DNA of 64,000 nt, from positions 1-64,000 of the forward strand of contig JAHJLI010000084.1 of NCBI GenBank assembly GCA_018821785.1, read 5' to 3'. Every line of letters starts with the position of its first letter. Position 1 is the stretch's first letter. This DNA is from Pseudomonadota bacterium (lineage in GTDB: Bacteria; Desulfobacterota; Desulfobulbia; Desulfobulbales; Desulfocapsaceae). The notes below the pieces were generated by a model. The model did no database searches. It saw only the letters and a list, made by a program, of their open reading frames with translations, and was not told where the DNA came from. Made by a program: the position numbers and the translations under genes. Shown piece by piece: positions 1 through 64,000 of the stretch.

Positions 1-177
1 CGGCGGTTCCTGCTTTCTACCCACTCACTCAGGCAATAGCAGAGGTTTTCTCATTCTCCTTGGCTGTCTCTTTCTCATGAAATGTAACGCAAGTTGAGAA
101 TTTCGGCCGATTCTCAGGGCGTCGGGATAGAGAATCTATACTGGTTCAAAAAAGAAGAAGAGCACAACGGAGCAAAC

Positions 178-675
178 GTGTCGGTACAGCGCAGCGATGC
201 TGTGGCTCAATATCCTCAGGGCAGTGCGAGGAATCCGATAGTTCAGTTGCACCGCGAAATTGATGGCCTTTTCGAAAATGTTTTCCGAGGATTTGGAATT
301 GCGCCTTTCCGTTCTCATTTTTTCACCCCACTTACCGCTGAAGGGCTGCTGAAACCGCAGGTGGATATTGGCGCGACTGACAAGGAATACTCCATTACCG
401 TTGAGGTGCCAGGGGTAAGCGAAAAGGATGTTAAGGTTGAAATATCCGGCAATGTAATCACCATACAGGGGGAGAAGAAACAGGAGAAGGAGGAAAAGGA
501 CAAGAACTACTACCGGATTGAACGTTCCTACGGTTCATTCCAGCGCGTTCTTTCCTTGCCGGAAGACGCTAACCAGGATGATGTTAAGGCTACGTTTAAT
601 AAAGGAGTTCTGACCATCAAGATGTCGCGTAAGGCCCTGCCGAAACCCGATGTGAAAAAGATTGAAATCAGATAA
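178..675 (+). CDS. Hsp20/alpha-crystallin small heat-shock protein
   Basis: ATP-independent cytoplasmic holdase that keeps unfolding proteins soluble for refolding by ClpB/DnaK. The 165-residue product has a variable N-terminal arm, an alpha-crystallin domain covering roughly residues 60-155 and the family signature FNKGVLTIKM near the C-terminus. The reading frame is open further upstream to a TTG at 94, but the GTG at 178 has a GGAG five bases before it and yields a normal family length, so it is preferred. It is the first gene of a stress cluster continuing with YfdX, ClpB and a second Hsp20. Family assignment is secure; the start is an inference. Confidence 0.92.
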   Translation: MSVQRSDAVAQYPQGSARNPIVQLHREIDGLFENVFRGFGIAPFRSHFFTPLTAEGLLKPQVDIGATDKEYSITVEVPGVSEKDVKVEISGNVITIQGEKKQEKEEKDKNYYRIERSYGSFQRVLSLPEDANQDDVKATFNKGVLTIKMSRKALPKPDVKKIEIR

Positions 676-788
676 GGGAAGAAGCGCTGACATCTATAGC
701 GTCAAGCTCGCAAACCTCATGTGATTATAAAGATATTTAACGGTAAAGAACAACATCAGAATATTCATAATGAGAAAAGGAGAGTGCT

Positions 789-1712
789 ATGAAAAGCATA
801 ATCGTCAAAACCATTGTGACCATCTTCTCGATATTGTTTCTGGCGACTGGTAGCGCCATGTTTGCCGCTGACAAGGAGAAAACTGCCACGCCCGAAGTAC
901 AATCGAAATCAGCCCGGGAAGTACAGCCTGCTGTTGATGCAAAAACAGATGAGAAGGTAGCCGAACAGCGAAAAAAAATACTTTCCCAAGCCACCGTCGC
1001 AATTGAAGAATCGAGAAAGGCATTGAAGGCCCTTGATGAAGGTAAAACCGAGGAGGCTATAAAGAACCTCGAACTGGCCACCGGGAAAATGGCGCTTATT
1101 GTTGCCCGTGATCCTGAACTTTCTTTAGCCAACGTAGATATTAAGGTCAAGGTGTTTGATGTTTTTGCCAATGCGGAAACGTTGGAAGCGACGGTTAAGC
1201 GGGCCACAAAATACTTGGAAGATGGTGAGGTCCAGTTGGCAAGGCCTCTTGTTGCCAGTCTGGCCAGTGAAATGGTAATTGAATCAGTGAATATCCCGCT
1301 GGCAACCTACCCTGAGGCTATCAAGGATATCGTTCCCCTGATAGACAAGGGTAAAATCAAAGAAGCCAAGGCCGCTCTGCAGGCGGCTCTTAATACCCTG
1401 GTTGTCATTAACGAGGGGGTCATTCCGCTTCCTGTCATGAGAGCGAAAGCCATGCTGAAGGAAGCTGAGAAGCTGGCTGAAACTAAAGAGCGCAAGGAAG
1501 AAGACAATAAAAAGCTTGCGACCTTCCTTGATAATACAGAGACTCAGTTGAAAATAGCTGAAATTCTGGGCTATGGTGACAAAAAAGCCTTCAAGCCAAT
1601 GTACGAACAACTGGATACAATCAGGGAAAAAACCAAAGATGGTAAATCCGGCACAGGCTTTTTTGATAAACTCACGGAACAGGTTTTTAAAAATTTTCAA
1701 TTAACACCGTAA
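789..1712 (+). CDS. YfdX family secreted helical protein
   Basis: Product of 307 residues with a Lys-start, hydrophobic signal peptide (about residues 1-26, ending near MFAA) and an otherwise alpha-helical body rich in Ala, Lys and Glu that matches the YfdX family pattern (paired helical repeats such as ATVAIEESRKALKALDEGK). YfdX proteins occur in acid- and heat-stress loci, including the Enterobacterial stress-tolerance islands; a chaperone-like role has been proposed but the biochemical function is not settled. Probably exported to the periplasm. AGGAG precedes the ATG. It lies between hsp20 and clpB and has its own downstream terminator. Confidence 0.82.
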   Translation: MKSIIVKTIVTIFSILFLATGSAMFAADKEKTATPEVQSKSAREVQPAVDAKTDEKVAEQRKKILSQATVAIEESRKALKALDEGKTEEAIKNLELATGKMALIVARDPELSLANVDIKVKVFDVFANAETLEATVKRATKYLEDGEVQLARPLVASLASEMVIESVNIPLATYPEAIKDIVPLIDKGKIKEAKAALQAALNTLVVINEGVIPLPVMRAKAMLKEAEKLAETKERKEEDNKKLATFLDNTETQLKIAEILGYGDKKAFKPMYEQLDTIREKTKDGKSGTGFFDKLTEQVFKNFQLTP

Positions 1713-1740
1713 CGGACACACCTCTAAAAAAACGGAAGTA

Positions 1741-1777
1741 TTGATTGAGCGCCGTTTTCCGGCGCTCAATCAATTTT
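1741..1777 (+). terminator. Rho-independent terminator after yfdX-like gene
   Basis: Perfect 14-bp stem (1741-1754 TTGATTGAGCGCCG with 1760-1773), five-base loop TTTTC and a short TTTT tail, 28 bases after the stop codon. It separates the yfdX-like gene from clpB transcription. Confidence 0.85.
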
Positions 1778-1882
1778 CGGCATCTTTGACTCACCTCGAT
1801 ATTCAAATTTCCTTTTATCAATTAGCCTGATTTTGTGATAATTACTTTATAGCTGATAATTTTTTAAGTAACTTAATTATTG

Positions 1883-1910
1883 TTGACAGGCAACTGTAAG
1901 TAATTATTTT
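1883..1910 (+). promoter_or_regulatory. Possible sigma-70 promoter upstream of clpB
   Basis: TTGACA at 1883-1888, a 16-base spacer and TATTTT at 1905-1910, about 50 bases before the clpB start in an AT-rich gap. No convincing sigma-32 heat-shock promoter (CTTGAA/CCCCAT-type) was seen here, which is notable for a heat-shock chaperone. Confidence 0.4.
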
Positions 1911-1958
1911 TTTCTAGTAAAAGAGTAGTGCTGAAAAGAAAGATAAAGGGAGTTATCC

Positions 1959-4529
1959 ATGAGAACAGACAAGCTTACTAGCAAATTTCAACAGGCATTA
2001 TCCGATGCGCAAAGCCTGGCGGTCGGCAGAGATCATCAGTTTATTGAGCCGACCCATCTGATGATGGCATTGCTTAATCAGGAAGGAGGGACAGTGCGGC
2101 CGTTGCTGGCTCAGGCCGGTGCTGATACCAATCAGCTCCGTTCCGGAATCGGAGAGGCCATTGACCGGCTGCCCAGGGTGGAGGGTAATGGTGGTGAGGT
2201 CCACCTGTCCAATGATTTGGGTAAAATTCTCAACATCACCGACAAGCTGGCCCAGCAGTATCAGGATCAGTTTATCTCAAGCGAGCTTTTTGTTCTTGCG
2301 GCACTGGATAGCAAGGGGAACCTTGGTGAGCTGCTGCGAAAAGCCGGTTGCGAAAAAAACGCTGTGGAGCAGGCTATTGACGCCCTCCGTGGCGGTCAGA
2401 AGGTTGATGATCCCAATGCCGAGGAACAGCGTCAGGCTCTGGAAAAATATACCATCGATCTTACCGAAAAAGCCGAACAGGGGAAACTTGATCCGGTCAT
2501 CGGCCGGGATGAAGAAATCCGCCGGACGATCCAGGTGTTGCAACGTCGCACCAAGAACAACCCGGTCCTCATTGGTGAACCAGGGGTTGGGAAAACAGCA
2601 ATTGTTGAAGGCCTTGCCCAGCGTATTGTCAACAAAGAAGTGCCCGAAGGACTGAAAGGAAAACGATTGCTTTCCCTCGACCTGGGATCACTCATTGCCG
2701 GGGCCAAATTCCGCGGTGAATTCGAGGAACGACTCAAGGCTGTTTTGGCGGATCTGGGTAAACAGGAGGGTCAAATCATCCTCTTTATTGACGAGCTTCA
2801 TACCATGGTTGGCGCAGGGAAAGCTGAAGGGGCTATGGACGCAGGAAACATGTTGAAACCCGCACTTTCTCGAGGCGAACTCCATTGCGTCGGTGCCACA
2901 ACTCTTGACGAGTACCGGAAATATATCGAAAAGGACGCGGCCCTGGAACGGCGGTTTCAAAAGGTGCTTGTAGACGAGCCGACCCGGGAGGATACCATTG
3001 CCATATTGCGTGGACTCAAAGAGCGGTATGAGCTGCACCATGGTGTTGAAATCACTGACCCGGCCATCGTTGCCGCAGCCACCCTGTCTCATCGTTATAT
3101 TACCGACCGGCAGTTGCCCGACAAGGCTATCGATCTGATAGATGAGGCCGGGTCGCATTTGCGTATGGAAATCGACTCCATGCCCGAAGAAATGGACCGC
3201 CTCGACAGGCGCCTCATCCAACTCAAGATTGAACAGGAGGCGATGAAAAAAGAGAAGGACAGTGCATCAAAAAAACGGCTGTCCGATCTTAAGGAGGAAA
3301 TAAGCCGTCTTGAACGCGAGTTCTCTGACCTGGAAGAGGTTTGGAAGGCGGAAAAGGCCTCTATCCAGGGCACAACCCACATAAAAGAGGCTCTTGACCG
3401 GGCCAGGGTAGAACTTGACGCAGCCCGCCGTGCAGGCGATCTTGCTCGGATGTCCGAGTTGACCTACGGCACTATTCCTGATCTGGAAAAGCAGCTGGAA
3501 ATGGCAAACAAGGTGGAAAATCAGGAAATGCGTCTCTTGAAAACCAAGGTGACGGAGGAGGAAATCGCCCAGGTGGTTGCGAAATGGACCGGGATCCCTG
3601 TTTCCAAACTGCTGGAAGGTGAAAGGGAGAAATTGCTGCACATGGAAGAGGCTCTCCATCAAAGGGTGGTTGGCCAGGATGAGGCCGTGCGCGTTGTGGC
3701 AAACGCAATCCAACACAGCCGCGCTGGTTTCAGTGATCCCAATCGGCCCAATGGTTCCTTCCTTTTCCTCGGGCCTACCGGGGTCGGAAAGACGGAGTTG
3801 TGCAAGGCACTAGCCGAGTTTCTGTTTGATACCGAAGGCGCCATGGTACGGGTAGATATGTCGGAATTCATGGAGAAGCACTCTGTCGCCCGTTTGATCG
3901 GCGCGCCTCCGGGCTATGTCGGCTATGAGGAGGGCGGCTACCTGACGGAATCAGTCCGCCGGAAACCGTACTCGGTCATACTCCTTGATGAAATCGAAAA
4001 AGCCCATCCCGATGTCTTTAATATCCTGCTCCAGGTGCTCGATGACGGACGATTGACCGACGGCCATGGTCGCACCGTCGATTTCCGCAACACGGTGGTG
4101 GTTATGACCTCAAATCTCGGTTCGCAGCTTATTCAGGAGAAAGCGGGCAGCGAGCGTTATGAGGAAATGAAAAGTGCGGTCCTGGAAATTGTCGGCCAAC
4201 ATTTCCGTCCGGAATTTATCAACCGGCTGGACGAGATAGTTGTCTTCCATCCTCTCGGCAGACAGCAGCTTCGTGCCATTGCCGATATCCAGGTCAACCT
4301 GTTTCAGAGCCGCCTAGAGGAAAGCGCCCTGAAACTTGAAATATCCAGCAGCGCCCTGGATCTACTGGCAGAAGCGGGGTTTGATCCGGTTTTCGGTGCC
4401 CGTCCTTTGAAAAGGGCGATTCGTCATCAACTGGAACAGCCCCTGGCAAGAAAAGTTCTGGCGGGAGAATATGTGCCGGGAGATATCGTTTCGGTGGATG
4501 TCCGAGACGGCGAACTGCTTTTTCGGTGA
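1959..4529 (+). CDS. clpB: ATP-dependent disaggregase ClpB
   Basis: Hexameric Hsp100 AAA+ chaperone that threads proteins out of aggregates together with DnaK. The 856-residue sequence shows an N-terminal Clp repeat domain (about 1-145), AAA domain 1 with Walker A GEPGVGKT near 206 and the Walker B/DELHT segment, the long coiled-coil middle domain (about 405-525) that distinguishes ClpB from ClpA, and AAA domain 2 with Walker A GPTGVGKT near 605. Length matches the family (about 857). GGGAG lies before the ATG. Its position between small heat-shock proteins suggests a coordinated proteostasis unit. Whether it is the housekeeping ClpB or an accessory ClpK-like copy cannot be decided here; the ordinary length and lack of an N-terminal extension favour ClpB. 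Confidence 0.96.
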
Positions 4530-4566
4530 ACAGAAGAGGAGATCAATTAAACAGATAAGCAGAGGA

Positions 4567-4608
4567 TGGATTGGTTGTGTCTTCCCACATGAAGACACAA
4601 CCAATCCA
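4567..4608 (+). promoter_or_regulatory. Perfect 18-bp stem-loop just before the hibernation/sigma-like gene
   Basis: Arms 4567-4584 and 4591-4608 are perfectly complementary (TGGATTGGTTGTGTCTTC and its complement), with loop CCACAT. The hairpin ends two bases before the Shine-Dalgarno AGGGAGG (4610-4616) of the gene starting at 4622. There is no U-tract, so a simple terminator is unlikely; it may stabilise or process the clpB mRNA, or control translation of the next gene. Confidence 0.65.
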
Positions 4609-4621
4609 TAGGGAGGCATTT

Positions 4622-5659
4622 ATGCAAGTGCAATGGATATTTGAAGGCTGCGCAGGGCCGACAAAAGAAAAATGCAGGGCGTATTGGGAGAAGAAACAGC
4701 AGCGTCTGGGGCGGCTGCTGGCAACCATTCCTTCCAGCTCAAAAAGACTCAGGTTAGCTGTTTTCCATCAGACCGAGCAAATTGAGAAATTTGAAGTGCG
4801 AGGGGTGTTGCTGCTGCCGGGCCGGACACTTGCCGTTCAGTTTTTTCATCAGTTGCTCTTTGGGGCTCTTGATGGGTTGGCCGACAAGCTTGTAACCGTA
4901 GCGCAGAAATATAAGAGACAGTCGGCCCAATTTGTCCGGATGCAGCGCCGACAGCAGATTTCTGATGACCTGGTTGCTGCCCAGCCATTGCTGGTTTCGG
5001 ATAAAAATGCCGACAGAAAGGAATCGTTTTTCAGGACAATCAGGCCGCTGCTAGGTTTTTTGGAACGACATGCCCGAAATGAAATAAAAATTCATGAACT
5101 GGAGGGGGTGCTCAGTCCAGGGCAGGTCGAACCAGCTGACATAGTGGATGACGTGGTCGTGCTTGCCTGGGAGAACTTCGACAAAAAGAAGAAAGATCTG
5201 TCACTAGAATTATGGCTTATCAATCTCCTGCACAAAATTCTTGTCAAGGCTATACAGGATAGCCGATTTATCTCGTTGGATCAGCGCTTCCCTCTTGCCG
5301 ATATCGACTCCACAGCCGAACCGGAATGGCTTGAAGAGGTGCTGGGATACCAGGAAGAGCTTTCGCTTGCGGAATTGTTGCCCGATTATGACCAGACTGA
5401 TGTGTGGGAACAGCTCGATGATCTGGATCGCAACCTTCATTTTAATCAGGTGTTGCAGAAATTTCCATCCTGTCAGCGTCAGGCCTATCTGCTTAATGCG
5501 TTAAATGAGTATTCACCGAAAGATGTTGCCGGAATCCAGGATCGAGATGTGAAAAATGTTGAAGACGATATCCAAAAAAGTACCGAGGCGATACGAGACT
5601 ACATGCAGAAGGAGGAATTTATTCTCAGAAGCAATAAGCGGAGGGCACGGTATGAATAA
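4622..5659 (+). CDS. HPF/RaiA-like domain fused to sigma-70-like regions
   Basis: A 345-residue protein with an unusual architecture. Residues about 1-110 (VQWIFEGCAGPTKEKCRAYW onward) resemble the ribosome-hibernation factor fold, with alternating strand/helix and a basic C-terminal helix KLVTVAQKYKRQ. Residues about 145-200 (IVDDVVVLAWENF...LELWLINLLHK) resemble sigma-70 region 2, and about 270-345 (FPSCQRQAYLLNALNEYSPKDVAGI) resemble region 4. All of this is pattern reading; no search was run. It could connect ribosome state to transcription of the stress cluster. The ATG at 4622 has AGGGAGG upstream and is preferred to the GTG at 4571, which lies inside a hairpin. The stop overlaps the next start by eight bases, implying translational coupling. 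Confidence 0.6.
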   Translation: MQVQWIFEGCAGPTKEKCRAYWEKKQQRLGRLLATIPSSSKRLRLAVFHQTEQIEKFEVRGVLLLPGRTLAVQFFHQLLFGALDGLADKLVTVAQKYKRQSAQFVRMQRRQQISDDLVAAQPLLVSDKNADRKESFFRTIRPLLGFLERHARNEIKIHELEGVLSPGQVEPADIVDDVVVLAWENFDKKKKDLSLELWLINLLHKILVKAIQDSRFISLDQRFPLADIDSTAEPEWLEEVLGYQEELSLAELLPDYDQTDVWEQLDDLDRNLHFNQVLQKFPSCQRQAYLLNALNEYSPKDVAGIQDRDVKNVEDDIQKSTEAIRDYMQKEEFILRSNKRRARYE

Positions 5660-6264
5660 CTTAATGAAACTATTTGAAAACAGAAAAATACTTATTGGGC
5701 TGGTGGTTCTTTTATTCGTTGTGGCAACCGTACAAAGCGTTTTTCTGGTCAGACTTTACCACTTGTTCGACCATGATGTTTCGATCAGCACTTCTAGGCA
5801 ATTTGAAAACAATCTTGGCCTCGAGGAAGATATTTTAAAACGCTTTGACCAGCAATCCTGGGACCCTTTTACGGAATTTCAAATCAAGAGAGAAAAAATG
5901 GAACGGATGTTTGATGACTCATACAATCGCTTCAGGCGCAGTCCCTTTTTTGATGAAGAGAGAATAGACAGTTTAGTGCCGCAAAACGACCTGCTTGAAG
6001 AAGGCGACAGGTACATTGTAAAGATGAATATTCCCGGTTCGGAGCAGGCCGAAATTAAAGTTAATTAAAGGTACCATTCTGACAGTTAAACCCCAAACAC
6101 AGCGTTCAGAAGACCCAAAAAAAAGTGATGGCATCTTGAGAATGGAAAGAAGTACGGGTACTTTTCAAAGAACTATGCAGCTTCCAGGCTTGGTTGACTC
6201 CTCGCTCATGAAAACCGAGTATAAGGATGGAGTGCTGACTATAGTTTTGCCTAAAAAGAAATAA
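5652..6264 (+). pseudogene. Membrane-anchored Hsp20, interrupted by a one-base frameshift
   Basis: The first frame (5652-6068, 138 residues) encodes a membrane helix near residues 11-33 (ILIGLVVLLFVVATVQSVFL), a charged linker and the start of an alpha-crystallin domain, ending at TAA in NIPGSEQAEIKVN. The domain resumes in the next frame from GGT at 6070 (GTILTV ... RSTGTFQRTMQLPG ... YKDGVLTIVLPKKK) to TAA at 6262-6264. Deleting one T in AATTAAAGG restores VNKGTILTV, typical of Hsp20. The result would be about 203 residues. Alternatives are a sequencing error or recoding at the stop codon. Its start overlaps the preceding gene. An inner-membrane-tethered small chaperone is uncommon. Confidence 0.75.
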
Positions 6265-6289
6265 CTGGTCAAAAGATGAAGGGTTTTTC

Positions 6290-6514
6290 ATGAAACGCGG
6301 CAATTTTGATTTTATCCCTGATGACTTTACGGTTTTTAATGCCGACAAGGTGATGTTTTATTCTGGCCGTATGATTCTGACTCTGCTCGCTCATCCTGAT
6401 GCTGCCAAAAAAAAGATAAGTGATGCGGATCTATCGGAAACCATCAAGGACCTTTCTGGGTTTGATGGTGGTTTTACAGTTGATAATGCAGTGGTACTTT
6501 CAGGTAACAGATAA
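6290..6514 (+). CDS. Small hypothetical protein
   Basis: A 74-residue product (MKRGNFDFIPDDFTVFNADK...) that I do not recognise. It starts 25 bases after the end of the frameshifted Hsp20 gene, with GAAGGG about eight bases before the ATG, and could be the last gene of the stress cluster. It is soluble and mildly acidic, with no membrane segment or cysteine. Evidence for a real gene is position, a plausible ribosome-binding site and lack of an opposing gene. Confidence 0.45.
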   Translation: MKRGNFDFIPDDFTVFNADKVMFYSGRMILTLLAHPDAAKKKISDADLSETIKDLSGFDGGFTVDNAVVLSGNR

Positions 6515-6894
6515 CAGGATGTGAGCGTCAAAGATGCAGTGCTATCCCTTGGGTCATCAAGCAATACTGACTAACTGGTATGATGTTGAGAAGATACCAT
6601 TGGCAATCTCAACCATTTAAGCAAAATTGCAAGTTACATAATTCCTTAGAGGGTGGAATGTCGTATTTCACTAGAATAGTTCAGAAATGGAGCAAATGAA
6701 GACTGTAGCTTACCAAAGAACACCTCTCAAAAGAGCAACAGAACTCCAGCGAGACATGTCTACTGATATGCTCACAAGAGGAACGTAGAATAACTTCGGG
6801 CAAAGCAGGTGATCATCTGGGGAGATGGCGACCGAAAACACCCGGCACATCGTTCAATTGTCAGATGGAGTCCATTGCCGAACAATTATTACGG
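6515..6894. other. Intergenic stretch without recognised features
   Basis: About 380 bases between the stress cluster and the end of the convergent GGDEF gene. No ORF with a ribosome-binding site, no strong hairpin and no repeat was recognised. Several short frames broken by stops suggest decayed sequence, but nothing can be named. Confidence 0.5.
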
Positions 6895-8574
6895 TCATGT
6901 ACCACTGAACTCGTAGCCGCTTTTACCTTTGGACTTGGCCGAATACATCGCATGATCGGCAGCTTTGAGCAAATCCTCACGCGACAAACCATGGTCGGGA
7001 TAGAGGGCGATTCCGATCGAAGCACCGGTCTTCACTTCAATCCCATTAAGTGTGCAACCCTCCGTGAGACGGCTCACGATTTTGTCGGCGATTGCGGAAA
7101 CACTGGTTACGCCGTCAATGTCATGAAGGAGGACGATGAACTCGTCACCCCCAAGACGCGCCACCACATCGGTCTTTCGCACAGCCTCTTTGAGCTGCTT
7201 GGCCACATGGATTAACAGTTCATCGCCGATATCATGGCCAAAAGTATCGTTGATCTTCTTGAAACCGTCGAGGTCCAGAAACAGAAGCGCAAACCGCTTG
7301 TCATTTTCGGCAGCCAACTCCAACGCCTGTTCCATCTGATCGTTAACATTAAGGCGGTTGGGTAAACCTGTAAGTGTGTCATGGAGAGCAAGAGTCTGGA
7401 TCCTTTCCTCGGCCTTCTTACGCTCGGTGATGTCGATGTAACTGGTTACAAAGCCACCACTTGGTATAGGCGTACCACGAATTTCGAGCCACCGTCCGTT
7501 GGGTCGCGAGCGCTCGATCCTGTGCTCCTGAAAATCACGGGCGCGGGCAATGATGGCAGCGATCTGTTCCTCGGGATTTCCAGGTCCGTATTCTCCCCTA
7601 CCGACATTAAATCGAATGAGGTCTTCAAAATAGGTATCATTCTTTTCGAAAAGCTCATTCGGTAATTCAAGCAATTCCTTGAACTGCTCATTGCAGGCTG
7701 CCATCCTGAGGTCTGCATCGAACAGAGAAATCGCGCCGGGAAAATTATCGATAACAGTCTTCATGATATCGCGCTGGCGTATAAGCAAATCCTCGGTAAG
7801 CTTGTGGTCGGTGATGTCGGTATAGGTTGTCACAAACCCGGAAATTTCGCCGCCAAAGTTGAAAGGATACCCTTCCACAAGAAGGGTACGTCCGCCAGTC
7901 ATGTTACGCTCGAAGTGATGCGGCTGGAATTTGCTCGCCAAGTCTACAATTGTGCGCACCTGCTCCTCTGGATCTCCTGGGCCGTATTCGCCGCGCATGG
8001 CATTGTGTCGGATGAAGTCCTCAAACCGGGCATAGCGATAAACCATGCTTTGCGGAAAATCGAGGATTTCATAAAACCGTCTGTTCCACAGTATCAGCTG
8101 TAGATTATTGTCGATGACGCTGACGCCCTGTGGCAATGCATCGAGCAGGGCTTGGAGTTGAGTAATGACCTTTTCAAGTTCTTCTTCAGTTCGCTTTTGC
8201 TGCGAAATGTCATGGAAGGTTCCGGCGAACCGCCGTGAAACATCATCATCAATTGGGGCGCCACGGACTACGATATGCTGGTGCCCATTAGCACCCGTTA
8301 GTCTGAGCTCGATATGCAGTGTAAGATGCCGGGAAACAGCCTTATCAAGGGCCGCATGGAAACGTTTGCGCTCGATCTCAGGCAATGCGTCGATGAGCGA
8401 TTGATAGCCACCACGAGTACGACCGGTAATCGCAGCCAGGAGATCCATCGACGACTGCGACGAAAACATCGACTTGAGTGTGGGGTCGTATTCCCAGTAA
8501 CCGACTCGCCCGATGCGCTGTGTCAATTCCAGCTGGCGGCGCTCAAGGCAATCTTTGCAGTCCTCTTTATTCAC
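6895..8574 (-). CDS. PAS-domain diguanylate cyclase (GGDEF)
   Basis: Makes cyclic di-GMP from GTP in response to a signal sensed by PAS modules. The 559-residue soluble protein has an N-terminal PAS-like segment (about 15-130), two consecutive PAS_7-like domains (each with a LDALPQGVSV or FPGAISLF opening, the RGEYGPGDPEEQ/RGEYGPGNPEEQ motif and a TYTDIT/SYIDIT end), then a GGDEF domain with an intact RLGGDEF near residue 473. No EAL domain and no membrane helix. The GTG start has GGGTGG upstream. Lying downstream of nrfA on the same strand, it could be partly co-transcribed, but a strong hairpin intervenes. The near-identical PAS_7 repeats suggest internal duplication. Confidence 0.9.
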   Translation of the reverse strand: MNKEDCKDCLERRQLELTQRIGRVGYWEYDPTLKSMFSSQSSMDLLAAITGRTRGGYQSLIDALPEIERKRFHAALDKAVSRHLTLHIELRLTGANGHQHIVVRGAPIDDDVSRRFAGTFHDISQQKRTEEELEKVITQLQALLDALPQGVSVIDNNLQLILWNRRFYEILDFPQSMVYRYARFEDFIRHNAMRGEYGPGDPEEQVRTIVDLASKFQPHHFERNMTGGRTLLVEGYPFNFGGEISGFVTTYTDITDHKLTEDLLIRQRDIMKTVIDNFPGAISLFDADLRMAACNEQFKELLELPNELFEKNDTYFEDLIRFNVGRGEYGPGNPEEQIAAIIARARDFQEHRIERSRPNGRWLEIRGTPIPSGGFVTSYIDITERKKAEERIQTLALHDTLTGLPNRLNVNDQMEQALELAAENDKRFALLFLDLDGFKKINDTFGHDIGDELLIHVAKQLKEAVRKTDVVARLGGDEFIVLLHDIDGVTSVSAIADKIVSRLTEGCTLNGIEVKTGASIGIALYPDHGLSREDLLKAADHAMYSAKSKGKSGYEFSGT

Positions 8575-8671
8575 ATTCCACCCAAGGGTTTTTTATAAAC
8601 CATTAAATTAATGGCTATCATTTCTCCTTGGTTTTCTCAAGTTTTTTTTCTGTTCTCATTCTCTGTCTCAC

Positions 8672-8716
8672 CCACCCATCCGGCGGACCATTCAGGACGG
8701 TCCGCCGGATGGGTGG
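8672..8716 (-). terminator. Strong GC-rich hairpin downstream of nrfA
   Basis: Arms 8672-8689 and 8699-8716 form a perfect 18-bp stem (CCACCCATCCGGCGGACC) with a nine-base loop, 25 bases past the nrfA stop. No U-tract follows on the minus strand, so it may be a Rho-assisted terminator or an mRNA 3'-end stabiliser. Confidence 0.6.
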
Positions 8717-8740
8717 AGATGGGAAAGGGGAAATCGAAAC

Positions 8741-10249
8741 TTACTTGGAGTACGAGCTACGGTCGCTCATCCCCTTACGAGAATCCATATTAAGTCGGCC
8801 TTTAGCAACCGCCTCCTTGTTCCATTCCTGGACGAGAGCGGCTTTGAACGCCAGCTTTTCGGCGACCTCCTTCTCCATGTTGATACCGGCCAGGGCTTGA
8901 GCCTTCTCTTTTGTTGAGAAGTCGGGAACCTGATAGCCGATCACCCCATGTTTGGCCAGAACCGCCGCCAGTTTCACCCGCGCCTGCTGGGCCTTGTCAC
9001 CCGCCTGTGCGAGCAGCCGCAAGACCTCTTCGGGATTATGGAAGAATGCGCCATGGCCGGCGATCGAATAGTCCCAACGCCATTGGCCATGACGGATATC
9101 CTGCAGGATGTCTTTCATCTCTTCGGCAGTGGCACCGACTTCCCAAGCCTTGCCGGCCTCAAGATGCGCCCTCGCCAGGCCGTTCATAGCGAGATCCATC
9201 AATTCTTCCTTGCGCTGCAGCTTGATGGCCAGGTGATCCTTGAATTCCTTTTCGCTCTCGCTGTGGCAAGTCAGGCAGGTATTTTCAATATTGTCCAGAG
9301 GGCTGCCAACCTTGTGCTCGGTGAAGACGGCATCGCCATCTTTTTTGGTCGGCATATGACAATCGGCACAAGAAAGACCACGGCGGCCGTGGACCCCGCC
9401 GACAAACACTTCATAGTCGGGATGCTGGGCCTTGAGCATCGGCGCCTTGCTGATGGCGTGGGTCCAGTCGGAGAAATTCAGCGCGTCATAATACGCCTCA
9501 ACATCCTCGCCTTTAAAGCCGTTATCCCAGGGGAAGATGACAGTCATGGCAACCTTCTTTTCACCCTTTGAGTCGGTCTCCTCGCTCTTTTTGAAATAGT
9601 ATTCGGAGTGGCACTGGGCACAGACCAGTGAGCGCATGTCGTCCTTATTGAGTTTGGCGACATCAACACCCGATGCCTCAAGACCGCGCTTCAGATAATC
9701 GCGGGTGAGGGTCAGCTCACCGGTCTTACTGTCATGACAATCGCCGCAGCCGATGGGATTGACCACCTCACTGCCGTATTTAGCCCATTTTCCCGTGAAA
9801 TATTCCTTCTCGCCTACCTCCTGCATCAACCGCGGTACATCTGGAGATTTACAGGTCCAGCAGGCGGTCGGCATGGGACCGGTTATGGGGCTGACCGGGG
9901 CACCTGTTCGCAGGGTATTGACATTATCCTGAATGGCATAGAAGTGGCCGCGCGGGGCGTTATAGTCCTTGGCAAAACCGTAACCGGCCCAGAGCACCGG
10001 CAATTGGGGCTTCTTCTTCAACATATCATCAAGGCTTTCGCTCTTACTGGTCTCTTTCCACGAGTTATACTGGCGGGGGTAATGCTTGGCCCATTCCTCG
10101 TTTTTTGCTTCAACGCCTTTTTCCTTGACCACCGGATTCTTGATATCACCTTTCTGATCAGCGGCGCCAGCATGAATCGGCGAGCTTAGCAGGGTGAGCG
10201 AGGCTATGGTCACCAGGGTGCAACGCAACAGCTTCTTCGATGTCTTCAT
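8741..10249 (-). CDS. nrfA: Ammonia-forming cytochrome c nitrite reductase
   Basis: Periplasmic pentahaem enzyme reducing nitrite to ammonium with six electrons. The 502-residue precursor has a signal peptide (about 1-27). Haem sites are CWTCK at 130-134 (the catalytic haem with the diagnostic Lys ligand), then CGDCH 168, CAQCH 210, CADCH 294 and CLTCH 325. HSEYYF after the third haem and KAQHPDYE near 272-279 fit the Tyr and His of the active site. AGGAGG precedes the ATG. The usual membrane partner gene nrfH, normally immediately upstream, is absent from the window. It is divergent from a quinone oxidoreductase across a region carrying tandem operator-like dyads. Confidence 0.97.
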   Translation of the reverse strand: MKTSKKLLRCTLVTIASLTLLSSPIHAGAADQKGDIKNPVVKEKGVEAKNEEWAKHYPRQYNSWKETSKSESLDDMLKKKPQLPVLWAGYGFAKDYNAPRGHFYAIQDNVNTLRTGAPVSPITGPMPTACWTCKSPDVPRLMQEVGEKEYFTGKWAKYGSEVVNPIGCGDCHDSKTGELTLTRDYLKRGLEASGVDVAKLNKDDMRSLVCAQCHSEYYFKKSEETDSKGEKKVAMTVIFPWDNGFKGEDVEAYYDALNFSDWTHAISKAPMLKAQHPDYEVFVGGVHGRRGLSCADCHMPTKKDGDAVFTEHKVGSPLDNIENTCLTCHSESEKEFKDHLAIKLQRKEELMDLAMNGLARAHLEAGKAWEVGATAEEMKDILQDIRHGQWRWDYSIAGHGAFFHNPEEVLRLLAQAGDKAQQARVKLAAVLAKHGVIGYQVPDFSTKEKAQALAGINMEKEVAEKLAFKAALVQEWNKEAVAKGRLNMDSRKGMSDRSSYSK

Positions 10250-10633
10250 TTATTCCTCCTTTAATTGTTTGGTCAAAACCCTCACTCTGAACAAATCTAT
10301 TCATTGGGCTAAAGCAAGTTTTGTTCCAGAAAGCAAGTAGTGCTCTTTCAAGAGGAAATTGCAAATTGTTGATGGCCAGTGCTACCAAGAGGTAACACCC
10401 CCTGCCCCATCGTTACCATTTGGTAGCATGTATGGCGTCAGAGCCAACAATGGCCCAAAAAATGTCATAGCCATTGTATCTGAACCATTTCATGGCTATT
10501 GTTACAGCTCTTGTCGGCATCCGACCGCAGTTACTAAACGATGCTGCTGAGCAGCATCGGCAAACCTATGCCATGCTCTTTCCCCATGACCTAACCCATT
10601 GCAATTTCCGAAAACTTTACGCAAGGAGGTTCT
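10250..10633. other. Divergent nrfA/quinone oxidoreductase control region
   Basis: A 384-base gap with no credible ORF. It contains two TACC-N4-GGTA dyads 31 bp apart (10383-10425) and a near-loopless 21-base palindrome (10539-10559, arms CGATGCTGCT and its complement around a single G). No NrfH-like coding sequence was found on either strand. Confidence 0.6.
10383..10425. promoter_or_regulatory. Tandem TACC-N4-GGTA operator-like sites
   Basis: TACCAAGAGGTA at 10383-10394 and TACCATTTGGTA at 10414-10425. Their centres are 31 bp apart, close to three helical turns, so both would face the same side of the DNA. Together they also form a larger inverted repeat (10381-10396 with 10412-10427, 14 of 16 matching). 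Likely a transcription-factor site for nrfA, the quinone oxidoreductase or both; the regulator is unknown. Confidence 0.5.
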
Positions 10634-11611
10634 ATGCCACATGCAATCAGAATACACTCAACCGGTGGCCCGGAGGTTCTATCCTGGGAAAGCTATGATC
10701 CAGGAAGCCCTGGTCCGGGAGAAGTTCGACTGATCCACGAGGCTATCGGCCTTAATTTTATTGACGTTTATCAGCGTACCGGCCTCTATCCCCTGCCGTC
10801 CTTGCCAGCCATTCCCGGACTTGAAGGAGCCGGCAGAGTGGATGTGGTAGGCGAAGGGGTCGGCGAGTTCAAAAAAGGCGACAGGGTGGCCTATGCCGGC
10901 GTGCCGCCGGGGGCCTACGCTGAAGTTCGCTGTATCCCGGCGCACCGCCTGGTCAAACTGCCGGAGACCATCACCACCAGGGATGCCGCTGGCATTATGT
11001 TGCAGGGCATGACGGCGCGCTATCTACTGAAAGGCTGCTTTAATGTCAGCCCCGGTACTACCATTCTCATTCATGCCGCCGCCGGCGGCGTCGGATCTCT
11101 CGTCTGTCAATGGGCAAAACACCTCGGCGCCACCAGTATCGGCACGGTCGGTAGCGCCGAAAAAGCTCGTCTCGCCAAGGAAAACGGCTGCACCCACACC
11201 ATTCTCTATGGACAGGAAGACTTCGCCCTTAAAGTCAAAGAAATCACCAAAGGCCTGGGAGTCGACGTAGTTTACGACTCCATCGGATTGTCGACTTTCA
11301 TGAAATCCCTTGATTGCCTGCGACCGTTGGGAACCTTAGTGTCCTTTGGTCAGTCATCCGGACCGCTGGAACCATTCAACATCGGCCTTCTCGCCCAGAA
11401 GGGCTCACTCTTTTTGACCCGGCCCAGCCTGATGCACTATACGGCCATGCGCGAAGACCTTGTTGCCCATGCCGAAGATCTCTTTGACGTCATCACCACC
11501 GGGGCGGTGAAAGTACGGATCATGCAGGAGTATGCTCTGCAGGATGCCGCAAAGGCGCACCAGGACCTGGAAGCACGAAAGACCAGCGGCAGTTCGGTCC
11601 TCATTCCCTAA
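10634..11611 (+). CDS. NADPH:quinone oxidoreductase (zeta-crystallin type)
   Basis: Medium-chain dehydrogenase/reductase without structural zinc, reducing quinones with NADPH. The 325-residue sequence has the N-terminal GroES-like domain (IGLNFIDVYQRTGLYP), the nucleotide-binding signature HAAAGGVGSLVCQWAKHLGA near 147-166, and the family segment VVYDSIG. Length matches Qor of E. coli (327). AAGGAGG precedes the ATG. Its promoter shares an intergenic region with nrfA. Other members reduce enones or act as crotonyl-CoA reductases, but the close Qor pattern makes a quinone or enone substrate most likely. Confidence 0.9.
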   Translation: MPHAIRIHSTGGPEVLSWESYDPGSPGPGEVRLIHEAIGLNFIDVYQRTGLYPLPSLPAIPGLEGAGRVDVVGEGVGEFKKGDRVAYAGVPPGAYAEVRCIPAHRLVKLPETITTRDAAGIMLQGMTARYLLKGCFNVSPGTTILIHAAAGGVGSLVCQWAKHLGATSIGTVGSAEKARLAKENGCTHTILYGQEDFALKVKEITKGLGVDVVYDSIGLSTFMKSLDCLRPLGTLVSFGQSSGPLEPFNIGLLAQKGSLFLTRPSLMHYTAMREDLVAHAEDLFDVITTGAVKVRIMQEYALQDAAKAHQDLEARKTSGSSVLIP

Positions 11612-11803
11612 ACCCGATAATCGGGAGAAGTGCTTTTCGCAGAAAAGTATTCGTTCAAGAAAACAAGGGTTGTGTCGAAAACAACAGAATGATTCAGGCG
11701 AGATTTTCTCTCTTTTGCTTATTTTTCAAACAATACGAGATTAAATCAGGTTAATACTTATTGTATTGATTGCACGTAAAAATTTATTCCTGTGGAGGTT
11801 CCA

Positions 11804-12013
11804 ATGGCAGCGCTGTTACATAAGGGTGAAAACGTTAGACACAACAAGAAGGCAGAATGGGGAGTCGGGGAAATTATTTCAGTACATAGCTGTGGAACTA
11901 TCAGAGTTGTTTTTGAAGGAAATATGGATGTGTCAATAGCCAAGGGTTCGAATTTTCTTACCAAAGAAAAGGGAGAAGAGAACGGAAATAAAAAAATTAC
12001 TCCAAAAAAATAG
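11804..12013 (+). CDS. Small DUF3553-like protein
   Basis: A 69-residue protein, MAALLHKGENVRHNKKAEWGVGEI at its start, followed by a short beta-rich segment (TIRVVFEGNMDVSI) and a lysine-rich tail. The pattern V-R-H-x3-EWG-x-G-x-I resembles the DUF3553 family, a small SH3-like module of unknown function also found appended to helicases. GGAGG lies eight bases before the ATG at 11804, which is preferred to the in-frame GTG at 11792. Monocistronic. Confidence 0.65.
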   Translation: MAALLHKGENVRHNKKAEWGVGEIISVHSCGTIRVVFEGNMDVSIAKGSNFLTKEKGEENGNKKITPKK

Positions 12014-12020
12014 CCCTCAA

Positions 12021-12053
12021 CCAGGGGGTGCAGGAAAAACCTGCCCCCCTTGG
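12021..12053. terminator. Probable terminator hairpin between convergent genes
   Basis: Arms 12021-12034 (CCAGGGGGTGCAGG) and 12040-12053 pair with a small bulge around an AAAAA loop. On the minus strand a T7 run lies a short way beyond, so it may serve both the small DUF3553-like gene and the leftward uronate operon. The 100 bases between it and 12156 hold no recognised feature. Confidence 0.45.
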
Positions 12054-12155
12054 TCCCAAAAAATCACCACCATTTCTTTCTTGGTGGATCCCCTGTCCAC
12101 CACCTCTTCGGTAATCGGCTTGATGGCCAACATGGCACGGATTATTTTCCTCTCC

Positions 12156-13346
12156 CTATTCAGGATGTACCTGCACCCAACCATCACCGTCACTTGAACG
12201 GATAATTGCATCGATAAAAAGCGCCCCGGCCAGCCCGTCTGCGGATGTGGGGAAATGCAGGACCAGAGGATCGGGATCAACCCCGGCAAGGCGCGAGGCG
12301 ATAACCTCGGCGGCGTCCTTGTAGAGGTTGGCAAAACCTTCCGGAAAACCCTCGGGATGACCGGCGACCACTCGACATGACCGGGCGGCAAGAGGCAGAG
12401 TACCAGGTCCATTGGCGACTCTGGTCTCTATCGGCAAACCAGTCTGAACCAGAGGTCGGAAGGTGAGGAATTGCGGCGTCTCCTGCCGCCACTCAATGGT
12501 TGCCTTCGTCCCGCTCACCCGAATCTGCAGACCATTGCCCATGCCGGCTGCCGCCTGGGTTACCCAGTAACTGCCACGCGCACCATTTTCAAGACGCAAG
12601 AGCGCCCCGGCAAAATCGTCGACCTGACGACCGGGAACAATCGCCCCCCGTTCGGCACAAAGCTCTACGACCTCAAGACCGGCAATAAAACGCAGCAGGT
12701 TATGGGCATGACTACCGATATCGCCAAGTACCAGAGACGGCCCGCTTTTTTCCCGAATATTTTTCCACGACCGTGGTCCGGTAACCGGATCGGGCATGCT
12801 GCCGTCCGCCCGGTTGCCCTGGACGTATTCAACCTGGACCAGACGAATCGTCCCCAACTCGCCTGCCGCCACCATCGCCCGAGCCTGTCGGGCCATGGGG
12901 TAGCCGGTGTAGTTATGGGTGAGACAAAAGATCGTCCCCTCTTCGATAACTCGTGCATGCAGCTTTCTTGCTTCAGAGAGACTGTTGGTCATCGGTTTGT
13001 CGCAGATGAGATGAAAGCCATAGTCAAGGGCTGCCATGGCGTAGGTAAAATGGCTGTCGTTGGGGGTCATGATCGCCACCACCTCCGCACCATCCGGTCT
13101 CCCCTTTTCCATCTCGAGCATCTCGGCAACCGAGGCGTAACCCCGCCCCGGCGCAAGGCCTATTTCCCCAGCGCGACTGATAGCCCGTTCGGGATCGGAA
13201 GAGAGAACACCAGCCACCAGATCATAGCAGTCATCCAACCGAGCGGCCAGTCGGTGCATGGGGCCGATGAAAGAGCCCGGTCCACCGCCGATCACCGCCA
13301 GGCGCAGCCGTCTGCCGAGAAGGGCCAAAACCGGATTACTGTTCAT
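12156..13346 (-). CDS. Gfo/Idh/MocA family NAD(P)-dependent dehydrogenase
   Basis: Predicted sugar or sugar-acid oxidoreductase of 396 residues. The N-terminal Rossmann fold starts with LRLAVIGGGPGSFIG (about 14-28), and the family motif appears as CDKP (usually EKP) after GFHLI, followed by the alpha/beta substrate domain with GDIGSHAHNL. It is the last gene of a leftward operon with ROK regulator, KdgF-like cupin, kduI and kduD, so the substrate is probably a hexose, uronic acid or its glycoside, but cannot be named. AGGAGG precedes the ATG. A long open frame on the opposite strand (12471-14600) is a coding shadow. Confidence 0.85.
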   Translation of the reverse strand: MNSNPVLALLGRRLRLAVIGGGPGSFIGPMHRLAARLDDCYDLVAGVLSSDPERAISRAGEIGLAPGRGYASVAEMLEMEKGRPDGAEVVAIMTPNDSHFTYAMAALDYGFHLICDKPMTNSLSEARKLHARVIEEGTIFCLTHNYTGYPMARQARAMVAAGELGTIRLVQVEYVQGNRADGSMPDPVTGPRSWKNIREKSGPSLVLGDIGSHAHNLLRFIAGLEVVELCAERGAIVPGRQVDDFAGALLRLENGARGSYWVTQAAAGMGNGLQIRVSGTKATIEWRQETPQFLTFRPLVQTGLPIETRVANGPGTLPLAARSCRVVAGHPEGFPEGFANLYKDAAEVIASRLAGVDPDPLVLHFPTSADGLAGALFIDAIIRSSDGDGWVQVHPE

Positions 13347-13367
13347 AACATCCTCCTGCTCAATGAT

Positions 13368-14129
13368 TTACCTGGCCAACCAGCCGCCGTCGACGGCGAG
13401 GGTGAAACCATGGATATAGGCCGCCGCATCGGATGCGAGAAAAACCGCTGCCCCGGCCAGATCACTCGGCTGCCCCCAACGGGCGGCAGGAATACGCTTC
13501 ATGATGTCGACGCTGCGTACCGGGTCCTGTTGCAGGGCACGGGTATTCTCCGTCGCCATATAACCAGGAGCGATGGCGTTGACATTGATGTTCTGGGATG
13601 CCCATTCACAGGCCAGTTCGCGGGTAAGGCCCATGACTCCACTTTTACTGGCGGTGTACGACGGCACCAGGATGCCACCCTGAAAGGACAGCATCGAGGC
13701 GATATTGATGATCTTGCCACCAGTCTTCTGGGCAACGAAGCGTTTGGCCACCGCCTGGGCAAGGAAAAAGAGGGATCGCAGGTTGAGGTTCACCACCGCA
13801 TCCCAATTCTCCCTGGTAAATTCCAGTGCCGGCTGACGCCTGATGATCCCGGCGTTGTTGATGAGGATATCGACCTGGCCAAAGGCCTCTACCGTCTGCT
13901 CGACCAACGGCTCGATCTGGTCAAGGTCGGCGAGGTTAGCGTTAATACCGAGAAATCTCCGCCCCATCTTCACTATCTCGGCAGCGTAGTCCGGCTCGCT
14001 GCTGTTATAGACCCCGGCGATATCGGCACCGGCCTCGGCCAGCCCCACCGCCATGCCCCGGCCAAGACCGGTGCCGCAGCCGGTAACGATGGCCACCTTG
14101 CCGCGAAGATTGAATGCATCGAGTATCAT
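13368..14129 (-). CDS. kduD: 2-dehydro-3-deoxy-D-gluconate 5-dehydrogenase
   Basis: Short-chain dehydrogenase reducing 2,5-diketo-3-deoxygluconate (DKII) to 2-keto-3-deoxygluconate with NAD(P)H. The 253 residues show the cofactor motif TGCGTGLG (16-23), NNAGI, catalytic Ser with YTASK, and the KduD-typical opening MILDAFNLRGKVAIVTG and ending HGFTLAVDGGWLAR. Length agrees with E. coli KduD (253). It follows kduI, its substrate supplier, on the same strand. Known KduD/KduI proteins work in pectin and glycosaminoglycan breakdown downstream of lyases. Confidence 0.93.
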   Translation of the reverse strand: MILDAFNLRGKVAIVTGCGTGLGRGMAVGLAEAGADIAGVYNSSEPDYAAEIVKMGRRFLGINANLADLDQIEPLVEQTVEAFGQVDILINNAGIIRRQPALEFTRENWDAVVNLNLRSLFFLAQAVAKRFVAQKTGGKIINIASMLSFQGGILVPSYTASKSGVMGLTRELACEWASQNINVNAIAPGYMATENTRALQQDPVRSVDIMKRIPAARWGQPSDLAGAAVFLASDAAAYIHGFTLAVDGGWLAR

Positions 14130-14192
14130 AAATTCACCCTTGTTCCGGCACTGTGCCGAAACCCTGTGATTATTGAAAATAAGACCCCAAAA

Positions 14193-15023
14193 TTACCGCA
14201 ACCGAGCCATAGGTACATGGTCCATGTCACTGAAATTCTGATTCTCACCGGCCATGCCCCAGATAAAGGTATAATTGGCCGTCCCGGCCCCGGAATGGAT
14301 GGACCAGGAGGGCGACAGCACCACTTCACCATCCCGCACCACCAGATGCCTGGTTTCTTCCGGTTCACCCATAAGGTGAAAGACCACCGTATCCGTCGGC
14401 ATATCGAAATAGAGATATGCCTCCATGCGCCGCTGATGAGTGTGGACCGGCATGGTATTCCACACCGATCCGGTGTCGAGCGTGGTCATACCCATCACCA
14501 GCTGGCAACTCTTTACCCCGCCCGGATGGATGTATTTACGGATGGTCCGCCTGTTACTTGTAGCGGCTTCACCCATGACCACCGGCTCGGCATCAGCTAA
14601 GGCAATTTTCACCGTCGGCAGCTGGGCATGGGCCGGGGCGCTGTTGAGGTAAAATTTGGCGGGCCTGGCGACATCAAGGCTTTCAAAGCGCAGATCCCGT
14701 GTCCCCAATCCGACATACAACCCTTCGCCACGAGCAAGTTCAAAGGCTTTTCCGTCAGCCACCACCCGGCCGGAATGGCCGATATTGATGACACCCAATT
14801 CCCGACGCTCAAGGAGGAACTCTGCGCCTATCACCTTCGGGTCGACAGTAAGACTCACCGGCCCCACCGGGCAGACCCCACCGACAATCAGCCGGTCGTA
14901 AAAACAATAGACGAGCTTCGACTGGCTCGGGATAAAGAGACCCTCCACCAGAAAGTGGTGGCGCAGCTCCTCGGTATCAAACATCATCATATGTTCCGGG
15001 TGCACCGGATGTCTCACTTCCAT
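14193..15023 (-). CDS. kduI: 5-keto-4-deoxyuronate isomerase
   Basis: Converts 5-keto-4-deoxyuronate (DKI) to DKII. The 276-residue cupin-fold protein aligns by eye along its length with E. coli KduI (278): LERRELGVINIGHSG, TSNRRTI-KYI, zinc-binding HTHQRRMEAYLYF and SPSWSIHSGAGTANYTFIWGM. The ATG at 15023 (MEVRHPVHPEH, matching the known N-terminus) has AAGGAG upstream; the ATG at 15041 would place that ribosome-binding site inside the gene. It sits between the KdgF-like cupin and kduD, completing the route from unsaturated uronates to KDG. Confidence 0.95.
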   Translation of the reverse strand: MEVRHPVHPEHMMMFDTEELRHHFLVEGLFIPSQSKLVYCFYDRLIVGGVCPVGPVSLTVDPKVIGAEFLLERRELGVINIGHSGRVVADGKAFELARGEGLYVGLGTRDLRFESLDVARPAKFYLNSAPAHAQLPTVKIALADAEPVVMGEAATSNRRTIRKYIHPGGVKSCQLVMGMTTLDTGSVWNTMPVHTHQRRMEAYLYFDMPTDTVVFHLMGEPEETRHLVVRDGEVVLSPSWSIHSGAGTANYTFIWGMAGENQNFSDMDHVPMARLR

Positions 15024-15048
15024 GGCAATTCTCCTTTGCATTGGGCTA

Positions 15049-15384
15049 TTACTTGAGAAAATCTTCTCTCAGCGGGGTAAAGGTGTCTACCAGACGGACG
15101 TGGTTGCTGAGAAGTTGAATGGTATGGGGAACATTCGGCGGAACAGCAAAGATGTCACCCTGTTTAAGTTCCGTTACCTCGTCACCGATATGGACGATCA
15201 GTTCTCCCGCCGCCACATAGCTTATCTGCTCATGGGGGTGAGAGTGGGGTGGATCCGGGGCCGCGCTTGGACCATCATCAAAGTCGATAATCACCAGCAT
15301 AAGACTGTCGGTATGACAGAGATAGCGTTTGCGCCCTGATCCGATGATCTCCTTGTCTATATTTTTTTCCATAAAAAATGCCAT
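15049..15384 (-). CDS. kdgF: KdgF-like cupin, unsaturated uronate linearisation
   Basis: Small 111-residue single-cupin protein with metal-binding motif HSHPHEQISYVAAGE and the second motif PPNVPHTI. KdgF proteins catalyse ring opening/ketonisation of 4,5-unsaturated monouronates released by pectate, alginate or other polysaccharide lyases. Direct adjacency to kduI (25-base gap) and kduD supports that role over a generic cupin. GGAGA precedes the ATG. The symbol is assigned on family resemblance and context. Confidence 0.75.
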   Translation of the reverse strand: MAFFMEKNIDKEIIGSGRKRYLCHTDSLMLVIIDFDDGPSAAPDPPHSHPHEQISYVAAGELIVHIGDEVTELKQGDIFAVPPNVPHTIQLLSNHVRLVDTFTPLREDFLK

Positions 15385-15415
15385 GATGTTCTCCGTTGCA
15401 ATAGATTGACAAGCT

Positions 15416-16624
15416 CTAAATTATCGGCACCACCCGATTTGCCGGGCTCTGATAAACCTCCTGCAAAACCAGGGCACCGGCCCCCCTGGCATACAGGGTC
15501 GACTGCCACTCCTGAATATGCAGCCTGATCCGGGCATCCCGGGCAAAGGAAATATCCGGCGGCAGGGTCTCACGCATCGGACCAAAGAGCAGTTCTCCGG
15601 CCAAAACCCCTTTTCCGGTTATGATGATCTTTTCCGGATCGAAGAGTTTGCAAAGATTGCCGACACCAATTCCAAGGGTCTGACCGGCCCGTTGGTAGAT
15701 TGCCCTCAGAGCTGCATTACCCCCTTTGGCCTCCGCCAGGACTTCTTCGATGGTCGGCTCGCTGCCGTCCATCTTCCACTGGCCGCGACGGATAAGCTCC
15801 TTTGCTTCTCTGAGAATGGCATTGTTACCGCAGATCGCCTCCAGGCAGCCTTTTTGACCACAGCGACAGAGCGGACCTTTATGGTCGACCACCGTATGGC
15901 CGAATTCACCAGCAACGCCGCGACCGCCACGATAGAGTTTGCCGTCGAGCACCAATCCGGCGCCTATGCCGTGTTCGGTGGTAATGAGCAGGAAATTATC
16001 GGTGCCCCGGCCGATGCCGAACCATTGCTCGAAAATGGCCAGGGTATTGGCGCTGTTTTCGACATACACCGCCACCCCCATCCGCTCGCGCAGCCGGTCG
16101 GCCAGACCGATATTGTTCCATGTATAATTAGGTACATAATGGACGAAACCTGTTCGAGAATCGATAAGACCTGGGATGGCCACGCCGATCCCGGAAATCT
16201 GCTTTTTGGTGAAATCGGCCTGCCAGAGGCAGGTCTGCACCGCTTCGATGAGGATCTCGACCACCCCTTCCGCGGCATAATTGCCCGGCTCCAGCGCCAG
16301 CGTGTGAGTCTTCTGAATACGGGCCTGGAGGTCCATGAGTACCACGCAGATGTGATCAACCGACAGATGGACGCCTACGGTATAGGCTCCTTCCGGATTA
16401 AGGGCAAGGGGAACCGGCCGCCGCCCACCATCCGACTTGCCGCTTGCTTGCTCAAGAAGCATGCCTTCGCGGAGCAGTTCAGCGGTGATGCCTGTGACCG
16501 TCGCCTGGCTGAGTCCGGTCCTCCTGGCCAGATCGACCCGCGAAATCGTTCCCGCATCGCGGATGGCATGAAAGATGGCAAAGCGATTAATCGCTCGCAT
16601 CAGCTCCCGGTTCGCTACTGCCAT
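15416..16624 (-). CDS. ROK family transcriptional regulator
   Basis: Sugar-responsive repressor or activator of the NagC/XylR type. A winged helix-turn-helix occupies about residues 20-65 (ISRVDLARRTGLSQATVTGI), followed by a ROK sugar-kinase-like domain with GIGAGLVLDGKLYRGGRG, the zinc site CRCGQKGCLE and the GEFGH motif. The length of 402 is normal. It is the first gene of the leftward kdgF-kduI-kduD operon and divergent from the uronate reductase/epimerase run, so it probably controls both from the shared intergenic region, with a uronate or its catabolite as inducer. GGGGTAAAG precedes the ATG. Confidence 0.9.
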   Translation of the reverse strand: MAVANRELMRAINRFAIFHAIRDAGTISRVDLARRTGLSQATVTGITAELLREGMLLEQASGKSDGGRRPVPLALNPEGAYTVGVHLSVDHICVVLMDLQARIQKTHTLALEPGNYAAEGVVEILIEAVQTCLWQADFTKKQISGIGVAIPGLIDSRTGFVHYVPNYTWNNIGLADRLRERMGVAVYVENSANTLAIFEQWFGIGRGTDNFLLITTEHGIGAGLVLDGKLYRGGRGVAGEFGHTVVDHKGPLCRCGQKGCLEAICGNNAILREAKELIRRGQWKMDGSEPTIEEVLAEAKGGNAALRAIYQRAGQTLGIGVGNLCKLFDPEKIIITGKGVLAGELLFGPMRETLPPDISFARDARIRLHIQEWQSTLYARGAGALVLQEVYQSPANRVVPII

Positions 16625-16847
16625 TCTTTACCCCACATGTTCATCCCGTTCAAACTCAGCCCAGAGAAAGCGATTCCTGCCGGCTACTGGTTGACAAATG
16701 TTTAATTGCATGAATGAATTAATGCACCAATTGTTTCTTCATGTCAATACAGAAACTCTCAAATACCCCACATCAAATTAGTATTTTTTCATTTTTATAT
16801 CGAATATACATACATTTGAATTATGGAGATATTTTACAACAAGTTAC

Positions 16848-16860
16848 TTTACTGAGTAAA
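16848..16860. promoter_or_regulatory. Palindrome TTTACTGAGTAAA, candidate operator
   Basis: Perfect dyad with a single central G in the AT-rich divergent region between the ROK regulator and the SDR gene. It is five bases from a second perfect palindrome. Such close symmetric sites suggest binding by a dimeric regulator. Confidence 0.45.
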
Positions 16861-16864
16861 TAAT

Positions 16865-16879
16865 GTGCTTGACAAGCAC
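16865..16879. promoter_or_regulatory. Palindrome GTGCTTGACAAGCAC, candidate operator
   Basis: Perfect 15-base dyad centred on A at 16872, 65 bases before the SDR start. It contains TTGACA, so a bound regulator could overlap a -35 element. Candidate site for the neighbouring ROK protein or the distal RpiR-type regulator. Confidence 0.5.
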
Positions 16880-16943
16880 CATTTTCTTCGTTAAAAATCT
16901 CTTCATTGATATCCTTATAAAGAGAAAGGTAACGGGAGACCCT

Positions 16944-17759
16944 ATGACCTACGTTGAAGATCTTTTTAATCTTAGCGGTAAAACCGCGGTGGTAGCAGGT
17001 GGGGCCGGCGCCATAGGCACGGTGATGTCCGACGCCCTGCTGCGCGCCGGGGCAAACGTCGTCGTCCTCAGCCGGACCAATGAATCCATTGAGACTTTTC
17101 AAACCCGGTATGAAAATGAGCCGGAGCTTGCCGGGCGAGTGCATGGCATGAGTGTTGACTGCAGCGACGAGTCGGCAATGGCCGCAGTCTTCGATGCGGC
17201 GGCGAAGCGTTTCTCGGCCCCTTTAATTCTTGTCAACGGTGTCGGCGGTAACCGGGGCAAGAGCAAGTTTGTAGATATCGACATCAACACCTTCCGAGAA
17301 GTCCTCGACCTCAACCTGACCGCAGGCCTCGTTATCCCCACCAAGGTTTTCTGCAAAAAATGGATTGCCGATAACATCAAGGGCAGCATTATCAACCTCA
17401 CCTCGATGGCCTCCTACAACCCGTTATCAGGGGTCTGGGCCTACGACGCCGCCAAGGCAGCGACCCTCAATCTGACCATGGCCGCCGCCAACGAGTTTGC
17501 TCCTTACGGCATTCGGGTCAACGCCATCGCCCCCGGCTTTTTCATCGGCAAACAGAATAAAAGCCTGCTGATCGACGCCAAAACCGGCGACTATACCGAA
17601 CGCGGCAAAGCGGTGTTGCACCACACTCCCTTTGGCCGCTTCGGCGATGTCGCGGAACTGGCCGGAGCCACAGTCTTTCTTGCCAGCGCCAGGGCCTCGG
17701 GTTTTATCACCGGGGTATCGATCCCGGTAGATGGCGGGTATCTGGCACATAATATTTGA
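16944..17759 (+). CDS. SDR oxidoreductase, probable fructuronate reductase
   Basis: Short-chain dehydrogenase of 271 residues: GGAGAIG cofactor motif, NGVGGN, catalytic Ser then Tyr-x3-Lys in AYDAAK, and ITGVSIPVDGGYLAHN at the end. Most like the SDR-type D-mannonate oxidoreductase (fructuronate to mannonate) of Bacillus (about 278 residues). This would link uxaC/uxaE products to mannonate. The ATG at 16944 has GGGAG upstream; the longer frame from 16863 runs through an operator palindrome and is rejected. Starts the rightward uronate run. Specificity is inferred from context. Confidence 0.75.
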   Translation: MTYVEDLFNLSGKTAVVAGGAGAIGTVMSDALLRAGANVVVLSRTNESIETFQTRYENEPELAGRVHGMSVDCSDESAMAAVFDAAAKRFSAPLILVNGVGGNRGKSKFVDIDINTFREVLDLNLTAGLVIPTKVFCKKWIADNIKGSIINLTSMASYNPLSGVWAYDAAKAATLNLTMAAANEFAPYGIRVNAIAPGFFIGKQNKSLLIDAKTGDYTERGKAVLHHTPFGRFGDVAELAGATVFLASARASGFITGVSIPVDGGYLAHNI

Positions 17760-17771
17760 GGGGAGAAACGC

Positions 17772-19046
17772 GTGACACACGGCATTGACGCACCGAATCA
17801 GGCCCTTCTCGAAAATGAGATCCGCGAAGTCATTGCCCGCTCAACTCCGGCCAGACTCTTTACCGAAAAGAAGGTCCTGGTCCTCACCCCGGACACCACC
17901 CGCACCTGCCCCCTGCCTCTCATGATCCGCTGCCTCGGTGACCTGATGGGTAAAGCGGCTGCTCGCCTCGATTTCATGGTTGCTCTCGGCACCCATACCC
18001 CGCTTTCCGAGGCACGGATACTAGCCCTCTACGGCATCTCAGAAAATGAAAGAAACGAATTCTGGGCGGGCAGTCGCTTTCTCAACCATCGCTGGGACCT
18101 GCCGGACACTCTGGCCCGCATCGGCTGGATCGAAAAGGAAGAAATCGAAGAGCTATCCGGCGGCAAACTGAGTGAACGGGTGCCGGTGGATATCAACCGG
18201 GCGATCTTCGATTATGATTTGATCCTCATTCTCGGCCCAGTATTCCCGCACGAAGTGGTGGGCTACTCGGGCGGTGCCAAATATCTCTTTCCCGGTATCT
18301 CCGGCGGTGAGTTTCTCCACGCCTTTCACTGGCTGGGGGCGGTGGTCACCTGTCCGGGAACCATCGGCATCAAACACACGCCGGTGCGGGAGGTCATCAA
18401 CCGGGCTATGCGCTTTGTCGAGACGCCGGTGCACTGCCTGGCCATGGTCGTCAAATCGGCAACGGAATTATACGGCCTCTTTGGTGGCAATTGCCGCGAG
18501 GCCTGGTCACAGGCCGCCGATCTGTCGGAGAAGGTCCATGTTGTGGTGAAGGAAAAACCCTACCATACCGTGTTCGGCATCTGCCCGCCGATGTACGACG
18601 AGATCTGGACAGGCGGCAAAGTCATGTACAAGCTCGAACAGGTGGTGGCCGATGGCGGCAGGCTTATTATCTACGCACCGCATATCATCGAGGTCTCACG
18701 CACCTGGGGCACCTACATGGAGAAGATCGGCTACCATGTCCGCGATTATTTTCTTGCCGACCCAGGCCGCTTTACCGATATCCCGCGCGGCGTGCTGGCC
18801 CATTCCACCCACGTCCGGGGACTCGGCTCGATGGAGGGTGGCATCGAAAAACCGCGCATCGAAGTGATCCTCGCCTCAGCAATACCTGAAGAAACCTGCA
18901 AAAAAATCAATCTCGGCTACCTCGACCCTAAGGTCATAAACCCAGACGACTACCGCAACAAGGAGGACGAGGGTATCCTTTTTGTCGAGAAAGCGGGTGA
19001 AATCCTCCATCGCCTTAAAAACCCACTGCTCGGGAGTCAACAATGA
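17772..19046 (+). CDS. LarA-family nickel-pincer hydroxyacid epimerase, possibly gluconate/mannonate 2-epimerase
   Basis: A 424-residue member of the lactate racemase (LarA) superfamily, which uses a nickel pincer nucleotide. Visible signatures are PDTTRTCP at 40-47, GTHTP at 73-77, NHRWD with His106, and HEVVGYSGGAK with His160 and Lys170; the ten-residue His/Lys spacing matches LarA His174/Lys184, where the Lys carries the cofactor. It lies between the fructuronate reductase-like gene and uxaC, with gntK and gnd after. D-gluconate 2-epimerases exist in this superfamily, so mannonate/gluconate interconversion fits. The GTG start has GGGAG upstream; its end overlaps uxaC by four bases. Cofactor genes larB/C/E are not in the window. 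Confidence 0.8.
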   Translation: MTHGIDAPNQALLENEIREVIARSTPARLFTEKKVLVLTPDTTRTCPLPLMIRCLGDLMGKAAARLDFMVALGTHTPLSEARILALYGISENERNEFWAGSRFLNHRWDLPDTLARIGWIEKEEIEELSGGKLSERVPVDINRAIFDYDLILILGPVFPHEVVGYSGGAKYLFPGISGGEFLHAFHWLGAVVTCPGTIGIKHTPVREVINRAMRFVETPVHCLAMVVKSATELYGLFGGNCREAWSQAADLSEKVHVVVKEKPYHTVFGICPPMYDEIWTGGKVMYKLEQVVADGGRLIIYAPHIIEVSRTWGTYMEKIGYHVRDYFLADPGRFTDIPRGVLAHSTHVRGLGSMEGGIEKPRIEVILASAIPEETCKKINLGYLDPKVINPDDYRNKEDEGILFVEKAGEILHRLKNPLLGSQQ

Positions 19047-20464
19047 AAACTTTTCTGGATGACAACTTTCTCCTTGAGACCAAGGCCGCCGAACGGCTGT
19101 ACCACCAATATGCCGCGGCAATGCCGATCTTCGACTATCACTGCCACCTGCCTGTGGCAGAGATCGCCGAAAACAAAAAATTCGCGAACCTCACTGCCGC
19201 CTGGTTGCACGGCGACCATTACAAATGGCGGGCAATGCGGGCAAACGGCGTGGATGAATACTCCATCACCGGGGCGGCCTCCAGTCACGCCAAGTTCCGG
19301 GCTTGGGCAGCGACCGTACCAAAGACTCTTCGCAACCCACTGTATCACTGGACCCACCTGGAGTTGAAAAATCTCTTTGGCATTACCGGCTCGCTGCTTT
19401 CGCCCGCAACGGCTGACGACATATATTTGAAGTGTTCGGAGATGTTGCAACAGGACGATTTTTCCACCCGCAGCCTGCTGCAAAAGATGCGCGTCAAGAT
19501 AATCTGCACCACCGACGATCCCCTGGACAATCTGGAGCATCACCAAAGGTTGGCAGACGACCCCTCTTTTCGGGTGAAGGTCCTGCCGACCTTCCGACCC
19601 GACCGGGCGATGGCGGTTGAAGATCCGACCGCTTTCAACATGTGGGTGGATCGTCTGGCTGAGACCTGCCACCAGGATATCGGCAACTACCATCAATTTC
19701 TGGCATGCCTGACCGCCCGTCATGCCTTCTTCCACTCTTCGGGCTGTCGGATTTCCGATCACGGTATAGAAGAACCCTATGCCGATGACTACACCGAGTC
19801 TCAAGTGATGGCGATTTTTGCCAAGGTTCGCACCGGCAAGTTGCTCGGCACAGACGAATCCCGCGCCTTCAAATCGGCAATGCTGGTAGAGTTCGCCTTG
19901 ATGGACCACGACCGCGGCTGGACCCAGCAGTTTCACCTAGGCGCCCTGCGTAACCAGAATTCCAGGGCATTTCAAAGCCTCGGCCCGGATACCGGCTACG
20001 ACTCCATTGGTGATTTCGCCATGGGCCGCTCTTTAGGCCGGCTGCTCGATCGCTTAGATACCAATGACAGGCTCGCAAAAACCATTCTCTACGTTCTCAA
20101 TCCCCGAGACAACGAGATGATTGCCACCACCATCGGCAACTTCCAGGATGGCCGAATTCCAGGCAAGATACAGTTCGGCTCAGGCTGGTGGTTCAACGAC
20201 CAGAAAGACGGCATGGAACGTCAGATAGACGCGCTGTCCAACATGGGTCTTCTTTCCCGCTTCGTCGGCATGCTGACCGACTCGCGCAGCTTCCTCTCTT
20301 TTCCGCGACACGAATATTTCCGCCGGGTGCTGTGCAACCTTTTTGGAAGTGACATGGAAAGAGGCGAGTTGCCCCACGATTTTCAACTGATCGGCGAAAC
20401 TATCCGAGATATCTGCTTCGACAATGCAACGAACTATTTCGGCATCCACCCCCTGGAGGCCTAG
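19043..20464 (+). CDS. uxaC: Uronate isomerase (glucuronate/galacturonate isomerase)
   Basis: Isomerises D-glucuronate to D-fructuronate and D-galacturonate to D-tagaturonate. The 473-residue sequence is full length (E. coli 470) and has the metal-site IFDYHCHLPVAEIAE near 29-43, WLHGDHYKWRAMRANG, KIICTTDDPLDNLEHH, and the C-terminal GSGWWFNDQKDGM with LTDSRSFLS. Amidohydrolase superfamily. ATGA overlap with the upstream LarA-family gene shows translational coupling, and gntK follows five bases later. Confidence 0.97.
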   Translation: MKTFLDDNFLLETKAAERLYHQYAAAMPIFDYHCHLPVAEIAENKKFANLTAAWLHGDHYKWRAMRANGVDEYSITGAASSHAKFRAWAATVPKTLRNPLYHWTHLELKNLFGITGSLLSPATADDIYLKCSEMLQQDDFSTRSLLQKMRVKIICTTDDPLDNLEHHQRLADDPSFRVKVLPTFRPDRAMAVEDPTAFNMWVDRLAETCHQDIGNYHQFLACLTARHAFFHSSGCRISDHGIEEPYADDYTESQVMAIFAKVRTGKLLGTDESRAFKSAMLVEFALMDHDRGWTQQFHLGALRNQNSRAFQSLGPDTGYDSIGDFAMGRSLGRLLDRLDTNDRLAKTILYVLNPRDNEMIATTIGNFQDGRIPGKIQFGSGWWFNDQKDGMERQIDALSNMGLLSRFVGMLTDSRSFLSFPRHEYFRRVLCNLFGSDMERGELPHDFQLIGETIRDICFDNATNYFGIHPLEA

Positions 20465-20468
20465 GGCC

Positions 20469-20969
20469 ATGGTCATCGTCCTTATCGGCCCAATGGGCTG
20501 CGGCAAAACAACCGTCGGCAAGCTCCTGGCAGCACAACTTGGCTGGCCCTTCGACGACGCCGACGACTTTCATCCTAAAGAAAACGTAGACAAAATGCGA
20601 GCCGGCATTCCTCTTGACGACCAGGACCGGCTGGGCTGGCTAACGACGTTGAAAAAACGGATAGACAAGAGAATGGCGGCCGAAGAAAATCTGGTGCTGG
20701 CCTGCTCGGCCTTGAAAAAAAAATACCGCGACCTGCTCGGGGTCAATGACCGACAAGTGGTCTCGGTCTACCTGAAAGGTGATTTCGATCTGCTGCAAAC
20801 GCGAATAGAGGGCAGAAGTCACCAGTATATGAACAAAGACCTGCTGACCAGCCAGCTTGCCACCATGGAAGAGCCGAAGGATGGGCTTACCCTCCATATC
20901 GGCCCCCGCCCGGAGGAGCTTGCCGTGCAGATCGTTGCCTGGCTGAAACAGTTGCAAGGGGGCAAATGA
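20469..20969 (+). CDS. gntK: Gluconate kinase
   Basis: Phosphorylates D-gluconate to 6-phosphogluconate. The 166-residue P-loop protein has GPMGCGKTTVGKLLA at 7-21, FDDADDFHPKENVDKM, PLDDQDRLGWL and ACSALKKKYRD, all typical of the GntK/IdnK family (about 175). GGAGG precedes the ATG at 20469; the frame open from 20424 overlaps uxaC and is rejected. It overlaps gnd by four bases, so its product passes directly to the next enzyme. Confidence 0.94.
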   Translation: MVIVLIGPMGCGKTTVGKLLAAQLGWPFDDADDFHPKENVDKMRAGIPLDDQDRLGWLTTLKKRIDKRMAAEENLVLACSALKKKYRDLLGVNDRQVVSVYLKGDFDLLQTRIEGRSHQYMNKDLLTSQLATMEEPKDGLTLHIGPRPEELAVQIVAWLKQLQGGK

Positions 20970-22423
20970 TGGAGACAATGAAGCAGATAGGGGTCGCAGG
21001 TCTTGCTGTCATGGGGGAAAACCTGGTGCTCAATATGGCCGACAAGGGCTTTTCGGTTGCCGTCTATAATCGGACCACCGCCAAGACCAACGCCTTTCTC
21101 ACCGGTCGAGCAAAGGGCAAGTCGATCAGCGGTTTTCTTTCGGTGCAAGACTTCGTCGCTGCCCTTGAGCGGCCGCGCAAGGTAATGATGATGCTCAAAG
21201 CCGGAGAGGCTGTAGATCAATTCATCGGCCGGATCCTGCCCCACCTCGAAAAAGGTGATATCGTCATCGATGGCGGCAACTCTCACTATCATGATACCAT
21301 CCGCCGCGCCGCAACTCTTGAGGCAAAGGGATTCCTGTTCATCGGCACCGGGGTGTCCGGCGGCGAGGAAGGGGCACTCAAGGGCCCATCGATCATGCCG
21401 GGCGGTTCAGTTGCCGCCTGGCCCCTGATAGAAAAGATCTTTACCGCCATCTCCGCCAAGGCAAAAGACAAAGAACCCTGCTGCGCCTGGATGGGTGGAA
21501 ACGGCGCCGGTCACTTCGTCAAGATGGTCCACAACGGCATCGAATACGGCGACATGCAATTGATCTCTGAGGCCTACCAGATTATGAGGGAACTCCTCGA
21601 TCTGACTCCGGAGGCAATACACCGGGTATTTACCCGCTGGAATGAAGGCGATCTGCAAAGTTACCTCATTGAGATCACCGCAGATATCTTCGGTCACCGT
21701 GAGAAGGATGGCCAGGCGACCGTTGATCTGATCCTCGATACCGCCGGTCAAAAGGGCACCGGCAAATGGACAGTGGGCGCAGCACTTGATCACGGCGTGG
21801 TGCTGTCGCTGATCAGCGAGTCGGTATTCGCCCGCTGCATCTCGGCGCAAAAGGATATGCGTGGCCAGGCGGCCACCATCCTCGCCGGTCCCACCAAGGC
21901 CTTTACCGGTAAAAGTGACGAAATCCTCCGCTCCCTGGAACGCGCCCTCTACTGCGCCAAGATCATTTCCTACACCCAGGGATTCACTCTCTTACGGGAG
22001 GCATCGCTGGCTCATGGCTGGAATCTCGACTTTGCCGCTGTGGCCCGAATCTGGCGTGGCGGCTGTATTATTCGCTCGGTCTTTCTTGACAGGATCGCCG
22101 CCGCCTATAAAGCCCTGCCGGAACTTGCCAACCTGCTTCTCGCCCCGTCGTTTACCAGCGAGGTGAATGTGGCCCAGGCCGATCTGCGTGCCATCGTCGG
22201 TTTGGCTGCCGGCCAAGGCATCGCCGCTCCTTGTCTCTCGGCGGCTCTGGCCTACTACGATGGTTTGCGCACCGAACGACTGCCCGCCAACCTGCTCCAG
22301 GCCCAGCGCGACTACTTCGGTGCCCATACCTATGAGCGGATTGACCGGCCGCGCGGCGAATTTTTCCATACCGACTGGACCGGCAGCGGTGGGGCCACCA
22401 CCTCAACCGCCTACAGCCGTTAA
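20966..22423 (+). CDS. gnd: 6-phosphogluconate dehydrogenase, decarboxylating
   Basis: Oxidises 6-phosphogluconate to ribulose 5-phosphate and CO2. The 485-residue protein has the N-terminal Rossmann segment GVAGLAVMGENLVLNMADKG, MMMLKAG, the substrate motif GVSGGEEGALKGPSIMPGG, GNGAGHFVKMVHNGIEYGDM containing the catalytic Lys, and the GTGKWT segment. Length corresponds to the long, homodimeric type (about 470). Coupled to gntK by ATGA. No 6-phosphogluconate dehydratase was seen, so the local outlet for gluconate appears to be oxidative decarboxylation. Confidence 0.96.
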   Translation: MMETMKQIGVAGLAVMGENLVLNMADKGFSVAVYNRTTAKTNAFLTGRAKGKSISGFLSVQDFVAALERPRKVMMMLKAGEAVDQFIGRILPHLEKGDIVIDGGNSHYHDTIRRAATLEAKGFLFIGTGVSGGEEGALKGPSIMPGGSVAAWPLIEKIFTAISAKAKDKEPCCAWMGGNGAGHFVKMVHNGIEYGDMQLISEAYQIMRELLDLTPEAIHRVFTRWNEGDLQSYLIEITADIFGHREKDGQATVDLILDTAGQKGTGKWTVGAALDHGVVLSLISESVFARCISAQKDMRGQAATILAGPTKAFTGKSDEILRSLERALYCAKIISYTQGFTLLREASLAHGWNLDFAAVARIWRGGCIIRSVFLDRIAAAYKALPELANLLLAPSFTSEVNVAQADLRAIVGLAAGQGIAAPCLSAALAYYDGLRTERLPANLLQAQRDYFGAHTYERIDRPRGEFFHTDWTGSGGATTSTAYSR

Positions 22424-22452
22424 ATAATGATACTGTCAGAGGGAGAACACCT

Positions 22453-23697
22453 ATGAAACTTGCTAAATACTCCTTCGGTACCGGCGACCGCTTCGGCCTG
22501 CAGGGATCGGCCCAACTTGAGGCCATTACCATGGCCAAGGCGGCGGGCGTCGAACTTGCCATCGTCTGGAACAAGTCGCAGCGCGAACACGGCATTGTCG
22601 GTACCGTCCCGGCCGATGTCCGGCGCGAGGCGGACGCGGCTGTCCGGGCGGCAGGCGACGACATTCCATACCATGTCGATGCCGATCATATCAATTTGAC
22701 CAATGTCGATGCCTTTATCGAGCCGAGTGACTTCTTCACCATCGACGTTGCCGACTTCATCGGCAAAAAGGCTGCTGATGCCGACCTCGCAGACTTTGTT
22801 GCCCGCTTCTCCCGCTATAACGGCCGGCTGCTTATAGAGGGCATCGCCGAGCCGCTTTCAGTGACCTCCGAGCGACTGGCGGCAATTGCCGAGAAATATC
22901 TGTTTGCCGTGCAGCAGGCCGCCTCCATCTATCGCCATATTGAGACGAAAAAAGGCCCCGGCTTGTTTATCACTGAAGTGTCGATGGACGAAACCGCCGA
23001 GCCGCAAACTCCCGATGAGCTGTTTTTCATCCTCGCCGCTATCGCTCTCCACCATATCCCGGTGCAGACCATCGCCCCAAAATTCACCGGCCGTTTCAAT
23101 AAAGGTGTCGATTACCAGGGCGATGTCAGCCGTTTCAACCAGGAATTCAGCGACGACGTTTGCGTCATCCGCCGTGCGGTTACCGACTTCGGCCTGCCCG
23201 CCGACCTGAAGCTTTCAGTCCACAGCGGCAGCGATAAATTCTCCATCTACCCCGGCATCCGCAGGGCCATTACATCCCATAATGCCGGAGTACATATCAA
23301 GACCGCCGGCACCACCTGGCTTGAGGAATTGATCGGTTTGGCCGAGGCGGGCGGCGAAGCAGCAGAAATGGTCAAGAAAATATATGCCGCCGGTTACGGC
23401 CGCTTCGAGGAGCTCTGCCAGCCCTATGCCACGGTTATCGATATAAACCGAGGCGCTTTGCCAAAGCCCGAGACCGTTGCGGCCTGGCCCCCAAACCGTT
23501 TGGCCCGGGCCATCCGCCACGACCAAAGTTGCCCGGACTATGACCGCAACCTCCGCCAGCTCCTCCATGTCGGCTACAAGGTGGCGGCGGAACTGGGTGA
23601 GGTGTATCTCGTTGCACTGCAAACGCATCGGGAAATGGTGGGAAAACACGTTCGTGACAACCTGTTTCTGCGGCATATCAAGCCACTCTTTCTTTAA
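22453..23697 (+). CDS. uxaE: Tagaturonate/fructuronate epimerase
   Basis: A 414-residue protein matching the UxaE family first described in Thermotoga, which epimerises D-tagaturonate to D-fructuronate so that galacturonate can enter the glucuronate branch. Recognised by the opening KYSFGTGDRFGLQGSAQL, HVDADHINLTN, KFTGRFNKGVDYQGD and KLSVHSGSDKFSIYPG with its conserved histidines and acids for metal binding. GAGGGAG precedes the ATG. It closes the catabolic run before the transporter genes. Confidence 0.88.
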   Translation: MKLAKYSFGTGDRFGLQGSAQLEAITMAKAAGVELAIVWNKSQREHGIVGTVPADVRREADAAVRAAGDDIPYHVDADHINLTNVDAFIEPSDFFTIDVADFIGKKAADADLADFVARFSRYNGRLLIEGIAEPLSVTSERLAAIAEKYLFAVQQAASIYRHIETKKGPGLFITEVSMDETAEPQTPDELFFILAAIALHHIPVQTIAPKFTGRFNKGVDYQGDVSRFNQEFSDDVCVIRRAVTDFGLPADLKLSVHSGSDKFSIYPGIRRAITSHNAGVHIKTAGTTWLEELIGLAEAGGEAAEMVKKIYAAGYGRFEELCQPYATVIDINRGALPKPETVAAWPPNRLARAIRHDQSCPDYDRNLRQLLHVGYKVAAELGEVYLVALQTHREMVGKHVRDNLFLRHIKPLFL

Positions 23698-23936
23698 AAG
23701 AATCCAGTTTATCGGGGTTATAAGGAGGCATTACCGGTTAATTTCGCCCATGGTATTTTTTCCATTGACAAGGAAGCTTTTTGTAGTAAATCTACAACAT
23801 ATGCGGAAAAATTAGAAATCGCGGCATCTATTGATAATTTTTCTACACAAATGCTTCTTGAATCCGCCTGACCCCACCATGGGATTGCGCGGCAAGAATT
23901 GGGGTTGCCCCGCTCAAACACAGATGGAGGTGTCTC

Positions 23937-24947
23937 ATGAAGTTACGTAACAGAATTGCAGGTCGTACCTTGGCCGCCCTCTCCTTGACGACGATGCTGA
24001 CACTCGGTTCGACCAGCGCATTTTCCGCTGTTGAGCTGAAACTGGGTCACTTTGCCTCAGATACGCATCCCTGCGGAATGGCCGCGGTCCAGTTCAAAAA
24101 CAACGTTGAAAAGCGGACCAATGGCGAGGTAAAAATTGCCATTTTCGGCAACAACGCCCTGGGCAATCCCCCAGAAGTGTTGGAGCAGGTCATCATGGGC
24201 GCGGTTGACATGAGTTTGTCCGGCCAGGATCAGCTGGCAAAACATCTGCCGTTCTATGACGTCATCAGTACACCGTTCGCCTTTAAGGATTACGCCACCG
24301 CCGACAAGGTAATCGACGGGGAATTCAAGGCCTGGGCGACGCCAGAGCTGCTAAAGAAAAACCTTGTTCACCTCTCCGACTGGGAATGGGGCTTCCGTCA
24401 ATTGACAAACTCCAAAAGACCGATCGAGACTCCGGCCGACCTCAAAGGATTGAAGATCCGCACCCCACCTGCCTTTGCCTACCAGGCTTTTGTTGAAGCC
24501 GCTGGCGGTAATGCTCAGACCATCGCCTTTGCCGAATTGGTCATGGCCATGAAACAGGGCGTGGTTGATGGCCAGGAAAATCCAATCGGAACGATATATG
24601 ACCTGAAGCTCTATGAGACCCAGAAGTACATGTCTATCCTCAACTACACCTACAGCTCAAACGTCAACGTCATCAACAAGAACAGCTGGGACAAGCTGAC
24701 CCCTGAGCAACAGAAAATTCTTACCGAAGAGTCGAATGCCTCAGCCAAGTTCGCCCGCAAGCTGTTGCGTGACAACGAGGCAATCCAATTGAAAGACCTT
24801 GAGACAACCAAGGGCATCATCATTTCCCGCCCCGACCTCGGGCCGTGGAAAGCCGCCATGGGTCCGGCCTGGGACAAGGTCAAGGCCCGGGTTGGTGCCG
24901 ACAACTTCAAGAAGTTTATGGATATCGTGGAGAGAAGCAGTAAGTAA
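23937..24947 (+). CDS. TRAP transporter solute-binding protein (DctP family), copy 1
   Basis: Periplasmic receptor delivering an organic acid to the TRAP permease. A 336-residue precursor with a signal peptide (about 1-29, cleavage near AFSA), then ELKLGHFASDTHPCGMAAVQF, the DctP-fold segments and GLKIRTPPAFAYQAF with the conserved Arg that binds the substrate carboxylate. Context indicates a uronate or gluconate-like ligand. Its 5' leader and first codons are strongly similar to those of the second SBP gene at 27004, pointing to duplication. GGAGG precedes the ATG. Confidence 0.93.
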   Translation: MKLRNRIAGRTLAALSLTTMLTLGSTSAFSAVELKLGHFASDTHPCGMAAVQFKNNVEKRTNGEVKIAIFGNNALGNPPEVLEQVIMGAVDMSLSGQDQLAKHLPFYDVISTPFAFKDYATADKVIDGEFKAWATPELLKKNLVHLSDWEWGFRQLTNSKRPIETPADLKGLKIRTPPAFAYQAFVEAAGGNAQTIAFAELVMAMKQGVVDGQENPIGTIYDLKLYETQKYMSILNYTYSSNVNVINKNSWDKLTPEQQKILTEESNASAKFARKLLRDNEAIQLKDLETTKGIIISRPDLGPWKAAMGPAWDKVKARVGADNFKKFMDIVERSSK

Positions 24948-24961
24948 CCGGATAACATATC

Positions 24962-24999
24962 GCAATTAAGCGGAGCACAGGGACGATCCGCTTAATTGC
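24962..24999 (+). promoter_or_regulatory. Hairpin between dctP-like copy 1 and its permease
   Basis: Perfect 13-bp stem (24962-24974 GCAATTAAGCGGA with 24987-24999), 12-base loop, 15 bases past the SBP stop. No U-tract. Likely an attenuator or 3' protective stem that keeps SBP mRNA more abundant than permease mRNA. Confidence 0.65.
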
Positions 25000-25059
25000 A
25001 GTCTTCAAGTAGCCAGACCCTTTAAGTTCACAGGATGCAGCAATGACGAAGGTGCTTTC

Positions 25060-26349
25060 ATGTTGACTCTAGCTATTTTCACTGTGTTACTCGCATTGCT
25101 CATGCTTGACGTGCCCATTGCCGTTGCCATCGGTCTGACCGCAGTGATCTTCTTTGTCGCCCAGGGCCAGACCGCCTTCCTGGCCATGTTGCCGCAGCGC
25201 ATGTATTCCGGTACGACCGGTTTTACTCTCTTGGCCATTCCTTTTTTTATCCTCGCCGGCAACCTCATGAACGTCGGCGGCACCACCGAGCGATTGTTCC
25301 GTTTCGCCAGGGCGCTGGTCGGTCATGTCCCGGGTGGTCTTGGGCAGGTCAGCGTGGTGTCGTCGATGATCTTTTCCGGCATGTCCGGTTCGGCCGTAGC
25401 CGATGCCGCGGGGCTTGGGCAGATCCAGCACCGCGCCATGGTGGATGCTGGCTACCGGCCTAAAATCTCGGCGGCCATTGTTGCCGGGGCCTCAACCATC
25501 GGGCCGGTAATTCCTCCATCGATCCCTTTCGTGCTCTACGGTGCAATTACCTCGGTTTCGGTCAGCCGCCTGTTCCTCGCTGGCGCAATCCCGGGGGTGG
25601 CCATGGGTATTGCCATGATGATTTCCATCTTTATAATGGCAGGCCCACGGGGTTTACCGAAAGACCCTCGAGCCAATTTGCGGGAACTCATCGACAGCAC
25701 GTATGCTGCCTTCCTGCCCCTATTGGCCCCGGTGATCGTCATTGGCGGCATCACCTCAGGATTTTTTACCCCAACCGAGGCGGCCGTGGTTGCAACTTTA
25801 TACGCCGCGATGCTCGGTTTTATTTACAAGGATCTCAAAATCGAGGATCTGCCATCAATCCTCTTTGTCTCTCTCAAACAGACCTGCGGCCTGATGTTCA
25901 TCATGGCTACCGCTAATTTTTTCGGCTGGTTTACCATTTTCGAACGTATCCCTGATGCCCTGATCATGCAGCTGACGGCGATGGGTGCAACAGCCACCGC
26001 CTTTATGTGGATCGTTATCCCCATCATCCTGGCACTCGGCTGCTTTCTCGACGGCAATGCCATTTTTCTCATTACCCTGCCGATCTTCATGAAGATCTGC
26101 CCGCTCTTTGACGTCGACATGGTAAACTTCGGTGTCGTCATGACACTCTTGATCATGATCGGCAACCTGACACCACCGGTTGGCATGTGTCTCTTTGCCG
26201 TGGAAAGTTTTGCCAAGGTTGGTATGTGGTCTCTGGCCTGCGAATGTCTGCCGTATCTGCTGACAATTCTTGCGGTAACCATCCTCTGCGCCTTTGTCCC
26301 GGATATCGCCCTCTGGTTGCCCAACCTCGTTATGGGGGTAGTAAAATGA
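25060..26349 (+). CDS. TRAP transporter large permease subunit (DctM family), copy 1
   Basis: Inner-membrane sodium-coupled permease of 429 residues with about 11-12 hydrophobic helices. DctM signatures include GFTLLAIPFFILAGNLMN, GMSGSAVADAAGLG, GASTIGPVIPPSIPFVLYG and FFTPTEAAVVATLYA. The gene order SBP-M-Q is atypical; most systems are P-Q-M, as in the second set. The stop overlaps the start of the small subunit by ATGA. Confidence 0.95.
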   Translation: MLTLAIFTVLLALLMLDVPIAVAIGLTAVIFFVAQGQTAFLAMLPQRMYSGTTGFTLLAIPFFILAGNLMNVGGTTERLFRFARALVGHVPGGLGQVSVVSSMIFSGMSGSAVADAAGLGQIQHRAMVDAGYRPKISAAIVAGASTIGPVIPPSIPFVLYGAITSVSVSRLFLAGAIPGVAMGIAMMISIFIMAGPRGLPKDPRANLRELIDSTYAAFLPLLAPVIVIGGITSGFFTPTEAAVVATLYAAMLGFIYKDLKIEDLPSILFVSLKQTCGLMFIMATANFFGWFTIFERIPDALIMQLTAMGATATAFMWIVIPIILALGCFLDGNAIFLITLPIFMKICPLFDVDMVNFGVVMTLLIMIGNLTPPVGMCLFAVESFAKVGMWSLACECLPYLLTILAVTILCAFVPDIALWLPNLVMGVVK

Positions 26350-26849
26350 AGGGCTCATTCATCAAGGCGATAGACCGCTTCGACAGGGGCCTGACTCTAG
26401 CACTGGAATGGATCTGCATCATTCTCTTCGCCGCCATTACCATCATCCTGACGCTCAATATCTTTGTCCGATTTGTGCCGATCATGTCTATGCACTGGTT
26501 TGACGAAATCATTGAACTGCTTTACGGCGCATTGATTTTTTACGGCGCGGCAGCAGTCTGGGTGGTGCACGGCCATTTCAGTGTCGGCGACTGGATCTCG
26601 AAATACCTGAAAAGCGTATCGGCCCGCTTTGCCTACCGGCTGCTGGTCGAAATGATGTCGCTCATTTTCATCGCCATTTTTTTCAAGTACTCACTGGATC
26701 TGACTTTAAGTACCGAAGAGCGGACAACGGCTTTTGCCATGTCGCGAAAGTGGCTGTATGTTTGCATGCCGATTACCGGCGGCATCATGGTTTTGTACAG
26801 TCTTAAAAATATGTATGTTGAATTGGCCCGGATTGTCCGCCCCGAATGA
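26346..26849 (+). CDS. TRAP transporter small permease subunit (DctQ family), copy 1
   Basis: Four-helix membrane subunit of 167 residues that pairs with the large permease. Recognised by FDRGLTLALEWICIILFAAI, an N-F/R-type segment NIFVRFVP, LYGALIFYGAAAVWVVHGHFSVGDW and the following helices. The true start is the ATG at 26346, overlapping the DctM stop; the longer upstream frame is a shadow of dctM. Completes the first TRAP system. Confidence 0.9.
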   Translation: MKGSFIKAIDRFDRGLTLALEWICIILFAAITIILTLNIFVRFVPIMSMHWFDEIIELLYGALIFYGAAAVWVVHGHFSVGDWISKYLKSVSARFAYRLLVEMMSLIFIAIFFKYSLDLTLSTEERTTAFAMSRKWLYVCMPITGGIMVLYSLKNMYVELARIVRPE

Positions 26850-27003
26850 GATACAAACAAGAGCCAGGAGGTTCTCAATTGATTGAGATGGGCAGCATTC
26901 GATAACAACTAAAAACAATTGTTTTTTGAAGCCGCCGTGCCACGTAACGGGACGCACGGCAAGAGTTGGGGTTTCCCCGCTAAATAACTGATGGAGGTGT
27001 CTC

Positions 27004-27981
27004 ATGAAATTTCGTAACTCACTTGCAGGTCTCGCCCTGGCCGTTGGCGCGCTGGGGATGATGTCAACCCCGGCCTCGGCCCTGGAACTGAAGGCGGCAG
27101 ACGTTCATCCGGAAGGCTATCCGAACGTCGTAGCCATGCAGAATCTTGGTAAAAAACTTGAGGCAGCAACCAAAGGCCGTCTCACCCTGAAGATGTTCCC
27201 CGGCGCCATCCTCGGCGGCGAAAAGGAGATGATCGAACAAACCCAGGTCGGAGCCATCGCCATCCTCCGCACCTCCCTTGGCCCTGTCGGCCCAGTCGTC
27301 CCTGAGGTCAACGTCTTCAATATGCCCTTTGTCTTCCGTGACGAAGCACATATGCGCAAGGTCATAGACGGTGAAATCGGTGACGAACTCCTCGCCAAGA
27401 TCACTGCCAGTCCGTCGAAGATGGTCGCTCTCGGCTGGATGGATGGCGGCACCCGCAGCCTCTACCTGAAAAAACCGGTAAGAACCCCTGAAGATCTCAA
27501 AGGCCAGAAGGTCCGCATGATGGGTAACCCGCTCTTCATCGACACCATGAATGCCATGGGCGGCAACGGCATCGCCATGGGTTTCGGCGAATTGTACAGC
27601 GCCCTGCAGACCGGCGTTGTTGACGGCGCCGAAAATAATCCACCGACCTATTTCACCCAGAACCATTACTCGGTTGCCAAGTATTACAGCCTCACCGGCC
27701 ATCTGATCATTCCAGAAATCTTCGTTATGTCCAAGATAGTGTGGGAAAAACTCTCCGCCGACGATCAGGCTCTCATGAAGAAACTGGCCCGTGAGGCCCA
27801 GATGGAGCAGCGGGCCCTGTGGGACAAGAAGGTCGCCGAATCGGTTGAAGGTCTGAAGAAGGCCGGAGTCGAGTTCATCGAGGTCGACAAGAAGCCTTTC
27901 TATGATGCAACTGCAGCAGTTCGCGAGAAGTACGGCAAGGACTATGCCGCGCTGATCAAGCGAATTGAAGCTGTGAAGTAA
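27004..27981 (+). CDS. TRAP transporter solute-binding protein (DctP family), copy 2
   Basis: Periplasmic receptor of 325 residues with a signal peptide (about 1-26, ending SALA or just before), LKAADVHPEGYPNVVAM and the DctP signature GQKVRMMGNPLFIDTM with the carboxylate-binding Arg, then DGAENNPPTYFTQNHY. The first ten residues and the preceding 40 bases nearly match copy 1 while the mature proteins differ, suggesting an old duplication with specialised ligands, perhaps different uronates. GGAGG precedes the ATG. Confidence 0.93.
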   Translation: MKFRNSLAGLALAVGALGMMSTPASALELKAADVHPEGYPNVVAMQNLGKKLEAATKGRLTLKMFPGAILGGEKEMIEQTQVGAIAILRTSLGPVGPVVPEVNVFNMPFVFRDEAHMRKVIDGEIGDELLAKITASPSKMVALGWMDGGTRSLYLKKPVRTPEDLKGQKVRMMGNPLFIDTMNAMGGNGIAMGFGELYSALQTGVVDGAENNPPTYFTQNHYSVAKYYSLTGHLIIPEIFVMSKIVWEKLSADDQALMKKLAREAQMEQRALWDKKVAESVEGLKKAGVEFIEVDKKPFYDATAAVREKYGKDYAALIKRIEAVK

Positions 27982-27994
27982 AAACCGATGATCC

Positions 27995-28022
27995 GGGCGG
28001 GGTTTTAAAAAAGATCCCGCCC
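27995..28022 (+). promoter_or_regulatory. Hairpin between SBP copy 2 and its permease genes
   Basis: GGGCGGG (27995-28001) pairs with CCCGCCC (28016-28022) around a 14-base A/T-rich loop. It lies in the same relative position as the hairpin after SBP copy 1, consistent with an mRNA-stability or attenuation function. Confidence 0.55.
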
Positions 28023-28051
28023 GCCAACAATTGCAGGGGCTCGAAGAAGAC

Positions 28052-28603
28052 ATGAAAGAAACAATCCTCGTCATCATGGATTGGCTATATCGTCTGTGCA
28101 TCTGGATCTCGGGATTTTCTCTCTTGATTATGACGATCGTCATCCCGATCGGCATTTTCAACCGCTATGTCCTCGGCCACGGTTCAATGTGGCCGGAGCC
28201 CCTGGCCATTCTCTGCATGATCATCTTTACCTTTGTCGGTGCTGCCGCAAGTTACCGGGCCGGCGGCCACATCGCCGTCACCATGCTCACCGACCGGTTG
28301 CCAGAGAAGACCCGGCCGGCTCTCAGTTTTATCGTCAACCTGCTGATGATTGTTCTATCGCTTTTCGTCGCCTGGTACGGCGTCTCGCTCTGTCTAGTCA
28401 CCTGGGACCAGTATATCGCCGAATTCCCGATCCTCCGCGTCGGCCTTACCTATCTGCCGCTGCCCATAGGCTCGCTCCTCACCCTGCTCTTTATCATAGA
28501 ATATATGGTTTTCGGCTCCCAGCATAACCGCCCTGTCGTCATGATCGGAGCCCCCGGAGCCGGGAACAACGACTCCAAACCCGACGCACCAAAGGAGAAG
28601 TAA
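28052..28603 (+). CDS. TRAP transporter small permease subunit (DctQ family), copy 2
   Basis: A 183-residue DctQ-type subunit with four membrane helices: LCIWISGFSLLIMTIVIPIG, NRYVLGHGSMWPEPLAILCM (typical N-R-Y motif and Trp-Glu/Pro pair), FVGAAASYRAGGHIAVTML and later helices, then a hydrophilic tail. The ATG at 28052 is chosen over the TTG at 28031 because the family begins just before the first helix. The following permease starts five bases after its stop. Confidence 0.9.
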   Translation: MKETILVIMDWLYRLCIWISGFSLLIMTIVIPIGIFNRYVLGHGSMWPEPLAILCMIIFTFVGAAASYRAGGHIAVTMLTDRLPEKTRPALSFIVNLLMIVLSLFVAWYGVSLCLVTWDQYIAEFPILRVGLTYLPLPIGSLLTLLFIIEYMVFGSQHNRPVVMIGAPGAGNNDSKPDAPKEK

Positions 28604-28608
28604 ACATC

Positions 28609-29895
28609 ATGGACGCCTACATCCTTATCGGCAGCCTGTTCTTCCTTATGGCCATCGGAGTACCTGTGGCTTATACCCTGGGCCTGGTGTCGATTATCGG
28701 CGCCCTGCTCATCGACCTGCCACTTGACGCGGTGATGATCCAGATCGCCAGTGGGGTCAACAAATTTTCGCTTCTGGCCATCCCCTTCTTCGTTTTGGCC
28801 GGGGCGATCATGGCCGAAGGCGGGATTGCCAATCGCCTGGTGAACTTCGCCGCCATCTTTGTCGGCTTTATCCGTGGCGGCCTGTCGCTTGTCAACATCC
28901 TTGCCTCGACGTTTTTCGGTGCCATCTCCGGTTCATCGGTGGCCGACACCGCATCCATCGGTTCAGTACTCATTCCACAGATGGAGAAAAAAGGTTACCC
29001 TCGCGAATTCGCCACCGCTGTGACCTGCGCAGGCTCAGTCCAGGCCATCCTCATCCCGCCGTCGCATAATGCGGTCATCTATTCGCTGGCCGCCGGTGGT
29101 TCTGTTTCCATCGCCGCCCTTTTTGTCGCGGGCGTCATGCCCGGCATCTTCCTCGGCTCGACAATGATGGGCATGTGTCTGTATTTCGCCAAGAAACGTA
29201 ATTTTCCAAAAGGTGACCCCATTCCCTTGAGAGACGCGATTCGCATCGCCCGCGATGCCCTCTGGGGGCTGTTGACGGTTGTCATTATCCTCGGCGGCAT
29301 CCTCTCCGGTATCTTTACCGCCACCGAGTCGGCCTCCATAGCCTGCGTGTGGGCATTCTTCGTCACCATGTTCATCTACCGCGACTACAAATGGCATCAA
29401 TTGCCGATCCTTGTACACCGGACAGTGAAAACGGTGACCGTGGTTATGATACTTATTGGTTTTGCCGCAAGTTTCGGCTATATCCTCACCTTGATGCAGA
29501 TCCCGATGAAGATCACCGCCTTCTTCTCCAGTCTGTCGGACAACCGCTATGTGATTCTTCTGGCGATAAACGTTATGCTCATTATGCTCGGCACCCTGAT
29601 GGATATGGCCCCGCTCATCCTCATCCTCACCCCAATGCTCCTGCCGGTGATCCATACCCTTGGTATCGATCCGGTGCATTTCGGGATGATCATGATGGTC
29701 AACCTCGGCATAGGCCTGATCACCCCGCCGGTTGGTTCGGTGCTCTTTGTCGGCAGCGCTGTGGCCAACCTGTCCATCGAGAAGGTGACCAAGGCAATGA
29801 CACCCTTTTATTTCGGACTCCTTGCCGTACTCATGGGGATCACCTATGTCCCCGAAATATCCCTGTGGCTGCCACGCCTGGTGGGACTCAATTAA
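28609..29895 (+). CDS. TRAP transporter large permease subunit (DctM family), copy 2
   Basis: A 428-residue polytopic permease with DctM motifs FSLLAIPFFVLAGAIMAEGG, GAISGSSVADTASIG, SVQAILIPPSHNAVIYSLA and GIFTATESASIACVWAF. With the upstream SBP and DctQ genes it forms a conventional P-Q-M set. An RpiR-type regulator begins 15 bases later, so transport and regulation are probably one transcript. Confidence 0.95.
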   Translation: MDAYILIGSLFFLMAIGVPVAYTLGLVSIIGALLIDLPLDAVMIQIASGVNKFSLLAIPFFVLAGAIMAEGGIANRLVNFAAIFVGFIRGGLSLVNILASTFFGAISGSSVADTASIGSVLIPQMEKKGYPREFATAVTCAGSVQAILIPPSHNAVIYSLAAGGSVSIAALFVAGVMPGIFLGSTMMGMCLYFAKKRNFPKGDPIPLRDAIRIARDALWGLLTVVIILGGILSGIFTATESASIACVWAFFVTMFIYRDYKWHQLPILVHRTVKTVTVVMILIGFAASFGYILTLMQIPMKITAFFSSLSDNRYVILLAINVMLIMLGTLMDMAPLILILTPMLLPVIHTLGIDPVHFGMIMMVNLGIGLITPPVGSVLFVGSAVANLSIEKVTKAMTPFYFGLLAVLMGITYVPEISLWLPRLVGLN

Positions 29896-29910
29896 CAAGA
29901 AGAAATTGCC

Positions 29911-30750
29911 ATGGCCGATACTCTAGCCCTTATCCGCGAATCCATCGAATCTCTACGAAATTCGGAAAAGAAGGTGGCGAAATGCGTCCTTGCCAACCCC
30001 TCTGCGGTCATTACCTCCTCAATCACCGAGCTGGCGGAACGTTCCGACACGAGCGAACCGACGGTCATCCGTTTCTGCCGCAAATTGGGACTCGGCGGCT
30101 ATATGGAACTGCGCCTCAATCTCGCCCGCGACCTGCCCTCAAGCCAATATATATATGAAAATATCAGCGACGGCGACAGCCTGGCCGGAATCGCCGGCAA
30201 GGTCCTGAACGCCCATCGCGAGGCAATCAGCAACACCCTGACCCGGCTCAGCCTCGATGATCTCGACCTCGCGGTGAAAGCCCTGCAGGCCGCCAGGCGC
30301 ATAGAGTTCTACGGCTTCGGCGGCTCGGCTATCGTCGCCCGCGACGCCTACCATAAATTCTTTCGACTGGGCATCCCCTGCGCCGCCCAGGACGATTCGC
30401 ATAAGCAGGTGATGTCGGCCGCTCTCCTTGGCCCTGGAGACGTGGTGGTGGTTGTCTCCCATACCGGCTCAACCAAGGATATCATCGATAGTGCGAGAAT
30501 CGCCCGAAAGGCGGGGGCCAAGGTAATCGGACTGATCGGCAGCGAAAACTCACCGCTTCTAAAAGAATGCGATATCTCCCTGTCGGTATTTTCCCAGGAG
30601 GCTGCTCTGCGCCTTGCGCCGATGACCTCGCGTCTGGTGCAGCTGGCAATTGTCGACGTACTGTTCGTTGCTGTGGCCATGAAGAATTTTGACGAAACCA
30701 AGGAGCGTCTCGACCGGGTAAAACGTTCCCTGGTTGACAAGCGCTATTGA
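29911..30750 (+). CDS. RpiR family transcriptional regulator
   Basis: Sugar-phosphate-responsive regulator of 279 residues: N-terminal HTH_6 (SSITELAERSDTSEPTVIRFCRKLGL, about 35-62) and a C-terminal SIS domain (VKALQAARRIEFYGFGGSAIVARDAYHK, VVVVSHTGSTKDIIDSA). SIS domains bind phosphorylated sugars; KDPG or 6-phosphogluconate would suit the neighbouring pathway, as in HexR. It lies between the TRAP genes and eda-kdgK, with the same orientation. Confidence 0.9.
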   Translation: MADTLALIRESIESLRNSEKKVAKCVLANPSAVITSSITELAERSDTSEPTVIRFCRKLGLGGYMELRLNLARDLPSSQYIYENISDGDSLAGIAGKVLNAHREAISNTLTRLSLDDLDLAVKALQAARRIEFYGFGGSAIVARDAYHKFFRLGIPCAAQDDSHKQVMSAALLGPGDVVVVVSHTGSTKDIIDSARIARKAGAKVIGLIGSENSPLLKECDISLSVFSQEAALRLAPMTSRLVQLAIVDVLFVAVAMKNFDETKERLDRVKRSLVDKRY

Positions 30751-30823
30751 AGAATTTTAATTGAACATCTTGCAGACTAGCAGCGGCTCTAGCCCTACGG
30801 CAGTCCCTTTCAGGAGCAAAAAT

Positions 30824-31456
30824 GTGTTTTATGATACACTGAAAAAAATCCGGCTGGTTCCGGTGGTGGTGATCGACGACGCGGAACTGGCAACACCCCT
30901 TGCCGAGGCAATCTCGGCCGGAGGTCTCTCCTGCGTGGAAATCACCCTGCGCACGGACGAGGCCTTGGCGGCCATAAAAACCATGGCGGCAAGACCCGAC
31001 ATTCTCGTCGGGGCCGGCACCGTTTTGACCCTTGACCAAGCCAAGGCCGCAGTTGATTGCGGGGCCAGCTTCATCGTTTCCCCCGGCATGAGCCCCACCC
31101 TGGTTGATTGGTGCCTCGCCCGGCAGGTTCCGGTGATTCCCGGCTGCGCCACAGCCACCGAGATCCAAATGGCAATGGAGCAGGGGCTCGAAACGGTGAA
31201 ATTTTTCCCGGCCGAACAACTCGGTGGAATTTCGATGCTTCAGGCTCTTGCCGGGGTGTTTCGGGCAATGCACTTCATGCCCACCGGCGGAATCACCGCC
31301 GGCAATCTCCTGCATTACCTGGCCCTGCCCCAGGTGGTCGCCTGTGGCGGCAGCTGGCTGGTGAAAACCGAGTGGCTGAGAGACAAGAAATTTGTTAATA
31401 TCCGCCAGGAAATCAGCAAGGCCGTTGAATTGCTCAATAACACTTTGACGAGGTGA
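30824..31456 (+). CDS. eda: KDPG (2-keto-3-deoxy-6-phosphogluconate) aldolase
   Basis: Class I aldolase cleaving KDPG to pyruvate and glyceraldehyde 3-phosphate. Start assigned to GTG at 30824 because AGGAG lies seven bases upstream; this gives 210 residues, close to E. coli Eda (213), whereas the open frame extends to 30761. The Schiff-base Lys is in TVKFFPAEQ (about residue 126), the general base Glu in EITLRT (39), and IPGCATATEI and MPTGGI are family motifs. Immediately precedes kdgK. Confidence 0.94.
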   Translation: MFYDTLKKIRLVPVVVIDDAELATPLAEAISAGGLSCVEITLRTDEALAAIKTMAARPDILVGAGTVLTLDQAKAAVDCGASFIVSPGMSPTLVDWCLARQVPVIPGCATATEIQMAMEQGLETVKFFPAEQLGGISMLQALAGVFRAMHFMPTGGITAGNLLHYLALPQVVACGGSWLVKTEWLRDKKFVNIRQEISKAVELLNNTLTR

Positions 31457-31458
31457 TT

Positions 31459-32487
31459 ATGATCGACGTGCTTTCCCTGGGTGAGGTGATGCTGCGCTTT
31501 GATCCAGGCCTCACTCGTATTGCCGAGGCAGAGCATTTCAAGGTCTGGGAAGGGGGCGGTGAATACAATGTGGCGCGCGGCTTGAGCAGGTGCTTCGGAT
31601 GGCGTACTGCGGTCATCACCGCCCTCGTCGATAACGCAGTGGGCCAGCTCATCAAAAACCGCATTGCCGCTGGAGGAGTAGCAACTGATCTTATTCGCTG
31701 GCTGCCGGACGACGGTATCGGAGAATCCTGCCGCAACGGTGTTTACTTTCTCGAACGGGGTTTCGGCCTCAGGCCGGCGCTGGGCGTCTCGGACCGGGGA
31801 CACAGCGCCGTCTCACAACTGCGGCCCGGCGATATCGACTGGAGTCGGATTTTTACCGAACACAAGGTTCGCTGGTTTCACACCGGTGGGATCATGGCCG
31901 GGCTGTCGCCGTCCAGCCCCCAAGTTATCATCGAGGCAATGACGGCGGCCAGGCAGCACGGCACAACGGTCTCCTACGATCTCAACTTCCGCCCCTCACT
32001 CTGGCAGCGGTTCGGCGGCAAAAAAAAGGCCGAGGAGATCAACCGATCCATCCTGCCCTATGTCGATGTGCTGTTCGGGGTGGAAGGGCTTGACTCCGCA
32101 GCATCCAACCTGGATCCCGCCCCTTTTTGCCTGGCGATTGAGACAACAGCCAGAGAGCATACACAAATCGCGTCCATCGCCACCACCATGCGCATTGTCA
32201 GAACCGCCACATGTAACGACTGGAGCGGTCTGTTATGGCACAAGGGAAATGTATACGAGGGTCCCCTTTTCCCAAATATGGAAATCCTCGACCGGGTCGG
32301 CGGCGGCGATGCTTTCGCCGCCGGAATCATCCACGGCCTGCTGTCGGATCTTCCCCCGCAAAAAGCCATCGACTACGGGGTAGCTCATGGAGCGCTTACC
32401 ATGACTACGCCGGGCGACAACTCTATGTTCACCCTGCCCGAACTCGACCGCGTCCTGGCCAACCGTAACGCGGGCGTTGTCCGCTGA
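31459..32487 (+). CDS. kdgK: 2-keto-3-deoxygluconate kinase (PfkB family)
   Basis: Phosphorylates KDG to KDPG for the adjacent aldolase. The 342-residue ribokinase-fold protein opens with IDVLSLGEVMLRFDPG, has the sugar-binding WEGGGEYNVARGLS and the PfkB signature DRVGGGDAFAAGIIHGLL with catalytic Asp. GAGGTGA precedes the ATG at 31459, two bases after the eda stop. KDG kinase is inferred from linkage to kduD and eda; fructokinase-like alternatives are less likely. Confidence 0.88.
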   Translation: MIDVLSLGEVMLRFDPGLTRIAEAEHFKVWEGGGEYNVARGLSRCFGWRTAVITALVDNAVGQLIKNRIAAGGVATDLIRWLPDDGIGESCRNGVYFLERGFGLRPALGVSDRGHSAVSQLRPGDIDWSRIFTEHKVRWFHTGGIMAGLSPSSPQVIIEAMTAARQHGTTVSYDLNFRPSLWQRFGGKKKAEEINRSILPYVDVLFGVEGLDSAASNLDPAPFCLAIETTAREHTQIASIATTMRIVRTATCNDWSGLLWHKGNVYEGPLFPNMEILDRVGGGDAFAAGIIHGLLSDLPPQKAIDYGVAHGALTMTTPGDNSMFTLPELDRVLANRNAGVVR

Positions 32488-32510
32488 ACAGAAACTTTGG
32501 GGAACTATCT

Positions 32511-33329
32511 TTATTGCTTCCTCTCGCCGAAGCCAAAAATGGCTCCCTGAATAATCGGGGTGATAAAAGCACATTGTTCGGGAGTCAGATAACCTCCAGG
32601 AATACATTGTTTCTCTTTCCGAAACACCTTGGCATGTTCTTCTGACCAGAAGAACACCGATTGTCGTCAGAATGCTTCGATGATACTGACGTCATTGTGG
32701 GATTTGAAATCGACATCAGGGATAAAGATTAATGGCGAAGCCTCCGGCTGATGAACATGCATATGCAAATCGCTGCCAATGGTTAAGGACAAAGGCCTTC
32801 TGCAACAGGCACATTCGGTCTGTATTTCAACTTCCAGCGGTTCTTTTCTCAGGCGCCCCTGCACGAAGGGCGTGGCAAATGCGTCTATTGCTCAGGCTGC
32901 AAATATCTGCTCACCTGTAGAAAAAATCGCCTTGTGGGGAGTTGTCGCCACCGTGACCGGATAGGCCCAGATCACCTCTCCCTGGTTGTTTCGAAACAGA
33001 AAGAATTTTTCGGCTTCAAGATTATCAAGAAGTTGTACTACTTGCCGAGGATCAAGACCCAAGTCCCGGGCAATTATTGATGGTGCCAGAGGAACAGCCG
33101 ACCGGGGAAGTTCCTGCACGACAAAATTGCGCACCATATGGTGGGCAGAAGTCACACCTTCCCAATACAGGGCAAAGTCGAGGCATGACGTATAACAGCC
33201 AGGAAAACTGGACAACAGTAGTGGAAACATATCGGACCATTGGAACATTGTGTTACAAAGAGGCCTATAACACCGATATTGTGTGCGTAATTTCGTTTTT
33301 CCAGTGCACGCGGTAACCATGATTTCCAT
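32511..33329 (-). CDS. MerB-like organomercurial lyase with two selenocysteines (in-frame UGA)
   Basis: Reading minus-strand UGA at 32894-32892 and 32669-32667 as selenocysteine gives one 272-residue protein (Sec146 and Sec221), ending at TAA 32513-32511. The sequence follows MerB, which cleaves carbon-mercury bonds: winged-helix region LAPSIIARDLGLDPRQVVQ, YPVTVATTPH, then IFAA-Sec-AIDAF, matching YAWCALD of MerB with Cys96 and Asp99; ECACCRRPLSLTIG matches HCAATGAPVSLTVS; AF-Sec-RQSVFFWSEEHA matches FCCHVHFFAS with Cys159. Both catalytic cysteines are thus encoded by UGA, and each UGA is followed by a hairpin. TGA is a normal stop in neighbouring genes. The start is uncertain (ATG 33329; later in-frame ATGs exist). 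Monocistronic. Confidence 0.88.
32634..32657 (-). promoter_or_regulatory. SECIS-like hairpin after second UGA, GGUC loop
   Basis: GUGUUCUUCU pairs with AGAAGAACAU (10 bp, one terminal G-U) around tetraloop GGUC. The first loop G is 20 bases after the UGA. The GGUC apex recalls the E. coli fdhF SECIS loop bound by SelB. Confidence 0.8.
32854..32872 (-). promoter_or_regulatory. SECIS-like hairpin after first UGA
   Basis: On the mRNA strand, CGCCCUU pairs with AGGGGCG (7 bp including one U-G) around loop CGUGC. The stem begins 20 bases after the UGA and the loop G lies 28 bases after it, inside the 16-37 base window reported for bacterial SECIS elements. Confidence 0.7.
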
Positions 33330-33341
33330 TATTGTGTACTG

Positions 33342-33357
33342 AACCTCCGGTGAGGTT
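33342..33357 (-). promoter_or_regulatory. Small hairpin containing the candidate ribosome-binding site of the Sec MerB gene
   Basis: On the minus strand AACCTC-ACCG-GAGGTT forms a 6-bp stem whose right arm includes GGAGG, 14 bases before the ATG at 33329. It may limit translation, or the distance may mean the start lies elsewhere. Confidence 0.4.
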
Positions 33358-33617
33358 TATAAGCATATCGGCGTGTGACCCTCTTTTTCGTATATCTATC
33401 ATCTAGATATTACTCAACTCCCTGTAGTTTTTAGCTCCTTTTCTCCCGGCGTTTTTCCCCATCCCTCCATTTGGCAAGACTCTTGCTATACAGCTTGTCG
33501 AAAGCACCGATGATTTACGGCACTCACATTTTACGCTAGTAAATGCGGTCAACCATATGCGTTCTCTCAAAGATTATAACAATGGGGGACACTTTTTTAA
33601 CCGGGAGGTTTAACAGT

Positions 33618-34730
33618 ATGAACGTTGGTATTCTGAAAGAAATCAAAGTCGCTGAGAACAGGGTGGCAATGACTCCGGCGGGGGTTGAAACCATGAAGGC
33701 GCATGGCCACAGCGTGATGGTTGAGAAGTCGGCGGGTGAAGGCAGCGGATTTGCCGATGCTGCTTACGTCCAGGCAGGAGCGGAGCTTATTGAAAATCCG
33801 GCTGAAATTTACGCTCGATCAGAGATGGTCATGCATGTCAAGGAACCCCAGCCATCCGAATACGATCTGGTTCGGGAAGGGCAGATTGTCTTCACCTATT
33901 TTCATTTTGCTCCGAACGAGCAACTCACCCGTGCATTTGTTGCCAATAAATCCATCGCCATTGCCTATGAAACCGTAGAGGGTCCGAGAGGAGATCTGCC
34001 CCTTCTCACGCCGATGAGTGAGGTCGCCGGGAGAATGTCGATGCAGGAAGCAGCCAAATATCTTGAACGATCTTACAATGGACGGGGTGTTCTGCTTGGT
34101 GGAGTGACGGGGGTTGCCCCGGCAACAGTCGTGGTCGTCGGCGGTGGCGTTGTCGGCACCAATGCCGCCCAGATGGCCTGCGGTCTTGGTGCCAAGGTAT
34201 ACCTGCTGGACATGAACCTGGACAGGCTTCGCTATCTTTCAGAAATAATGCCGAAGAATTGTTTTCCGATGATGAGCAGTCGAACCCTTCTTCGGGAACT
34301 CGTAATGGAGGCCGACGTGGTGATCGGCGCTGTTTTGGTTGCCGGCACCAAGGCACCACGCCTGGTCACCCGCGAGATGCTGAAAACAATGAAAAAAGGT
34401 GCAGTCATCGTTGACGTGGCGATCGACCAGGGTGGCTGTTTCGAAACATCAAAACCAACCACTCATACTGAACCGACCTATGAAGTTGACGGCATCATTC
34501 ACTATTGTGTCGCCAATATGCCTGGCGCCGTTCCGGTAACGTCAACAATGGCCCTGACTAACGCCACCCTTCCGTACGCCGTTCAACTCGCCAACCACGG
34601 TTGGAAAAATGCTGCCCGGCACAACCACGGGGTCAAAACAGGCCTGAATATGGTGCATGGAAGTGTTACCTACAAGGGAGTCGCCGATGCCTTTAACCTC
34701 GACTACACCCCGGTTGAGACGGTGCTGTAA
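33618..34730 (+). CDS. ald: Alanine dehydrogenase
   Basis: NAD-dependent oxidative deamination of L-alanine to pyruvate and ammonia. The 370-residue protein (normal length) has MNVGILKEIKVAENRVAMTP, the catalytic region VMHVKEPQPSEY with Lys and the His in TYFHFAPN, the Rossmann motif VVGGGVVGTNAA and the signature HYCVANMPGAVPVTST. GGGAGG precedes the ATG at 33618; the frame from 33543 lacks a ribosome-binding site. The following alanine symporter gene makes an alanine uptake and deamination unit. Confidence 0.97.
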   Translation: MNVGILKEIKVAENRVAMTPAGVETMKAHGHSVMVEKSAGEGSGFADAAYVQAGAELIENPAEIYARSEMVMHVKEPQPSEYDLVREGQIVFTYFHFAPNEQLTRAFVANKSIAIAYETVEGPRGDLPLLTPMSEVAGRMSMQEAAKYLERSYNGRGVLLGGVTGVAPATVVVVGGGVVGTNAAQMACGLGAKVYLLDMNLDRLRYLSEIMPKNCFPMMSSRTLLRELVMEADVVIGAVLVAGTKAPRLVTREMLKTMKKGAVIVDVAIDQGGCFETSKPTTHTEPTYEVDGIIHYCVANMPGAVPVTSTMALTNATLPYAVQLANHGWKNAARHNHGVKTGLNMVHGSVTYKGVADAFNLDYTPVETVL

Positions 34731-34845
34731 GTGAAGAGCTATTTTTTCTCTTGAAGAAGAAATTTATATCATTATTACGATGAAACTCCAGCAGAAAGGT
34801 CAGTCCCGCTCACTGAAGTTTCGCTCAAAAAAATAAGAGGTTTTT

Positions 34846-36441
34846 ATGGATTTACTCAGCATTTCAACGGCCACGGACGACTTCTTCTGGAGTCAGGTCA
34901 TGATTTACGGATGTCTTCTGGCCGGAGTGTATTTCTCAGTCCTCATGAAGTTCCCACAACTTCGTCTGGTCAAGGACATGGTTAAGCAGCTTTTCAGCGG
35001 CAGATCATCCGCCTCGGGCGTATCTTCCTTCCAGGGCTTTGCCATGGCGCTGGGCGGCAGAGTTGGAACCGGAAACATTACCGGCGTGGCTTCGGCAATA
35101 TTCTTCGGTGGTCCCGGTGCGGTTTTCTGGATGTGGGCGATCGCCTTCGTGGGGGCCGGTTCCGCGTATATTGAATCAGCTTTGTCACAGGTGTGGAAAG
35201 AAGAGGTTCACGGTGAATATCGTGGCGGCCCGGCTTACTACATGGAGAAAGGGCTGAAAAGTCGCCCCCTTGGCATCGCCTTCGCGATCCTCACCGTCTT
35301 TGGCTGCGGGCTAGCCCTACCCGGCATCCAGACCAATGCCTTTGCGCAGGCCGGCAGCCTTTCCCTTGGGATGGCTCCCTGGGTATCTGGTCTGATATAT
35401 ACGGTCCTTACCGGCTATGTCGTTTTCGGTGGCGGCAGGCGAATTGCCAAATCAGCTGAGATGATTGTTCCGTTCATGGCAGTCGCCTACATCCTGGTTG
35501 CCATGGTGGTAATGTTTGCAAACATCGACAAAATCGCCGGAGTCTTCCATTTGATCTTCAGCTGTGCATTCAATATGAACGCTGCCTATGGTGCCGTTTT
35601 TGGGTTGGCGATCCAATGGGGCGTCAAGCGAGGCGTCTTTTCCAACGAAGCCGGTCAAGGCACAGGTGCTCAGGCTTCCGGCGCAGCAGAAGTCTCCCAT
35701 CCGGCCAAACAAGGGCTGGTGCAGGCCTTTTCCGTCTATGTCGACACCCTTTTTGTCTGTACGGCAACAGCCGTCATGATTCTGGCAACCAATACCTTCA
35801 ATATGGCTGACCCGGCAAACAAGGGTGGCTTCCTCGTGCAAATGCTGCCAGGCGTAGAAAAATCCAACTTCACACAACTTGCTGTCGATTCGGTATTGCC
35901 GGGCTATGGTGGCGCATTCGTGGCCGTTGCCCTGTTCTTCTTCACCTTTACAACCGTACTGGCCTACGCCTTCTACACGGATTCAAGCATTGCCTACCTG
36001 TTCAAGAAAAACGCCAGCGGGTCCGGCTACAAATACGGTATGCTTCTTTCCCGGTTGGGCATTGTGGCAATGACGTTCATCGGTGCGGTCAGCCAGGTCG
36101 ATGTTGTCTGGAACTTTGGTTCCGCTGCAGTGGGTGCTATGGCCTGGTTTAATATCATTGTCATCGTACTCCTCACCAAACCGGGTCTCGCGACCTTGAG
36201 AGATTTCGAGGCGCAGAAAAAATTGGGGCTTGACCCGGTTTTCATTCCTTCACGTTGCGGTATCAAAGGCGCTGAAATCTGGGAAGAGATCGCTGCCAGA
36301 AACTATCCCGAACAGCTGGCAGCGTTGAAAGAAAAAACAGGTGATTCTCTTGATGCTGAGGAGGCTGAAATCTGGGAAGGGGAAGGTGGCAAGAAGTCTC
36401 CTGAACACATGGTGGTTAAGGTAAAAACCGACGGACAGTAA
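34846..36441 (+). CDS. Alanine/glycine:cation symporter (AGCS family)
   Basis: Sodium- or proton-coupled amino-acid carrier of 531 residues with about ten membrane helices. AGCS signatures: SSFQGFAMALGGRVGTGNITGVASAIFFGGPGAVFWMW region, PAYYMEKGL, and GVKRGVFSNEAGQGTGAQASGAA. A hydrophilic C-terminal extension of about 80 residues is longer than usual. It follows alanine dehydrogenase by 115 bases, so alanine is the likely substrate. Confidence 0.93.
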   Translation: MDLLSISTATDDFFWSQVMIYGCLLAGVYFSVLMKFPQLRLVKDMVKQLFSGRSSASGVSSFQGFAMALGGRVGTGNITGVASAIFFGGPGAVFWMWAIAFVGAGSAYIESALSQVWKEEVHGEYRGGPAYYMEKGLKSRPLGIAFAILTVFGCGLALPGIQTNAFAQAGSLSLGMAPWVSGLIYTVLTGYVVFGGGRRIAKSAEMIVPFMAVAYILVAMVVMFANIDKIAGVFHLIFSCAFNMNAAYGAVFGLAIQWGVKRGVFSNEAGQGTGAQASGAAEVSHPAKQGLVQAFSVYVDTLFVCTATAVMILATNTFNMADPANKGGFLVQMLPGVEKSNFTQLAVDSVLPGYGGAFVAVALFFFTFTTVLAYAFYTDSSIAYLFKKNASGSGYKYGMLLSRLGIVAMTFIGAVSQVDVVWNFGSAAVGAMAWFNIIVIVLLTKPGLATLRDFEAQKKLGLDPVFIPSRCGIKGAEIWEEIAARNYPEQLAALKEKTGDSLDAEEAEIWEGEGGKKSPEHMVVKVKTDGQ

Positions 36442-36456
36442 TTCGAACGAGAAGGA

Positions 36457-36489
36457 AAATGGGCTCTCCGGGTAGCTGAGAGCCCATTT
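36457..36489. terminator. Bidirectional terminator hairpin
   Basis: AAATGGGCTCTC (36457-36468) pairs with 36478-36489 around a nine-base loop. A-tract and T-tract flank the stem, suiting termination of both the rightward symporter gene and the leftward OFA transporter gene. Confidence 0.75.
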
Positions 36490-36554
36490 GGGGGGTAACG
36501 ATTATATGGAAAAATATTTTCTATATTTTTCCATACACTTCAGATAGATAGCAC

Positions 36555-37880
36555 CTATGCTTTTGCAGCAACAAGCGCTCGCACTTTTTCTTTCTGCCCT
36601 GCCAGGACATGGGAGTCATCGGGTCTCTTAAGTAAGAGTGCCAGTACAACAGAAACCATCAACAATGAACCGGAAACATAGAAGGCCATATCGAGGCTTC
36701 CGGTTTTGTCCTGAATAACACCACCAAGTTTAGGCATAAAGGCACCAATACCCCAGCCAAAGAAAACCAATCCGTAGTTCAAACCAAGATTTTTGGGTCC
36801 GAAGAAATCGGCCACGAAGGAAGGCATCAGAGAAAGAAGACCACCATATTGCCAGTAACCAATACCAACAGCTATAAAAAGTAAGATGACGTTCTTGGAC
36901 TCGATAATCAAAGGCATACACATAATACATACAGCAGAAAGACTGCAGTTAAATGCATAGGCTTTCATTCTGCCCCACTTGTCTGAATAGACGCCTGTTC
37001 CAGGTCTTCCAGAAGCATTTATTAGGCCGCCATAGGCCGCCAAAATCCATGCATTTGCTGCAAAAAAAGGAATGGTAGCACCGACGGTGCCAAGAAGTCC
37101 GGCGGCATTACTGATAATCAGAAGACCAGATTGAGTTGCAAAGATGAACATAAGCATAAGTACCCAAAACTGCCAGGTCTTAACAATTTGCGACCCTTCC
37201 CAGTTGACAGCCGTGGCACTATCACCTCTACTGGCAGTAGCTTTTTCAGGTGGTGTATAATTTACAGGTGGGGTGAGAAGCATCTGGCCTGCAACAATAA
37301 CGACTAAGGCAAAGAAGACACCCAGTGCAATAAAACTACCGGTTATGCCGTACTGATTAATAAGGTACTTTGCAAGAGGAGCAATATAGATTGCAGCACC
37401 GCCATATCCCATAACAACAAGGCCTGCAATAACACCACGTTTCTGAGGAGCAAACCATTTAAGTGCAGCCGGTGTTGGGGAAGCATAACCAATGCCCATA
37501 CCCATACCACCGAGAATACCAAAACCAACAATCAGCCCGGTATAACTCTTCATAAGCCCGGCAACAATACATCCTGCGGCAACCAAGAGTCCACCGATTG
37601 TAGCACCTGCTTTCGGGCCGAGTTTATCCTGGATTTTACCACCAGGAATCATCAAAAGAGTAAAAACAATAATACAGACAGAGAAAGGTGTGGCAGCTTC
37701 TGAGTTGGTCAGATAGGTCCAGCCTGCATTAATACCGTCCATTGTTTGTCCGGCAAGTTCCTTATTTACCAAGGACTTACTCCAAACACTCCAGGCATAT
37801 AATATACCTAGGCAAAGATTAATTGCTGTGCCTGCAAATACGGTGATCCAGGCTTGTACGGGAACTTTACGATCGTTCAT
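36555..37880 (-). CDS. OFA family MFS transporter
   Basis: Major facilitator of the oxalate/formate antiporter family, 441 residues with 12 predicted helices. Signatures: AWITVFAGTAINLCLGILYAWSV, a GGKIQDKLGPKAGA loop, and GFGILGGMGMGIGYASPTPAALKWF. OFA members carry oxalate, formate, lactate or other small carboxylates; the substrate here is unknown but the next genes encode CoA-transferase subunits, so a carboxylate activated with CoA is plausible. ATG at 37880 has AGGAGG ten bases upstream and is preferred over the frame start at 37958. Third-base A/T is richer than in its neighbours. Confidence 0.88.
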   Translation of the reverse strand: MNDRKVPVQAWITVFAGTAINLCLGILYAWSVWSKSLVNKELAGQTMDGINAGWTYLTNSEAATPFSVCIIVFTLLMIPGGKIQDKLGPKAGATIGGLLVAAGCIVAGLMKSYTGLIVGFGILGGMGMGIGYASPTPAALKWFAPQKRGVIAGLVVMGYGGAAIYIAPLAKYLINQYGITGSFIALGVFFALVVIVAGQMLLTPPVNYTPPEKATASRGDSATAVNWEGSQIVKTWQFWVLMLMFIFATQSGLLIISNAAGLLGTVGATIPFFAANAWILAAYGGLINASGRPGTGVYSDKWGRMKAYAFNCSLSAVCIMCMPLIIESKNVILLFIAVGIGYWQYGGLLSLMPSFVADFFGPKNLGLNYGLVFFGWGIGAFMPKLGGVIQDKTGSLDMAFYVSGSLLMVSVVLALLLKRPDDSHVLAGQKEKVRALVAAKA

Positions 37881-37917
37881 AACACTACGTCCTCCTTCAG
37901 ATTTACGTGGCCGATAT

Positions 37918-38745
37918 TTATTTGGCAATACGTTTAACAAACACTCCAGTCGGATCAATATCTTCGCGAATCATACGTACTTCTTCTTCCGTTGGTGCCG
38001 GAAATTCTGAAACATTAGGGGAAATGAGCAGTTCGAACCCGGTTGCCGCCTGGATACTCTCAATGGTCTCACCGGGAAAGGTAAACAGGATGCGCATTCT
38101 CTTGGATTTCTCCTCGAAGTCGAAGATCCCCTTGGTAGAGATGAGGCGATACGGTCCCTTGCCCTGCATACCAGCATTATAGCGGGCGTTGGGACTGCCG
38201 TCGAGATGGCCGGGACTGGTAATGTAATTCAGCTTTGCATTGAACTTCTTCTTGTCGTGGGGGACAATGAGAATGGTTCGTTCACAGGAAGCGGCCATAT
38301 CGCTTGCGCCGCCGCTGCCCGGAAGCCTGACTTTCGGTTTCTGGTAGCCAGCGGGAAAGTCACCAATCATGGTGGAATTGAGATTGCCGAACATATCAAC
38401 CTCGGCACCGCCGATGAAGCCAAAATCGGCAAAACCGCGCTGAGTCAATTCAAAGGCTGCGTTCAACCCCTTAACATAGGATGCCCCGGTAAAGGTCTTC
38501 GAGTCACCTACCGAAAGAGGCAGGCCACGCTTAAGAGGAGGCCCGACCGCGCCGGCCTCAAAGACCGGGATCAGGCCGGGGGCATTGGTAAGCTTTGCCA
38601 GAAGGGAAGCGACCATGGGGAGACCGGTTCCGACAAACACTATTTTTTTGTCTTCCAGAACTTTTGCTCCCGCCACGACTATAATTTCCTGGGCGGTGTA
38701 GTCTGTTGAAACTTTCATATTATTGGATACTGCTGAAGCTGTCAT
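37918..38745 (-). CDS. Family I CoA-transferase, beta subunit (glutaconate CoA-transferase B-like)
   Basis: A 275-residue subunit with the glutaconate/3-oxoacid CoA-transferase fold. It carries VFVGTGLPMVASLLAKLT, the candidate catalytic Glu63 in VFEAGAVGP, GGAEVDMFGNLNST and the oxyanion-type LPGSGGASDMA. AAGGAG precedes the ATG. Upstream on the same strand are two alpha-like genes. These enzymes swap CoA between carboxylic acids through a glutamyl-CoA thioester; the acids cannot be named here. Confidence 0.88.
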   Translation of the reverse strand: MTASAVSNNMKVSTDYTAQEIIVVAGAKVLEDKKIVFVGTGLPMVASLLAKLTNAPGLIPVFEAGAVGPPLKRGLPLSVGDSKTFTGASYVKGLNAAFELTQRGFADFGFIGGAEVDMFGNLNSTMIGDFPAGYQKPKVRLPGSGGASDMAASCERTILIVPHDKKKFNAKLNYITSPGHLDGSPNARYNAGMQGKGPYRLISTKGIFDFEEKSKRMRILFTFPGETIESIQAATGFELLISPNVSEFPAPTEEEVRMIREDIDPTGVFVKRIAK

Positions 38746-38796
38746 GACGACTCCTTATAGGTGGGTTCCAGTGTGGAGGAAAGAATGAATCCTTGG

Positions 38797-39813
38797 TCAG
38801 GCCAGTCGCTCGCAGTTGTAGGACTCCGCGGCCTTATCAGCCATCAACTTTTTATTCCCGAATTTCTCGATGTAATCCTCGAAGTCCTCTACACCAAAAA
38901 TATTTTCCTCGTACCAGGCCTTCAATGGATCAAGGGGCCCACCTTTGCAGATTGGCGTAACGAGACTGTGGAACTCACGGATGTGGTCGCCATTATAATA
39001 GTAGTGACGACGACAGGCACCTGGATAGGCGCCAAAAGGCACCTGGATCACCGCATCAACAGCCGGGAATGGGATCATGACATCCTTCGGGTGGCTGGCC
39101 ACCAGTTCATGGCTGACAATCTGCTCGCAGGTGACAATGGTATGGGCTGAAGCCATGGCAATTTCCGGGCAGGTGGCGTCGGTGCCTCGGATGATGCAGT
39201 TACCGAACTTATCGACTGCCTGTACATGGAGGATAGCCACATTGGGATTGCTGGCCGGCAGCAGGGCGATGGGGCGTCCGGTGAAGGGACAATCGATGAC
39301 CTTGGTGCGGCTGGTTTTACAAATATCGCCGCCAAGCGGTCCGCGACTCGGAATGAAAGGCAAACCCATCGCACCGGCCTTAAACCTGGCGGACATGTTG
39401 TAGTTGCTCCAGTCCTCGAACTCGACCATGCCCCGTTCGGCAAGATACCGCCAAACAGGTGATAGCCCGAAAGCCTCATGGGCCCAGTACGCCAGCTCGA
39501 TTCGTTTTATGCTGCAATGATCAGGTCTTATCATCATCGCCCCGGCAAGAATATCCGGCGCCATGCCCGCTGAGTGAAAAGAAAGGGTAATATCTTTGAA
39601 TCCCTGGCGAACCATCTCGTGGGTAATGGCAATTGGCTGACGGATATTGACGAAACCGCCGATGCCGACGTTGTCTCCATCCTTGATGAACCTGGACACC
39701 GCTTCTTTCAGCGTCATCTGCTTGTCTCTCATGGACTTGTCTTTGGTGACAAGTGCTTCCCTTGCCTCGTCGGGTGATAAACCAGTCCAGAACATATTGT
39801 CATTGTTTTCCAA
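38797..39813 (-). CDS. Family I CoA-transferase, alpha subunit (copy 1)
   Basis: A 338-residue GctA-like subunit: KEAVSRFIKDGDNVGIGGFVNIRQPIAITHEMVRQG at the N-terminus, PFTGRPIALLPASNPNVAILHVQAVDKFGNCII in the middle. Pairs with the beta subunit 51 bases downstream. The apparent start is TTG at 39813 with AGAGG upstream; the ATG six codons later is an alternative. Close in sequence to the next gene upstream, so the two alpha genes arose by duplication. Confidence 0.87.
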   Translation of the reverse strand: MENNDNMFWTGLSPDEAREALVTKDKSMRDKQMTLKEAVSRFIKDGDNVGIGGFVNIRQPIAITHEMVRQGFKDITLSFHSAGMAPDILAGAMMIRPDHCSIKRIELAYWAHEAFGLSPVWRYLAERGMVEFEDWSNYNMSARFKAGAMGLPFIPSRGPLGGDICKTSRTKVIDCPFTGRPIALLPASNPNVAILHVQAVDKFGNCIIRGTDATCPEIAMASAHTIVTCEQIVSHELVASHPKDVMIPFPAVDAVIQVPFGAYPGACRRHYYYNGDHIREFHSLVTPICKGGPLDPLKAWYEENIFGVEDFEDYIEKFGNKKLMADKAAESYNCERLA

Positions 39814-39976
39814 TGTGATTACCTCTCAATGTCTCATGAATATGCGTTAATTCGCGCTAACCCCAAAATATGGGATGAGTGCCATGACCAAATTCGTTAA
39901 TTAAAACGAGAAACGAATTTCCAAGGTGCTGATTATGGATGACATTCTCCTCGAGCTGGAAGAATGCTGGATGGAG

Positions 39977-41041
39977 TCAACCGAGGAATATCGGCTGGGA
40001 CCCATCCTTTCTTATGATTTCCTGCAGGGTCTCGGGAGATTTGAGGCTCAGGAAATCCTCAAAGGTCTCGCAGCCCAAGATATTCCGATCGTAATATTCC
40101 TGGAGTCTGTCCTTGTTGCCGGTCTGACAGAACTCATCGCATATCTTCCAGAAATCGAGAAAGTGAGGCATGTCGAACCAATAGTGACCGCAAGAGGCGC
40201 CAGGAGTTGCGCCGAATGGCTGTTCGATCACCTCGTCAACCAACGGCGATGGAATGTCGGTTAAGTATGGGAAAGTACGGATCTTTTCATTTGGAATAAT
40301 TTGATCGACGGACATGATGGTATGGGTGGCCGCCCCGGCGATCTCCGGACATGTGCATAAGGGCCCGAAGATCCTGGCGTTACCGCCCATGTCCGCTGCC
40401 TGGACATGAATTATGCCGACATCCGGACGGCAGGCAGGAACAACAGGAATGTCGTCGCCGGAAAACGGGCATTTCATCATCGTGCCCCTGTTGATTCCCT
40501 CCATGTCAGTACCGCCTTGGTCGAGAGTCGGGAAGAATGGAACTCCGGTTGCTGCCGCTTTGAAACGGTCGCTCATACCGTGGTGGGTATATCTGTCGAG
40601 ATGGATCATCCCCCTGTCGGCCAGATATCTGGTCAACGGCGCGTTTTCCATGTCCTTGCCGCCCTGCCATCCAAGTGCAATTCGCGCTATGGAGAAATGG
40701 TCGGGATCGAGGATCATGGCGCCGGCCAGCAGATCAGAACAGATCGAGCTGGACTGGAACGACAGGGTCAGATTTTTGGCACCATGTCGAATTATTTCAT
40801 GAATGATCGCCACCGGGAGCCGGATATTGACAAACCCGCCGATACCAAGATGAATGCCGTCCTTGAGGTGGCTGGCCACCGCTTCCTTCATCGTGGTGAG
40901 CTTGTCTTCTAAGCCGTTTTTCTTGTCTCCTGCCGGTTTTCGGGCTTCACTGGGAGGCTGTGGCCAGTATGCAAACGGCGTACTTTTCGTCTGTTCCTGC
41001 GGCAGTGAAGTACTATCTGGAATGGAAGGCTGTGATGACAT
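39977..41041 (-). CDS. Family I CoA-transferase, alpha subunit (copy 2)
   Basis: A 354-residue paralogue of the neighbouring alpha subunit with KEAVASHLKDGIHLGIGGFVNIRLPVAIIHEIIRHG and PFSGDDIPVVPACRPDVGIIHVQAADMGGNARI. It has a Pro/Ser/Gln-rich N-terminal extension of about 50 residues absent from copy 1. No second beta gene is present, so either both alpha subunits share one beta subunit or alpha-alpha-beta assemblies form. GAGG precedes the ATG. First gene of the leftward run ending with the OFA transporter. Confidence 0.85.
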   Translation of the reverse strand: MSSQPSIPDSTSLPQEQTKSTPFAYWPQPPSEARKPAGDKKNGLEDKLTTMKEAVASHLKDGIHLGIGGFVNIRLPVAIIHEIIRHGAKNLTLSFQSSSICSDLLAGAMILDPDHFSIARIALGWQGGKDMENAPLTRYLADRGMIHLDRYTHHGMSDRFKAAATGVPFFPTLDQGGTDMEGINRGTMMKCPFSGDDIPVVPACRPDVGIIHVQAADMGGNARIFGPLCTCPEIAGAATHTIMSVDQIIPNEKIRTFPYLTDIPSPLVDEVIEQPFGATPGASCGHYWFDMPHFLDFWKICDEFCQTGNKDRLQEYYDRNILGCETFEDFLSLKSPETLQEIIRKDGSQPIFLG

Positions 41042-41481
41042 CTCTTCAACCTCGGTTTTAGCTTCAGAGGGACTTGATCTATGAGCAAACTCGAATTCCG
41101 TTGATTATTTCCGGACAACCTATGAAATACAGGTAATCACGGATGCCGGTTACTAGCCGCGACATACCGACTTCCGTGATCACCTGAACTTCCTGAAAGA
41201 CCGAGGGAAACTCAAATGCAACTGTGTCTTATCAGAATGAGATGGATTATAGATGAGAAGCCCAGATGCGTAAATCGGTGCAGGCCTCATTTTGTCGTGC
41301 GTTTCAGCGGTCATGCGTGTAGGTGCGGAACCTACAAATGGAGGACGGGGGGGGAGTTTTAAAAAAAGGCTTGGCGGTTACTGCTATGTTGTGGACGCCC
41401 CTCGGTAGTGTCCTAGCCATGTTAGTATTTGGCAGCGACCCAGAAAAATTTGCTTACCAGCTGGTTTGTGTCTATTTGTCA
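41042..41481. other. Intergenic control region with a long inverted repeat
   Basis: About 440 bases between the CoA-transferase run and the response regulator gene (both leftward). The only clear structure is an inverted repeat, CAGGTAATCACGGA at 41130-41143 with TCCGTGATCACCTG at 41173-41186 (13 of 14 paired, 29-base spacer). Long frames across it are antisense to the regulator gene and have no start signals. Confidence 0.5.
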
Positions 41482-42153
41482 TTAATCCTCCTTTTTCTGT
41501 TCAATCAGGCGCACCGCCTGATGGATCAGTTCGAAGGCATTCTGCAGGCCGAGTTTTTCCTTAATGCGCTCTCGATAGGTGCCGATGGTTTTCATACTGA
41601 GGTTGAGTCTCGCGGCAATCTGCTTGGTGGTAAGTCCCTTGCCGATTGCCTCGAAGACCTCAAGTTCCCGGTCGGTCAGTTTTTCAATCGGAGTTGTGGT
41701 CGGGTCAGGCTGGTGGCCAAAACGGCTGAGAATGGTGCGCATCAAGTTCTTGCCCACATAGATCTCACCTCCGAGGACACAGCGGATAGCCTGGACGATG
41801 GATGTCGAGGTCTCCTGTTTCATGATATAACCACGGGCGCCGGCGGCAAGAGCCCGCTCCGCATACAGTGATTCCTCATGCATGGACAGGACCAGAACCG
41901 GAAGTGACTTCTCATGGCTATTAAGGTCGCGGACCAGCTCAATACCGTTGCGCCCTTTCAGTGTGATGTCGACGATCACCATATCGGGCCTGAGTTTTTC
42001 GATTTGTTGCCAGGCCTCATTGACATCGCTGGCTTCACCGCAAACCTGCAGATCGACCTCCTGATTGATTAACTCTTTCAGACCGACAATAAAGACCGGG
42101 TGATCTTCAACGAGTAGAATCCGGGTGGCTGCGGAAGCATTTTTTTCAGCCAT
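41482..42153 (-). CDS. NarL/FixJ-type response regulator, copy 1
   Basis: Two-component regulator of 223 residues. The receiver domain has acidic pair ED, phospho-acceptor Asp62 in MVIVDITLKG, Ser/Thr and Lys positions in SMHEE and IMKQE; a LuxR-type HTH follows (LTDRELEVFEAIGKGLTTKQIAARLNLSMKTIGTYRERIKEKLGL). It starts inside the last eight bases of the upstream sensor kinase gene, showing coupling. Downstream on the same strand lies the CoA-transferase/OFA run, a plausible target. Confidence 0.94.
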   Translation of the reverse strand: MAEKNASAATRILLVEDHPVFIVGLKELINQEVDLQVCGEASDVNEAWQQIEKLRPDMVIVDITLKGRNGIELVRDLNSHEKSLPVLVLSMHEESLYAERALAAGARGYIMKQETSTSIVQAIRCVLGGEIYVGKNLMRTILSRFGHQPDPTTTPIEKLTDRELEVFEAIGKGLTTKQIAARLNLSMKTIGTYRERIKEKLGLQNAFELIHQAVRLIEQKKED

Positions 42154-44365
42154 TCACCTGCTCCATTACAAGATATTTTTTTAAGAAATTTATAGTGATA
42201 GCCGTGCCACCGGTGGCACTTCCGGCGATTGTAAGTTCAGCCATGATCTTTTTCGCCCTGAGCCCCATGATCCTGAGGCCCATCCCGTTTGATTTTTCCG
42301 ACTCGTCGAACCCGATGCCGTCATCAGTAATCGAAAGACGGTACTTACCATCTTCTTGGGACAAACTGACAATGATATTGGAAGCGCGGCCATGCTTCAC
42401 TGCGTTATGGACCGCCTCATGGGTTATGTAATAGAGATGGGTGGCAATAGCGTTGTCATGAAAAACAACAGGACAGCTACACTCGAACCGGCAGGAAACG
42501 CCGAAGACGTCGCTCACGTTGCGAGCCAGGTCCTCGATCGAGGCACTGAAACCATGGGCAGCCAGATTTACCGGACAGAGCCCGCGGGCAAGGCTTCTGG
42601 TCTTCTGAATTGCATCGCCCACCAGGCTCCGGATCTTTTCCGCCAGCATGAACTCATCAATGTGTTTTTCTTCGAGTTTGCGTTTCAAAACCTGGCCCAG
42701 CACCTCAATACCGATAAGATGCGGACAGAGGTCGTCATGCAGATCGAGACCGATGCGCAACCGCTCTTTCTCACTGATATCCATAATCTCTTTTTCCAGC
42801 CTCTGGGCCTCGGTTACATCCTCGATGGTGGCGAGAATACAGGCCTCGCCCCAGAGTTCGATGATCTCCGCGGAGAGGATGCCGGTCCGTATCGTGTCGG
42901 CTCTGGTCATGAATTCGATCGGAACCCGGCGCAGGCTGCCCTTTTCCTCTTGGTTTTGCAATAGAGAACGGATCTCCTCCCCATCCGGGAGGAATCTGAA
43001 CTCGGTCACTCGCCGGTCGATCAGCTCGTCGTTGCTGTAGCCGGTCATGTGCAGCATACTTTCGTTGACATTGATGAACCGCAGGTCAGTCATGGTGGCG
43101 ATAAAGATACCACTCGGGCTGGAGCGAAAGGCCTTGGAAAACATCTCTTCGGAACCGCGAAGGGCATCCTCGGCCTGCTTTCGTTCCTGGATTTCTTTCC
43201 GTAGATTGGTGCTGTAGGCTTCCAGTTTCGCCATGAAACCATTGAAGTAGGATGCCATGCCACCTATCTCATCCTTAGCCTTCCAGTCCATGCGCACCGA
43301 AAAATCACCGGTTGCGCCAATACCGAATTTTGCCTGCAATTCCTTGAGAGGACTGGTGATCGATGAGCTGATCCGCAGGGTAATCGGCAGAAAGATAAAC
43401 AGAGAAAGAAAGACCCCGAAAAACATCAATCCCCGGAAGGTTCTCAGTGGCTGGTAGAACTCATCCAGATAGCTGCTGGAGGCGACGATCCAGCCGATTT
43501 CAGGGATTGAATTGAAGATTACCAGTTTCTCCCGGGGGGAAGATTCATCCGGATTCTGCCATGGATAGATGATCTTGCCGTTCAGCATCGCGCACATTTC
43601 TGCAATGAAATGCCTGCCGTGGGCATCGGCCTCATCGAGGATGTTTTTACCCTCGAGTTTTGGATGGATGATCAGGTCTCCTTTTGGGTTGATCACATAC
43701 GAATATCCGGTTTTGCCGAAACGCAGCGACAGAATAGAGTCACGGAAGTCGTTGACGTTTACCAGTTCGCTGAATTCCTCACGGTAGGAAGAGGCGGAGA
43801 TGATCCAGTCCCATGGCGGGAAATAGGTCATATGCAGGGCCTTTGAACGTTCCCGTTGTTCGCCGGGATTTTTCCATTCATATTCGACATACCCTTCTTT
43901 GCGGATCTTCTGTTCCTGGGCAAAAAGATGCTCGGAAATATTGACCCCGCGAAGCCCCTCTTTCGGATGTACCTGCAGGACTCCCTGACTGTCCATGCAG
44001 TAGATGTAGCCGGAAGTGCCTATCTTCTGGGCAAGCAAGATCTCCGTGGCGCGTTGTTTTGCTTCGTCTTCGGAGATGAAACCTGCTTGGTACTGGGCAT
44101 AACAATATTCGACGATTTCGCGATTTCTTTCGACCACCGCCCGCAGATAATTTTTCACCGAGACCGTGGCCGAGGTCTTGACCATGTTGAGGATCGTTGT
44201 GGTCGAGGTCTTCAGTTCATTTTCTATATTGGTCTCGATGGTTGTCCGCATGAAAGTATAAATGGCAAGGCTACCGAGGAGGACTGCCACAACGAATCCG
44301 CCGAAATAACTGTAGAATAGCTTGAATAGGATGGGCTGATCGGCGAGGGTCTTTCTGATATTCAT
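42146..44365 (-). CDS. Cache-HAMP-PAS sensor histidine kinase (HisKA_3), copy 1
   Basis: Membrane sensor of 739 residues. First helix near FYSYFGGFVVAVLLGSLAIY, then two tandem Cache modules in the periplasm (each with GYxY, an HPK/HP segment and W-I-x-A-S-S-Y-x-x-E-F), second helix, HAMP (SSSITSPLKELQAKFGIG), PAS (about 440-530), HisKA_3 with phospho-His in LDLHDDLCPHLIGIE near 540 and an HATPase domain with DDGIGFDE. Cache domains usually bind small carboxylates or amino acids. ATG 44365 is chosen because homologous sequence begins there; the frame is open to 44482. Paralogous to the kinase at 60062. Confidence 0.93.
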   Translation of the reverse strand: MNIRKTLADQPILFKLFYSYFGGFVVAVLLGSLAIYTFMRTTIETNIENELKTSTTTILNMVKTSATVSVKNYLRAVVERNREIVEYCYAQYQAGFISEDEAKQRATEILLAQKIGTSGYIYCMDSQGVLQVHPKEGLRGVNISEHLFAQEQKIRKEGYVEYEWKNPGEQRERSKALHMTYFPPWDWIISASSYREEFSELVNVNDFRDSILSLRFGKTGYSYVINPKGDLIIHPKLEGKNILDEADAHGRHFIAEMCAMLNGKIIYPWQNPDESSPREKLVIFNSIPEIGWIVASSSYLDEFYQPLRTFRGLMFFGVFLSLFIFLPITLRISSSITSPLKELQAKFGIGATGDFSVRMDWKAKDEIGGMASYFNGFMAKLEAYSTNLRKEIQERKQAEDALRGSEEMFSKAFRSSPSGIFIATMTDLRFINVNESMLHMTGYSNDELIDRRVTEFRFLPDGEEIRSLLQNQEEKGSLRRVPIEFMTRADTIRTGILSAEIIELWGEACILATIEDVTEAQRLEKEIMDISEKERLRIGLDLHDDLCPHLIGIEVLGQVLKRKLEEKHIDEFMLAEKIRSLVGDAIQKTRSLARGLCPVNLAAHGFSASIEDLARNVSDVFGVSCRFECSCPVVFHDNAIATHLYYITHEAVHNAVKHGRASNIIVSLSQEDGKYRLSITDDGIGFDESEKSNGMGLRIMGLRAKKIMAELTIAGSATGGTAITINFLKKYLVMEQVNG

Positions 44366-44502
44366 GGAGCTAGCACCGTATAAAGAAAGAACAGTCGGTA
44401 AATCGAGGCTGCTGGACACCATAGCGGAGGCAATCTCCCCACTATTCCGCCTTAGTGTTGTATAAAGGATGCAGGTGTGCAAATATCATAATAGACCGAC
44501 TA

Positions 44503-45540
44503 TTATTTAACCAACACCACCCCCGCAGCCTGCAACTGGTCGACAATCTCGGCATGGAGAGGAACGCCTGCCTTTATATTGACTCCCCGCGCTGCCCAGC
44601 CGCGCTGGCCTGGCCAGGTGAAGGGACCAGTCTCAGCCGCCACTCCGCCCAGATAGGTCAGATAATCATTAACCCGGTCGGCTAGAACCTCGCGGCCGCC
44701 AAAGGCCGCAGGATTGAGAGCGAGAAAGAGCTTGCAGGAGTCGGGATCGATGCCGCTGCGATCCCCGGCCTCGATCTCATTGCCAAAGGCACCACCGGCG
44801 AGAGCGGCGGTGAGCAATTCCAGCATAAGAGCAAGCCCCGCCCCCTTATGCTCTCCAAAGGGCAGAACCGCACCGCCAAGAATTGCCTTGGCGTCGCTGC
44901 TCGGTTTGCCTTCAGCATCGATGCCCCAACCTGTGGGAATCACCCGTCCCTCTCGTAGACAGGTGCCGACCTTGCCAACCGCGGCCTGACTCATCGCCAT
45001 ATCGAGCACCACAGGGTCCTCGCCCTCGCCGCGCGGGATGGCGATGGCCAGGGGATTGTTGCCGATAACCCGGCCTTTTGCCCCCCATACCGCCATGCAG
45101 GGCATACCGTTGGTGGTGCAGATGCCGACCATGCCCGCTCTCGCCGCCCTGGCCGCATAGGCTTGAGCCCGGCCCCAGTGGCTGGTGTGGATTGAAAGGC
45201 AGACGCCCACGCCGAACTGTCCGGCCCGTTCGATTGCCCGGTCCATAGCCTGGCAGGCGACAAAGCGGCCGGGGCCATTGTCGCCATCCATGAAGCAGGT
45301 AGCGCCGAATTCGCGTATCAGTTTGATATTCGGAACAGCCTTCACCCTGCCATCCCGAAGAGCCTGAAGCAACCCCGGAAGCATGCGCACCCCGTGCGAC
45401 GGAACACCCTGCAGGTCGGCCTCGACCATGACGTTTGCTTCCTGTTCGGCCATTTCGACTGGGACGCCATGGGCGGTTAGCGCACCGGCGATTGCGCGAC
45501 ACAGCCCGACAAAGGGAATGCGGATCTCATTCTGCAGCAT
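44503..45540 (-). CDS. Malate/L-lactate dehydrogenase family (Ldh2) oxidoreductase
   Basis: NAD(P)-dependent 2-hydroxyacid dehydrogenase of the non-Rossmann Ldh2/MDH2 family, 345 residues. Signatures: EADLQGVPSHGVRMLPGLL with the catalytic His, GPGRFVACQAM, HTSHWGRAQAYA, NPLAIAIPRGE and GEHKGAGLALMLELLTAALAGG. Members act on malate, lactate, ureidoglycolate, sulfolactate or diketogulonate, so the substrate is open. AAGGAGG precedes the ATG at 45540. Transcribed after the acyl-CoA synthetase gene with a 20-base gap. Confidence 0.88.
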   Translation of the reverse strand: MLQNEIRIPFVGLCRAIAGALTAHGVPVEMAEQEANVMVEADLQGVPSHGVRMLPGLLQALRDGRVKAVPNIKLIREFGATCFMDGDNGPGRFVACQAMDRAIERAGQFGVGVCLSIHTSHWGRAQAYAARAARAGMVGICTTNGMPCMAVWGAKGRVIGNNPLAIAIPRGEGEDPVVLDMAMSQAAVGKVGTCLREGRVIPTGWGIDAEGKPSSDAKAILGGAVLPFGEHKGAGLALMLELLTAALAGGAFGNEIEAGDRSGIDPDSCKLFLALNPAAFGGREVLADRVNDYLTYLGGVAAETGPFTWPGQRGWAARGVNIKAGVPLHAEIVDQLQAAGVVLVK

Positions 45541-45560
45541 CGGTTCCTCCTTAGTCACAA

Positions 45561-47207
45561 CTATTTGTAGTCCGCCCTGATATCCTTCTTGCTGATTTTT
45601 CCGACCGAGGTTTTCGGGATCTCATTATTGAATACGATTTTTGTCGGCACCCCATACTTCGGCAACAAGCCGCGCTCGACAAATGTCATGCAGAACTCCT
45701 GAATGTCAGCGGCCGAGACCTTGTCCCGATAGCTTGTCTTCAGGACCACCATGGCCAGGGGCCGCTCACCCCATTTTTCGTCGGCAATCCCAACCACGGC
45801 AACCTCACTTACCGCTTCATGTTGGCTGATAATGTCTTCAATCTCAAGAGATGAGAGCCATTCACCGCCGGTTTTGATCACATCCTTCAGCCGGTCGGTA
45901 ATCTTCAGATACCCTTCCTGGTCAATAACCCCGATGTCCCCGGTGTGCAGCCAACCGTCCGCCCAGAGCTCTTCGCTCTTTTGCCCGTCCTTGACATACC
46001 CCTGGGTCAGCCATGGCGCACGGGTTACCACCTCGCCTGCCGTTTGTCCGTCATGGGCCACCGGGTTGCCATACAGATCGACGATTTCCAGCTGGACATA
46101 GGGTACCGGGAGTCCGGTTTTACAGCGGATCTCCACCTGCTCATCCTCGCCCCATTCGAGCATGTGCGGTTTAATATTAGCAAGGCTGAGAATCGGACAG
46201 GTTTCCGACATGCCGTAGCCGGTGTACAGGTTGATACCGTTCTTCAGAGCCTCCCGGCAGAGGCCTTTTGATAGGGCGGAACCACCGATGATGACCTTCC
46301 AGCCCCTGAGATCGAGGCTCTTTATCGACGGACTGGTGACCAGCATGTTCATGATGGTCGGCACGCAGTGGGAAAAGGTGACCTTTTCACCGACGATGAG
46401 TTTTAGCAGCATCTCAGGTTCATACCTGCCGGGATAGACCTGTCTTGCCCCGAGAAGAGTCATCAGGTAGGGCATTCCCCAGGCGTGAACATGGAACATC
46501 GGTGTCATCGGCATATAGACATCAGCCGAGGTGACATTGGCCTGGGATGCATAGGCACAGAGGCCGGACATGACTCCATAGGTGTGCAGGACGATCTGTC
46601 GATGACTGAAAAACACTCCCTTAGGCAACCCGGTTGTGCCGGTGGTGTAAAAGGTGGTGGCCATGGTGTTTTCGTCAAAATCGGGGAATTCATATTCAGG
46701 CGAGGCCTTTTCCATCAATGCCTCATATTCGCCGCTGAACCCGAGGGGGCCGACCGGTGCCGCCTTTTTGTCGGTTAAAAGGATGACCTTTCTCACCGTC
46801 TCGAAGCGGTCCTTCACTGATTCCAGGAGAGGCACGAAATCCTCATTAACGAGGATCACATGGTCTTCGGCGTGGTTGATGGTATAAATGAGCTGCTCGG
46901 CCGTAAGCCGGATGTTGATGGTATGGAGCACGGCCCCCATCATCGGTACGGCAAAAAAACATTCCAGGTAGCGGTTCGAATCCCAGTCCATGACGGCAAC
47001 GGTGTCACCGGGTTTGACACCCTGATCCCGGAGCATGGAAGCCAGCTGCCCAACCCGTTTGCCAAAGGTTTTGTAGTCGTACCGGGAAATGTCCCGATAG
47101 ATGATTTCCTGGTCGGGAGAATAGATCAGGGGGGTGGACAGCATCTGTTTAATGAGCAGAGGGTAACTGTAGGCACTTTTGGTGGGGGTGATGAGTCTGG
47201 TCGTCAT
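45561..47207 (-). CDS. AMP-forming acyl-CoA synthetase (AlkK-like)
   Basis: Activates a carboxylic acid to its CoA thioester through an acyl-adenylate. The 548-residue protein shows the P-loop-like motif TTFYTTGTTGLPKGVFFSHRQ region, GYGMSETCP (A5), WLHTGDIGVID (A7), DRLKDVIKTGGEWLSSLEIE (A8) and the catalytic Lys near TSVGKISKKDIR. Overall resemblance is to medium-chain fatty-acid CoA ligases. ATG at 47207 has GGAGA upstream and matches the family N-terminus; the frame is open to 47624. In a leftward group with the Ldh2-type dehydrogenase and a permease. Confidence 0.92.
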   Translation of the reverse strand: MTTRLITPTKSAYSYPLLIKQMLSTPLIYSPDQEIIYRDISRYDYKTFGKRVGQLASMLRDQGVKPGDTVAVMDWDSNRYLECFFAVPMMGAVLHTINIRLTAEQLIYTINHAEDHVILVNEDFVPLLESVKDRFETVRKVILLTDKKAAPVGPLGFSGEYEALMEKASPEYEFPDFDENTMATTFYTTGTTGLPKGVFFSHRQIVLHTYGVMSGLCAYASQANVTSADVYMPMTPMFHVHAWGMPYLMTLLGARQVYPGRYEPEMLLKLIVGEKVTFSHCVPTIMNMLVTSPSIKSLDLRGWKVIIGGSALSKGLCREALKNGINLYTGYGMSETCPILSLANIKPHMLEWGEDEQVEIRCKTGLPVPYVQLEIVDLYGNPVAHDGQTAGEVVTRAPWLTQGYVKDGQKSEELWADGWLHTGDIGVIDQEGYLKITDRLKDVIKTGGEWLSSLEIEDIISQHEAVSEVAVVGIADEKWGERPLAMVVLKTSYRDKVSAADIQEFCMTFVERGLLPKYGVPTKIVFNNEIPKTSVGKISKKDIRADYK

Positions 47208-47311
47208 GATGTCTCCTTTGAAGCCCTTTGTGAAGAACTCCCGGCCTGCTTTTTGCCTGGAATTCTTCATAAAGGAGTTTTTCCCGTTTATCGGGGTTAA
47301 AGAACGGCCCC

Positions 47312-48694
47312 TTACGATTCCTGTGGATCGAGAACTGTTACCAGTTGCGTCACCGGCGTCGGTAGTGGGCTTTCGACTTTTTGCACCAGCAGCAGAACGT
47401 AGAGAGCGATACCCACGCCCAGGCCCCAGGCCGGCCCGAATTTGGCAATAACCATACCGACAAAAAAAGCATAGCCTTGGGCAGCGGGTGTTTTGACCAT
47501 GGAAATGGCAACATACGCACAGGCGAATCCTGTGAGAATCAGGGTAATCGAGAGAGCCACGGCCAAAAGCGGTTTCATGAATGTCACCACCGGCACCAGG
47601 AAGACGAGGATAAAGGCCGGCCAATACCAGTTGAAGAGGCCTGTATAAAAAGAATCCATGTTATTACGACCGGATTTATAACGTTCCGTCAAGAACACAT
47701 GCACACCCGTCCAGATTGGCCCGTGCAGGGGAATAAACGGACCACCTGTCAGGAGATGACCGATATTACGTACAAAAAGGATAACATGACTGCGGGTGGT
47801 GTCAACCTCAATTTTTTCATCTCGGCGGACCTTTCCGGCCTGCGCAAGCAGAGTGTCACCAAGAATCAGGTCGCCAAAGACAAAGATATAGACCATCACA
47901 GCCAAAGGAAAGGCTTTGAGATAGACATCCAGGCCGGGCCAGCCGATCGAAAAGGGAGAAACGGCCTTAATATAGGCGCCGATCTGGGGAATATGCCAGC
48001 CCATTTTGATATCAAAAGTGATCTCCCCGGAAAGCGTTCCAACAACAGCCGCCACCAGAAACCCTACGAGCAGTGCCATGGAACCAAGCAGATTAAGGAG
48101 CTTGCTGTTCTTTCTAGCCTTGGTATACCAGACTGAAAACATGAGCAGGAAAACCACGGCCCAGACTATCGGCAGGGTTATGGGCAGTTTATCCAGGCGG
48201 CCGAATTCGGTAGTAAAGGCAGCGATGGCCCCACCGAAAATGATGGCCGCCCGAAGTTCTACCGGCACCCATTGGAAAAAACGTTTGCTGAGGCCGGTGA
48301 CCGCAAAAAAGAGAAAGATGGCCGAGACGCAGACAGTCACTGCCATCATCGCCTGGATGGCCTGAACACCCGGTGCAAATGCCCCGAGAAAGGTCATTAC
48401 CAGCGGCAGGGCAGGAGTGATCCACCCGGGCGCGTAGGGTTCACCAAAGATCACCGTCGGCACGACCCAGACCCAGAACAGCTGGATAAGAACCACCGCC
48501 CAGGCCACCTCAAACGGCACCTGGAAATATTTCATGGTAAGACCTGCCACAACACCGGCGGTAGCCGTTGTCATCAGACCGCCCTGAATGATTTCCGGAA
48601 GCGAGAAGTCCACGTGAATCCCTGGAATGCGGGTAGTAAACTTGCCCCAGTGGATACCCGGCTGCCGTTCCCCTTCTGGTCTTTTCATTGCCAT
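47312..48694 (-). CDS. Multi-pass membrane permease, NCS2/SulP-like
   Basis: A 460-residue protein with about 12-14 hydrophobic helices. Features such as GGLMTTATAGVVAGLTMKYFQVPFE, ALPLVMTFLGAF, VPVELRAAIIFGGAIAAFTTEFGRL and a late ILFVRNIGHLLTGGPFIPLHGP resemble nucleobase/sulfate-type carriers, although no firm family assignment is possible by eye. Likely imports an organic anion handled by the adjacent acyl-CoA synthetase and dehydrogenase. AAAGGAG precedes the ATG. Confidence 0.65.
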   Translation of the reverse strand: MAMKRPEGERQPGIHWGKFTTRIPGIHVDFSLPEIIQGGLMTTATAGVVAGLTMKYFQVPFEVAWAVVLIQLFWVWVVPTVIFGEPYAPGWITPALPLVMTFLGAFAPGVQAIQAMMAVTVCVSAIFLFFAVTGLSKRFFQWVPVELRAAIIFGGAIAAFTTEFGRLDKLPITLPIVWAVVFLLMFSVWYTKARKNSKLLNLLGSMALLVGFLVAAVVGTLSGEITFDIKMGWHIPQIGAYIKAVSPFSIGWPGLDVYLKAFPLAVMVYIFVFGDLILGDTLLAQAGKVRRDEKIEVDTTRSHVILFVRNIGHLLTGGPFIPLHGPIWTGVHVFLTERYKSGRNNMDSFYTGLFNWYWPAFILVFLVPVVTFMKPLLAVALSITLILTGFACAYVAISMVKTPAAQGYAFFVGMVIAKFGPAWGLGVGIALYVLLLVQKVESPLPTPVTQLVTVLDPQES

Positions 48695-49245
48695 TTTTTT
48701 CTCCTTTGTTGGTCTTTTGTTGAGCAGCCGGCAGACTGGCTCACCAATCCGCCGGCCGATATGAATTTCTTACAAGGACTATCTTGCAGGAATTCGTCAT
48801 CCCATGAGAAAACAGAGAAAAAGCTCTTCTTGGTCAATCAGTAAAGATTTGGAAAAACCCTGAACAAGAGATTTAGGCTATCTGAGCAAGGAAAAAAATC
48901 GGCGAAACACCTATAGTGGTGTATGCGAACACCGCATACCTCTGTCGGCAAATCGACTACAGAAGATAGTATGGTGAGGAATGTTGATTGTCGTATTATC
49001 AGGCATAATGCCTGATCATATTGTGGCCAATCAGGGCAAACAACCTGAGCCTGAAATCTAGCTGGGCCCAGGTTTGGGCGAACAGCAGAAAGGTTAATTA
49101 TTGGCCGGTTTAAAAAGATGAGACCTTTGTTGAGGCAATCTCAACAAAAACTATCCCCGGATTTTGTTGCAATTTCGTCGTTTAGGTATCTGGGAGATCC
49201 CTTTTATCTTCAAACCAAAAAAAACAAGTCAAGGGGATCGTCAGG
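48695..49245. other. Intergenic region with a 19-base perfect palindrome
   Basis: About 550 bases between the leftward permease and the end of hepT. No credible ORF. It contains ATCAGGCATAATGCCTGAT at 48998-49016, a perfect dyad about 300 bases upstream of the permease start, suited to a dimeric regulator. Nothing else stands out. Confidence 0.55.
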
Positions 49246-49618
49246 TTACTGCAGATCCTGAGTTATTTTTCTCACTGTTTCAAGGAGTGGAGGAATTTTA
49301 CGTTTGCAGGTGTAAAAAACAGTTTCCGCATTAAGATCCGCATAATGGTGGGTGATGATATCACGCATACCCATAGCTTTTTTCCAATCGACTTCAGGAT
49401 ATTGGGGGAAGTAGCGTTCCTCCGGTGATTTTTTCGAGATTTTTCAGCGACTCTCCTATAACGATCAGCATCATGCAGATGGAGTCCAATTTTTCGACTC
49501 CGGCCGGACTATCGGTGAAGTCCGATGCTTGGTGTATCACCTGGAAACGGTTGCCGATCTTGATTGCGGCCCCTTCTATCTGCCGCAAGACTTCCAAGCA
49601 GAGTTCCCGGTCATACAT
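49246..49618 (-). pseudogene. HepT-like HEPN ribonuclease toxin, frameshifted
   Basis: The intact frame (49618-49394, 74 residues) encodes the first half of a HepT/DUF86 protein (MYDRELCLEVLRQIEGAAIKI ... GESLKNLEKITGGTLLP). It then leaves frame at a run of five C (49408-49404 on the minus strand). Removing one C continues as PQYPEVDWKKAMGMRDIITHHYADL to TAA at 49248-49246, restoring a roughly 123-residue protein and the HEPN nuclease motif R-x4-H-x-Y (RDIITHHY). As sequenced, the catalytic motif is lost. Overlaps mntA by eight bases. A homopolymer sequencing error is possible. Confidence 0.8.
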
Positions 49619-49901
49619 ACACCGCCTCCTCGTCGATTCTCTTTTTGAGGAAATGGTTCATATTGTCTCTATAGGTAACAATATCAACCGGACGATGAAG
49701 TCTTTCCTCTAACTCTTCCTTTATTCCTACGAGCATGAACAGGTCGGGTTCCCGGATTCGAAGTACAATATCCACATCACTTTCCTCATGCGCCTCACCC
49801 CGTGCTGTCGAACCAAAAATACCGATTGTCATGATGCCGTAATAATTGGCACGTTCATTTTTGTAATTACGCAGAATATCAATGATTTCCTCTTTTTTCA
49901 T
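49611..49901 (-). CDS. MntA-like minimal nucleotidyltransferase antitoxin
   Basis: A 96-residue protein with the minimal nucleotidyltransferase signature GSTARGEAHEESDVD (GSx10DxD) near residues 30-44 and a third acidic residue in VDIVTYRD. In MntA/HepT systems this enzyme AMPylates the HEPN toxin to neutralise it. Its ATG shares the last A of the helicase stop (TAATG), so it is translated from the same mRNA as the TOTE-like gene upstream. Confidence 0.88.
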   Translation of the reverse strand: MKKEEIIDILRNYKNERANYYGIMTIGIFGSTARGEAHEESDVDIVLRIREPDLFMLVGIKEELEERLHRPVDIVTYRDNMNHFLKKRIDEEAVYV

Positions 49902-52843
49902 TATCGTTTTCCTTGTTTTTCCATACTTTTCAAAAGTTCACTGGCGATATTAGGGCTTTCGAGCCGCATGATGCTCTCTTCCGCGCTACCGAAAATGAGC
50001 AGATTTATACTCCCATACCATACGACCTTTTGATCGATGAGCGCAAATTTCTGGTGTATGTTTGAACGAAACACCACGTTCACACCGGCATGTTGTAACA
50101 TATCCAGAGTCCCTTGCAAGGCGGTTGGCACCTTCTTCCCAAAATCTCCTGTCGGTCTTGTTACAACTATTACCCTCACCTTATTCCGCAACGGAATTTC
50201 CAACTGCTGTATCATTTGCAGGGTGCGCCTCTTTGTAACGAAGGGGCTTACGATCAGGATCTCTCTTTCCGCGGCCAGAATATCATTGCCGTAAACCGGC
50301 AAAAAGTTGCTCTTGTCAAAGATAACATCGACTGAGTTCATCTCGACAGCGCAAGCTTTCGCCTTATAACCGATCGAGGCGTATCCGTTTAACCGTTTAT
50401 GGTACATCTTCTCCAACATGCTCACATGGATATCGACATAGTCGTAGATTTGGACCTCTCTTTTTTCTTCAAACAGTCTGTGAAGCCTACCCGCATATTG
50501 CTGCAGAGTCCCCTTCCACGATATCGGCATGGTCAGAAACAGGGTGTCGAGACGCGGTTCATCGAAGCCCTCCCCGATATACCTGCCGGTTGCGACCAGC
50601 GTCAATTGCTTGTCCGCGGGTGTGTCGGAAATGCATTTGAAAATTTCCGCGTTTTCCCTTGTTCCCCTTCCTCCCCTGAGTGTTATGACTACGGGAATTC
50701 TTTCCCTTAACTTTCCGGCGATTAATTCCAGGTGGTTGGTCCTTTCGGTCAAGATTAGGCAATTCCTGCCACTCTCATGACTTTTTACCACATCGTCAAC
50801 AATCATCTGATTACGCATCTCGCTTTCAACCATCAACGAATAATGTTCCTGAATGGATACGTCCTTTTCATCTTTGACAAGCGGCACCCGCAGTGCGGTA
50901 AATCTCGGTATTACGAAATGATCGAAGGGCCTTTTTTCCGCCTGTTTCTTTGCGTCATCCCTATATCGTACCGGACCGCATTGCATAAATATTATGGGAT
51001 GATGACCGTCCTTCCTGATAGGGGTTGCGGTTAAGCCATAGACATGCTTTGCCTTTGCGGCTTTAAGAATCTCGTCAAAACTCACGGCTGCGACATGATG
51101 GCATTCGTCGACGATGATCATGCCATATTCTTTCACGCATTCCCTGACTTCATTCTTCCTGTTCAACGATTGCATCAAAGCAATATCAATGATTCCGCCC
51201 AGGCTATTCTTGCCTTGCCCCAATTGTCCGATTATGCATCCTACTTTTTTTCGTCCTCTCTTTTTCACGCCTGAGTCCGATACAGGCAGGGATTCATTTA
51301 TCGCCAGAAATTCAGTCAATTTGTTCTTCCATTGCGTTATCAGGCTGGCTTTATCGACAATGATGAGAGTGTTGACTTTCCTCTCGGCGATCAGTTTGAT
51401 TGCCACAACCGTTTTCCCGAAAGCCGTTGTGCCGGAGAGTACGCCGATATCATGCTCAAGCAACCTGTCCACTGCCTGTGGCTGCTCATCTCTCAGGTTG
51501 CCATTGAATTCAACGTCGATCTTTTTGCCACAATTGGTCTTGTCCAGGTAATTGACATCCATTCCTTGTTCGGCAAAAACTGTTCTCAGGTCCTGCTCGC
51601 AGCCTCTCGGTAGACAGAGATATTCGACAGTATCTTCAGCACAACAGATAATTCTCGGTTTGTCATAGGTCGGCATGCGCATTGCCTGATTCTTGTAGAA
51701 CTCTGGATTCTTGAAAGCCGCCAAGCGTTTTAACTGGTTCAGAGCCCTTTGCGAGATACCTGCCTTCGGAACAAACAGCATATTTGATTTTACGATTTCT
51801 ATTTCTCGCGGAAAATCCGTTTTCAGTAATTTAACCTTGGTCGTTTCCCATGGCTTTGGCTCATCTTCATCTATTTTCAAGACCCCGAGTTCATTCCCCT
51901 GACTCAGTTTTGAGGTAAGTGTTATTACGTCATCTTCTGAGAGCGTTTGAATCGTGTCTAGAAACTCCCACTGATCGGGATACGGCTCGAAATTCCGGTC
52001 GATGAATTCGCTGTTTTTGGCCTTTCTTGCCTCCTTTTGCAAAGGCAGCGCTATCAGATTCCCCAGACCGCCCTTGGGCATCGTGTCCTGATTGGGGAAA
52101 AATCTGTCGTATGATTTGAAAGTGATCTCATGCCTGTTCTGCATAGTGCAGGAAAGCAGGGAAGAGCCAAATTTTCTAGCCAGGGATGCAGATATCGGCT
52201 CTTTAAAGAATAACCACGCATGGCTTCCATTGCCGGAACGTGAACGTTCAATGGAAACAGGGATATTAAATTCCGCACACACCTCCCGCAAGACAGAGAT
52301 ATCCTTTTTCCACTCCCCATCATCGAAATCGATCGCCAGAAACCAGCACGTCTCATCGCGAAGCATCGGGTATATTCCGGCGACTATTTTCCCCCGCAGA
52401 TGGTCATTAATTACTTTCTCATCCAGGTCAACATACGCCTTATGGGTGCAACCGATGCATTTCCCCTTCGGCTTAACGCATAGTCCTGGTTTCCATTCAT
52501 TCAGACAGGAGGGAGAATACCCAGAGGTCCCTTTTTTCTTGTTTTCCCATCTTCTGGCGTAAACATCGTCCCGTCCTTTGAAAAGCGACATAAACAGCCT
52601 GATTTTTTCTCCTTCGTCAGCCTTCTTGCTCATGCCTTGAGGCGGAACTTCAGCAGCTTGAGGAGCGATTATTTCAAATTCGGATTCTTTCCCAGGAATT
52701 TCATCATCCGAATACCGCTCCTCCGCTATAACCAACCGTGCTTTTAGAGTTCTGATTTCCTCTTTCAAATTAATGTTTTCAATCAATAACACCTGACACT
52801 TCTTAGACAGCTCTGAAATTGAAATAGAATCTTCAATTTTCAC
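49901..52843 (-). CDS. TOTE-type primase-helicase-PLD conflict protein
   Basis: A 980-residue multidomain protein. After an N-terminal coiled coil (about 10-45) comes an archaeo-eukaryotic primase-like domain (about 80-310) with Cys113/122/129/132 as a likely zinc site, acidic motif IDFDD at 171-175 and SHAWLFF. An SF2 helicase follows: Walker A GTTAFGKT 471-478, DECHH 579-583, TATPIR 605-610 and the late QYAGRLHR. The C-terminal PLD-like domain has HQKFALIDQ with WYGSINLL. This order matches TOTE conflict systems, thought to act on invading or mobile DNA. Coupled to mntA/hepT downstream, forming a defence-like cassette. Confidence 0.85.
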   Translation of the reverse strand: MKIEDSISISELSKKCQVLLIENINLKEEIRTLKARLVIAEERYSDDEIPGKESEFEIIAPQAAEVPPQGMSKKADEGEKIRLFMSLFKGRDDVYARRWENKKKGTSGYSPSCLNEWKPGLCVKPKGKCIGCTHKAYVDLDEKVINDHLRGKIVAGIYPMLRDETCWFLAIDFDDGEWKKDISVLREVCAEFNIPVSIERSRSGNGSHAWLFFKEPISASLARKFGSSLLSCTMQNRHEITFKSYDRFFPNQDTMPKGGLGNLIALPLQKEARKAKNSEFIDRNFEPYPDQWEFLDTIQTLSEDDVITLTSKLSQGNELGVLKIDEDEPKPWETTKVKLLKTDFPREIEIVKSNMLFVPKAGISQRALNQLKRLAAFKNPEFYKNQAMRMPTYDKPRIICCAEDTVEYLCLPRGCEQDLRTVFAEQGMDVNYLDKTNCGKKIDVEFNGNLRDEQPQAVDRLLEHDIGVLSGTTAFGKTVVAIKLIAERKVNTLIIVDKASLITQWKNKLTEFLAINESLPVSDSGVKKRGRKKVGCIIGQLGQGKNSLGGIIDIALMQSLNRKNEVRECVKEYGMIIVDECHHVAAVSFDEILKAAKAKHVYGLTATPIRKDGHHPIIFMQCGPVRYRDDAKKQAEKRPFDHFVIPRFTALRVPLVKDEKDVSIQEHYSLMVESEMRNQMIVDDVVKSHESGRNCLILTERTNHLELIAGKLRERIPVVITLRGGRGTRENAEIFKCISDTPADKQLTLVATGRYIGEGFDEPRLDTLFLTMPISWKGTLQQYAGRLHRLFEEKREVQIYDYVDIHVSMLEKMYHKRLNGYASIGYKAKACAVEMNSVDVIFDKSNFLPVYGNDILAAEREILIVSPFVTKRRTLQMIQQLEIPLRNKVRVIVVTRPTGDFGKKVPTALQGTLDMLQHAGVNVVFRSNIHQKFALIDQKVVWYGSINLLIFGSAEESIMRLESPNIASELLKSMEKQGKR

Positions 52844-53280
52844 GTTGAGACCTCTTGCATTTTCCTTCTGAAACGCAGGGATTAAAACTCTTCAAGAACA
52901 AGCTTTACAGACATTGCCAGAAGGAAAGCTCATAGAGCCGGTTAAAGACATCGCGTAACAGCTCGATATGGTAAACGGCAGATAAACACTACCGCCAATA
53001 TCTATCGGACAGTGAAAACTGATATCCTTATGGGCGTAATATGTCAATTATAGCGATCGGTATCATGTAGGATGGAGCCTAATTTTTAGGCTGAAACAAA
53101 TAACTCCATTAGTTCAAGCTCGCAAAAATATTTCACAGCAAAAACATGAACAATAATCACCGAAAGCTGTGCAGACCTTTAGGCAGTCAGAAATAATCAA
53201 GACTCAAAAACCATAACCTGTCAGATCGGATCTCAATTTTTACATTTTACTGTTACCGGCTGTCACTTCGAAAATAGTTT
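52844..53280. other. Intergenic region upstream of the TOTE-like gene
   Basis: About 437 bases, AT-rich, with no ORF bearing start signals and no strong dyad. It presumably contains the promoter of the leftward TOTE-mntA-hepT operon, but no clear -35/-10 pair was recognised. Confidence 0.4.
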
Positions 53281-53724
53281 CTATCGTTGCCTTTGTAGCT
53301 TTCCGGCAAGTACTGGATGGAGAGTCTGTATTTCCTTTTTATAGGACTGAAAGAGCTGAGCTCTGTTTTCCAACAAGGATTCAAGTTGCTTTCGTAATGT
53401 ATCGCGTTCCATCCAATTAATATCAGGCTCTTTTGATTGAGAGATTATACTCTCTATTTGTATATGCAGATCAGGCATAGTCTCATCATCTATTAAACCA
53501 AGGGAGAAGGCCTTGAAAAATCTTTCAAAATCGTAATGCCTTCTCCCTACAATATTTATTGCTGTCCCACATAATCCAATAAAAATCGCTATTATCAAGT
53601 AGTGGGTCTGGGATTTCAATAAGGAAATTGAAGCCATTACAACTGAGCTGGTCATCAAAGCAAGGTAGATGACAAAAAGAGATCTCTTTACTATTTCATC
53701 GAACTGATTGATTTCACGATTCAT
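53281..53724 (-). CDS. Hypothetical protein with two membrane helices
   Basis: A 147-residue protein of unknown function. Residues about 13-33 (RSLFVIYLALMTSSVVMASI) and 41-60 (HYLIIAIFIGLCGTAINIVG) are membrane helices; the rest is a cytoplasmic, charged, probably helical domain (DFERFFKAF... LRKQLESLLENRAQLFQSYK). The ATG at 53724 has GAGGGAAAG upstream; the frame is open to 53796. Short helix-pair membrane proteins with soluble tails occur as effectors in defence islands, but nothing here proves such a role. Confidence 0.6.
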   Translation of the reverse strand: MNREINQFDEIVKRSLFVIYLALMTSSVVMASISLLKSQTHYLIIAIFIGLCGTAINIVGRRHYDFERFFKAFSLGLIDDETMPDLHIQIESIISQSKEPDINWMERDTLRKQLESLLENRAQLFQSYKKEIQTLHPVLAGKLQRQR

Positions 53725-54530
53725 TACTTTCCCTCTGTTGAGTTCGCGGTAAATAACATCTATGAAATTACATCTTTTCTGACTACAGAATACCATATAG
53801 TTAAAAAAAACTTAATTTTTCCATAAGAATAATCAATATATTTTTCGATGTGGACCACTACGTCACGATGTCTTTGCATTGTACGTTTATCTAGAAAAAC
53901 CACGGCTTCCCCTCATCCCGCCCCCTTCGGTGTCACCCACACCACATGCTCACCATGACATAAAAGAACATCGTTACTGCACAGACAATTCACCCGGTGA
54001 ATTCTTGACAACGTTTGATAAGCAGAAAAGCCAAATCCTCCACCTTGTATCATTCTAATCTTCGATTCGACATATATTTATTATCTTAATATATCATTAT
54101 CTTAAACAACTAAAATCATTTTTCAACAAATGATTGGCTTTTTTTTCTCTTGATATAAACACATTTTTCCAATAAAGTTTCGGTAACATTGTTCTGCATA
54201 TTTGAATTTTATTGATTTTTATTTTTTAATTATTTTTAAATACAGTAACTTATTGTTTAATAATCAATAACACAGTTATCATCAAAAGATTTTGAACCTT
54301 ACTGACATAACAGCTTAATATATTTTATTACGTAATTACATTGTCTTATATATTTGCAACATTTTCAGTTTACCCAATATTGGATATTGCAATAACTACG
54401 TTAGACATGTTCACTGTTTTTTTGACGATATGACATGGACAGAGACTCCCGTGGATCAATTTTGGCTTCTACGCAATTGCTCGAATTATGCCCTGTTATA
54501 TTTCACCCTTAACTTAATCTAAGGAAAAAT
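53725..54530. other. Long AT-rich intergenic region before the fumarate reductase operon
   Basis: About 800 bases without an ORF. It holds a perfect 17-base palindrome AATTCACCCGGTGAATT at 53987-54003 with TTGACA one base later (54005-54010), but no good -10 at the right distance. From 54060 to 54380 the sequence is very AT-rich. No promoter for the fumarate reductase genes could be fixed. Confidence 0.5.
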
Positions 54531-55178
54531 ATGTGGCCCATCAAATTTATTTCATCATCGATTGGAAAGAAAATTATCATGGCAGTCTCTGGACTATTCC
54601 TCATCCTTTTCCTGTGCACGCATGCATTAGGGAATGCCGCTATCTTTGTCAGTAGCCATGCCTTTCAGACGTATGCGGACGCGCTTCACAGTCTGCCAAT
54701 AGTTGTGTTGTTGTTCGGCTTGGGACTGCTTGTCATCTTGCTTTTTCACATCGGATTCGGCATCAATCTCTTCCTTCAAAACAAAAAAGCAGGAGGATCT
54801 CGATACGCTGTCAACACCAGGGTAATAAAGAATTCATTTGCTTCCAAAACTATGCCTTACTCAGGGCTCTGCATCCTGCTCTTCATCCTTATTCACGTCT
54901 TTGGATTCAACAATGGACCTGCGGATATTAAAATTTCACAACTCGTTAAGCTGTATCTCAGTGAGTTCTTTTATTCGGTTTTTTATATTTTTTCATTCTG
55001 TGCTCTTGCCCTGCATCTCAGTCATGGTTTTTGGAGCATGCTACAGACATTTGGTATAAACCACCCACGATACAACAATGGCATTGCCAAGCTTACACTC
55101 ATAGTACCGGCTTTTTTTCTTCTATTTTTCAGTGGAATTGCCCTCTACTTCTTGACCGGCCTTGGTGCATCTTATTGA
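54531..55178 (+). CDS. Succinate dehydrogenase/fumarate reductase cytochrome b558 subunit
   Basis: Five-helix dihaem membrane anchor, 215 residues, exchanging electrons with menaquinone. It has SSIGKKIIMAVSGLFLILFLCTHALGN with a haem His, HIGFGINLFLQNKKA, LIHVFGF, ALHLSHGFWSMLQTFG and a last helix near 190-210, as in the b558 family of Bacteroidota, Campylobacterota and Desulfobacterota. The weak AAGGA lies eight bases before the ATG. First gene of a C-A-B operon. Confidence 0.93.
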   Translation: MWPIKFISSSIGKKIIMAVSGLFLILFLCTHALGNAAIFVSSHAFQTYADALHSLPIVVLLFGLGLLVILLFHIGFGINLFLQNKKAGGSRYAVNTRVIKNSFASKTMPYSGLCILLFILIHVFGFNNGPADIKISQLVKLYLSEFFYSVFYIFSFCALALHLSHGFWSMLQTFGINHPRYNNGIAKLTLIVPAFFLLFFSGIALYFLTGLGASY

Positions 55179-55261
55179 TAGCTGCCTGTACATATCAGGT
55201 TAATTTATTTTTTACAGTTAGGTAGAACTCCTGCCGCCAGACTTAGGAAAAGGTACAGAAT

Positions 55262-57190
<1,929 letters not shown>

Positions 57191-57237
57191 TCTCTCGGGA
57201 TGAAACTGCTAACTTAAATTCTAACCCACATACTAAA

Positions 57238-57993
57238 ATGAGCGATATAGACCTTAATTTACAAATTTGGCGCCAGAAAAAGACTGACTCACCTGGATCA
57301 TTTCAGACGTATGCTTTGGATAAAATCTCAACCGAGATGTCGTTTTTAGAGATGCTTGACGTTCTCAATGAAAAATTAACCAAAGAAGGCCTTGATCCTG
57401 TTGCCTTTGATCACGACTGCAGGGAAGGTATCTGTGGGATGTGTGGTACCGTTGTCAACGGTGTCGCCCATGGTCCGGAAAAAGAGGTAACTCTCTGTCA
57501 ATTGCACATGCGTAATTTTCAGAATGGCGACACCCTGGTCATCGAGCCCTTCAGATCCCGTGCATTCCCCATTAGAAAAGATCTTCTCGTTGACAGATCC
57601 GCCTTCGACCGCATTATCCAGTCAGGCGGCTATGTCTCTGTCAACACAGGTGGAACACCAGATGGCAACGCCATCCCAATCCCCGCTCCGACGGCGGAGT
57701 TGGCAATGGATGCCGCCGCCTGTATCGGATGCGGCGCCTGTGTTGCAAGCTGTCCCAATGGTGCCGCTATGCTTTTCACAAGTGCAAAGGTTTCTCAGCT
57801 CTGCCTCCTGCCACAGGGACAGACTGAACGTCATCAGAGAGCACTTAATATGGTTGAAACCATGGATAAGGAAGGCTTCGGCAACTGTTCCAACGAACGA
57901 GAATGTGAAGCAGTCTGTCCAAAAAGCATTTCTATCCGCAATATTGCCCGGCTCAACAGAGAATACCTGAAAGCTGTTCTTTCGGAAGGCTAG
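57238..57993 (+). CDS. Succinate dehydrogenase/fumarate reductase iron-sulfur subunit
   Basis: Electron-transfer subunit of 251 residues. The [2Fe-2S] ligands are in [10 protein letters not shown], the [4Fe-4S] motif is [15 protein letters not shown], and the remaining cluster ligands lie in the later Cys segments around [16 protein letters not shown]. The N-terminus is near the usual length. It follows the flavoprotein by 47 bases and is the last gene of the operon, before a double terminator. Confidence 0.95.
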
Positions 57994-58017
57994 CGCCCCA
58001 TTTTTTCGCAAAACACC

Positions 58018-58077
58018 AATCCGCCGGCCTTTTTTTTGTTCCCCTGCCTCGCCTCCTGCGGTAGGGGAACATTTTTT
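58018..58077 (+). terminator. Terminator pair after the fumarate reductase operon
   Basis: A short GCCGGC stem followed by T8 (58020-58037) precedes a stronger hairpin: GTTCCCCTGCC (58038-58048) with GGTAGGGGAAC (58060-58070), one G-U pair, then T6 at 58072-58077. Confidence 0.85.
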
Positions 58078-58114
58078 CCGGGTTTTGTGTTGGAAGAATT
58101 CTCTTTTAGTGGGT

Positions 58115-58972
58115 TCATGTCTTTGTCTTGCCTTGCGGATAATGTTCGGCCAGGCATTTGTCACAAATGCCGTGGCTGAACTGGGCTTCGGTGTGCTCAG
58201 AGATATAGGCCTCAAGTTGATTCCAATATCCCTTGTCATCGCGAATCTGCTTACAGTGCATGCAGATTGGCACGATTCCCTGCAATGTTTTTATAGCAGC
58301 GCCTGCCTCCTTCAGTTCAAGTTCGACTTTCTGTGTATTCATAATAATAAGGCCCAGGTAGAGGGCAATATTGCCTCCGATCACAACAAAGAAGGTAAAC
58401 GCCTGAACGGTCGAGGCAGACATGAAGTCCTGGATATTCGATTCCATGAGAATCGTGTAAGCACAGCGAAACAGGAAAAAACCGGATTGGACCAACAGGG
58501 GAAAGACAACCAGACTTCCTTTGCCTTCGATGCCCTGCGGTGCAGAGGTATACACGCAATAGGCGGCCCAGCCCTCGAAGGAAGCGAGAAACAGTGATAT
58601 TATCACAATCCGAGTGTTGACATCCGGGCTAACATAGGTGAAGTAGAGAAAGGCGATAACAAATAGGCCTATCGGCAAAAGAGAGGATAATATATTAATT
58701 TTTTTGCAGAAAAACTGATGTATGCCATAATTGAGCGCGACCATGCTCGAGGCAATAAGGGTGTTCGCCAGAATAATTGTGATGAGATCAGGCAGAATGT
58801 TACGCATGCTCAGCAGAAACATACCGACCAACATCAGAAACGCCGAGTAGACCCAGAAATTGAATCCCGGATAGGTCTTCCGGGTTCGATAGACAACGAA
58901 AACAACGATTGCAATGATCAGCCCGAGAAACCCATTCAAAGCACCTAGTGTTCTGATATCAAGATGATACAT
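58115..58972 (-). CDS. Seven-helix membrane protein with Cys-rich HGIC tail
   Basis: A 285-residue protein: seven hydrophobic helices (about 8-225) followed by a coiled linker (LELKEAGAAIKTLQG) and a conserved tail IVPICMHCKQIRDDKGYWNQ ... FSHGICDKCLAEHYP. The CxxC ... CxxC tail is often attached to receiver or PAS domains in Desulfobacterota and may bind metal or act in redox sensing; it is not characterised to my knowledge. The membrane part resembles 7TM sensor modules. Start chosen at MYHLDI (58972); the frame is open to 59050. No output kinase or GGDEF domain is attached. Confidence 0.75.
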   Translation of the reverse strand: MYHLDIRTLGALNGFLGLIIAIVVFVVYRTRKTYPGFNFWVYSAFLMLVGMFLLSMRNILPDLITIILANTLIASSMVALNYGIHQFFCKKINILSSLLPIGLFVIAFLYFTYVSPDVNTRIVIISLFLASFEGWAAYCVYTSAPQGIEGKGSLVVFPLLVQSGFFLFRCAYTILMESNIQDFMSASTVQAFTFFVVIGGNIALYLGLIIMNTQKVELELKEAGAAIKTLQGIVPICMHCKQIRDDKGYWNQLEAYISEHTEAQFSHGICDKCLAEHYPQGKTKT

Positions 58973-59339
58973 GATAAGCAACCAGCCATTGGGGATTGTT
59001 CGCGGAAGCTTGCATCTGCCTGCTTCTACATGTCGATGTGCCTTGCACATTTTTCAACAGTTCTGAAAGAGGCCCTTTTCCCCCACCCCTAGGCCTAGTA
59101 CTCCAACCCCGATAAACGGGCTAAGTACCTTGTGACAGATTGATTTCTTGTGAAAAAACAAGAAATCAATCTGCATGGTATTAATCTATCATTTTAGGTT
59201 CGGTATCTCAATTGAATATTGACTTGCAATGTTCTCTCCAGTGTTTCCTCTTCACACTGCTGCCGACCTGTTGCACGGTCCGGGTTGCCACCGGGATTTT
59301 CTGGAAAAAGAGCGGCCCGATGGGATGAAATCAATGGAT
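58973..59339. other. Intergenic region with repeat copy and hairpin
   Basis: About 367 bases between the response regulator and the membrane protein, both leftward. It contains a copy of a short dispersed motif (59106-59121, reverse orientation) and a 15-bp stem-loop at 59136-59173. No ORF with start signals. Confidence 0.6.
59136..59173 (-). terminator. Probable terminator of the kinase/regulator operon
   Basis: Perfect 15-bp stem (CAGATTGATTTCTTG at 59136-59150 with 59159-59173), eight-base loop, about 165 bases beyond the regulator stop. The absence of a U-tract leaves the exact mechanism open. Confidence 0.55.
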
Positions 59340-60011
59340 TCAACCGGCTCCTCTAAAAACGCCGGTCTCTGCCCAGATTACTGCATGACGGACCAGTTCC
59401 CCGGCGCTGTTCAGGCCCAACTTTTCCTTGATCCTTTCCCGATAGGTGCCAATGGTCTTAACGCTTATATTCAGCTGCCCGGCGATCTGTTTCGGCGACA
59501 TGCCGCGGCCGATGAGTTGAAAAATTTCAAACTCACGGTCAGTGATCCGTTTCAAGGGCGATTCATTGACCAGATCCGGCTGCTTCTGGAAGGAATTGAG
59601 AATATGGCTCATGATCCTAGGGCTCACATGGATATGCCCAGCCATGATGCGGCGTATGGCCAGGACTACCGACTCGGACGCCTCCTGCTTCATGATGTAC
59701 CCTTTGGCTCCGGCGAGAATGCAACGCTCGGCATGCAGGGCCTCATCGTGCATGGAGAGCACCAGGGAAAGAGTAGGTTTGTGATGCTCGGCAATCTCCT
59801 TGACGAGATCGAGCCCATTACTGCCTTTCAACGACAGATCGACGACGACCAGATCAGGTTTTTGTTCGCGGATCAGCTTCAGGGCACTGGCGACATCGCC
59901 TGCCTCGCCGCAGACGCACATGTCCGGTTCATGTTCGATCATTTCCTTCATCCCCATCCGGAAAATGGGGTGATCTTCGACAATGATGATACTCATAGAT
60001 TTTTGCTCCAT
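59340..60011 (-). CDS. NarL/FixJ-type response regulator, copy 2
   Basis: A 223-residue regulator with receiver domain (VEDHP, phospho-acceptor Asp58 in LVVVDLSLKG, LSMHDE, IMKQE) and LuxR-type HTH (ITDREFEIFQLIGRGMSPKQIAGQLNISVKTIGTYRERIKEKLGL). It is closely related to the regulator at 41482, including identical RERIKEKLGL, so the two cassettes are paralogues. GGAGG lies ten bases before the ATG; a second ATG at 59996 is possible. It follows its kinase by 50 bases. Confidence 0.94.
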   Translation of the reverse strand: MEQKSMSIIIVEDHPIFRMGMKEMIEHEPDMCVCGEAGDVASALKLIREQKPDLVVVDLSLKGSNGLDLVKEIAEHHKPTLSLVLSMHDEALHAERCILAGAKGYIMKQEASESVVLAIRRIMAGHIHVSPRIMSHILNSFQKQPDLVNESPLKRITDREFEIFQLIGRGMSPKQIAGQLNISVKTIGTYRERIKEKLGLNSAGELVRHAVIWAETGVFRGAG

Positions 60012-60061
60012 CAGCCTTTATCCTCCACTGCAGTGAAAAGAACACAAAAAAACCGGACAGT

Positions 60062-62656
60062 TCATGTCCTTGCAAGCTCCAGCCGGACCACCGTTCCGCC
60101 GCCCTTGGGCGTGTCAAAGAAAATGGAAGCCCCGATCCAGCTTGCCCGATAGGACATGATGCGGATACCCATGCCTTGGGAGACCACTGCTCTGTTCAGG
60201 CCGATGCCATTATCGGCAACCGTGAGTATGATCGTATCCGGCCGGTTCATCAGGGTAATGGTGATTTTATCGGCCCGCGCATGTTTAATGGCGTTCTGCA
60301 CCGCTTCCTGCGCAATATAATAGACGTGGGTGGCAAGCGAATTGTCGGCAAACGGTTGGTTGCTATCGCAACTAAGAGTGCAGTCGATAGCAAACACCTC
60401 TCTTACATAGGCCGCCAGATCCGCAAGGGAGGCGTCAAAGCCGCGGTCAGCGACGTTTACCGGCGACAAGCCCTTGGCAAGCTGACGGGTTTTTTCAATG
60501 GAATCGTGTATCAGCGCGCGGATTTTCCCGGCCCGCTCGGCTTCTTTCAGGGCAGTGTCCGGATCGCCCGCCTTTTCGCCAAGCCGGCTCTGGAGCATTT
60601 TGGTCATCACCTCAATGCCGATCAGCTGAGGACACAGATCGTCATGGAGGTTCATGGCGATATTCTGCCGTTCTCGCTCACTGATGGTGAGAATCTCCCT
60701 TTCCAGTCGCCTGGTTTCCGTGACATCCTCGATCGCCCCCAGCATACACGCCTCTCCCCACAATGTCACTTGTTCGACTGAAATCATGCCTGTCCGTTTT
60801 TCTCCTTTTTTTGTCAGGAAAATAATCTCCAGGTTTTTCACCTGGGCTTTTTCAGCAAGCGATGCCATCACCCTCTCACCATCAATCCGGTGGTGGAAAA
60901 ACCCGATGGCCAGCAACTCCTTGCCGATAAGATCAAAAAGGCTGCAGCCGGTAATATTTAAAAAACTGTCGTTGACATTGATTATCCGAGTGTCTTTTTG
61001 GGCGGCGATAAACATGCCGGAAGGGCTGCTCCTGAAGGCCTTGGAAAACATTTCTTCCGACAAGCGAAGGGCCTTTTCGCTTTTTTTCCGTTTGCTGACA
61101 TCACGAAGGACGCCGCTGAAGCCAACCGCTCGCTCTTCCGGATCCTTACGCAAAGATACCGAGGTTTCGACGGCGCAGACGGTGCCGTCTGCTTTTACTA
61201 TCGCAAGCTCCGACATCTGTCTTGCCTGGCCGGACTGCCGCACCTGACTTGAAACAGTTGCAATAATTTCAGCATTTTTCTTATCCATCCAGGCGCTGAT
61301 TGAGCTTCCCAGCAACTGTTGCTCCGCCACCCCGAGGATCCTGCCCATGGCGTGATTGCAGAAGGTAAAGGTGCCGGACAGATCGACCTCGAAATAGCCT
61401 TCTTCCATGCGCTCAAGGATGGTCCGATATTTTTCCTCACTCGTCTGCAGCGCCTGGGACGTCATTTTGTGCCTGCTTATTTCCGACCGGAGGTTTTTGC
61501 CGTAGCGATTCAGAGTGTCCATGAACCGGTTGAAATACTCGGCCAGTTGACCGATCTCATCGGTCGACTGCACCGGCATACGGGTAGTGAAATCGCCCGC
61601 GGCACCAGAGGCAAAGCGTTGCATCAGGGATTGCAGCGGCCGTATCACCGTATCGTTAATCCACAGGGAGGAAGAAAAGACCAGCACACAGATGAGCAGC
61701 ACCATGGTCACTATGGTATTGCGGACCGTCTTCAGCGGTTCGAAGATCTCATCGAGGTAGGAGGTAGAGGCAACTATCCAGTCATATTCGGGAATGTAGT
61801 TGAAAATGACCATTTTCGCCCGGGGGTAGGCATCTTCCGTGTTCTTCCAGGTATACACGTCCTTGCCGTTTTTCCGGCGGCAGATCTCCCGGACAAAATA
61901 CCGGCCGTCGCTGTCTTTCTCATCAAAGTAGTTGCCGCTATTGAAGGGATGGACGACAAGGTTGCCAAGGCTGTCGGTGATATAGGCATAGCCGGTCTTG
62001 CCGAAGGTTAGGCTGAGAATGCTTTTGCGGAAATCGGAAATGTCGACGAGCTCCCGGAATTCCTCGCGATAAGAAGAGGCAGCGATGATCCAGTCCCAAG
62101 GTTCGAAATAGGTGATGTACATGGCTTTTGCCTTCAAGCCGTCATCTTCCGGGTTTTTCCAGTCATACTCAAGGTAACCGTTTTTCATGCGGATCATCTC
62201 CCGGACAAAGCCGCGATCGGCAAAATCTTTGCCGGCGACTCCCGGGTTGGGATGTTCAGCGGCTATTCCTTTGGAGTTGGCGCAGAACAGATATCCGGTT
62301 TTGCCGATGGTCTGGCTGAACATGATCTTCCGACACAGTGCCTTTGCCTCGTCCTCGGTTATCAGACCGCGCAGGAAATCGCCATGGATGCTCACGACGA
62401 TCTCCCGGTTTTTTTCGGCAATGGCCCGCAGATGATTTTTGATGGAGGTGGCGGCGGCGGTCCCGACCATGCTCTTGATGGCTGCGGTGGCATTAGTCAA
62501 TTCGCTTTCGATATTGGCCTCAATAGTCGTCCGCACCTGCCGGTAAACCGCAGCACCACTGAGAAGTGTGGCGAGGATAAAAATCAGGGTATAGCCCCCG
62601 AGGAGCTTGACGCGGATCTTCAGATTTCTGAAAAACTGTGGGAGTCGCCCAAGCAT
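60062..62656 (-). CDS. Cache-HAMP-PAS-PAS sensor histidine kinase (HisKA_3), copy 2
   Basis: An 864-residue membrane kinase. First helix LLGGYTLIFILATLLSGAAVY, two tandem Cache modules (each ending W-I-x-A-S-S/T-S-Y-x-x-E), second helix TMVLLICVLVFSSSLWIND, HAMP (about 345-400), two PAS domains (about 405-650; copy 1 has one), HisKA_3 with phospho-His in MNLHDDLCPQLIGIE near 672, and HATPase with ADNGIGLNR. The start at 62656, eleven bases after the HxlR gene stop, matches the homologous start of copy 1; the frame is open to 62722. Acts on the regulator at 59340. Confidence 0.93.
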   Translation of the reverse strand: MLGRLPQFFRNLKIRVKLLGGYTLIFILATLLSGAAVYRQVRTTIEANIESELTNATAAIKSMVGTAAATSIKNHLRAIAEKNREIVVSIHGDFLRGLITEDEAKALCRKIMFSQTIGKTGYLFCANSKGIAAEHPNPGVAGKDFADRGFVREMIRMKNGYLEYDWKNPEDDGLKAKAMYITYFEPWDWIIAASSYREEFRELVDISDFRKSILSLTFGKTGYAYITDSLGNLVVHPFNSGNYFDEKDSDGRYFVREICRRKNGKDVYTWKNTEDAYPRAKMVIFNYIPEYDWIVASTSYLDEIFEPLKTVRNTIVTMVLLICVLVFSSSLWINDTVIRPLQSLMQRFASGAAGDFTTRMPVQSTDEIGQLAEYFNRFMDTLNRYGKNLRSEISRHKMTSQALQTSEEKYRTILERMEEGYFEVDLSGTFTFCNHAMGRILGVAEQQLLGSSISAWMDKKNAEIIATVSSQVRQSGQARQMSELAIVKADGTVCAVETSVSLRKDPEERAVGFSGVLRDVSKRKKSEKALRLSEEMFSKAFRSSPSGMFIAAQKDTRIINVNDSFLNITGCSLFDLIGKELLAIGFFHHRIDGERVMASLAEKAQVKNLEIIFLTKKGEKRTGMISVEQVTLWGEACMLGAIEDVTETRRLEREILTISERERQNIAMNLHDDLCPQLIGIEVMTKMLQSRLGEKAGDPDTALKEAERAGKIRALIHDSIEKTRQLAKGLSPVNVADRGFDASLADLAAYVREVFAIDCTLSCDSNQPFADNSLATHVYYIAQEAVQNAIKHARADKITITLMNRPDTIILTVADNGIGLNRAVVSQGMGIRIMSYRASWIGASIFFDTPKGGGTVVRLELART

Positions 62657-62667
62657 GATGAACAATT

Positions 62668-63060
62668 TTACCGACAGACAAGCGTCGCTTCGTTCTGCAC
62701 GTAGTCCCGCCCCCAGTCGCACATCTTCTCAAGGATGGGATGGATGCTTCTTCCTTTCTCTGTGAGCGAATATTCGACCTTCGGCGGCACCTGGGGATAG
62801 ACCTCGCGATGAACCAGCCCGTCGGCCTCCAGTTCGCGCAACTGCTGCGTCAGCATTTTCCGGGTGGTATTTGAAAATTGCCGCTGCAGATCGGAAAAGC
62901 GCATAGTCCCCTGCGCCAGATGCCAGAGGATCGATGCCTTCCATTTACCACCTACTACCGCCAAGGTGACGTCGATACCACATTTATACTCTTTTTCCCG
63001 ATAGACCATCGGTTCGGCTGTCGCCTGGTTTGTTTGCATGACTCCTTTTCCATTCTTCAT
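62668..63060 (-). CDS. HxlR family transcriptional regulator
   Basis: Winged-helix regulator of 130 residues with the family Cys in YKCGIDVTLAVVGGKWKASI, HTH MRFSDLQRQFSNTTRKMLTQQLRELEADGLVHREVY, and the wing PPKVEYSLTEKGRSIHPIL. HxlR/DUF24 proteins often sense electrophiles, quinones or redox state through that Cys and control nearby flavin reductases. It is divergent from such a reductase (63213) and leads the kinase/regulator genes on its own strand. The start is uncertain: ATG 63060 lacks a ribosome-binding site, and ATG 63039 has AAGGAG only two bases away. Confidence 0.9.
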   Translation of the reverse strand: MKNGKGVMQTNQATAEPMVYREKEYKCGIDVTLAVVGGKWKASILWHLAQGTMRFSDLQRQFSNTTRKMLTQQLRELEADGLVHREVYPQVPPKVEYSLTEKGRSIHPILEKMCDWGRDYVQNEATLVCR

Positions 63061-63075
63061 AGGTGACTTAAAAGA

Positions 63076-63102
63076 TACTACGTGATAAATATGGTACTAC
63101 GT
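63076..63102. promoter_or_regulatory. Direct repeat TACTACGT, candidate HxlR sites
   Basis: TACTACGT occurs at 63076-63083 and 63095-63102, 19 bases apart, in the divergent gap between the HxlR gene and the flavin reductase. TACT-type half-sites are known for several HxlR regulators, so autoregulation and control of the reductase are plausible. Confidence 0.45.
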
Positions 63103-63212
63103 TACCCAAAGGTGCGTTATTGACGTTTTGTTTCCTATGGGTATATATAGACCGAATGACGGCAAAAGAAAAGTATCAATTCACCAGCACCTAAAACCAG
63201 GAGGGAACATCT

Positions 63213-63848
63213 TTGAAAACCATCGCATTTAACGGCAGTCCCAACAAAAAAGGCAATACCTATCATGCATTACAAATGGTTACTGAGGAACTTCAAAAGG
63301 AAGGGATAGAAACCGAAATCCTTCATGTCGGCAACAAGGCGATCAGAGGCTGTCTCGCATGCGGCCAATGCGCCAAGAAAAAAAATGAGCAATGCGTGCA
63401 GACAGAGGATGAGGTCAACGGCTGGATTCAGAAAATGAAGGAGGCCGACGGCATCCTCATAGGTTCGCCCGTGCACTTCTCGGCCATCGGCGGCACAATG
63501 AAATCATTCCTTGATCGGGCTTTTTATGTGACCGGCGTCAACAATGCCATGCTTCGCCACAAGGTCGGCGCAGCGGTGGTTGCGGTACGGCGCTCCGGCG
63601 GCCTGCCGACCTTCAACCAGCTCAATAATTTCTTGTGTTATGCCGAAATGTTGCTGCCGGCGTCCAACTACTGGAACGTCATTCACGGAACCCGGCCTGG
63701 TGAAGCCACCCAGGATGAAGAAGGCAAACAAATCATGAGGACACTGGGTAAAAACATGGCCTGGCTGATGAAGCTGGTGCAACACGGCAAGGGCACAATT
63801 ACACCGCCTGAAAGAGAGGGCAAAATCTACATGAATTTTATCCGCTGA
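63213..63848 (+). CDS. NADPH-dependent FMN reductase / flavodoxin-fold protein
   Basis: Flavoprotein of 211 residues: MKTIAFNGSPNKKGNTYHAL (FMN phosphate loop), a Cys cluster CLACGQCAKKKNEQC as in iron-sulfur flavoproteins, GSPVHFSAIGGTMKSFLDRAF and RRSGGLPTFNQLN. The Cys spacing may hold a cluster or redox disulfide. TTG start at 63213 with AGGAGGG upstream; no better start is available. Divergent from the HxlR regulator and followed by a nitroreductase, together suggesting a quinone, nitro-compound or electrophile response. Confidence 0.88.
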   Translation: MKTIAFNGSPNKKGNTYHALQMVTEELQKEGIETEILHVGNKAIRGCLACGQCAKKKNEQCVQTEDEVNGWIQKMKEADGILIGSPVHFSAIGGTMKSFLDRAFYVTGVNNAMLRHKVGAAVVAVRRSGGLPTFNQLNNFLCYAEMLLPASNYWNVIHGTRPGEATQDEEGKQIMRTLGKNMAWLMKLVQHGKGTITPPEREGKIYMNFIR

Positions 63849-63858
63849 GGTCGGCATC

Positions 63859-64000
63859 ATGGAACTCCTTGAGGCTATCAAAACCCGGCGAAGCATTCGC
63901 CAGTTTCAGAACAGGCCAGTCCCCGAAGAGCTTATAACGACGGTCATCGAAGCTGCCATGATGGCACCTTCGGCAGGAAACCAGCAACCCTGGCATTTCA
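63859..64000 (+). CDS. Nitroreductase family protein (5' part, cut by window edge)
   Basis: The first 47 codons read MELLEAIKTRRSIRQFQNRP followed by VPEELI and APSAGNQQPWHF. The R-R-S-I-R-x-F motif and A-P-S-A-G-N-x-Q-P-W-H-F are diagnostic for FMN-dependent nitroreductases. It starts ten bases after the flavin reductase stop, so the two are likely one operon. The 3' end lies outside the window. Confidence 0.9.
   Translation, partial: MELLEAIKTRRSIRQFQNRPVPEELITTVIEAAMMAPSAGNQQPWHF

Follow-up and report, generated by a model that had tools for sequence, protein, structure and literature searches.

A fusion of an HPF-like and a sigma-like module in a heat-shock cluster belongs to a widespread protein family that includes orf11 of mobile heat-resistance islands

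Ribosome hibernation and sigma-factor control are normally assigned to separate proteins. In the stretch of 64,000 nucleotides from a Desulfocapsaceae genome analysed here (the window), an initial annotation had read a single gene as joining both, with an N-terminal third resembling HPF/RaiA and a remainder resembling sigma regions 2 and 4, and had proposed that ribosome silencing and promoter selection were thereby combined to an unusual stress switch inside a heat-shock cluster. We asked whether both modules are present in this protein, whether it has relatives, and whether its two halves retain the residues by which their counterparts act. The gene, its parts and its neighbours are compiled in Table 1.

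Table 1. Features of the fusion gene and its surroundings in the window (residue numbers refer to the fusion protein).
Feature	Position	Strand	Evidence or remark
Hsp20 small heat-shock protein	94..675	+	PF00011, E 1e-26
YfdX protein	789..1712	+	PF10938, E 1e-33
ClpB-type disaggregase, upstream neighbour of the fusion	1959..4529	+	
Inverted repeat, perfect over 19 bp, 6-nt loop, between clpB and the fusion	4566..4609	+	ends directly before the ribosome-binding site
Ribosome-binding site AGGGAGG	4610..4616	+	precedes the fusion ATG; sequence
HPF-sigma-like fusion gene	4622..5659	+	345 aa, ATG start, TAA stop
HPF/RaiA (S30AE) domain, residues 1-105, beta-alpha-beta-beta-beta-alpha	4622..4936	+	profiles, model, structure comparison
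Basic connector, residues 106-127	4937..5002	+	R106, R109 and R110 invariant or nearly so across the family
Sigma2-like helical module, residues 128-214	5003..5263	+	family-invariant D176 at the ECF Q position
Low-confidence linker, residues 215-260	5264..5401	+	
Sigma4-like four-helix HTH, residues 261-344	5402..5653	+	basic ECF residues missing from the recognition helix
Hsp20 with a hydrophobic N-terminal segment; its start overlaps the fusion stop	5652..6267	+	frameshift near 6066; PF00011, E 5e-10, downstream frame

The initial annotation had described its match as made by eye and weak in places, and the profile scores of the window protein alone bear this out, all of them lying below the cut-offs. 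Pfam S30AE aligns to residues 15-100 with an E-value of 0.013 and 16.7 bits (curated cut-off 23.7), Sigma70_r4_2 and PhyR_sigma-like give weak matches around residues 277-319 below their gathering cut-offs, and the NCBIfam sigma-70 models TIGR02985 and TIGR02937 reach 3e-8 and 3e-6 over residues 168-327. PF16321, the dimerisation domain of long HPF, has no match in the window protein or anywhere in its own genome, and Pfam detects no receiver domain in the window protein, whose C-terminal end is formed by the sigma4-like helices.

The family as a whole speaks more clearly. When 35 members were scanned singly, S30AE was recovered in 34 (E up to 0.1; best 1.2e-11), Sigma70_r4_2 in 29 and PhyR_sigma-like (PF22233) in 25; the paralogue in the same genome scores at the curated cut-off of S30AE, and one member exceeds the TIGR02937 cut-off with 44.3 against 42.9 bits. 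Searched against PDB sequences, a profile of 16 family sequences retrieves E. coli sigma-E (RpoE) with 3e-14, SigW with 5e-14, PhyR with 2e-8 and HPF/YfiA with 4e-8 at best. In other genomes, one half of the profile detects stand-alone HPF-like proteins and the other half stand-alone sigma factors. Two loci (L021, 1501-1857, and L022, 1501-1854) encode proteins of about 117 aa that consist of a single domain similar to the N domain of the fusion; such proteins are a possible source of the fused HPF domain.

For structure prediction, AlphaFold2 was given a 35-row alignment of the window and genome-contig sequences. The resulting model has a pLDDT of 78.5 overall and of about 94 in the N domain; its pTM is 0.50, which is low, so that the placement of the domains relative to each other is not fixed by the model. 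Residues 1-100 adopt a beta-alpha-beta-beta-beta-alpha arrangement, followed by helices at 127-161, 171-184 and 195-214, by a linker modelled with low confidence (216-259) and by four helices within 261-344. In structure comparison the N domain matches HPF of V. cholerae best (4hei; Z 15.5, rmsd 1.4 A over 92 residues), and residues 130-332 match RpoE bound to the anti-sigma factor NepR (5uxx; Z 13.9 over 151 residues), followed by SigW-RsiW, CnrH-CnrY and PhyR, the PhyR chains with Z 10.3-10.8. The nearest sigma-like structures are thus sigma factors or PhyR in complex with an anti-sigma factor, and sigma-promoter complexes are found among the fold matches as well. A second model, of a close Tepidimonas homologue of the tLST orf11, reveals the same pair of folds (HPF/RaiA Z 14, RpoE-NepR Z 13.7). 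Prediction and fold comparison, a check that the initial annotation had named, thus confirm both an HPF fold and a sigma fold in the modelled window protein. A model lacking the two folds, which would have spoken against the annotation, was not obtained, and its reading of the N-terminal third and of the remainder stands.

With the window protein as sole query, no relative was found in 56 close genomes, 14 of them of the same genus. Within its own genome, contig C232 encodes a full-length paralogue with 40% identity over 330 residues, located directly downstream of two hsp20 genes. A translated search of plasmids yielded weak full-length matches inside proteostasis islands. One of them lies in the tLST of an E. 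coli plasmid and is a hypothetical protein between hdeD-GI and trx-GI, i.e., at the position of orf11 in the tLST gene order (PMC8290217); others adjoin clpK-like, ftsH, hsp20 and hdeD genes in Roseomonas or lie near hsp20, groEL and dnaK in Paraburkholderia. The Paraburkholderia member as query matched 303 plasmid records, 271 of them over at least 80% of its length. Profile search added further members within the phylum of the window, and a scan of GTDB genomes revealed 149 relatives, distributed over Alpha-, Beta- and Gammaproteobacteria and single genomes of Acidobacteriota and Nitrospirota. The orf11 gene of the tLST occurs in 152 of 5,426 complete E. coli genomes, with at least 80% of its length covered in 144; among phage sequences no relatives of the fusion were found.

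Maximum-likelihood analysis joins the window protein and its paralogue with full support and places the two among members from the same phylum; as they sit on long branches, this grouping is unsure. Whichever part is taken, HPF, sigma2, linker or sigma4, close pairs have dN/dS ratios of mostly 0.02-0.3 (tLST pairs of the highest similarity hold too few changes to be read), and purifying selection acts on both halves. A motif in the linker, [FY]E[FY][YW]QPD[DE], is conserved in the proteobacterial members. We conclude that this is a real, widespread and uncharacterised family, of which orf11 of the mobile heat-resistance islands of E. coli and Klebsiella is a member.

A chance resemblance or a decaying gene, at which the sub-threshold Pfam matches of the window protein might hint, was considered and rejected on the profile and structure evidence from the entire family, the full-length paralogue and the low dN/dS among relatives; we regard it as hardly credible.

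Annotation pipelines name the members sigma-70, sigma-28, FliA or sigma-like HTH protein. Examples are L007 (7866-9005), L006 (7923-9074) and related plasmid records, which are called flagellar biosynthesis protein FliA or RNA polymerase subunit sigma-28. The FliA and sigma-28 names look like misannotations.

The heat-shock setting described by the initial annotation is found in the window, where the genes follow each other in the order Hsp20, YfdX, ClpB, fusion and frameshifted Hsp20. YfdX is a hallmark family of tLST islands. A tLST carries shsp20, clpK/G, yfdX, hdeD, the orf11-family gene, trx and kefB; the cluster in the window shares Hsp20, YfdX, a ClpB-type Clp protein and the orf11-family gene, not the full set, and neither HdeD, Trx nor KefB was seen beside the fusion. 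The frameshift in the downstream Hsp20 gene reflects either a sequencing error or a pseudogene. Further downstream, at 8741-10249, the window holds a gene for an NrfA-like multihaem cytochrome (recognised by eye from its CxxCH motifs), which is unrelated to the fusion.

The association with Hsp20 extends to the family. After removal of near-duplicate loci, an Hsp20 gene lies no further than about 8 kb (less at contig ends) from the fusion at 23 of 44 non-redundant loci, compared with none of 20 canonical ECF loci, which were drawn from the phylum of the window only (Fisher p 1.5e-5). None of the markers is found in the flanks of 16 of the 44 loci, mostly gammaproteobacterial ones, and the link to Hsp20 and proteostasis genes is therefore strong, not universal.

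The inverted repeat in front of the fusion gene is unique in the genome and would form a very stable RNA structure (fold z-score -5.7). Near the gene, Rfam yields sub-threshold matches only and no credible RNA, and the coding strand holds no promoter-like site and a terminator signal no greater than chance. The paralogue, in turn, is preceded by an 18-bp hairpin and a T-run about 260 bases upstream (L003, 2380-2421), which look like a terminator.

Does the sigma-like half select promoters? The heat-shock genes around the fusion form an operon-like setting, which, along with the sigma profile matches, the one member past the TIGR02937 cut-off and the fold match to sigma-promoter complexes, would suit a genuine ECF-type sigma factor under the control of its HPF domain, held at the ribosome or released from it and guiding RNA polymerase to heat-shock promoters thereafter. 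The residues argue against this. The recognition-helix pattern of the ECFs, V-K-[STV]-R-x-x-R-A-R, seen in an alignment of 17 canonical ECF sigmas (from the phylum of the window) and 50 family members, is missing from the family, and the window protein reads V-E-D-D-I-Q-K-S-T instead. The mean net charge of this helix is -2.0 in the family versus +3.3 in the ECFs (p 1e-9, with related sequences treated as independent), and that of the region-2.4-like helix is -1.5 versus +3.1 (p 3e-8, again with related sequences treated as independent); in the latter helix, the asparagine of the ECFs is replaced by E or D in most members. Positions at which ECFs contact DNA by basic residues are acidic or variable throughout the family, and the conserved Q of region 2.2, which serves core binding, is present in 16 of 17 ECFs and is D in all 50 members.

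The contact residues for the -10 and -35 elements are lost and the ECF-sigma fold is retained. A genuine sigma factor is thus an unlikely explanation, given that the recognition helix and region 2.4 both carry a net negative charge and that the core-binding Q is exchanged in every member; the sigma2-sigma4 module has the look of a sigma mimic, not of a sigma that selects promoters. The sigma-like domain of PhyR has likewise kept the sigma shape and lost the promoter contacts. Of the stress switch first proposed, both folds and the heat-shock setting stand, and its promoter-selecting part has become doubtful.

On the HPF side, basic residues occupy the positions equivalent to R83 and K87 in helix alpha2 of E. 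coli HPF in 78% and 88% of members, respectively; the window protein has T and K there. Ribosome silencing by the domain is plausible, judged from the modelled HPF fold and the basic helix alpha2 positions, both retained in most members. Two further HPF-like genes are present in the same genome, so that the fusion is not the sole HPF of the cell. One of these two is another kind of HPF fusion, in which an S30AE domain is followed by a cold-shock domain (contig C247; L130, 1261-1815).

The retained HPF fold and basic residues, together with the lost DNA contacts, would also fit a purely ribosomal hibernation factor that plays no part in transcription; its sigma-derived module would be structural and contact the ribosome or pair two ribosomes. 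Models for such a second domain are the CBS module of HibA and the C-terminal domain of long HPF. HPF fusions with a ribosome-contacting partner do exist, as in the archaeal HPF-CBS fusion HibA, whose CBS module contacts the large ribosomal subunit (PMC13324472). However, the whole sigma2-linker-sigma4 layout is retained in all subfamilies and is under selection, beyond the need of a generic helical spacer, and we hold this explanation to be rather improbable.

Each known system shares one part of the picture. With HPF/RaiA (YfiA, PF02482) the fusion has in common the fold of residues 1-105, the profile match and, in most members, the basic helix alpha2; it differs by the added sigma-like module and by having no PF16321 domain. 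The ECF sigmas RpoE, SigW and SigH resemble it in their sigma2-linker-sigma4 layout, fold and profile score, whereas the fusion lacks the promoter contacts of regions 2.4 and 4.2, has D for Q in region 2.2 and bears the HPF domain at its N-terminus. The anti-anti-sigma response regulator PhyR comes close in that a sigma-like module is joined to another domain, with PF22233 and the structure match in agreement, but PhyR has a C-terminal receiver domain where the fusion has an N-terminal HPF domain. HibA likewise couples an HPF domain to a second regulatory domain, which is CBS there and sigma-like here. Orf11 of the tLST, LHR and TLPQC islands belongs to the same family with the same two-fold architecture, at only about 20% identity to the window protein.

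No report of an HPF-sigma fusion was found in the open-access papers searched. The HPF and sigma parts are of known kinds; what appears to be new is that they are combined, how widely this occurs and what orf11 is.

Published work bears on orf11 itself. When 13 tLST genes were deleted singly in E. coli MG1655, seven of them, not including orf11, proved necessary for resistance to heat or chlorine (PMC8407380); in LHR2 islands, orf11 is disrupted by an insertion (PMC5383660). A role in hibernation or recovery need not necessarily show in such assays, since the deletion experiments scored survival of short lethal treatments.

Starting from what was computed here, namely both folds, the unity of the family, the missing promoter contacts, the selection acting on each half and the link to proteostasis islands, we propose that the fusion is a ribosome-docking factor that carries a sigma mimic and couples idle ribosomes to the transcription machinery, a reading to which we give nearly even chances. 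Judged by its fold and basic residues, the HPF domain would dock at the 30S decoding site of idle ribosomes, and a flexible linker would tether it to a sigma2-sigma4 module that keeps its fold without the residues for recognising -10 and -35 elements. This module may present a sigma-like surface to core RNA polymerase or an anti-sigma factor. In this way the transcription machinery would be informed how many ribosomes stand idle during and after protein-damaging stress, by PhyR-like partner switching or by parking of RNA polymerase, the direction of control being our inference. We count against this proposal the T at the R83 equivalent of the window protein, the 16 loci without markers, the orf11 deletion result and the LHR2 insertion.

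Extended to all members, the proposal describes a mobile family of bacterial regulators in which one polypeptide combines an HPF domain that senses or silences idle ribosomes with a sigma mimic to capture RNA polymerase or an anti-sigma factor, so that hibernation and the transcription machinery are physically linked; we put this forward tentatively, as a possibility somewhat short of even. A single protein with both modules would couple the state of translation directly to transcription. The assignment to the family corrects automatic names such as FliA and sigma-28. It also gives orf11 a testable identity; this uncharacterised gene, present on several hundred plasmids, belongs to the best-known transferable island for heat and chlorine tolerance. 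If the proposal is true, transmissible heat-resistance islands carry a so far unrecognised regulator.
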